Of a stretch of 28,571 nucleotides of DNA, positions 1 to 28,571 are shown piece after piece. Under the pieces are notes generated by a model. The model saw only the letters and a list, made by a program, of their open reading frames with translations, made no database searches and was not told where the DNA came from. How positions within the stretch are numbered: position 1 is the first letter of the stretch; every line of letters begins with the position of its first letter. The translations under genes were made by a program, and so were the position numbers. The DNA comes from a virus, in IMG/VR virus record IMGVR_UViG_3300022198_002129, positions 1 to 28,571 of that record; one strand, written 5' to 3'.

Positions 1-1455
1 GCTAATCTTGTGTATACGAGTGATTCCCGATTGTCGGATGCGAGAACTCCTACTGCTCATGCTGGGTCGCACGAGTCTGGCGGTACGGATGAGATTGAGA
101 TTGCTCCTAATCAGGTTACGGGTACTGCTGTTGTTGATTCTGATTCGCGTCTTACGGATGCGAGGACTCCAACCGCGCACGCTACTAGTCACGAGTCGGG
201 TGGTAGTGACGAGTTAGAATTGGCGCCTAGTCAGATTACTGGTACGGCTGTGGTGGATTCTGATTCTAGGCTTACTGATGCTCGTACTCCTACGGCTCAT
301 GCTAGTACGCATAATCCGGGCCAGTCTGATGCGCTTGATCTTACGAAGATTGTTGGTATTGGTGCTGCGCTTCCTACGCTTCCCGACTCGTTGTATCCTG
401 CCGGATCCTTGTTCGGAGTTGGTAGTGTTGCTCCATACTTGTTGTATCGTAGTACGGGTAGTGCGTGGGATCAGATTGGTGGTGCTGGTGGCGGGTCTAG
501 TGTTACTACTGATGATACTGCTCCTGTGTCGCCTAGTGATGGTGATTTATGGTATGACTCTACTACGGGTAAGACGTTTGTTTGGTATGAGGATGGGTCT
601 AGTGACCAATGGGTTGAGGTTGGTACGAATGGTCAGTTGACGATTCCTCTTCATGGTTCGGATCATGTTCGTGGTGGTTCGGATGTTATTGATGCTGATC
701 GGCTTACTGTTGATTATACGCCTTCTTATTATACTCGTAATAGCGCTGCTAGTGGTGCTGGTGATGTTACTGATTTGACTGCTCATCTTAGCGGTATTGA
801 TAATAGGTTTGTCGGGTTTACGTATGTGCAGACGTTGTATTTTACGTCTAGTGGTACGTTTGATAAGGCGTCGTATCCGTGGTTGCGGGCTATTCGTGTG
901 AAATGTGTTGGTGCTGGTGGCGGTTCTGGCGGGTGTAATAATGCTGCTAATGCTGGTAGTGGTGGTGGCGGTGGCGGCGCCTATGCGGAATCGTTTATTA
1001 CTAATATTGCGGGTTTGTCTTCTAGTGTTACTATTACTGTTGGCGCTGGCGGGGTAGGAGGCGCAGCAGGTAATAATGCTGGCAGCGCGGGAGGCGATTC
1101 TTCTTTTGGTTCTGCTGTTATTGCTAAGGGCGGTGCCGGTAGTGATGGTGCGGCAACCTCGGGTTACGGCGCCAGCGGCGGTAGTGGCCCATCTTCTACA
1201 GGAGATTTTAAGGTTACTGGTATGGGTGGTTTTTCTGGAGGCGGAAATATAGAATCCTTTAGGGGCGTAGGTGGTGCCGCGGCTTTAGGGTATGGAGCAT
1301 CTCATCGACATTATGCTTCTATTAATGGCACCACAACCCCTTCTGATGGAGGTTTTTTATATGGTGGTGGCGCAGCAGGCGCAGCAGGTCAAAGTTCAAA
1401 TCGCGCCGGATCCGCGGGCGGCGCTGGTATTGTTATTGTCGAGTTATACGCATGA
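1..1455 (+). CDS. Tail fibre / adhesin with tandem repeats and glycine-rich C-terminus (5' partial)
   Basis: The frame is open through the left edge, so the N-terminus lies outside the window. Visible order: about 2.7 copies of a 40-residue repeat with the signature DSRLxDARTPTAHA..SHESGGSDE; a module near residues 165-200 with the pattern D..LWYD..TGK..VWY....WVEV; a second SDHVRGGSD element; then, from about residue 300, a glycine-rich domain full of GGGG, TITVGAGG and a final GGAGIVIVEL stretch. Such Gly-rich ends are known from phage receptor-binding adhesins, so the C-terminus is inferred to contact the host surface. It leads a row of tail-fibre genes. Codons in roughly the last 350 bases are less T-ending than upstream, hinting at an exchanged tip domain. 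Strong call for tail fibre, receptor unknown. Confidence 0.85.
   Translation, partial: ANLVYTSDSRLSDARTPTAHAGSHESGGTDEIEIAPNQVTGTAVVDSDSRLTDARTPTAHATSHESGGSDELELAPSQITGTAVVDSDSRLTDARTPTAHASTHNPGQSDALDLTKIVGIGAALPTLPDSLYPAGSLFGVGSVAPYLLYRSTGSAWDQIGGAGGGSSVTTDDTAPVSPSDGDLWYDSTTGKTFVWYEDGSSDQWVEVGTNGQLTIPLHGSDHVRGGSDVIDADRLTVDYTPSYYTRNSAASGAGDVTDLTAHLSGIDNRFVGFTYVQTLYFTSSGTFDKASYPWLRAIRVKCVGAGGGSGGCNNAANAGSGGGGGGAYAESFITNIAGLSSSVTITVGAGGVGGAAGNNAGSAGGDSSFGSAVIAKGGAGSDGAATSGYGASGGSGPSSTGDFKVTGMGGFSGGGNIESFRGVGGAAALGYGASHRHYASINGTTTPSDGGFLYGGGAAGAAGQSSNRAGSAGGAGIVIVELYA
19..345 (+). repeat. 120-bp in-frame tandem repeat, 2.7 copies
   Basis: Two full 40-codon units (19-138 and 139-258) and a third, diverging unit (259 to about 345) encode S-D-S-R-L-(S/T)-D-A-R-T-P-T-A-H-A followed by a His/Gly-rich stretch and TGTAVVD. 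The DNA is less conserved than the protein, so this is an old, selected protein repeat rather than a recent slippage product. A related HASSHEFGGSD element occurs in the next tail gene (around residue 204 of the 1505-3262 product). Confidence 0.85.
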
Positions 1456-1505
1456 TTAATAAGTTTATTCCTCCTATTGAGGATACTATTGAAGGAGGTG
1501 ACTAA
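1452..1505 (+). CDS. Possible 17-residue leader mini-ORF in tail operon
   Basis: An ATG overlaps the stop of the preceding fibre gene (ATGA) and the frame runs 17 codons to a TAA that overlaps the next ATG (TAATG). The last codons, Glu-Gly-Gly-Asp, are spelled by the Shine-Dalgarno GGAGGTGAC itself. It may keep ribosomes moving across the junction (coupling) rather than make a useful peptide. A nearly identical arrangement stands at 3889-3942. It could equally be chance. Confidence 0.25.
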   Translation: MINKFIPPIEDTIEGGD

Positions 1506-3262
1506 TGGCTATTAACTTTCCAGACAGCCCAACAAACGGCCAAGAATTCACTTCTGGCGCAACCACATGGACATATGACGGAACCAAGTGGAACCTAAAA
1601 ACCACAACCGCTACAACAAACGACTCTATGCCAGTAGGGTCTATCATGTGGTTCGCAGGATCCGCAACTCCTACAGCATGGCTTCCCGCTGATGGTAGTG
1701 CAGTATCACGAACAACGTATGCTACACTCTTCGCTGTTATCGGTACGACTTATGGTGTGGGTGATGGTAGTACGACGTTTAACGTGCCTAGCGTGTCTGC
1801 TACGACGGGTGCATACTATATTAGGTATACTACTAGTATTGGTACGGTGACGACTACGAGCCTGTCTACGGCTCCTGTGGGGACGCTTATTGACTGGCCT
1901 ACAGCATCTTCTTTCCCGACGGGATGGTTAGAGGCGGATGGTAGTGCTGTTAGTCGAACATCGTATGCTGACTTGTTTAGTCTTATTGGGACTGATTATG
2001 GTGTTGGGGATGGTTCTTCTACGTTTAATCTTCCTAATTTTGTTAGTGCTGGCGCTCCGTTGAAGATTATTAAGGCTAGTTTGGGTGGTACGGTTGAGCC
2101 TAGTACGGTTGCTCATGCTTCTAGTCACGAGTTTGGTGGTAGTGATGTTGTGACTGTTGATTCTCGTCAGGTTGATTATTCTGCTGTTGGGTATCCTGCG
2201 TATCGTAATGTTATTATTAATGGTGCTATGAATGTTCATCAGCGTGGTACGAATGTTACGGGTATTACTGGTAATGGTTACTACACGGCTGATCGTTGGG
2301 TTAAATATCAAGATTCTTTAGGTACGTGGACACAAAGTATTGAAAATGATGCCCCTACTGGTTCTGGTTTTAAGAAATCTTTGAAAATGTTGTGTACGAC
2401 TGCTGACGCCGCTCTTTCTGCTAATGATTTTATTTTGTTACAGCAAAGCGTTGAAGGACAAAATATGCAACATTTTCTTAAAGGTACTTCTTCTGCTAAA
2501 AAGTTTGCTTTGTCGTTTTGGGTTAAGTCTAATGTGACTGGTACGTATATTTGTGAAGTAGAGGACGTTGATAATACTCGCAGGGTTAGTGCTTCTTATT
2601 CTGTTAATGCTAGTGGTACTTGGGAGAAAAAGACTATTCTGTTTCCCGCGGATACTACGGGCGCGTTTGATAATGATAATGCTCGTTCTTTTTCATTAAA
2701 TTTTTGGCTTGGTGCTGGTTCTACGTATACTAGCGGAACTCTTAGTACTTCTTGGGCGGCAACTAACGCGGCAAATCTTGCTGTTGGCCAAACAAACCTA
2801 GCAGCAGCAACAAATAATTATTGGCAGATTACTGGTGTACAGTTAGAACCTGAGGTTGTTACTCCTTTCGAGTTTGAGCCTTTTGAAACTACTTTTAGAA
2901 AGTGTCAAAGGTATTTTCAAAAATGTACACCACATTCTGAGACTACTTTTTCAAGTCTTGCTACTAACTCTAATATGGAACAAGGCATTTGCTGGCTTAC
3001 TGCTGGCGGCGATGCTGGTTTTGGGGGCGCTCAAAGATATAGTTTTGCTACAGAAATGCGGGCTTCGCCTATTATTGATGTCCGTGCTTGGACTACAGGA
3101 ACTGATAATGTTGCTGATTCGGCTACTTTTACTGTACACAGGCCGGGAGTTGGCGATTTTAATGCTACTTTTAGAAGCAGAAGCGCTACTGGTTTTGCAG
3201 TAACTACAGCCGTAACTGACAGAACTTTATTTTTCTTTTGGCGAGCAAGCGCTGAACTTTAA
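1505..3262 (+). CDS. Tail fibre with two phage tail-collar domains and a jelly-roll-like C-terminal module
   Basis: 585 residues. A strong Shine-Dalgarno (GGAGGTGAC) sits 5 nt before the ATG. Residues 42-97 and 123-178 are two copies of a tail-collar domain: PVG.I, GW/AWL, DGSAVSRT.YA.LF, then TTYGVGDGSTTFNVP. Residues about 204-215 repeat the SHE.GGSD element of the previous gene. From residue 234 comes NVIINGAMNVHQRGT, and near 455-480 YWQITGVQLEP...PFEF.PFE, the pattern of a carbohydrate-binding-like module widespread in phage fibres. It probably acts at the distal tail in host recognition. The first 230 bases use A/C-ending codons while the rest is T-ending, which suggests that the N-terminal part was acquired separately. 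Confidence 0.88.
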   Translation: MAINFPDSPTNGQEFTSGATTWTYDGTKWNLKTTTATTNDSMPVGSIMWFAGSATPTAWLPADGSAVSRTTYATLFAVIGTTYGVGDGSTTFNVPSVSATTGAYYIRYTTSIGTVTTTSLSTAPVGTLIDWPTASSFPTGWLEADGSAVSRTSYADLFSLIGTDYGVGDGSSTFNLPNFVSAGAPLKIIKASLGGTVEPSTVAHASSHEFGGSDVVTVDSRQVDYSAVGYPAYRNVIINGAMNVHQRGTNVTGITGNGYYTADRWVKYQDSLGTWTQSIENDAPTGSGFKKSLKMLCTTADAALSANDFILLQQSVEGQNMQHFLKGTSSAKKFALSFWVKSNVTGTYICEVEDVDNTRRVSASYSVNASGTWEKKTILFPADTTGAFDNDNARSFSLNFWLGAGSTYTSGTLSTSWAATNAANLAVGQTNLAAATNNYWQITGVQLEPEVVTPFEFEPFETTFRKCQRYFQKCTPHSETTFSSLATNSNMEQGICWLTAGGDAGFGGAQRYSFATEMRASPIIDVRAWTTGTDNVADSATFTVHRPGVGDFNATFRSRSATGFAVTTAVTDRTLFFFWRASAEL

Positions 3263-3273
3263 GGAGGTGTAGT

Positions 3274-3846
3274 ATGAGTGTTATCGGACATGGTGTAGAA
3301 ATTGTTACTAGTAGTACTCGACCAGCATCTCCTTTTGATGGTATGCAGATTTATGAGACTGATACTAGGAAGATGTTGGTTTATAATAGTTCTGCTTGGG
3401 TTGAGGTTAATGATCTTGATAATCTTGGTGCGGCTCCTGCTGCTATTCCTCGTGGTCTTATTGCAGAAACCAAAAAGACGGTGACACAAAATTTTACAAG
3501 TTCGTCGCCTGCTGACGTAACTGGATTGTCTCTAACATGGACGGCAGAAAGTAATCGCCTCTATCTACTCGCGCTAAATATGGTATGCGCTAAAGACTTT
3601 AATCCTGGCATTGGAAGCATTTCTATTACGGATGCCAGCAACAATGTCAAAGCGACATCGCTGCATACATCAACTAGCGCCTTTGTTTTTTTCTTCACCG
3701 TTTACCTTACAACGTACGAAACCGGCCTTAGTGGTTCGCAGACACGTAAAGTAAGGGTTGCAACTACTTCAAGTAATTTGGACGCTCCAACTGCAAGCGT
3801 AACACAACCGGCTACATTCATGGTTTTCGATATGGGGGTCGCATAA
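3274..3846 (+). CDS. Tail-fibre-associated protein
   Basis: 190 residues; AAGGAGGTG lies 6-7 nt before the ATG. The N-terminal 50 residues carry the module VTSSTRP..PFDGMQIYETDT...LVYNSSAWVEV, also seen in the 27665-28465 gene and in the gene cut by the right edge. The remaining about 130 residues are Ser/Thr-rich, beta-type sequence ending PATFMVFDMGVA, without a motif I recognise. Codon use changes near 3460 from T-ending to mixed, at about the border of the shared N-terminal module, which fits a common attachment module joined to a variable tip. Function as tail tip or fibre component is inferred from module and position. Confidence 0.7.
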   Translation: MSVIGHGVEIVTSSTRPASPFDGMQIYETDTRKMLVYNSSAWVEVNDLDNLGAAPAAIPRGLIAETKKTVTQNFTSSSPADVTGLSLTWTAESNRLYLLALNMVCAKDFNPGIGSISITDASNNVKATSLHTSTSAFVFFFTVYLTTYETGLSGSQTRKVRVATTSSNLDAPTASVTQPATFMVFDMGVA

Positions 3847-3888
3847 GTTAAGCCGAGATCAAACATATTTTACGATTATTAAATAAGT

Positions 3889-3942
3889 ATGGTGAGAGGT
3901 ATTATGTTTAATTCTAATGTTAAATCAAAGGGAGGTGACTAA
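3889..3942 (+). CDS. Possible 17-residue leader mini-ORF in tail operon
   Basis: In the 95-bp gap before the next gene, an ATG at 3889 (with another in frame at 3904 preceded by GAGAGG) opens a frame that ends TAATG on the next start codon. As at 1452-1505, the frame is 17 codons long and ends Gly-Gly-Asp because it reads through the Shine-Dalgarno GGAGGTGAC. This may be a coupling device or a by-product of the repeated ribosome-binding-site sequence. Confidence 0.22.
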   Translation: MVRGIMFNSNVKSKGGD

Positions 3943-4193
3943 TGGCAACAAATAATTTTAACCTATTACAACTAAGCGGTTCTGATACTGCGGGATACAA
4001 TAGTATCAACGCTCTTATTACAGATATTGATAATAAGTTGTATGCTCGTGTTGCGGTTCCCGGTATGGTTATGATGTGGCGCACCGCTGCTGGCGCGGTG
4101 CCTACCGGGTGGACTGATGTCACCTCTACGCTTACAAGCGCAGGCGCGGCTAGTGTTACCGGCTATAAATATATTGAGAAGGCGAGTACGTAA
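3942..4193 (+). CDS. Small protein with a truncated tail-collar-like segment
   Basis: 83 residues with a strong Shine-Dalgarno (GGGAGGTGACTAATG). Residues about 35-58 read VAVPGMVMMW....GAVPTGWTDV, the opening half of a tail-collar domain; the expected DG.AVSR...GDGSTTFN half is missing. The N-terminus (LLQLSGSDTAGYNSIN) resembles tail-fibre leader regions. Its stop overlaps the next ATG (TAATG). It may be a small structural accessory or a decayed collar paralogue. Function is inferred only. Confidence 0.6.
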   Translation: MATNNFNLLQLSGSDTAGYNSINALITDIDNKLYARVAVPGMVMMWRTAAGAVPTGWTDVTSTLTSAGAASVTGYKYIEKAST

Positions 4194-4972
4194 TGGCTAG
4201 CGTTGATCTTACTACTGCTGCTGGGCAGGCTGCTGTTGCGTATCAGGACGCTTTGAATCAGGCGCGTAATATGCAGAATATGCTTTTGCGGCAATACGGT
4301 TTTACTGCTCCTGCTGTTGGTGGGGGTTATAGTGTTGAGTCTGCTCAGCGAGCGTTCGATCCGAATGTTTTGTTTGATAAGGCTACTGGTGGTATTGATG
4401 CGGCTCGTGTTCAAGAGTTGGCTGGTTCGTTGCAGGCTGGAGGTACTGGTTTGCTTGCGGATATTAGTCGTGGTGGTGCGGCTGCTGAGGCTGAGGCTGC
4501 GCTTGGTGCTAGGGCTGCTGGTATTAGTGGTGGTGGTTTGGCCGCTCAGAGGCGTCGGCTTGCGGAGGCTCAGACTGGTGAGCAACTTGGTCAGGCTAGG
4601 CAACAATTCTTGGCTAGTTTTGGTGAGGCTATGGCTCCTATTGGTGGCGCTTATCAAGGCTTACAGATTGCTCAGGCTCAGGCTAAAGCGCAGGAGGAGG
4701 CGGCTAGGGCCGCGGCTGCTACGCTCCCTCAGACTCCTGAAGAAGAGGCTATTGCGGAATCTGCTACTACTCAAGCGCCAATTTTTAGAGGCGCTAATCA
4801 GGCTGGTGGTATTCTTAGTCCTGGTTCTCGTGGTAATTATAAGATTAAGGGACAACCTCGCGGCAAGGTTCCCGCGAAGAAGCCGGGACAAACTTTTACT
4901 GGTAAGGGTGGCGTGAATTGGGTTTATCGTCCACAAGGCCCGTCTGGTGCGGGCTGGTATAAAAAGAAGTGA
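4193..4972 (+). CDS. Ala/Gln-rich virion-associated protein (unrecognised)
   Basis: 259 residues; the start overlaps the previous stop (TAATG). Residues 1-60 are helical and Ala/Gln-rich; 60-190 form a long alanine-rich, probably coiled helix region (GGAAAEAEAALGARAAG, AQAQAKAQEEAARAAAA); after residue 205 the chain becomes a basic, Gly/Pro-rich tail (GRGNYKIKGQPRGKVPAKKPGQ) ending WYKKK. It stands between tail-fibre genes and the giant virion protein, like the small internal or ejection proteins next to the large internal protein of podovirus-type phages (inference from order and composition). No family recognised. Confidence 0.6.
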   Translation: MASVDLTTAAGQAAVAYQDALNQARNMQNMLLRQYGFTAPAVGGGYSVESAQRAFDPNVLFDKATGGIDAARVQELAGSLQAGGTGLLADISRGGAAAEAEAALGARAAGISGGGLAAQRRRLAEAQTGEQLGQARQQFLASFGEAMAPIGGAYQGLQIAQAQAKAQEEAARAAAATLPQTPEEEAIAESATTQAPIFRGANQAGGILSPGSRGNYKIKGQPRGKVPAKKPGQTFTGKGGVNWVYRPQGPSGAGWYKKK

Positions 4973-4984
4973 GGAGGCATATTT

Positions 4985-5866
4985 ATGGCTAAGAAGAAGA
5001 AGCAGCCTGTAACTCTTGAGAGTATGATGAATGTTACTCCTCAGCAGTTTCAGCAGTATTTGCAGGGTCAGCGGGGACAGTTTACTCCGATGATTCGGAC
5101 GTTGCGTCGCCAGTTGGCGGGGCTTACTCGTGCTGGTGATCCTACTGCTCGTGCTTATCAGCGTTTGCTTGCTGGTCTTCCTACTGAGGAGACTGTGAGT
5201 GGTGCGTATCGTGGCGGGTTGGAGAATCTTGCTCAGTATATGCAGGGTCTTGATATGAGTCGTGCTGGTCGTGGTGTTGGTGAGGCGGTTGGTGCTCTTG
5301 GTGCTGCTCTTGGTGTTGAGGGTGCTGGTGATGTTGCTCAGGCGGCTGGTACTGTTAGTGGTGTTGGTGAGGCTGGTGGTGATGTTATGTCGAAGGCTCT
5401 TATGCAGGCTGCTGCTGGGCAGTTTGCTGGGTTGGAGACGGAGCGGCTTGGTCAGTTGGCTGAGCAGCGTCAGGGTTTGACTCTTGGGCTTGGTGAGGCT
5501 CGTAAGGCTGCGCGTGAACAGCGTCAGGAGTTGGCTCGTATGCTTGCTGAGGTTCGTGGTCAGCGTCGTGGCGCTGCGCCTAATCCGTTTGATGTTGCTA
5601 ATATGGTTATGCAGTATCGGCAGAATCTTCGTGCTTTGAGTGGTTATGGTGGTGGCTATGGCAGCAGCGCTGCTGTAGATGACGATGATGATGGCGGTCG
5701 TGTTGATATTACGAGTCCTAAAGAACTTGAACGTTTTATTATGACTGGTGCGCCGGATGAGTATCTAGAATTAAAGAATGAAAAAGGCAAGGTTACTGGA
5801 GTGCTGCGTCCGGGATATTACGGCGCTGGTAGACCCGCTCCCGGATCTCGTCCTCGTAGGGGTTAA
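4985..5866 (+). CDS. Ala/Gly-rich virion-associated protein (unrecognised)
   Basis: 293 residues with an AGGAGG Shine-Dalgarno 8 nt before the ATG. Basic start (MAKKKKQP), a Gln-rich helical part (TPQQFQQYLQGQRGQF), a Gly/Ala helix-rich middle at about 95-155 (GEAVGALGAALG), a charged coiled-coil-like segment at 160-195 (AREQRQELARMLAEVRGQRRG), a DDDDDGG linker near 232, and a basic PAPGSRPRRG end. Codons are almost all T-ending. With its upstream neighbour it forms a pair before the 1874-residue gene, and the two may be minor core or ejection proteins. No catalytic motif is visible. Confidence 0.6.
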   Translation: MAKKKKQPVTLESMMNVTPQQFQQYLQGQRGQFTPMIRTLRRQLAGLTRAGDPTARAYQRLLAGLPTEETVSGAYRGGLENLAQYMQGLDMSRAGRGVGEAVGALGAALGVEGAGDVAQAAGTVSGVGEAGGDVMSKALMQAAAGQFAGLETERLGQLAEQRQGLTLGLGEARKAAREQRQELARMLAEVRGQRRGAAPNPFDVANMVMQYRQNLRALSGYGGGYGSSAAVDDDDDGGRVDITSPKELERFIMTGAPDEYLELKNEKGKVTGVLRPGYYGAGRPAPGSRPRRG

Positions 5867-5937
5867 AAGAAATAATATTTTTATTTAGCGTGGAGGCTAC
5901 AATTTATTTGTAATGTTCCAAGACGCAGGAGGATTAT

Positions 5938-8900
5938 ATGGCTCGTTATGCTACAATTAAAACCGATAGGAAGAAGGCGGAGCAATTAGCGTACCGTCCT
6001 AATTTTGTTACGGTTAATGGTAAGATTACACCTGTGGCCGATATTAAGCAGCCGAAGTATACTTTTGGTGAGGCTATGGGACTGGCTAAGTCTGGTTATG
6101 CGGGCTTATATGGTCGTTCTAAGACAAAGAAAACTATCGGTCTTATGGGCGAGAATTGGCAGCAAGCCGTTGCTTTGTCTAGTTATCGTCGTAATAAGGC
6201 TTTGCCAGACTTCCAGTTGTTTGAGAAGACTCCGCGTGAGACTCTTCTTGATACGGCTGCTGCGACACAACTTATTCCCGGTAAGCCACAATATAATTCT
6301 CTTTTGCGTTTGTATACTGATTTTACTGAGAAGTATGGTGCGGACGCTAGTGGTTTTGTGCGTCGTTACGGGGCTATGCCTTCTAAGGAAGGTAAGTATG
6401 GTGTTCTGTTTGATCTTAACAACCGTAAGATTCGTAATGAGGATGTTCGTGCGACGTATCAGAATAATCTTGCTAAGACTCTGATTGATGCTGGTAAGGC
6501 TATGACGGCTGAGGGTATGACGGACGAGGATAAGAGTATTGGTATTGAGTTGATCGCTATGGGTCAGGATGCTCGTCTCTCTTCGTCTCGTTCTAAGCCT
6601 AATCGTGAGAAGATTAAGATGCTTGAGGAGCGGCTTAGTCTGCTTGGTGAGCGTTATATTCCTGAGGTTCAACAGTCTGTGAGCGCGGCTACTGGTGTTG
6701 AGGCTGCTGCTCCGTCGTATTCTACGAAGGCTACGAGTGCGGCGTTGGCTATGCTTGCTGGTCCTATTGGAATGGCGATTGGTAATACTACCGCTGGTAA
6801 TGATCTTACTAATCGTGCGCTTGATTATATGAGTGGCTTGGCAGAGTCTAATATGATGAAGGGTAAGGAGGTTTGGTGGAAGGAAGAGGATAAGCCTGAG
6901 GGCGCTTCTTGGGATTCTAAGGGCCTTCTTGGTTTGTATGTTAACTTCACTAAGGGTATTGCCCGGTTCGGGCTTGGCCTTCCTGCTGGATTTTTTGCTG
7001 TTGGTGGTGAGGCTAAGATGGCTGGTGAAGAGTCTATTAAGGCTCCTCGTCAGGCCGCTGCGGGTCTTGTTAGCACGGCTCTTGCTGTTGGTAGCCTTGG
7101 CGCGGTGGATCAGGATAAGGCTAAGAAGGCAATTGAGAATGTTATTGGTCGTGAAGAGCGCGACTGGGGTGATGGTGTAGACTTCCAGATTGGTGATATG
7201 ATGTGGGCTGATTATGCTCGCAGGTATTATGATCCGTTTGCTTATGAGGTTGATGAGAATGGTAATTTTGTTCTTGATGAGGAGGGTAAGCGGAAGTTTC
7301 AGGGATTCTGGTCTGGCGTTACCAATCAGGATAATTATGATGCTATGGGTAATGAGATTGCTGTTGACCCGTTAGCGATCACTCTTGATATTCTTGATGT
7401 TGCGCCTATTATTGGTTTTGGTGCTAAGGCTGCTAGTATTGCTAGTATTGGTGCTCGTGTGCCTCGTTATGGCGGCAAGATGGGTATTACTCGTGCCGAT
7501 ATTGTGGCGATTGAGGAGGCTCAGAAGCGTGTTGTTACTGCTGGTGAGGCGGTTGAGGCTATTCCTGCTGCTGCGCGAGAGTCGGCTGAAAGTATTATTC
7601 AGAAGTTGGATGAGAATCCTGAGTTGGTTGATGTGCTTGATGAGGATCAGATTCTTGAGGCTGCTCGTGTTCTTGCTCCTGTTGAGGAGGCTCGTGCTGC
7701 TAAGTTTGAGGTAGACGTGCTTCAGCGTAAGTTGGAGTCTGCTCCTAATCCTCGTAATTTTAGGCGCATTCTTCGTTCTGCTATTAATGGTGATCCTGAG
7801 AGTATTCGCCGGTTTGACGAGTGGAAGGCTCAGGGCATGGCTTTTGATGGTATTGAGAATAAGTGGACGGTTCGTGCGAGCGCGTTGTTTGAACCGCGTT
7901 CCCGCGTCTTAGAGAAGCCGGAGAGTGTTCTTGAAGGGTCTGATAAGGCTATTATCCGGTTGCCTGCTAGTCCTATTGTACGTGGCTTAAAAGAGGGTTG
8001 GTACTGGGTTGGTCGTAAGACTGAGGCTATGGCTGCTAGAGAGTTGGCTAAGCCTGAGACGGGCCGAACAAAGGGTGCTATTCTTAGTAAGTGGATTGAT
8101 ATGCCTCGTTTTGGTTATCGGTGGTCGTACACTAAAGCAATTCAGAATGAGGCTATTTATGATTGGGGCGATAATGCTTCCGAATTATATCGACAGTCTA
8201 AGATTATGGAGATTGAGGGGGCGGCTCTTGTTAGTGCTCCTAATCGGCTTGCTATTGAGGCTGAACTTGTTGGTGGTGACGGGCCGTTTGGACCGGCAAC
8301 AGCGCCTCAGATTCAACGAGCGGCGTTGAAAGAGAAGTTGACTAGTCTTACTCGTGACAAAGATGGTAATGTTGTACCCTCGTTGCGTAATGATGAAGCG
8401 TTGTATCAGAAGAAGTTGAATGATCTTATGGACCGTGAGACTGCTAAAGTTGATACTGATCTTGCTGAGGCTGTATTTGATGAACAATGGGAGTCTGGAA
8501 GGCATAATCTTAAGGCACGTATTGCCGATCCAACATATAAATCTGGTGATACGGAATTAGATGCTATGATTGATTTGTATCGTCGTCTGGTTGCTCAGGA
8601 TGAGGCTATTAGGCATCGGCTTGTGCATGAGGATATGACGCCTACTACTCTTAATCATTTGAAACAGTTGTATGCTGAGCCTATGAACGGCCTTAAGTTA
8701 ACTCCTGAACACTTGTTTGGTAAGCGTGGTCGTTTGAAGAAGTATCGTGATCGTGTTCTTCGTCCTAATAATGCGCTTGCTTTGTATGTTACTCGTTTTG
8801 TTGATGTTGATAGTGCTGATGAGATTATTGCTGCGGCTCAGGCTGAGGACCGCATTGGTACGGTATTTGATGACTTAGAGCCTAACATTAAGCGAGAGCG

Positions 8901-11562
8901 AGAAAGGCAACTTGTTAATGCTGTTCGTGCTTTAACTGAAGATAATGCTGGTATTTTTCGTGATGGTCTTGGTGGTGCGGGTGACATTGGTCGTCCGGTA
9001 TTGATTCTTGCTAAGGAGCAAACCGCTGGAGCAGACTTTGTGCAATTCCATATTCCTCGTCTCCGCCATACGCTTGACAATGGTCGTGTAATTAATGGTA
9101 AATTAGTTGACGAGTCCGAAGTGTTTACTATGCCTAAAGTTTTCTTTGTGCGCGGTAAGAAAGGTAAGAAGGCCGCTGTTGTTGAGTCTGTTGAGCAGGG
9201 AGAGAAGTTACTTGAGGCTGGGTCGTTAAACGCTATGGCAGATGTCTATTCTAATGCCCGTTTTTATTCTGAGAAGGTTGCTGAGACTGGTCAGCAGGGC
9301 GTTCGGCTTAATGAGAAGATGATTAAGACTGAGAGTGTTATTGCGAATAGTGCTATTCGTGAGCATAGTTTGGCTCAGATTGTCCGTAGTCAGTATAACT
9401 TTTTTGTTTCTCGTGTTGAACGGGATCTTGGTGCGCTTGCTGAATCTCAGGCAGTTCTTATTCCGGCTTCGCAGGTGGCTGGGAGAGATCCGGCACGGTC
9501 TGGTTATCGCGTGTTAGATAATGTTAGACCCTTTGATAATATTGAGGATGCCCGTGTTTTTGCTAGACAGCGCGGGGTGCTTGACGAGTTTGAGCAGAGC
9601 GTTGCTTTATATGAAAATGGCCTTCTTGATGAGGTTGATTCTACTCTTGATATTGCTGCTGGTATGGGCATTCGTCGTATGCCGAATGGCGAAGTTGAGT
9701 TTATTGTTCGTGGTGGAGTGGAGGATTGGGCGCCTTATGCTATTAATGAAAGTTTGGAACAGCATTCTACGCTTGCTGCTTATCGGGATGTTATGTATTC
9801 TGATCCTGTTAACATTCCCGATCACGGCTTTGTTCTTGCTGTCCCTAATCAGGTGGATCGTCAGTTAAGCGTTCTTGCTATTGAGGGGGATGATTTTGCT
9901 ACTAGACTATTGTCTAGGCCATTAGTTAAGGGATCTACTAATATCTTTAAATGGTGGGTTCTTAACATTAATGCGAAGTTTATTTCTAATAACGTGATTG
10001 GCGGTTTGACAATGATGATGATTCATAATCCTGCTGCTGCTCCTAAGATCCTTTTTAGGGCTGCACAGGCTATTGCGCGTAAGAATGGGGATACACGTAT
10101 GAGTAATGTTGTGCGTGAATCGGATGCTGTTAATCGTCAGTTGCAGTACGAGTTTAAGCATAATGATTATCGTAAGCAGGCTAATTTCCGTGACACGACT
10201 CCTGACAGTATTCGTGATTTGTCGAATAAGCATGAGTGGTTTAGGAAGTATATCAAAAACTTTGGTTATACTACTATTAGTGCGTTTGAGGAGTTTATTC
10301 GTAGGAATGTGGCGATTGATTATCTTCGTCAGGATCCTACGTTTAATGCGTTTATGCTTGGTGATGAGGTTGCTGAGTATATTCGTCGTGGTATTGACTG
10401 GGATGGTAATGTGCGTCGCGGTGATGATGCGATTACTCCGTTTGAGGCTGCTACGGATCTTCTTCTTGATCGTAACTCGCCATTCTTTAATGCACAGTTA
10501 AAGCATCGTATGCGTTACACTACGAATACGGTGTCTGGTAATTATCATAGGTTTAGCGCGACTGAAACATTTTTGCGTAACTCTATTATGCCATTCTATT
10601 CGTGGCAGAGGCACTCGTTGACGTATACTTATCGGCTTGCTGTTGATAAGCCGATTACGGCTAACGTGTTGTATAATGTTGGTCAGTATGGTTATGTTGA
10701 GGCGGCTAATTCTGGTGTGCCTGATTATCTTATGATGACTGTTCCGCTTCCTAATGCTATTAAGGAAATGTTTGGCATTACGGAAGAGGATTATCGTATT
10801 GATATGAATGCGTTGTCACCGTTCGCTACGGTTGGTGATATGGCTGCTGCGGCGGTTAATCTTCTTACTGGTACTGATGTTGGTGCTAATGTTTGGCAGT
10901 TCACTAACCCCTATGTTAATGTTGCTATTAAGGATACTCTTGGTGTTGATCCTCGTAATGGTCGTTTTGACTTTAGTGGAGAGCAGACACACAAGGGCTT
11001 CTTTAATGCTTTGTATGATACGAGTAAGGGTATTGCTAAGGGTTCGTATCTTGGTCGTGGTAAGGGCTTGTATGATGCGGTTGAGCGCGAGTATGAGGCT
11101 GATTCGATTGCGAATAAGTATGCTGCGATTGATAATGCTGCTGATATTCTTAAGAATTATGAAGCGGGTGAGGATTTTAGTGAGTGGAAACTTAGTATTC
11201 CTGAGGAGAGGACTACGCTACAACTTACTGGTGATCCTAACGCGGCGGTTCTTAACGCTCTTGGTATTAGTACGTATCGTATTAATCTTGATGCGCTTGA
11301 CGAGTCTCAACGCGCAGAGGTTGTGGGTGCGTATGTGCTTAATAAGGTGAATGAGTCTAAGTTGGCTGAGCAATCACAACAGAGGCTTAATGGTGTGCGA
11401 GAGTGGCAGCGTGAGCGAGATTATGTGTATCAAGTTTGGCTTCCTATTGCTGAGCAGCAGGGTCTCCCTGAGGAACAAATTAGGCTGGTTCTTGCTAAGA
11501 TTGAGGATCAGAAGCCTAAGAATAAGAAATCACAGAAACTTCTTGAGATGATCGGAGGATGA
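5938..11562 (+). CDS. Giant probable internal virion / DNA-ejection protein (1874 residues)
   Basis: The longest gene in the window, with GGAGG 6 nt before the ATG. I see no RNA-polymerase, transglycosylase or protease motif by eye. Hydrophobic Gly/Ala segments near residues 266-283, 340-362, 373-390 and 477-508 could be membrane-active. Residues 530-760 are acidic and helical. Around 1339-1365 lies FKWWVLNINAKFISNNVIGG followed by TMMMIHNP, and around 1546-1572 LRNSIMPFYSWQRHSLTYTYR; together these weakly recall the C-terminal 'large polyvalent protein' domains of giant phage proteins. The C-terminal 60 residues are charged and helical. Position after two Ala-rich proteins and before lysis-type genes fits an internal core protein injected with the DNA. 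That role is inferred. Confidence 0.65.
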   Translation: MARYATIKTDRKKAEQLAYRPNFVTVNGKITPVADIKQPKYTFGEAMGLAKSGYAGLYGRSKTKKTIGLMGENWQQAVALSSYRRNKALPDFQLFEKTPRETLLDTAAATQLIPGKPQYNSLLRLYTDFTEKYGADASGFVRRYGAMPSKEGKYGVLFDLNNRKIRNEDVRATYQNNLAKTLIDAGKAMTAEGMTDEDKSIGIELIAMGQDARLSSSRSKPNREKIKMLEERLSLLGERYIPEVQQSVSAATGVEAAAPSYSTKATSAALAMLAGPIGMAIGNTTAGNDLTNRALDYMSGLAESNMMKGKEVWWKEEDKPEGASWDSKGLLGLYVNFTKGIARFGLGLPAGFFAVGGEAKMAGEESIKAPRQAAAGLVSTALAVGSLGAVDQDKAKKAIENVIGREERDWGDGVDFQIGDMMWADYARRYYDPFAYEVDENGNFVLDEEGKRKFQGFWSGVTNQDNYDAMGNEIAVDPLAITLDILDVAPIIGFGAKAASIASIGARVPRYGGKMGITRADIVAIEEAQKRVVTAGEAVEAIPAAARESAESIIQKLDENPELVDVLDEDQILEAARVLAPVEEARAAKFEVDVLQRKLESAPNPRNFRRILRSAINGDPESIRRFDEWKAQGMAFDGIENKWTVRASALFEPRSRVLEKPESVLEGSDKAIIRLPASPIVRGLKEGWYWVGRKTEAMAARELAKPETGRTKGAILSKWIDMPRFGYRWSYTKAIQNEAIYDWGDNASELYRQSKIMEIEGAALVSAPNRLAIEAELVGGDGPFGPATAPQIQRAALKEKLTSLTRDKDGNVVPSLRNDEALYQKKLNDLMDRETAKVDTDLAEAVFDEQWESGRHNLKARIADPTYKSGDTELDAMIDLYRRLVAQDEAIRHRLVHEDMTPTTLNHLKQLYAEPMNGLKLTPEHLFGKRGRLKKYRDRVLRPNNALALYVTRFVDVDSADEIIAAAQAEDRIGTVFDDLEPNIKRERERQLVNAVRALTEDNAGIFRDGLGGAGDIGRPVLILAKEQTAGADFVQFHIPRLRHTLDNGRVINGKLVDESEVFTMPKVFFVRGKKGKKAAVVESVEQGEKLLEAGSLNAMADVYSNARFYSEKVAETGQQGVRLNEKMIKTESVIANSAIREHSLAQIVRSQYNFFVSRVERDLGALAESQAVLIPASQVAGRDPARSGYRVLDNVRPFDNIEDARVFARQRGVLDEFEQSVALYENGLLDEVDSTLDIAAGMGIRRMPNGEVEFIVRGGVEDWAPYAINESLEQHSTLAAYRDVMYSDPVNIPDHGFVLAVPNQVDRQLSVLAIEGDDFATRLLSRPLVKGSTNIFKWWVLNINAKFISNNVIGGLTMMMIHNPAAAPKILFRAAQAIARKNGDTRMSNVVRESDAVNRQLQYEFKHNDYRKQANFRDTTPDSIRDLSNKHEWFRKYIKNFGYTTISAFEEFIRRNVAIDYLRQDPTFNAFMLGDEVAEYIRRGIDWDGNVRRGDDAITPFEAATDLLLDRNSPFFNAQLKHRMRYTTNTVSGNYHRFSATETFLRNSIMPFYSWQRHSLTYTYRLAVDKPITANVLYNVGQYGYVEAANSGVPDYLMMTVPLPNAIKEMFGITEEDYRIDMNALSPFATVGDMAAAAVNLLTGTDVGANVWQFTNPYVNVAIKDTLGVDPRNGRFDFSGEQTHKGFFNALYDTSKGIAKGSYLGRGKGLYDAVEREYEADSIANKYAAIDNAADILKNYEAGEDFSEWKLSIPEERTTLQLTGDPNAAVLNALGISTYRINLDALDESQRAEVVGAYVLNKVNESKLAEQSQQRLNGVREWQRERDYVYQVWLPIAEQQGLPEEQIRLVLAKIEDQKPKNKKSQKLLEMIGG

Positions 11563-11568
11563 TATGTA

Positions 11569-11805
11569 ATGAGTGAGGGCGATATTCAAATTATTCTTCA
11601 TCGTCTTGATGCTTTGGATGCGAGGCTTTGTCAGATTCATGATGAGGTTAAGCGTACTAATGGTCGTGTCACAGAGTTGGAGATGACTGAGGCGAAGTGG
11701 GAGGGTGAGAAGGAGGGCAAGCGTATGCAGATGATGATTGCTACGAGTGTTATCTCTGGTGGTATTCTTGCTGGTATTGTTTGGTTTGTTACTCAGGCGA
11801 TTTAA
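11569..11805 (+). CDS. XhlA-like membrane protein (haemolysin / holin-associated type)
   Basis: 78 residues, 6 bases after the previous stop, with GGAGGATGATATGTA before the ATG. Residues 1-53 form a heptad-like coiled coil (IQIILHRLDALDARLCQIHDE...VTELE), followed by a single transmembrane helix at about 55-75 (MMIATSVISGGILAGIVWFV). This layout, soluble coiled coil then a C-terminal anchor, is that of XhlA-type proteins that assist holins in Gram-positive phages. It stands two genes before a holin-like gene. Good structural match, function inferred. Confidence 0.65.
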   Translation: MSEGDIQIILHRLDALDARLCQIHDEVKRTNGRVTELEMTEAKWEGEKEGKRMQMMIATSVISGGILAGIVWFVTQAI

Positions 11806-11816
11806 GGAGTGTGATT

Positions 11817-12023
11817 ATGAAGGAAGGTTATGGTCGTAATGAGAAGTTGCGTAAGAAGGTTCTTCGTGCTTCTGTGACGCCAGAGCAATGGCGTACATTG
11901 CAGGAGAAGCGTGTTGGCGTTGCTAGTCAGGCTGCCAAGGCTGCTAAGCCTATGGCTACTGCGCGTAATGAGAAGATGAAGGGTTTGGCTAGGCTGAAGT
12001 CTAAGAAGAAGCGAGGTATGTGA
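11817..12023 (+). CDS. Small basic protein (unrecognised)
   Basis: 68 residues; the ATG is chosen because AAGGAG lies 7 nt upstream; an in-frame TTG further upstream lies inside the preceding gene. The chain is strongly basic (KEGYGRNEKLRKKVLRASVTPEQW; KSKKKRGM at the end) with a Gln/Ala middle. No membrane segment. It sits between the XhlA-like and holin-like genes, and its stop overlaps the next ATG (TGATG), so it is co-translated with the lysis set. Nucleic-acid binding is possible from its charge only. Confidence 0.55.
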   Translation: MKEGYGRNEKLRKKVLRASVTPEQWRTLQEKRVGVASQAAKAAKPMATARNEKMKGLARLKSKKKRGM

Positions 12024-12223
12024 TGAATTGGCGTGAGATTCTAACACGAGCCGCATTAACGTTTATTCAGGCGTTCCTTGCGGTTCTGCTGGTTGATGGT
12101 ATTGCTGGTATTGACGAGCCGGGTGATATTGCGGCTCCGTTTGTTGCTGGTCTTGCTGCTGTGTTGTCGCTGGCGTATAATATTGTACGGGAGTATCAGG
12201 CTCAGAAGGGTTGGGACGAGTAG
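12023..12223 (+). CDS. Holin-like small membrane protein
   Basis: 66 residues, starting on the previous stop (TGATG; an in-frame GTG one codon earlier is possible). Two hydrophobic helices, about 8-28 (RAALTFIQAFLAVLLVDGIA) and 38-55 (APFVAGLAAVLSLAYNIV), are joined by an acidic turn, followed by a charged C-tail (REYQAQKGWDE). Size and topology match short phage holins, which open the membrane so that the endolysin reaches the wall. It is the last gene before the intrinsic terminator. The endolysin itself is far away on the other strand. Confidence 0.7.
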   Translation: MNWREILTRAALTFIQAFLAVLLVDGIAGIDEPGDIAAPFVAGLAAVLSLAYNIVREYQAQKGWDE

Positions 12224-12252
12224 TCGCTCTAAAAGTTTAAGTTCGTAATGAT

Positions 12253-12286
12253 AGAGGACCGGGCATTCGCCCGGTCCTCTTTTTTT
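12253..12286 (+). terminator. Strong intrinsic terminator of the plus-strand structural/lysis operon
   Basis: A perfect 12-bp stem (AGAGGACCGGGC / GCCCGGTCCTCT) with an ATTC loop is followed directly by a run of seven T on the plus strand. It stands just after the holin-like gene and touches the end of the converging nrdJ gene. On the minus strand no T-run follows the hairpin, so it should stop mainly plus-strand transcription. Confidence 0.93.
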
Positions 12287-14201
12287 ATCCCTTAATATCC
12301 ACAACCTCACAAGCATCACTCGTACAAGCAAACGTCTGACTAGACTCAGTATTATCCTCCAACTCGTACTCACTCAACTTAGCCCAATCAATACTCTTAG
12401 GAGACTCCTTCACAAGAGAGTCATACTCCTCTTTATTGATCGCTTCGTAAGGAGCCTGACGATACGTATGATCGCTCTTAGGCAAGAAAGAGATACCACT
12501 AACCTCATCAAAATGATCCCACACCCACGAGCCTACACGCATCCACTCATCCTCAGCCACACTCACCGTAATACTAGGCTTATGCTCGCACCAATTCTCC
12601 TGATAACACAACCAGAGTTCCAAATGCTCAATCGCAGTAAGATCCTGCTTATACATTGTAGGAGACTTCTGCGGGAACGAGAACACCATCATATTATCCG
12701 GGTTCATAACGTCCGGCTCGTGAGGAATACCAGAATCCATAAGGAATTGTGTCAACGGGTCCTTAACATCACCACGCACACGGCGAATATAATACTCAGA
12801 GTAACGAGGATGAATGCCGGAAGCGGAGTCCACCAACTGAGAGACAGTACCGCTAGGCTTGACACAAGTAATGGCAGTAGACTGAGGAATACCAATCTGC
12901 TTAGCATACTTCGCATTAGTCATCACCGCCTCTTGACGCAACTCTCGTAGATTAGAAGCCAACTGGTAAACACCCTTACCTACCATACTTTTGTTATCGA
13001 AGATTCCCGTGAGCGACACACCGAGCAGACGCTCCTCCTCCGTGTTCTGCTTCCACACCTTACGCAAATACTTGAAATCCGTAAGAGTCGCTTGGAACGT
13101 CCCAAGAATTGTAGCCAACCGTACCTTACGCTTAAGTGAATCTGGATCATCTTCAGCACGAACCACAACCTCAGTAAGATTACAAAACTGGTGCGGGCGT
13201 AGAATAATCTCAGAGCATGGATTAGTGCCAAACGCAAACGAGTAGTCCCTCCGTCCATTCTTAGCAGCCTGCTTCTGCGCAGCCTCACGATTAAAGATAC
13301 CACGCTCGCCACTCTTGGACTGGTAGAGGCTTAGCCATTCCTCCATGAACGCATCCATACCCGGCGTGTCAGTATACGCAACGGAATTATTTGCAAGTGC
13401 ACGTTGAGGATTGTCGGTCCACCACTCACCGCTCTTAGCATTCCGCATTCTACCATCTGATAGGTTGCTAAGCGAGATAAGGGCTGAACGCCTAACCCCA
13501 CCAACCACGACCACCTCAGCAATCTTACATACAATATCATGACACTCCACCGCGTACAACTTACGACCAGCAGCATTCTGAAACACGCTAGTCACAAACT
13601 TAAACAAGTCTTCCAATGGTTCGGGACCACTAGCACGACCACCGAACGTCTTAAGCCTACTGCCTGCGGGACGCACAGCACTCATGTCCCATTGTGGGAT
13701 TTGCCCACTATAAAGCATAGCGATCAACTCTCGCAGAGCCTTAGCCCAACCACCCTTAGAATCACCAACCTTAATGATCGTGTCACTCTTCTCAAAATGC
13801 TCATTCACTACGGGCAACTGGTTAATCTCGTCACGCTCCACAGAGAAGCCAACACCTACACCATTCATCAGGATGTATAGAATCTCATCAAAGCAACGCT
13901 GATGATTGACAGGAGTATACGAACAATTATATCCAGCCACATTTTCTCTAGCGAGGGCTGGGCCAGCCGTCATAAGCGCCCGCATACTAGGCATAACCTC
14001 TAGGTGAATGATAGCATCAAGTAACTCTGCCTTTAGCACAGCATCCATCTTATAATTATGCTTCTCACGAAGAGTCTGCTCCATAAACTCAACATAACGA
14101 TTAACCGTCTCCGGCCAATATTCTCGCCGCTTCTCCTCGTCCAACCAGCGAGCATAACGAGACGTTGCGATGAACGTCTGATAATCAGTTGGTAGACTCA
14201 T
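12285..14201 (-). CDS. nrdJ: Class II (adenosylcobalamin-dependent) ribonucleotide reductase
   Basis: 638 residues; makes deoxyribonucleotides from ribonucleotides for phage DNA synthesis, needing coenzyme B12 but no second subunit or oxygen. The radical-site motif NPCSE places Cys329 as the thiyl-radical cysteine; Cys340, eleven residues on, and Cys93 (GYNCSY) match the redox pair of the Lactobacillus-type monomeric enzyme (C408, C419, C119). CVKPSGTVSQL near residue 450 and the C-terminal shuttle cysteines C626 and C631 are present. There is no N-terminal ATP-cone. GGAG stands 6 nt before the ATG. A tRNA-Leu gene lies only 16 bp upstream on the same strand, so the two are probably co-transcribed. 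Confidence 0.93.
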   Translation of the reverse strand: MSLPTDYQTFIATSRYARWLDEEKRREYWPETVNRYVEFMEQTLREKHNYKMDAVLKAELLDAIIHLEVMPSMRALMTAGPALARENVAGYNCSYTPVNHQRCFDEILYILMNGVGVGFSVERDEINQLPVVNEHFEKSDTIIKVGDSKGGWAKALRELIAMLYSGQIPQWDMSAVRPAGSRLKTFGGRASGPEPLEDLFKFVTSVFQNAAGRKLYAVECHDIVCKIAEVVVVGGVRRSALISLSNLSDGRMRNAKSGEWWTDNPQRALANNSVAYTDTPGMDAFMEEWLSLYQSKSGERGIFNREAAQKQAAKNGRRDYSFAFGTNPCSEIILRPHQFCNLTEVVVRAEDDPDSLKRKVRLATILGTFQATLTDFKYLRKVWKQNTEEERLLGVSLTGIFDNKSMVGKGVYQLASNLRELRQEAVMTNAKYAKQIGIPQSTAITCVKPSGTVSQLVDSASGIHPRYSEYYIRRVRGDVKDPLTQFLMDSGIPHEPDVMNPDNMMVFSFPQKSPTMYKQDLTAIEHLELWLCYQENWCEHKPSITVSVAEDEWMRVGSWVWDHFDEVSGISFLPKSDHTYRQAPYEAINKEEYDSLVKESPKSIDWAKLSEYELEDNTESSQTFACTSDACEVVDIKG

Positions 14202-14217
14202 GCTTCTCCTTTCATAG

Positions 14218-14299
14218 TAGGGCCGGAGGGGATCGAACCCTCACGCCCGTAGGCAACGAATTTTAAGTCCGTCGTGTCTGCCAATTCCACCACGGCCCC
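14218..14299 (-). tRNA. tRNA-Leu (anticodon UAA)
   Basis: A class II tRNA with a long variable arm. The acceptor stem GGGGCCG pairs with CGGCCCT (one G-U at the end); discriminator A; anticodon stem ACGGA/TTCGT with loop CTTAAAA, giving UAA; T-loop GGTTCGATCC. CCA is not encoded. It reads UUA, and lies between the metallophosphoesterase gene and nrdJ on the same strand. Confidence 0.95.
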
Positions 14300-14303
14300 A
14301 TTA

Positions 14304-15071
14304 TTACTTACTACGCGCAACGATCTTAATGCCACGAGCGCCATACGAAACCATATCCGGCTTACCATTCGTGATAAACCAGTAACCATTACACCAACTA
14401 GGATACGTCGTAGTGCCCTGCAAGTATTCAGTCTGAGGAATGTTAAAGAAACCACCCAACTCGCCAACAATAAACGAACCACTAGGATCCCAACCCATAG
14501 CACAATGATGAGTGTGCGCTGTCAACACATGACACTTCTTAACCTCTGCGATAGCAAGAGGATTATTCAACGGGCTTTTAGAGTACGAGTCTGGATGCGC
14601 AATAAAATATCGTTCCTTATTGCTTGTGATATAACAATGATCCAGATTGCTGAAACGCAATTTGCATCCGTGACGAGGAACATCCTTAAATACTTCGGTC
14701 ATACTATCCACAAAAGACTCACGATACTCCGCAGCCTTAGTATACCGATAATCATGATTGCCACGCAAGAACACAATGTTACTAAAGTTAGCACAAAGAA
14801 TCTCCATCAGACTCTTCGCCTCAGCAACCTCCTTCTCAATACCAGCGCTCTTCTGTTTAGGATAATACGCGCTCAACGAGTCACCATTCAAGAAGTCGCC
14901 AGCGATGAGAAGATTCTTATAGTCAGCAGCCTCACTAAGAAACTCGTTAACAAGATCCGCATCATACAATGGCACATGCCAGTCAGCCGTCACGGCCCAA
15001 TCACCCTTCAACTCAAAGGGACGATCAAGCCCGAACTCAAACCTACTTTTATCCTTGGTATCAACCCGCAT
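14304..15071 (-). CDS. Calcineurin-like metallophosphoesterase
   Basis: 255 residues from the ATG at 15071, chosen because GGAGAG lies 7 nt upstream; an ATG five codons earlier lacks this. All metal-ligand motifs are visible: D30-W-H32, G58-D59, GNHD at 104-107, a His in IAHPDS near 160 and AHTHH near 180. The fold hydrolyses phosphomonoesters or diesters with two metal ions; the substrate cannot be read from the sequence (DNA ends, cyclic nucleotides or RNA are all possible). The gene overlaps the 3' end of the sigma-region-4 gene by 11 bp and precedes tRNA-Leu and nrdJ, so it is expressed with the replication genes. Confidence 0.85.
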   Translation of the reverse strand: MRVDTKDKSRFEFGLDRPFELKGDWAVTADWHVPLYDADLVNEFLSEAADYKNLLIAGDFLNGDSLSAYYPKQKSAGIEKEVAEAKSLMEILCANFSNIVFLRGNHDYRYTKAAEYRESFVDSMTEVFKDVPRHGCKLRFSNLDHCYITSNKERYFIAHPDSYSKSPLNNPLAIAEVKKCHVLTAHTHHCAMGWDPSGSFIVGELGGFFNIPQTEYLQGTTTYPSWCNGYWFITNGKPDMVSYGARGIKIVARSK

Positions 15072-15357
15072 CAAGAAACTCTCCATTCATAATATTAGTC
15101 AAAGCGTCAAGCGCATCGTTAAGACGATAATTAATCATCCGAGTGCTGACACCATCATTAAGTGCCTGATCTTGAATAGGCATACCGTTCACAAACACAT
15201 TCACAATCGTATAGTATAATACAGAATTATGCTTTTGTAATTCTTTTAACGCATATACAATATCAAGATAATAATCTGAGAATGTAGAATCCGGGTGCCG
15301 TTGCAGGCTATAATAGTTCCTCAGCAGATTCTCCACTATCTCCTTCTCGTACACCAT
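15061..15357 (-). CDS. Sigma-70 region 4-like protein (second half of a split sigma factor)
   Basis: 98 residues. Residues about 35-90 have the region-4 pattern: helical YALKELQKHNSVLYYTIVNVF, then a helix-turn-helix at QALNDGVSTRMINYRLNDAL, which in sigma factors binds the -35 box. No region 2 is present; that lies in the overlapping upstream gene. The start is an ATG preceded by GAGGAG at 7 nt, so translation can begin here independently although 50 bases overlap the upstream gene in the +1 frame. Precedent: SigO and RsoA of Bacillus subtilis divide regions 4 and 2 between two proteins. Alternatives are a lone HTH protein or a frameshifted single gene. Confidence 0.62.
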   Translation of the reverse strand: MVYEKEIVENLLRNYYSLQRHPDSTFSDYYLDIVYALKELQKHNSVLYYTIVNVFVNGMPIQDQALNDGVSTRMINYRLNDALDALTNIMNGEFLDAG

Positions 15358-15643
15358 CTAGCATCTCCTCATAACTTACTGAATGATTATGCCGCAACCG
15401 CTTAGTGAACCGGACCCAATCCTTCATACGATTATAAACAATTCTACTTACTACTTTAACATCCTCGTTTGTTTGTTTTTGTTTTAGGTTCCATACTTTG
15501 CGTCTCGTATCAGGAGAGCATAACCATAGTGAGATCATGCCCTCCTGATAGAGATCATCATACTCTGCTGCTTTACGGAATGTATAAGCGGCGGAGTGGA
15601 TAGCGCCTTTATACTCCCCGATAAACTCTTCGGGGTCCCACAT
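15308..15643 (-). CDS. Sigma-70 region 2-like protein (first half of a split sigma factor)
   Basis: 111 residues. Residues 5-40 read FIGEYKGAIHSAAYTFRK followed by EYDDLYQEGMISLWL, the region 2.1-2.2 signature (..A.DL.QEG.i.Lw) that contacts RNA polymerase beta-prime. VVSRIVYNRMKDWVRFTKRLR near 65-87 is the place of region 2.3-2.4, which binds the -10 element. It ends shortly after (EELL) without region 4, which is supplied by the next, overlapping gene. The start overlaps the SSB stop (TGATG) and has only a weak Shine-Dalgarno, suggesting coupled translation. It probably directs host polymerase to some phage promoters, if it works with its partner (inference). Confidence 0.65.
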   Translation of the reverse strand: MWDPEEFIGEYKGAIHSAAYTFRKAAEYDDLYQEGMISLWLCSPDTRRKVWNLKQKQTNEDVKVVSRIVYNRMKDWVRFTKRLRHNHSVSYEEMLDGVREGDSGESAEELL

Positions 15644-16002
15644 CAGAACGGAAAGTCATCCCCGGTGACGGCCTCAGTAACAGCAGGAGCAGCCGTCGTA
15701 GTCGGAGCAGTAACCGTGGTGTCACCAGCGACACGCACAATCGTGGTAGCGGACAGGTTATGATACGTAACCTGCTCACCAGCCTTGTTCTGCCCAACAC
15801 TAGACGAATACTTGCCATCACACACGAGGAAGTCGCCCTTGTTTACAGGAATGCTAGCCTTCTCAGGCCAGATCGTGACACTAAAGTTCTTGTTAGAACC
15901 AATAGCCCGGATCACTACATCACGAACCTCCTTACCGCCAGCCTGACGGGTACGAGGATCAAACTGCACGATACCAGCAACGGTCACATACTCACTCATC
16001 AT
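15643..16002 (-). CDS. ssb: Single-stranded DNA-binding protein
   Basis: 119 residues from the first of two adjacent ATGs, with AAGGAG 5 nt upstream. Residues about 3-90 have the OB-fold SSB pattern: VTVAGIVQFDPRTR, then VRDVVIRAIGSNKNFSVTIW, then KGDFLVCDGKYSS and a YHNLSATTIVRV end strand. A flexible Thr/Ala/Pro linker leads to an acidic tip DDFPF, the analogue of the DDDIPF tail by which SSBs recruit partners. It coats single-stranded DNA at the fork. It lies between the resolvase-like nuclease and the sigma genes. Confidence 0.82.
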   Translation of the reverse strand: MMSEYVTVAGIVQFDPRTRQAGGKEVRDVVIRAIGSNKNFSVTIWPEKASIPVNKGDFLVCDGKYSSSVGQNKAGEQVTYHNLSATTIVRVAGDTTVTAPTTTAAPAVTEAVTGDDFPF

Positions 16003-16321
16003 TAGTCTCCTTGTCTGTATACGCATCCCACATTTTGAGGAATGTCTTATATGGTACAACTACGAACCTTCTACCAGTTTTGGCTTCTCTTAGAAATAAC
16101 GCCCATTCTTGCTTGCGAGCATTATGCTGCGCTTGTTTGAGGTCTGCGTCTTTCAATGAGAGGCGCTTCTGATACTTACATTCTGGTGCGAACTCTATAG
16201 GAAGATCGGTTACGTCTGGTACATCAAAACCACGAGGACCAGTACGAGTCCCGCCTAGATCACGAGCGACTTCACGCTCCCAATCCTTCCATTGTTTACT
16301 CCTGTTCGGTGGCAGGCTCAT
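15992..16321 (-). CDS. PD-(D/E)XK nuclease, Holliday-junction-resolvase-like
   Basis: About 109 residues if the ATG at 16321 is used, with GGGGG 9 nt upstream; in-frame ATGs exist at 16330 and 16342. Motifs: a conserved-looking helix with Glu17 (WEREVARDLGG), R26..GP, Asp36 in DVPDV, and E47-C-K49, the E-x-K of this fold; then a Gln-rich helix and RRFVVVPYKTF. This arrangement is typical of small phage resolvases or restriction-like nucleases that cut branched DNA. It overlaps both neighbours by a few bases. The exact activity is inferred from motifs. Confidence 0.62.
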   Translation of the reverse strand: MSLPPNRSKQWKDWEREVARDLGGTRTGPRGFDVPDVTDLPIEFAPECKYQKRLSLKDADLKQAQHNARKQEWALFLREAKTGRRFVVVPYKTFLKMWDAYTDKETNDE

Positions 16322-16637
16322 CCTGCTCATCCCCCGGATCACTATCCGTAATATAATCTACCGTCTCTTCGACATACTCATCCCACGACTTAAAATTATC
16401 GGGAAGAGCAGCGCGAAGAGTAGCAGCATCCTCATTGGCGGCGATCACGGTGATAGCCTGCTCATCATCAGTCATGAGATAAAACGGACCATCAATAATA
16501 GCACGCACAGTAAGGAACTCTAGCACTCCAGCAACCGTACGACCCAACTGCTCCTGATCGACCTGTGCAAGCAACTCAGTCATGGCGCTATCATACTCTT
16601 CTTGCGTCAACTCTACAACATTATCTTCTGTATTCAT
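16296..16637 (-). CDS. Acidic protein of unknown function
   Basis: 113 residues with a perfect AAGGAGGTG 6 nt before the ATG. Strongly acidic throughout (ELTQEEYDSAMTELL; DYITDSDPGDEQDEPATEQE at the end), with a short hydrophobic core near 45-70 (VRAIIDGPFYLMTDDEQAITVIA). No recognised family. It lies between the helicase and the resolvase-like gene, so a role beside replication or recombination is likely by position only. Confidence 0.6.
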   Translation of the reverse strand: MNTEDNVVELTQEEYDSAMTELLAQVDQEQLGRTVAGVLEFLTVRAIIDGPFYLMTDDEQAITVIAANEDAATLRAALPDNFKSWDEYVEETVDYITDSDPGDEQDEPATEQE

Positions 16638-16648
16638 ACTTCACCTCC

Positions 16649-17929
16649 TTAGAATGCGTCGCTTGATACCATCAGTTCAACCTGCCCATCTATTGTATCA
16701 CAGATTTCAACCTTTGTCAAGCCTCCGGCTTGTGTTCTGCGACTCTTAAAATGGACAAGGTTAAACTTGTTAGGGCCAGTCTTACGAGCCTCAATGCCAC
16801 AATCTACAGCAGCACCAATGTCTGAAGAGCCGCGAGTGCGGACATACGAACTAGTAGAATCAGACTTGTTAGTGTGGTGTAGTAGGATCACGGCTGCGCC
16901 AGTCTCACGACAGAGAGTGTTAATACTGTCGTTGAATAGGCTTGCCATCTCGCCAGCATTATTCTCATCCTTGGTGTGGAATCGTGTAAGGCTGTCAAGA
17001 ACAATCATGCTAGGCTCGTAAGTGATCGCTTCGTCTAGCAACTTGTCAAAGTTACGATCAAGACGTACGCCCTGACGATGCAAGTAACGCAGGTTATCAA
17101 AATTATTTACTCCGAGTTGTCGGAGCCTATGGTAGACTACATCATGCGGATTCTCCTCGTCAATATACAAGACTTTACCATGATTGGTAACCTCGTGTCC
17201 GATCCATTCGTTACGATTGTCAGCCATCGCTACGGCTAGGCTGAGGCTGATCCAAGACTTGCCAACGTTCGGCTCGCCCACGAGCAGCGTGGTATCCCCA
17301 CGACAAATCAAACCCTTCACAAGCCACTCGTACTCTGGGGGTGGGATGCTAAGATCAAGAGCCTTGTAATGAAAGTTACCTGCGAGACTCTTGCTTGTAA
17401 TATCCCTGAACGTGTCAAGAGTGTACGAGTCAAAGAATTCGCAAATATCTTTCACATCGGATGGGAGGCTGATACGCCTAGCCTTAGCCCCTAAGATACC
17501 ACGAAGCCTACCCCAAGCCGTGTCAACAGTAGTCTTTACATTATAATCATTATCATTGTCAAGAACTACGAAGACTCGCTCGTACTTGTGTAGTGGTGCG
17601 AGTACATCATCGGAGAATGCGTTGAAGCCGGGTAGGCCATACACGCTCTTGACGCCCTCTTGCCACAGGCGCATCGTGTCGGTTTCACCCTCGCACAGCA
17701 CAGCGTAGGATTCTTCTGCTACTTGCTTGGGACGATAGAGACTAACCTTAGCGCCTTTGGTGAAGCGGAACTCGCGCTGCCCGATCATCTTACGAGTACG
17801 ATCACCTGTCTCGTAGGGCAGGCGAATCCACTCCTCGCTCGTTGACTCTACACCAAACGCTTCAAGAGTCTCACCTGTGATACCACGTTCGTTCTGAAAC
17901 CAATTCTTATGCGACTCTAGAATCAACAT
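16649..17929 (-). CDS. TOPRIM-domain / RepA-type helicase (replicative primase-helicase-like)
   Basis: 426 residues. N-terminal half: a TOPRIM-like fold with E80 in LCEGETD, D84, and VVLDNDND at 121-128. C-terminal half: a RecA-like ATPase with Walker A GEPNVGKS (218-225), VLYIDEEN, and Walker B MIVLDSLTRF with Asp312; LLHHTNKS and VRTRGSSDI follow, as in RepA/AAA_25 helicases. No zinc-finger for primase template recognition is seen. It probably unwinds DNA at the phage fork; priming ability is uncertain. The ATG follows AGGAGG by one or two bases, which is very tight; the adjacent TTG is a possible true start. Confidence 0.83.
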   Translation of the reverse strand: MLILESHKNWFQNERGITGETLEAFGVESTSEEWIRLPYETGDRTRKMIGQREFRFTKGAKVSLYRPKQVAEESYAVLCEGETDTMRLWQEGVKSVYGLPGFNAFSDDVLAPLHKYERVFVVLDNDNDYNVKTTVDTAWGRLRGILGAKARRISLPSDVKDICEFFDSYTLDTFRDITSKSLAGNFHYKALDLSIPPPEYEWLVKGLICRGDTTLLVGEPNVGKSWISLSLAVAMADNRNEWIGHEVTNHGKVLYIDEENPHDVVYHRLRQLGVNNFDNLRYLHRQGVRLDRNFDKLLDEAITYEPSMIVLDSLTRFHTKDENNAGEMASLFNDSINTLCRETGAAVILLHHTNKSDSTSSYVRTRGSSDIGAAVDCGIEARKTGPNKFNLVHFKSRRTQAGGLTKVEICDTIDGQVELMVSSDAF

Positions 17930-17934
17930 TCCTC

Positions 17935-18681
17935 CTATCGGACTACGCGAATAAAGATTTGTACCTGACGCTTGTTACGAGTGCGACGCATAACTTCACC
18001 GCCGTCACTATCATTACCCTGACTCGTGTTGCCTTCGATACACTTAAAATCACCCTTGCTATTAGGCTTCGTCTCAACAATGCCAACATGATCGCTGATA
18101 CCGTCACGCTGCCAGTCGAACATGGCAATGTCTCCGGGCTGTACCTTGTTAATCGGAACAACGATGAGTCCGTTGCGCTGTGCTCGCGCATCATTGACCA
18201 TGAAAGGACAGTATGCCCAACGCGCCTTCTTCGGATCAAAAGACTTACTGCCAGCCTTGGTGTAACACCACGTAACAAACATTGCGCACCACGGGCCACG
18301 CAAACCATACCAGTCAGAGAACATAACCTTATTAGAATACGGCGGGTCTTCCTTAACGCCGATCCAACGAATCGCCTCATCAAGCGCCTTCTCACGCATT
18401 GGCTTATTAGAAACTTTACGCTTCTCAGAACGACGACGCATCAAACGATTAGGCTTCTTCTTACGAGTAAGATAATCATGAAGCGCCTGACCATACGTCT
18501 GCGTACATTGCCGCTCAGGATAACCCAGCATCCACTTAGCCTGCTTAGCAGCAGCCGCAGTCTGCGGACCAAAGATACCATCAACCTTACCAACCCAAGT
18601 ACCATACGCCTGAAGCGCCTTCTGTGCCTTCTTAACATCCTCGCCCCGCATATACGGGCTAGTTAACTTTAGGATTCTCAT
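17935..18681 (-). CDS. Endolysin: peptidoglycan-binding domain plus CHAP amidase/endopeptidase
   Basis: 248 residues from the ATG at 18681, 6 nt after AAAGGAG. Residues about 10-70 are a PG_binding_1 repeat (VKKAQKALQAYG..VGKVDGIFGPQTAAAAKQ). A basic linker at 73-95 (RKKKPNRLMRRRSEKRK) leads to a CHAP domain at about 100-245 with catalytic Cys132 (GPWCAMFVTWC), His198 (SDHVGIVE) and the ECN-type EGNTS at 216-220; PGDIAMFDW precedes the His. It cleaves cell-wall peptide bonds at the end of infection. It has no signal peptide, so it needs a holin, yet it is placed inside the replication operon, about 6 kb from the holin-like gene and on the opposite strand. Confidence 0.88.
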   Translation of the reverse strand: MRILKLTSPYMRGEDVKKAQKALQAYGTWVGKVDGIFGPQTAAAAKQAKWMLGYPERQCTQTYGQALHDYLTRKKKPNRLMRRRSEKRKVSNKPMREKALDEAIRWIGVKEDPPYSNKVMFSDWYGLRGPWCAMFVTWCYTKAGSKSFDPKKARWAYCPFMVNDARAQRNGLIVVPINKVQPGDIAMFDWQRDGISDHVGIVETKPNSKGDFKCIEGNTSQGNDSDGGEVMRRTRNKRQVQIFIRVVR

Positions 18682-18914
18682 ACCCAACTCCTTTGCTCTT
18701 TAATAACCTTCTGCTCTTCAATATAAATCAACCTATCAATATACCACTTAGCCTTAAGCAGATCCTCCATTCCATTCTTGTAACGATACCGGGCTACATA
18801 TTTTAGCACATTACCCTGATGATAGTCAAGTCCCAAGCCCTCAATGGCTGTAATAACTTCCATCTCTCCCTGAGTATAATGCGCAGGACTGTTTACAGGA
18901 TCATCAATCGCCAT
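18678..18914 (-). CDS. DUF3310-type small phage protein
   Basis: 78 residues; the ATG at 18914 is preceded by AGGA and starts the conserved block DPVNSPAHYTQGEMEVITAIEG. Then come GNVLKYVARYRYKNG..DLLKAKWYIDRLI, the standard pattern of DUF3310 (sometimes labelled SaV-like), found in many phages near replication genes; its biochemical role is unknown. The stop overlaps the endolysin start (ATGA) and the start overlaps the HNH gene. Confidence 0.82.
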   Translation of the reverse strand: MAIDDPVNSPAHYTQGEMEVITAIEGLGLDYHQGNVLKYVARYRYKNGMEDLLKAKWYIDRLIYIEEQKVIKEQRSWV

Positions 18915-19263
18915 AATGAATCTTCCTATGGCACGGACGGCATACGGGAACACACTTCTCAATCTCTCTACGAAGAGACTCTGGAGAACGATTATACACA
19001 GCCTTTGACACGGTAAGATCCTTAGACTTGGGATCAAGGTGATGCAGGTCGATCAGCGAGGGATGCAGAATCTTACCACAACAATGACAAGGATTATACT
19101 TAGCCTCTGCTACAATACCCTTATTAATAATCGTGCGAGTGTTTGTCTTGTCAATACGGCATTGGCGGCACAGACTCTCATGAGTGCCGCGCTTCTCCTG
19201 AAAATAAAAGTCTTCTACCGACTTAACTTCCTTGCAATGCGTACATGTCTTATACTCAATCAC
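18904..19263 (-). CDS. HNH homing-type endonuclease
   Basis: 119 residues from a GTG at 19263, which has AGGAG 7 nt upstream and sits inside the end of the polymerase gene. Two zinc-knuckle pairs: CTHC and CRQC near residues 6-40, CHCC and CRPCH in the second half. The HNH core reads LIDLHHLDPKSKD....VPVCRPCHRKIH. It probably makes a double-strand cut at a specific site and may spread itself or its flanks by homing. It is directly behind a polymerase gene that is split in two, the classical company of such enzymes. Confidence 0.85.
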   Translation of the reverse strand: MIEYKTCTHCKEVKSVEDFYFQEKRGTHESLCRQCRIDKTNTRTIINKGIVAEAKYNPCHCCGKILHPSLIDLHHLDPKSKDLTVSKAVYNRSPESLRREIEKCVPVCRPCHRKIHYGD

Positions 19264-19996
19264 TATACGGCTCCTTGTCTGCCCAGTTAGTATACGATAC
19301 TTCGCAGTCCGTGTCAATACTAACGTATTCTTCTACGTTTTTATTCCCCATTAGTGTTGGGATTGTGTTAACTAGTGTTGGGATCTCGTTACGATCCGCG
19401 TCTAGGATGATCTCGTCATGCACAATATTTACTATATGTGTAGCATAATTGTCGTACAGGTACTTGTCTACTCGTACGACACTATCACGCATGAGGTCTG
19501 CTGCTGATCCTTGGATGAGCGCGTTGAGAGCCTTGTGGGCCTCTGTAACGTGCAGCCTACGCCCATACAAACTTTGAATATAACCGCGAGTATCCAAGGT
19601 TTCTGCGATACTCTGGTTAAGAAGGCTGATACCGGGACGAGTGTCATGATACGCCTTCAACAATCGCTTCGCTTCCTTAAATGATACTCCTAACTGTCGC
19701 ATGATAGTGGGTGTGCCACCACCATAGATGATACTAAAGTTGAGTGTCTTTCCTACTTGACGTTCCTCGTCGCTGATACCCGTGCGTCCGTACAAGCCTT
19801 GAGCGGTGATGAGGTGAGGGTCGGCTCCACGGTTGATCTCACTAGCCAGCGTAGTGTCGCCGATGGCTCTTGCAAGGTAGTATGCGAGCAGTCTAACTTC
19901 GATTGCTTTATAATCGAAGAATAAGAACGCATCCAGTTTCGGTACAAATGCACGTTTCACATCCTTCTGGCTTCTGGGAATATTCTGTACGTTCAT
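19256..19996 (-). CDS. polA (C-terminal part): DNA polymerase I family, C-terminal polymerase part (split gene)
   Basis: 246 residues carrying the palm and fingers of a PolA-type replicase. It begins MNVQNIPR, the second half of the motif TGRxSS..PNxQNIP. Motif A: DYKAIEVRLLAYYL with Asp28; O-helix (motif B): R79...K83...F87...Y91-G92; motif C: VHDE with Asp194. F87 is the equivalent of E. coli Phe762. The thumb and exonuclease are on a separate gene upstream, with a 63-residue ORF between. The start overlaps that ORF (ATGA) and has only a weak Shine-Dalgarno, so coupled translation is likely. It should polymerise only when associated with the N-terminal part. Confidence 0.9.
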   Translation of the reverse strand: MNVQNIPRSQKDVKRAFVPKLDAFLFFDYKAIEVRLLAYYLARAIGDTTLASEINRGADPHLITAQGLYGRTGISDEERQVGKTLNFSIIYGGGTPTIMRQLGVSFKEAKRLLKAYHDTRPGISLLNQSIAETLDTRGYIQSLYGRRLHVTEAHKALNALIQGSAADLMRDSVVRVDKYLYDNYATHIVNIVHDEIILDADRNEIPTLVNTIPTLMGNKNVEEYVSIDTDCEVSYTNWADKEPYSD

Positions 19997-20184
19997 GTTA
20001 CACCATAATATTTTAGTTTTACTAGGACCATGAATATCTGCATGGCTGAGTCAAACGAGTCTGCAAATACGGGCCAAGGATTCTCGATAGTGTCTAGCGT
20101 GTTCTCGCTAAGCATACTACAATAAAACCAGTTCCAACTACCATCATCTTCTTGTTCATTATAATAATCAAAGAGGGGCATCAT
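19993..20184 (-). CDS. 63-residue ORF inserted between the two polymerase halves
   Basis: Begins on the stop of the N-terminal polymerase gene (ATGA) and ends on the start of the C-terminal one (ATGA). Sequence: MMPLFDYYNEQEDDGSWNW, then an aromatic and acidic stretch, ending MVLVKLKYYGVT. It matches no part of PolA and no endonuclease motif that I know. It could be a subunit that bridges the polymerase halves, a remnant of the element that split the gene, or a filler that keeps ribosomes moving. The 4-base overlaps on both sides argue that it is translated. Confidence 0.6.
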   Translation of the reverse strand: MMPLFDYYNEQEDDGSWNWFYCSMLSENTLDTIENPWPVFADSFDSAMQIFMVLVKLKYYGVT

Positions 20185-21122
20185 GCTTCTGCCGCTCCGC
20201 TACTCATCCGTCCGGTACGAGTACCATGCTGACGAAAGTTAGGATGCAAGATACTATTCTTAGCCTCAGTATCAAGCGCATCAAAATATGTAGACTTGAT
20301 CTTATTAGCCTCGCGCAACTCTACAATCAGCCCAGCCAACTCGTCATCTACTTGCGATAGTGCGTCTTTGGAGGTAGAGGATACCACGAATCCTCGTTCT
20401 TGTAGCGCAGCGAGAACCTGCTGGTGTGATTGTGGGTTAAACTCTTTCCCAGCAAGTTCCCCAATACGAGACTTAAGTTTGTAAATCCGATCACCATACT
20501 CCTTACGTTTTCGTGTAACATACTCACGATCAACCTGCATACCTTGCGCTTCGATACGCAACAAGGATAAAGTCAACCGCTTCTCAATCTCATACAAAGG
20601 AAGCAGATCATTATGCAAACGCTTCGTAAAATCTGTGTAGAGTTGCAATGTAAACTCTGCGTCCTTTGCAGCATACGGCGCTAGAATCTCATTCGGAATG
20701 GGATAATAACCATCCTCCTTCTTCATCTTATTTTTACGCCGCCAAACCTTCAGTACCTCGTCCTCATCAGTAGACAGGCCAAGATACGAGGAGGCAAGAT
20801 ACTTTAGTCCTGTGGGCTGGTGCTCATCAATCAAGTGCGCCATGGCCTGAGTATCCTCAAACTTATCAACAAATACATGATAAGGAATACCAAGCCGCAT
20901 CAACTTCTGCATATCAAACTTCGCGTTGTGCATGATAATACGATCAGCCTTGCCAAGATCAATAGTAACATCGCTGATAATATCAAACCATTCTGCGTCA
21001 TGCAACTCGCGCTTGTCAAACACATACGTCTTGTGTGGCGTGGCGACACTAATCATGAACGCCTCGTCATCCCAAGCAACACCAGTAGTCTCAGTATCAA
21101 TTGCCAGTAGATCCAAAACCAT
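20181..21122 (-). CDS. polA (N-terminal part): DNA polymerase I family, N-terminal 3'-5' exonuclease and thumb part (split gene)
   Basis: 313 residues from the ATG at 21122, which overlaps the dUTPase end; GGGGAG is close upstream. Exonuclease motifs: D9-T-E11 (IDTETTG), HNAKFD at 65-70, and YAAKDAEFT near 150, so proofreading residues are intact. A thumb follows (YEIEKRLTLSLLRIEAQGMQ; NPQSHQQVLAALQERGF), then the start of the palm, TRTGRMSS at 301-308, where the chain ends after five more residues (GAAEA). Normal PolA continues directly with PNxQNIP; here that piece begins a separate gene 184 bp on. Both parts look intact in their motifs, so this is a split enzyme rather than a decayed gene. 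Confidence 0.9.
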   Translation of the reverse strand: MVLDLLAIDTETTGVAWDDEAFMISVATPHKTYVFDKRELHDAEWFDIISDVTIDLGKADRIIMHNAKFDMQKLMRLGIPYHVFVDKFEDTQAMAHLIDEHQPTGLKYLASSYLGLSTDEDEVLKVWRRKNKMKKEDGYYPIPNEILAPYAAKDAEFTLQLYTDFTKRLHNDLLPLYEIEKRLTLSLLRIEAQGMQVDREYVTRKRKEYGDRIYKLKSRIGELAGKEFNPQSHQQVLAALQERGFVVSSTSKDALSQVDDELAGLIVELREANKIKSTYFDALDTEAKNSILHPNFRQHGTRTGRMSSGAAEA

Positions 21123-21525
21123 TCTCCCCACGCTCGCCACCCCAAACCGTGCCGGGACTAAAATAATAATCATCAAGTCGGATAATCATAAGTTGGCAAA
21201 TGCGCATACCATCGTGAATACGAAACTCTTCATCACTAAAGTTTCCCAGCACAACCTTGATTGTATCAGAATATCCTGCATCAATCAAGCCGGGAGCGTT
21301 AAGAACAAACAAGCCACCATTCTTAGCCAAGCCAGAGCGGGACAGGATTAGACCAGCAAAGCCTTGTGGAATCTGCATACGAATACCAGTATCAACCGTG
21401 CCGCGCCCCCAAGCAGGAATAGTCACATTCTCAGCAGCAAACAAATCATAAGCAGCATCGTTAGGATACTTACGATAAGGAGCGTTAAGAATATCCCCAC
21501 TCTTATTTTCATAGTTGATTCGCAT
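21097..21525 (-). CDS. dut: dUTPase (dUTP diphosphatase)
   Basis: 142 residues, the usual length of the trimeric enzyme. All five motifs are present: DAAYDLFA, SRSGLA, GLIDAGYSDTIKV, RICQLMI and the C-terminal GENGFGSTG. Motif 3 has Asp where many enzymes have the second Gly of GYRG, a mild variation. It converts dUTP to dUMP, keeping uracil out of phage DNA and feeding thymidylate synthesis, in line with nrdJ in the same operon. Its start overlaps the previous stop (TGATG) and its end overlaps the polymerase start by 26 bp. Confidence 0.93.
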   Translation of the reverse strand: MRINYENKSGDILNAPYRKYPNDAAYDLFAAENVTIPAWGRGTVDTGIRMQIPQGFAGLILSRSGLAKNGGLFVLNAPGLIDAGYSDTIKVVLGNFSDEEFRIHDGMRICQLMIIRLDDYYFSPGTVWGGERGENGFGSTGN

Positions 21526-21761
21526 CAGTCCATCCTGTAACTAGCATCATCCATATCGTTAAGACCAACCTTGATAGGCTCGCAACCACAGTCACACGAG
21601 CACCACGGATTAGACGTAGTGTTAAACGCTTCGCCAGACCAATTCTCAAGACACTCTAGCCGCAGGCTGATATGGTCAAGAACATTATAAAGAACGCGCA
21701 ACTCTGCTGCCATAGCAGCGGCTTCCTGCAAAACATACTCACGATTAAAACTATCAGACAT
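21525..21761 (-). CDS. Small protein with a cysteine cluster (unrecognised)
   Basis: 78 residues; a helical N-terminal half (LQEAAAMAAELRVLYNVLDHISLRLECLE) and a second half with WCSCDCGCEP, four cysteines in seven residues that could hold a metal. The start overlaps the Rad52-like gene's end and the stop overlaps dUTPase (TGATG). No family recognised. Confidence 0.6.
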   Translation of the reverse strand: MSDSFNREYVLQEAAAMAAELRVLYNVLDHISLRLECLENWSGEAFNTTSNPWCSCDCGCEPIKVGLNDMDDASYRMD

Positions 21762-22396
21762 TAGATAACTCCTTTATCAGTAAGACTACGACGAATATCA
21801 TCAACATTAAGATCCTTAATACCTAGAATCTCACACATCTGATCCTTCTCAGGCATCGTTCCCGGATCCAATTCTAGCATACGCTGAGTGTATGCTACAA
21901 CCAACTGTTTAAGTGCTACATCGTTCTGAGCGGCTTGCCGCTGCAACTCTACAAAATCACGCTCAGCAGCGTCCCACAAGTAGAGAGCGATACCATACTG
22001 GTGGCACGCCTTCTTCAGAGCCTCCGCTTGCGCAGACTTAACCGCAGTATCAGGATCAAAGTTAATGTTCGCTCCGATACCGTCACGACTAATCATAGCC
22101 TTCTGCGTGGTGAGGAACGCATCATCATCATCCCCATCACCGCCAACACTAATCACACCAATATCAGATAGGATAATCGTAAGCGTACCTTGCACTACAG
22201 CCATATACTGTGGCTTACCACTCCGGGTAGGAGCAGCATCCTTGATCTCCCAAGAGTTAAGTTGCCATGCCCAAGCATGACCAAGAACATCGTTTAGCCG
22301 GTTAATATAACCATCAATGGCTACATAATCCTGCCCACTCTGATTCTTCTTCACCAGAGTAGGGTGAAACTTCTCAGTTAGTTCGGCGGGAATCAT
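21761..22396 (-). CDS. Rad52/22-like single-strand annealing protein
   Basis: 211 residues from the ATG at 22396, with AAAGGAGGACGG before it. The pattern is that of the Rad52 core: YVAIDGYINRLNDVLGHAWAW (24-44), then VVQGTLTIIL, VISVGGDGDDDD, and AVKSAQAEALKKACHQYGIALYLWD (118-142), which matches the AxxxAlKrA...fG..LY signature of this group. It anneals complementary single strands during phage recombination. A RecB/Cas4-like nuclease gene lies two genes upstream, making a plausible exonuclease-annealase pair. The C-terminal 60 residues are helical and may bind SSB or regulate. Confidence 0.78.
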   Translation of the reverse strand: MIPAELTEKFHPTLVKKNQSGQDYVAIDGYINRLNDVLGHAWAWQLNSWEIKDAAPTRSGKPQYMAVVQGTLTIILSDIGVISVGGDGDDDDAFLTTQKAMISRDGIGANINFDPDTAVKSAQAEALKKACHQYGIALYLWDAAERDFVELQRQAAQNDVALKQLVVAYTQRMLELDPGTMPEKDQMCEILGIKDLNVDDIRRSLTDKGVI

Positions 22397-22803
22397 CCGT
22401 CCTCCTTTGGCACAGGCCAATAATAATTATACTCTCCAACAACATCGGGATAGATCACATTATACCATGCTGGGTTCTTAAATACAAGGGCTGACTTGTG
22501 TGAATCATGCACACGATTATCGCCCCACCAATGTGGCAAACCTACAGGGGTCTGACTAAAATGCTCTGACCAGACAGCATACGTCTTAGCCTCACAAGTA
22601 TCCTTATACCCGCGACGCACCCATTCCGCACACGTTGCTCGCTGATACATAAGCAGAGCAGTCTCATAGCCTTGCCACATACGAGTAGCAGGATGATTAG
22701 TCCAACCCTTACTCAGCCCAGCCAGCGCATTCATAATCTGTAGAGTCTCTACACGCTGCTTACCTAGCCGTTGCCGGTCAAGGATACGCACACTATTACT
22801 CAT
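22393..22803 (-). CDS. Pyrimidine-dimer DNA glycosylase-like protein
   Basis: 136 residues from the ATG at 22803, just behind the previous stop (TAGTATG). Signature: ILDRQRLGKQRVETLQIMNAL near the start, GWTNHPATRMWQGYETALLMY, then EWVRRGY and a C-terminal W-G-D-x-R-V-H-D-S-H-K-S block with YWP at the end. This pattern is found in the Pyr_excise-like family of many phages, related to T4 endonuclease V, which removes UV dimers. Activity on dimers is inferred from the family. It may protect a phage exposed to sunlight. Confidence 0.68.
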   Translation of the reverse strand: MSNSVRILDRQRLGKQRVETLQIMNALAGLSKGWTNHPATRMWQGYETALLMYQRATCAEWVRRGYKDTCEAKTYAVWSEHFSQTPVGLPHWWGDNRVHDSHKSALVFKNPAWYNVIYPDVVGEYNYYWPVPKEDG

Positions 22804-22804
22804 A

Positions 22805-23005
22805 CTAGTTTCTGGCACGAATGTCTGCACAATGCTCCTTAATATACGCCGCAAACTCTTCCTGACCCTTATCAGTAAACTGATACTTGCCAAGAAACTT
22901 CTCAATCCAACCCAACTGCAAAGCCAACGCTAGAGTAGGATCATCAACCTCAAACTCTAGATTAGGAAGAAACCTATTCTTAAGTTTAGACCATGTTCTC
23001 ATCAT
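22805..23005 (-). CDS. Small protein, possible winged-helix (unrecognised)
   Basis: 66 residues; the start lies inside the end of the nuclease gene with AGAGG upstream. The segment ALQLGWIEKFLGKYQFTDKGQEEFAAYI resembles the wing and last helix of winged-helix proteins (...G.i......y.LT..G...). A DNA-binding role would follow from that, but the match is weak and rests on pattern only. Confidence 0.55.
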   Translation of the reverse strand: MMRTWSKLKNRFLPNLEFEVDDPTLALALQLGWIEKFLGKYQFTDKGQEEFAAYIKEHCADIRARN

Positions 23006-23858
23006 TAATCAACCTCTGATAGCCGGGGCAATCATCAATCAATGTCATCATAGACTCGTCGGATACAGTCAAACCCTCAACACCATTATATTCGTACCAG
23101 TTACCAATATGCTGCTTCTCTTCCTTGCTACAACCACACGGATCATCTTCCTGATCCTTCCACGGACAGAACATCGTAGAATAATGGGGACGATACCAGT
23201 ATTCCCAACGCCGCTCCTTCTTATTATGCTTCCACTCGTACACACCATCTAGCACATCAGGCAACGCGAGCGAGTTAGTCTGGTACGCATCCAACGCATC
23301 CTCAACCTGACGGATACGATGCGTAAGCACATCCTCACCAATAGGATCAACATAGTAAAACACAGGCTCAGGCCAGCGCCTACGATAATCCGGCGTAGTA
23401 GGAAGATACAAGATACCCACACTATGCACACCCGGCATACCATAATGATAATAAGCACTAACCTGCATGACATGCTCAGGCTTAGGACCATCAAGAAATC
23501 CGAACGACGTACCACTAATAGTCTTATAATCAACAAGCATAAGATTACCCTGCTCATCATTCATATAAGCATCAGCAGTACCAACCCAAGGATACTTATG
23601 ATCCTCACATACAACCTCAACCTCGCTAGCATACGGCTTATGATACTCACTCATGATAGCATGAATCTGCTCATGAATAGCCGTGCCCTGCAACAAAGGC
23701 AAAGTATTCATCCAAGGCTTGTCCCACACATCAGGATAACCATGATAATAATAAAGCACAGTATGCCTATCGTTCTGCAAATGGCTGGAGAAGTGCAGCA
23801 TACCATCATTGCGGGGCTGATTGGTAGCCCGCTTCAGAGTGCTAATCAGACTCTTCAT
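22986..23858 (-). CDS. PD-(D/E)XK exonuclease, RecB/Cas4-like
   Basis: 290 residues from the ATG at 23858. Motifs of the RecB-type nuclease: G58-T-A-I-H62-E63 (QGTAIHEQIH), VGTADAYM with Asp96, LVDYKTIS with D110 and K112, and QVSAYYHYGM. Downstream, CPWKDQEDDPCGC gives three cysteines, suggestive of the C-terminal part of a Cas4-type iron-sulphur cluster, but the usual N-terminal partner cysteine is not evident. It probably resects DNA ends and works with the Rad52-like annealase. An upstream in-frame extension (to 23933) lies inside the preceding small gene and has no ribosome-binding site. Confidence 0.78.
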   Translation of the reverse strand: MKSLISTLKRATNQPRNDGMLHFSSHLQNDRHTVLYYYHGYPDVWDKPWMNTLPLLQGTAIHEQIHAIMSEYHKPYASEVEVVCEDHKYPWVGTADAYMNDEQGNLMLVDYKTISGTSFGFLDGPKPEHVMQVSAYYHYGMPGVHSVGILYLPTTPDYRRRWPEPVFYYVDPIGEDVLTHRIRQVEDALDAYQTNSLALPDVLDGVYEWKHNKKERRWEYWYRPHYSTMFCPWKDQEDDPCGCSKEEKQHIGNWYEYNGVEGLTVSDESMMTLIDDCPGYQRLINDENMV

Positions 23859-24018
23859 AATCGTACCATGCCCCCTCCGGGTTATCATTACCATCATAAA
23901 CAAACATAGAAAACCGATCCTCATCCTTCTCAATCAGGAGTTCTACAAGTTTCTGCCCATTGTAAAACACACCAGCCTTAAAGTAATCATCCTCAGACTT
24001 GGTAGCAAACTTAAACAC
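23842..24018 (-). CDS. 58-residue protein, GTG start (unrecognised)
   Basis: Starts with GTG at 24018, 8 bases inside the previous gene's end, with GAAGGAG 7 nt upstream, and ends inside the start of the nuclease gene. MFKFATKSEDDYFKAGVFYN then an acidic, aromatic second half ending YDYEESD. Net negative. The tight packing and good ribosome-binding site make it a real gene; its function is unknown. Confidence 0.65.
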   Translation of the reverse strand: MFKFATKSEDDYFKAGVFYNGQKLVELLIEKDEDRFSMFVYDGNDNPEGAWYDYEESD

Positions 24019-24145
24019 GCTGCTTCTCCTTCATCTTACGAGCCTGACGCAAAGCCTTAGCCTCCGCCTTCTTCTTACCACGCTCCAAGCGCCGCTGCAT
24101 AGCAGCCTCCAACTTATTCTTCTTCATACTACCAGCAACAGCCAT
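24011..24145 (-). CDS. 44-residue basic protein (unrecognised)
   Basis: Starts on the stop of the AT-hook gene (TAATG) with AAGGAG about 9-14 nt upstream. The chain is almost entirely one basic helix: MKKNKLEAAMQRRLERGKKK followed by EAKALRQARKMKEKQRV. It could bind nucleic acid by charge. Its neighbours upstream (AT-hook) and downstream (acidic) are of similar small size. Confidence 0.62.
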   Translation of the reverse strand: MAVAGSMKKNKLEAAMQRRLERGKKKAEAKALRQARKMKEKQRV

Positions 24146-24420
24146 TACGATTCCTTCTCCTTATCAAACCACAACACAGTAGCCTTATACTTAGGCCGAT
24201 CCTTCTTATCAGCAACACGACGGAACGCCCAAGTCTTATACCCCATATCATATAACATATGACTCACCCCATTGAGTGTAGGGCTTGTTCCAACAAACTC
24301 GTTATCCAACTCAATATGCCAAGCCACCACAGGATTGATTCCAGAAGGGCGACCTCGCTTTCGCTTATAGGTAACAACAACTTCACGCTCCTTACGCTTC
24401 TTCTTTTTCTTCTTACTCAT
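24145..24420 (-). CDS. Small AT-hook-type DNA-binding protein
   Basis: 91 residues from the ATG at 24420, which overlaps the previous stop (TGATG). Opens with a lysine run (SKKKKKKRKERE), then YKRKRGRPSGINP: the RGRP core (22-25) flanked by basic residues is an AT-hook, which binds the minor groove of AT-rich DNA. The rest (WHIELDNEFVGTSPTLNGVS.. KTWAFRRVADKK) is a small mixed domain I do not recognise. An AT-rich region with palindromes lies 2.8 kb away and is a possible target (speculation). Confidence 0.68.
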   Translation of the reverse strand: MSKKKKKKRKEREVVVTYKRKRGRPSGINPVVAWHIELDNEFVGTSPTLNGVSHMLYDMGYKTWAFRRVADKKDRPKYKATVLWFDKEKES

Positions 24421-24572
24421 CAGAATCCTGGTTCCCACTTAACATCCTTATCATTAATATTACTATTATTCTTCTTTTTATATGTATATGAATACTTATT
24501 CTCTATGTATTCTCTATACTCTCTATCCCATTCTAGATACTCTTCATATGTATAAGGCTCATTATTCTTCAT
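24420..24572 (-). CDS. 50-residue Tyr/Glu-rich protein (unrecognised)
   Basis: The ATG at 24572 has GGAGGG 5 nt upstream and lies about 20 nt after the predicted start point of the promoter at 24599-24627; an in-frame ATG at 24608 would fall inside that promoter's spacer and is less likely. Product: MKNNEPYTYEEYLEWDREYR followed by NKYSYTYKKKNNSN and a WEPGF end. The base composition is clearly more AT-rich than in neighbouring genes. First gene of its transcription unit if the promoter is right. Confidence 0.62.
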   Translation of the reverse strand: MKNNEPYTYEEYLEWDREYREYIENKYSYTYKKKNNSNINDKDVKWEPGF

Positions 24573-24598
24573 AAGATCCCTCCATGATTCATACTTGT

Positions 24599-24627
24599 AT
24601 CTTACCATAACTATTCTTCCTTGTCAA
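24599..24627 (-). promoter_or_regulatory. Minus-strand sigma-70-type promoter
   Basis: TTGACA (24627-24622), 17-bp spacer, TAAGAT (24604-24599) preceded by TGG, an extended -10. It would start transcription near 24592, leaving a short leader with GGAGGG and the ATG at 24572. Paired regulatory boxes abut the -35 on its upstream side. Confidence 0.65.
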
Positions 24628-24647
24628 GTTACGATTGTGTTAAGATT
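24628..24647 (-). promoter_or_regulatory. Paired 9-bp boxes at 11-bp period next to the -35 box
   Basis: On the plus strand GTTACGATT-GT-GTTAAGATT. Read in promoter direction, two AATCKTAAC boxes stand directly before TTGACA, as at 27007-27026. One helical turn between boxes suggests a dimeric activator or repressor binding to one face of the DNA. It fills the gap between tRNA-Gln and the promoter. Confidence 0.55.
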
Positions 24648-24648
24648 A

Positions 24649-24719
24649 CTAGGGGACTAGGACTCGAACCTAGATTCTTGGAACCAAAACCCAATGTCCT
24701 ACCATTAGACGATCCCCTA
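24649..24719 (-). tRNA. tRNA-Gln (anticodon UUG)
   Basis: A 71-nt cloverleaf: acceptor stem TAGGGGA/TCCCCTA fully paired, D-arm region CGTCTAATGGTAGGACA, anticodon loop TTTTGGT giving UUG, T-arm CTAGGTTCGAGTCCTAG, discriminator G. CCA is not encoded. It reads CAA. Only one base separates it from the next tRNA. Confidence 0.94.
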
Positions 24720-24720
24720 A

Positions 24721-24802
24721 TGCGGGTAGAGGGAGTCGAACCCCCACGCCTCACGGCGGCAGATTTTGAGTCTGCTGTGTCTACCAGTTCCACCATACCC
24801 GC
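24721..24802 (-). tRNA. tRNA-Leu (anticodon CAA)
   Basis: A class II tRNA: acceptor GCGGGTA/TACCCGC perfectly paired, discriminator A, anticodon stem GCAGA/TCTGC with loop CTCAAAA, giving CAA; long variable arm; T-loop GGTTCGACTCC. CCA is not encoded. It reads UUG. It forms a pair with tRNA-Gln directly behind the small-protein operon. Confidence 0.95.
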
Positions 24803-24808
24803 AAACCC

Positions 24809-25315
24809 TTACTGCTTTACAATATTAACAATCTCACTATCATAGTTAATATCATAATCCATCTTAAACCTATCAAGCCCCTCATTATCAAGAAGATCCT
24901 TAGCCGCTTCCTCAGCATAATCCATATCAGCCGCCTCAACCGTTAGCGTAACACTCACAGGCACCATAACAGTAACCTCGTACTCATTCCTAAACCACTC
25001 AGGATCAACATCAACACCCATACGCTGAAGAGCACTAATAGTAGTATCAAGATCAATACCAGTATCATCCATACTGTTAATCACACCATCAACAAACAGG
25101 CTCATATCAGACCTCTCAGCGCAACGAGCCAAAAGAGTATAAACAATAGGAAGAAGAATACTAACATCCTCACTATTCTTAGCGTTTGTAATATGAGCCT
25201 CGCCAAGATCTGCCTTCAGCCGCGCAATCTCCTCATCACGAACCTCAATCTGCTGCCTATGATGATCCACCTCAGTCTCCTTCTTGTAAGCGTAGTGTCG
25301 ATTAGTATCAAGCAT
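24809..25315 (-). CDS. Acidic protein with coiled-coil N-terminus (unrecognised)
   Basis: 168 residues; AGGAGG about 10 nt before the ATG, which overlaps the previous stop (TAATG). Residues 10-40 form a heptad-type coil (VDHHRQQIEVRDEEIARLKADLG); the middle is helical; residues 113-165 read VTVMVPVSVTLTVEAADMDY.. EEAAKDLLDN, a beta-alpha pattern seen in many small phage proteins of unknown role. Strong negative charge. Followed 6 bp later by the tRNA-Leu gene. Confidence 0.7.
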   Translation of the reverse strand: MLDTNRHYAYKKETEVDHHRQQIEVRDEEIARLKADLGEAHITNAKNSEDVSILLPIVYTLLARCAERSDMSLFVDGVINSMDDTGIDLDTTISALQRMGVDVDPEWFRNEYEVTVMVPVSVTLTVEAADMDYAEEAAKDLLDNEGLDRFKMDYDINYDSEIVNIVKQ

Positions 25316-25473
25316 TAGTAATCTTCCTCCTGCATATAATCATAGTAAGCATCAGCCTGCGCCCACAACCACTCATCACGCAGCCTATCAAACTCGTACC
25401 AACTCAACTCCTCGTCCGGCTGGATATCCACATCATTCTCATCATACCAACCATCATCAACCACAATAGTCAC
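25315..25473 (-). CDS. 52-residue highly acidic, aromatic protein
   Basis: GTG start at 25473 overlapping the previous stop (TAGTG); stop overlaps the next ATG (TAATG). About 18 of 52 residues are Asp or Glu and about ten are Trp or Tyr (GWYDENDVDIQPDEELSWYE; DAYYDYMQEEDY). This composition is that of proteins imitating DNA, such as anti-restriction inhibitors; that is a guess from composition. No family recognised. Confidence 0.6.
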   Translation of the reverse strand: MTIVVDDGWYDENDVDIQPDEELSWYEFDRLRDEWLWAQADAYYDYMQEEDY

Positions 25474-25667
25474 TAGAACCACCCCACAATATCATCATGG
25501 TACTTAGGATCAGTCATCATCTTATCCACCTTCTCATCCAAATCTGCTACCAACTCAAAGTAATCAGACTCACGTTCTACTAGAGCCTCAAAGTTATCAA
25601 ACTCGTCCCACTCTTCGCCAGTAAAATCGTTCATAGTAACCCACACTCCCTTATAGTAGACTTCCAT
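25473..25667 (-). CDS. 64-residue acidic protein (unrecognised)
   Basis: AAAGG lies 4 nt before the ATG; a promoter at 25735-25763 gives a leader of about 60 nt. About 30 percent Asp/Glu against five Lys/Arg: MEVYYKGVWVTMNDFTGEEW then DEFDNFEALVERESDYF. Probably the first gene of an operon with the two genes downstream and the tRNAs. Confidence 0.62.
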   Translation of the reverse strand: MEVYYKGVWVTMNDFTGEEWDEFDNFEALVERESDYFELVADLDEKVDKMMTDPKYHDDIVGWF

Positions 25668-25715
25668 TTTACCTTTCCGGTTTCCGGCAAACTCTAAGAT
25701 ACCTATACCTAAGGT

Positions 25716-25799
25716 TTACCCTGCGATATCTAACAGTATAGCACCGATGCCGAACAAAATCAAGGGACCAATAACTACATAAAACAGGACCTCAAGCAT
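25716..25799 (-). CDS. Possible 27-residue single-helix membrane peptide
   Basis: The frame from the ATG at 25799, which overlaps the end of the upstream gene, encodes MLEVLFYVVIGPLILFGIGA followed by ILLDIAG, a clean membrane helix. The Shine-Dalgarno is weak (GAGCGG), and a promoter lies inside the same DNA, so the hydrophobic reading could be incidental. Overlap-type start and absence of any other gene in the gap speak for it. Confidence 0.4.
   Translation of the reverse strand: MLEVLFYVVIGPLILFGIGAILLDIAG
25735..25763 (-). promoter_or_regulatory. Minus-strand extended -10 promoter
   Basis: TTGATT (25763-25758), 17-bp spacer, TATACT (25740-25735) preceded by TGC. It would drive the acidic genes at 25667 and below. 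No paired boxes next to it. Confidence 0.55.
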
Positions 25800-25980
25800 T
25801 AGCCGCTCGCTTACACGCTGCGACACCCTCCGCATGAGCCTCATTGATATCCTCATACGAATTATAATACTCCCAATCATAATCCGCTTCACCAGACGGA
25901 AGAAACAAATCATAAATAGTACCCGTCTCATCCGAAATAGTATCAATCACATAGTTATTATAATATTTATCACTCATCAT
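25792..25980 (-). CDS. 62-residue acidic Tyr-rich protein (unrecognised)
   Basis: Two adjacent ATGs (25980 and 25977) after AGAAAGG. MMSDKYYNNYVIDTISDETG, then DYDWEYYNSYEDINEAH, ending ACKRAANA. Net negative, rich in Tyr and Asp. Lies after a 100-bp gap with a GCCCTCAGAGGGC palindrome and an AGGGCCT direct repeat (about 26047-26070), which may be a control or pausing site. Confidence 0.58.
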   Translation of the reverse strand: MMSDKYYNNYVIDTISDETGTIYDLFLPSGEADYDWEYYNSYEDINEAHAEGVAACKRAANA

Positions 25981-26080
25981 TTTAGCCTTTCTAAGCGTTT
26001 TACATGCCCCACTAGTAGGGTAGCACTACTCACACCCTCCGAAGCCCTCAGAGGGCCTGCAAAGGGCCTTAAAATGGACG

Positions 26081-26260
26081 CTACACAGCCACCTCCCACG
26101 TATACGCTACACGTTCCCATTCATACCCCATAGCCTCTACATAATCCCTAAGGCTAACCACATCATCATACGCGATAATATAACTAACATCACTAGCCAC
26201 ACTAAGATAATCCAAATATCGCATAGCCTGCTCGTCAAACTCTACATGATACATAACCAC
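26081..26260 (-). CDS. 59-residue acidic protein, GTG start (unrecognised)
   Basis: The GTG at 26260 follows AGGAGG by 7 nt; an ATG two codons later is possible. MVMYHVEFDEQAMRYLDYLS, then YIIAYDDVVSLRDYVEAMG, ending ERVAYTWEVAV: a small alpha-beta protein with net negative charge. Preceded at proper distance by the promoter at 26291-26319. Confidence 0.6.
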   Translation of the reverse strand: MVMYHVEFDEQAMRYLDYLSVASDVSYIIAYDDVVSLRDYVEAMGYEWERVAYTWEVAV

Positions 26261-26290
26261 CCTATTACCTCCTAAGAGACTTATAAAACT

Positions 26291-26319
26291 AGCATAGCAC
26301 ACCGCTCGCGGAATGTCAA
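26291..26319 (-). promoter_or_regulatory. Minus-strand extended -10 promoter
   Basis: TTGACA (26319-26314), 17-bp spacer, TATGCT (26296-26291) preceded by TGC. Transcription would begin near 26284, with AGGAGG about 10-15 nt later and the GTG at 26260. No paired boxes. Confidence 0.65.
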
Positions 26320-26330
26320 GCGGCTAACAA

Positions 26331-26567
26331 TCACCACTCCAAACCATAATCCCTAGCCATAGCATCCGCACCCACACGCGAACACGTAGGCAAACCGATA
26401 GGCGGCTGGCTAACATGCTTCGCACGCTTAGCATATCCACGCCCACGGCTAGCATACTTCGCGGCCACACGCTCACTAGGCTTAGACGATAGCCGACGTA
26501 CACGATACGCCCTACCCTCACGAATCACACCATACGCGCTACGCGCTACAACCTCAACAGTAGACAC
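26331..26567 (-). CDS. 78-residue basic protein, GTG start (unrecognised)
   Basis: GTG at 26567 preceded by AGGGG at about 7 nt. Strongly basic, Arg/Ala/Ser-rich (REGRAYRVRRLSSKPSERVA; YASRGRGYAKRAKH), contrasting with its acidic neighbours. It could bind nucleic acid by charge. Codon use looks more GC-rich than in the rest of the region. Moderately sure that it is a gene. Confidence 0.5.
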   Translation of the reverse strand: MSTVEVVARSAYGVIREGRAYRVRRLSSKPSERVAAKYASRGRGYAKRAKHVSQPPIGLPTCSRVGADAMARDYGLEW

Positions 26568-26621
26568 AATAAACCCCTAACCTATTTAGTCTTCCCACAA
26601 TATGCACATCATATGCCCGTG

Positions 26622-26945
26622 CTAGTCGTCAAGCCTACCACATCGCGCAGCATCATGCAACACGCGACAGATAGCCGCATAAAGGCCAGCGAACGCTAAC
26701 ACAGCCATAACACCGTCGATACCGTTATGGCTGAACGCATCGGCCAAGTCTAGGCCCAACTCGTCCGCGGCATCCTCACAGTCCGAACGATTACTAGCCA
26801 CAAGATCCCACGCGCGGCTATAATAAATAACATCCTCCGAACTATCCGCAACCTCCCACGCCATATCCTGCGCATCCTCTAACGTCTCACACTCTCCGAT
26901 AATCTGATCGGCATAATCCTTAGCGATTGTATAAAGATTACTCAC
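26622..26945 (-). CDS. 107-residue acidic protein with a hydrophobic C-terminal helix (first early gene)
   Basis: GTG start at 26945 with AAGGAGG 7 nt upstream, and a promoter just before it. Residues 1-75 are acidic and helical (ADQIIGECETLEDAQDMAWE; NRSDCEDAADELGLDLADA). Residues about 76-98 (GIDGVMAVLAFAGLYAAICRVL) form a hydrophobic helix, perhaps a membrane anchor. As the first gene after the divergent control region it is probably expressed at once on infection. Family not recognised. Confidence 0.65.
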   Translation of the reverse strand: MSNLYTIAKDYADQIIGECETLEDAQDMAWEVADSSEDVIYYSRAWDLVASNRSDCEDAADELGLDLADAFSHNGIDGVMAVLAFAGLYAAICRVLHDAARCGRLDD

Positions 26946-26977
26946 GATTTAGCCTCCTTGGCTTAGCGAATAAACAC

Positions 26978-27006
26978 ACCATAGCCGAACCCGGCCAGCC
27001 TGTCAA
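26978..27006 (-). promoter_or_regulatory. Early minus-strand promoter
   Basis: TTGACA (27006-27001), 17-bp spacer, TATGGT (26983-26978). Transcription would start near 26971 and reach AAGGAGG and the GTG at 26945. Paired boxes abut the -35 exactly as at 24628-24647. Confidence 0.65.
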
Positions 27007-27026
27007 GTTAAGATTATGTAACGATG
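27007..27026 (-). promoter_or_regulatory. Paired 9-bp boxes next to the early promoter
   Basis: On the plus strand GTTAAGATT-AT-GTAACGATG, directly upstream of TTGACA on the minus strand. Including the -35, 23 of 28 positions agree with the element at 24622-24649. Confidence 0.55.
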
Positions 27027-27165
27027 CCAACGACTAGCCAAGCATAAATAAATACAGACGCGCGCGCGAAGATAACTAAACACACACAGATAAACAAAGT
27101 ATAAACGTACAAACAATAACAAACACTAATAATAGCCCTATTTGGCTATAACAAAGGGAAATACT

Positions 27166-27192
27166 ATAGTTATAGTAATATACTATAACTAT
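27166..27192. repeat. 12-bp perfect inverted repeat, 3-bp loop
   Basis: ATAGTTATAGTA - ATA - TACTATAACTAT. A related CTATAGTTAT copy recurs near 27222. Could be a protein-binding palindrome or a cruciform in the control region. Confidence 0.8.
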
Positions 27193-27271
27193 TATCTTCC
27201 TACAATAAAAGATATTACCTATAGTTATTCTACTAATACTAGTAGTGTTAGTAAGTCTAGTAAGAATACTA

Positions 27272-27315
27272 AGCCTATTATATATATTATAATATATATA
27301 TATACTATATAGGCT
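27272..27315. repeat. AT-rich imperfect palindrome, AGCCTAT arms
   Basis: AGCCTAT (27272-27278) and ATAGGCT (27309-27315) enclose an almost pure TA stretch that can itself pair. The whole 44 bp can extrude as a long hairpin. Confidence 0.75.
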
Positions 27316-27423
27316 GGCTGATAGTAACATCTACAAGGCATAGGCATTATATATATAATAAACCCCGCACCAAAAAAAACCCTGCCACAAAAACTAGCAA
27401 GGCTATACCCCCTAGTATAAAAA

Positions 27424-27451
27424 GATTTTACAAACTTTGCTTTGTAAAATC
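27424..27451 (-). terminator. AT-stem hairpin, possible minus-strand terminator
   Basis: GATTTTACAAA - CTTTGC - TTTGTAAAATC, 11-bp perfect stem. Read on the minus strand it is followed by TTTTT, the order expected of an intrinsic terminator; on the plus strand no T-run follows. The AT-rich stem is weak, and no minus-strand gene is known to run into it. It could protect the early region from antisense transcription. Confidence 0.4.
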
Positions 27452-27557
27452 CGTATACGCATACCCATACCCCCGTTATGACCCACCCACATATATATAA
27501 TTACACTATATATATTTTTTGAACATTATGATTTTTGGCTTGTTTACGTGTATATAT

Positions 27558-27577
27558 GTTAAGGTTGTGTTAAGGTT
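27558..27577 (+). promoter_or_regulatory. Perfect paired boxes before the plus-strand tail operon
   Basis: GTTAAGGTT-GT-GTTAAGGTT, two identical 9-mers at 11-bp period, the same pattern as the elements at 24628 and 27007. It lies 87 bp before the GTG of the tail gene and directly after TATATAT (27551-27557), a possible -10 for the plus strand, so a bound protein would cover the start point. No convincing -35 is seen. Confidence 0.5.
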
Positions 27578-27664
27578 TTGATTTTTGTTTCCGATTTGTG
27601 TTGTTTTGTTCGTTGGTATTTATGGGGGCTTGTTTTTTTTTTTATTCACCGGAGGGGGGGTTTT

Positions 27665-28465
27665 GTGTCTTACGCGAATATGGATGGTGTGCCGACTCAG
27701 ACTGAGGGTGTTAGTGAGATTCTTGCGTCGGATTGGAATGCTTATGTCCGGGATAATTTTGATTCGATTAAGTCGGGTCATATTGTGTGTACTTCTTCTA
27801 CTCGTCCTACGGGTATTCAAGAGGGTACGATGGTGTATGAGACGGATACGAATCTTATTTATGTTTATACTGGTTCTGATTGGAAGCAGAATAATTTGAC
27901 TCCGGTGGGGATGATTAGTCCTTTTGCTGGTTCTTCTTCGCCTGAGGGTTGGCTTATTTGTGATGGTGCGGCTGTTAGTCGTTCGACGTATGCTGTTTTG
28001 TTTGGTTTGATTAGTACGACGTATGGTATTGGTGATGGGTCTACGACGTTTAATGTGCCTGATTTGCGTGGTCGTGCGGCTATTGGTGCGGGTACTGGTC
28101 CTGGTTTGTCGGCGCGGGCGCTTGCTGCGAATGTTGGCTCTGAGACGCATACGTTAGATGTTACGCAGATTCCTAATCATAAGCATTATACTAGTGGTAC
28201 GACTGGGGACGATTCGCCGGACCATACGCATAATATTACTTTGACGCAGGATAGTGTTCTTCAGCGTGGTACTGGTGTGGTTTTTGATCGTGTTCGTCAG
28301 GCCGGTTCTCAGACTACGGCGGGGGCTAATCAGCGCCATCAGCACAGTTTTGGAGCGTTTTCTAATACTAGCATTTATAATAATAGTAATGCTGCACAAA
28401 CGGTGAATCAGCCGCATAATAATATACAGCCTAGTCTTGTGTTGAATTATATCATTAAGGCGTGA
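27665..28465 (+). CDS. Tail-collar (microcystin-dependent-type) fibre protein
   Basis: 266 residues from the GTG at 27665, chosen for the CCGGAGGGGGG ribosome-binding site and because coding character starts here; the upstream in-frame stretch is low-complexity. Order: VPTQTEGVSEILASDWNAY N-terminal element (1-32); STRP...GTMVYETDTNLIYVYTGSDW module (44-72); tail-collar domain TPVGMISPFAGSSSPEGWLI followed by CDG.AVSRSTYA.LF...YGIGDGSTTFNVPDLRGR (about 80-138); His-rich C-terminal part with ETHTLDVTQIPNHKH, DHTHNI and the typical end NNIQPSLVLNYIIKA. The collar domain is close to both copies in the 1505-3262 gene. First gene of the plus-strand tail operon in the window. Confidence 0.88.
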   Translation: MSYANMDGVPTQTEGVSEILASDWNAYVRDNFDSIKSGHIVCTSSTRPTGIQEGTMVYETDTNLIYVYTGSDWKQNNLTPVGMISPFAGSSSPEGWLICDGAAVSRSTYAVLFGLISTTYGIGDGSTTFNVPDLRGRAAIGAGTGPGLSARALAANVGSETHTLDVTQIPNHKHYTSGTTGDDSPDHTHNITLTQDSVLQRGTGVVFDRVRQAGSQTTAGANQRHQHSFGAFSNTSIYNNSNAAQTVNQPHNNIQPSLVLNYIIKA

Positions 28466-28469
28466 TTGT

Positions 28470-28571
28470 ATGAGTAAGAGTTTTCCTAATACTGGTGCTA
28501 TTACGGGTACTAATGCTGATCGTTTGGCTTTGAGTGGTGTGTTTGAGGGTATGCAGTTTTTTGAGACTGAT
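28470..28571 (+). CDS. Tail-fibre-associated protein (3' end outside window)
   Basis: The ATG follows the previous stop by 4 bases with AAGG upstream. The 34 visible residues (MSKSFPNTGAITGTNADRLA then LSGVFEGMQFFETDT) repeat the G-M-Q-x-x-E-T-D-T module of the 3274-3846 and 27665-28465 products, so it is probably another fibre component built on the same attachment module. Confidence 0.7.
   Translation, partial: MSKSFPNTGAITGTNADRLALSGVFEGMQFFETD

Follow-up and report, generated by a model that had tools for sequence, protein, structure and literature searches.

The window analysed here, the whole 28,571-nt stretch of IMG/VR record IMGVR_UViG_3300022198_002129, is a fragment of a podovirus-like phage of ~45 kb; the related record G002 is 44.6 kb long. 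On its minus strand, a paired-box element (site 1) lies between a tRNA-Gln gene and a short leftward operon (Table 1). Read on the minus strand from 24647, site 1 is AATCTTAAC AC AATCGTAAC TTGACA AGGAAGAATAGTTATGG TAAGAT, confirming an earlier sequence-only reading of two boxes fused to a TTGACA promoter with a 17-bp spacer and an extended -10. The promoter is of the sigma-70 type (TTGACA-17-TANNNT), and its spacer ends in the extended -10 TGG. From the promoter position, transcription is predicted to start near 24592, relative to which the box pair spans -55 to -36; the boxes are upstream of the -35 as that reading had stated, and its span of -36 to -56 is corrected accordingly. The longer ORF from 24608 contains the -10 and begins upstream of the predicted transcription start, so the usable ATG is that at 24572, which is preceded by GGAGGG and is the only start from which homology to the 50-aa protein begins in relatives, supporting the gene start proposed earlier. 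The product of the second operon gene, with its AT-hook-like tail, was considered as the binder and rejected; its predicted beta-beta-alpha-beta-beta domain gave no informative structural match.

Table 1 Features of the three box sites and their surroundings in the window
Feature	Position	Strand	Remarks
tRNA-Gln (ttg)	24648..24720	-	3' end directly adjoins the distal box of site 1
Distal box, site 1	24639..24647	-	AATCTTAAC; -55 to -47
Proximal box, site 1	24628..24636	-	AATCGTAAC; -44 to -36; adjoins the -35
-35 hexamer, site-1 promoter	24622..24627	-	TTGACA
Extended -10, site-1 promoter	24599..24607	-	TGG TAAGAT; -10 hexamer itself 24604-24599
First operon gene, 50 aa	24420..24572	-	ATG at 24572, not 24608, from promoter position and conservation in relatives
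Second operon gene, ~92 aa	24145..24423	-	AT-hook-like KRGRP tail and small alpha/beta domain; adjoins site 1 in relatives too
Distal box, site 2	27018..27026	-	CATCGTTAC
Proximal box, site 2	27007..27015	-	AATCTTAAC; adjoins the -35
Site-2 promoter	26978..27006	-	TTGACA-17-TATGGT; precedes the first leftward gene (GTG at 26945)
TTGGCT	27535..27540	+	conserved; spaced exactly 17 bp ahead of the site-3 GTTAA(G/A) in the 8 late regions compared
Site 3, paired boxes	27558..27577	+	GTTAAGGTT-GT-GTTAAGGTT; ahead of the rightward tail genes
First late gene after site 3, tail collar/fiber protein	27665..28465	+	GTG start with GGAGGGGGG

The major capsid protein of G002 has 13 matches among phage records, 11 of them from Arthrobacter, Microbacterium and Cellulosimicrobium phages and two unassigned (Manatee Spring), and the endolysin matches from records with named hosts come mainly from Actinomyces and Bifidobacterium phages. 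These capsid and endolysin relatives suggest that the host is likely, though not proven, to be an actinobacterium. No match was returned by a near DNA search among known phages or by comparison of the internal virion protein and the Cas4-like exonuclease with known phages, and a helicase scan of the genome collection gave only a remote Rhodovulum match and no host. WhiB, tried as a host marker, was rejected, being absent from 32 records.

With up to 3 mismatches, the box-pair pattern occurs three times in the window (24628-24647, 27007-27026 and 27558-27577) against 0.17 expected from shuffles, and none of the shuffled windows reached three matches. The repeats per site number two (CTTAACAC/CGTAACTT); a literature search on the string TTAACTTGACA found no relevant paper. 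On the minus strand between 22000 and 28571, three TTGACA-17-TANNNT matches score 10/12, two of which carry boxes; the third, a strong leftward promoter at 26319-26291, is without them. The site-1 and site-2 promoters look early. Site 3 is kept in G002, G003, G005, G008, G009 and others, and the L008 homologue of the tail collar/fiber protein has an ATG start at the same place. The late region around site 3 yielded no convincing sigma-70 promoter, and separate phage region-2 and region-4 proteins are predicted and may serve the late promoter. Between the early and late genes (27040-27540) lie ~500 bp of non-coding, A/T-rich DNA containing TATA-rich palindromes.

In many relatives, divergent ones included, site 1 follows the 3' end of the last tRNA, where two TNAC half-sites exactly 11 bp apart adjoin TTGAC and the other letters differ. 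Examples on the promoter strand are CTTAACATAATCGTAAC-TTGACA (G002), CCTAACAAAACTTTTAC-TTGACT (G005), CCTTACAATATCCTTAC-TTGACA (G010, G012) and TTTACAAACAATTTAC-TTGACA (L058, L093). Across 57 loci (890 kb, near-duplicate loci included), the T.AC pair adjoining TTGAC was found nine times at period 11 against 0-2 times at each other period tested. A strict pair scan of the window family yielded 15 distinct pairs at period 11 and one at period 10, with none at periods 8, 9 and 12-14 and none in the reversed-sequence control. The loose core NTNAC, scanned over whole loci with coding DNA included, had no preferred period; the period-11 signal appears only with the longer motif or beside promoters. 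The half-site consensus is AAYCTTWAC, with the core TNAC at exactly 11 bp; in the tallies, the core T, W and A are each present in 38/38 half-sites and the C in 35/38, and the first base is G or T in 34/38. The 11-bp period, from which the sequence-only reading placed both boxes on one helical face, dominates in the family scans, which supports that placement, and the further copies it had proposed to look for exist in the window, with site 1 itself kept in relatives.

Some arrays in relatives are flipped or displaced upstream by one helical turn. Three boxes go with a degenerate -35 (TAGCAT) in L030, and with the opposite orientation and no TTGACA in L068; L074 has flipped arrays immediately before TTGACA, and in L057 a pair lies 13 bp ahead of TTGACT. 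In L006 and L063 the box pair at site 1 is lost, with a perfect TTGACA kept. Our impression, gained from about a dozen promoters without statistics, is that weak -35s tend to accompany more boxes, which is the pattern an activator would predict. In L031/L033, a 12-tRNA array (2758-3677) lies directly upstream of the site-1 boxes. L008 and L006 carry an ArdC-like anti-restriction gene (phrog_7245 in L008) at the place of 25667-25792, where the window is without it.

Moreover, the boxes are present on promoters of unrelated phages. A degenerate IMG/VR scan for the pair fused to TGTCAA gave 18 stretches at period 11 against 6 at the control period 12, and in most of the 18 a TANNNT follows at 16-18 bp. 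Among the 47 near-consensus promoters of G037 (L173, L174), an unrelated 20.8-kb phage contig, 38 carry, no more than 70 bp upstream, a period-11 TWAC pair in one or the other orientation, and TWAC pairs in the whole contig number 69 at period 11 against 1-4 at each other period. The pair positions are discrete relative to the -35 hexamer: -15/-4 (24 promoters), displaced upstream by one turn (4), and flipped at -31/-20 (5). Several of the box-bearing G037 promoters are near-perfect (TTGACA-17-TATAAT). The G037 exonuclease resembles Enterococcus phage proteins, suggesting a likely Firmicutes host, a guess made from one protein. Several copies of the box pair are also found in G047 and others, and stretches of isolated Lactococcus, Staphylococcus and Enterococcus phages suggested by short matches had no period-11 excess. 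In another unrelated phage contig of 58.6 kb (L009, 7596-7645), four tandem 11-bp boxes adjoin TGTCAA with no clear -10 after them. A separate phage group (L133, L134, L139, L140, L142, L144, L146, L147, L149) has in common GTTACAGTTTTGTAACAGTGATTGACA-17-TANNNT, which corresponds to flipped boxes before TTGACA. It is possible, and is proposed only tentatively, that an 11-bp-phased TNAC pair against the -35 represents a general phage promoter type, common to unrelated phages of different bacterial phyla, that connects all or most of the early promoters of a phage with a single conserved host regulator, or with a protein class still unknown.

The half-site tallies, the TNAC core and the 11-bp period match those of MtrA and Pho box sites, suggesting that the element is read by a regulator of the OmpR/PhoB type; direct half-sites at an 11-bp period, as in the sites of that family, dominate both in the window family and in G037. 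MtrA sites in Streptomyces, Mycobacterium and Corynebacterium, (G/T)T(G/A)ACC-N5-GT(G/T)ACN (PMC5650626), likewise consist of two direct TNAC half-sites at 11 bp and can lie near the -35, with an A/T-biased version in the lower-GC Corynebacterium (PMC5650626, PMC13189361). The MtrA core (G/T)T(N)AC is present in both halves of the phage element (PMC5650626), which differs from MtrA sites in having mostly T instead of G as its first base, often A instead of C just after the core, and flipped arrays as well. The Pho boxes of SphR and PhoB resemble the phage boxes in their 8-bp repeats with a 3-bp linker, giving 11 bp, and in their CTTAAC/CTTTAC core; the cyanobacterial Pho box bound by SphR is CTTAACCT with a 3-bp linker (PMC1906773). 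However, SphR sites consist of three or more tandem CTTAACCT repeats against two at the window sites, and the host here is not a cyanobacterium by present evidence. A precedent for a host response regulator on phage promoters is the binding of host PhoB to cyanophage promoters, a system in which predicted boxes are unreliable without binding tests (PMC10976474).

We give about an even chance to the element being the site of a dimeric, head-to-tail winged-helix response regulator of the OmpR/PhoB family taken from the host, with an MtrA-type protein as the leading candidate in an actinobacterial host. Such a regulator would occupy a pair of AAYCTTWAC half-sites spaced by one helical turn. On the two leftward promoters, the downstream one of its subunits would lie next to the -35 in contact with sigma region 4, and would thereby increase early transcription or tie it to the host state. 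At site 3, the same regulator may influence late transcription, possibly as a brake. The sequence-only reading had left an activator or a repressor open; the box position at the early promoters favours activation. Its proposal of a regulator site holds in that the element is phased, promoter-fused, repeated and conserved, and is refined to a TNAC core at exactly 11 bp, in arrays that may be inverted or shifted by a turn and that are also found on promoters of unrelated phages. A Trans_reg_C domain is encoded in none of the 32 + 21 phage records (53), a weak absence since most are fragments, and was detected in 10 of 14 genomes used as a control; protein similarities between the window family and other box-bearing phages comprise only enzymes, such as polymerase, ribonucleotide reductase and HNH nuclease. 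A host protein would therefore be the simplest supplier, and we infer its identity as well as its host origin.

Several observations argue against a host regulator of this kind. Flipped arrays beside TTGACA, as in L074 and G037, are unusual where one face must meet sigma; the near-perfect box-bearing G037 promoters should need no activator; and the isolated capsid relatives Shocker, Jasmine and DS1 have no boxes adjoining TTGAC. That the boxes recur in apparent Firmicutes phages speaks against MtrA alone. In addition, an unrecognised binder could be encoded among the many phage genes without assigned function. With a host response regulator as the binder, these phages would sense the physiological state of the host right at the early promoters, a behaviour so far shown for cyanophages under phosphate stress (PMC10976474). 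A single regulator on ~80% of the near-consensus G037 promoters would mean a strong host dependence and offer a defined test target, and the motif is a simple handle for locating early promoters in uncultivated phages.

A rather doubtful alternative is that a phage-encoded protein of an unrecognised family, a repressor or timing protein, uses the boxes as operators to control the early and late genes jointly. In line with this, a single motif stands at two early promoters and in the late region, the boxes are present on most G037 promoters in the manner of a phage-wide regulon, and their orientation is flexible; site 3 also lies just downstream of the conserved TTGGCT-N17, a place where a bound protein could prevent initiation. 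Among known phages, SPbeta has an element that recurs at many of its promoters and is bound by the repressor MrpR (PMC10516654). That element was rejected as the same motif: it is a different, 15-bp motif of a prophage with a recombinase-like repressor, and no phased TNAC pair is described in the accessible part of the source (PMC10516654). The boxes of the early promoters lie wholly upstream of the -35 and not over it, no regulator candidate common to the window family and G037 was found, and a non-exhaustive look noticed no site excess outside promoters, all of which count against a phage repressor.

The elements are unlikely to be UP elements, to which the RNA polymerase alpha subunits bind through their C-terminal domains. 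In the UP element of sigma-70 promoters, a pair of subsites spaced by one turn lies at about -57 to -38, and the phage boxes share this arrangement in their position (-55 to -36), 11-bp spacing and A/T-rich half-sites. In contrast to A-tract subsites, they have a fixed T-W-A-C core with a conserved C (35/38 half-sites), and their arrays are flipped, shifted by a turn or tripled.

The sequence-only reading had treated the small phage proteins and the region-4 protein as candidates for a binding test. It is improbable that the region-4-like protein of the phage (15061-15357) binds the boxes, either by itself or together with the region-2 protein: it is conserved in the family and has a predicted sigma-4 fold, but a sigma-4 domain recognises a single -35 element and would not be expected to recognise tandem repeats of 11 bp, the protein is still present in L006 and L063, which are without site-1 boxes, and it has no counterpart in G037. 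For small phage proteins too, no candidate is common to the box-bearing phage groups. Chance similarity or hitchhiking conservation, to which the imperfection of two copies across relatives and the box-free relatives would point, is very unlikely given the period controls, with the threefold occurrence in the window, the period-11 excess in divergent relatives and the IMG/VR control all against it.

Two further arrangements in the window concern genes away from the boxes. The sigma-like regions 2 and 4 are encoded by two overlapping separate ORFs (15061-15643) that are kept in ~27-34 related loci, and the predicted model of region 4 resembles the -35-binding domains of M. tuberculosis sigma factors. 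The DNA polymerase is split (19256-21176): its exonuclease and polymerase parts are separated by a 63-aa ORF.
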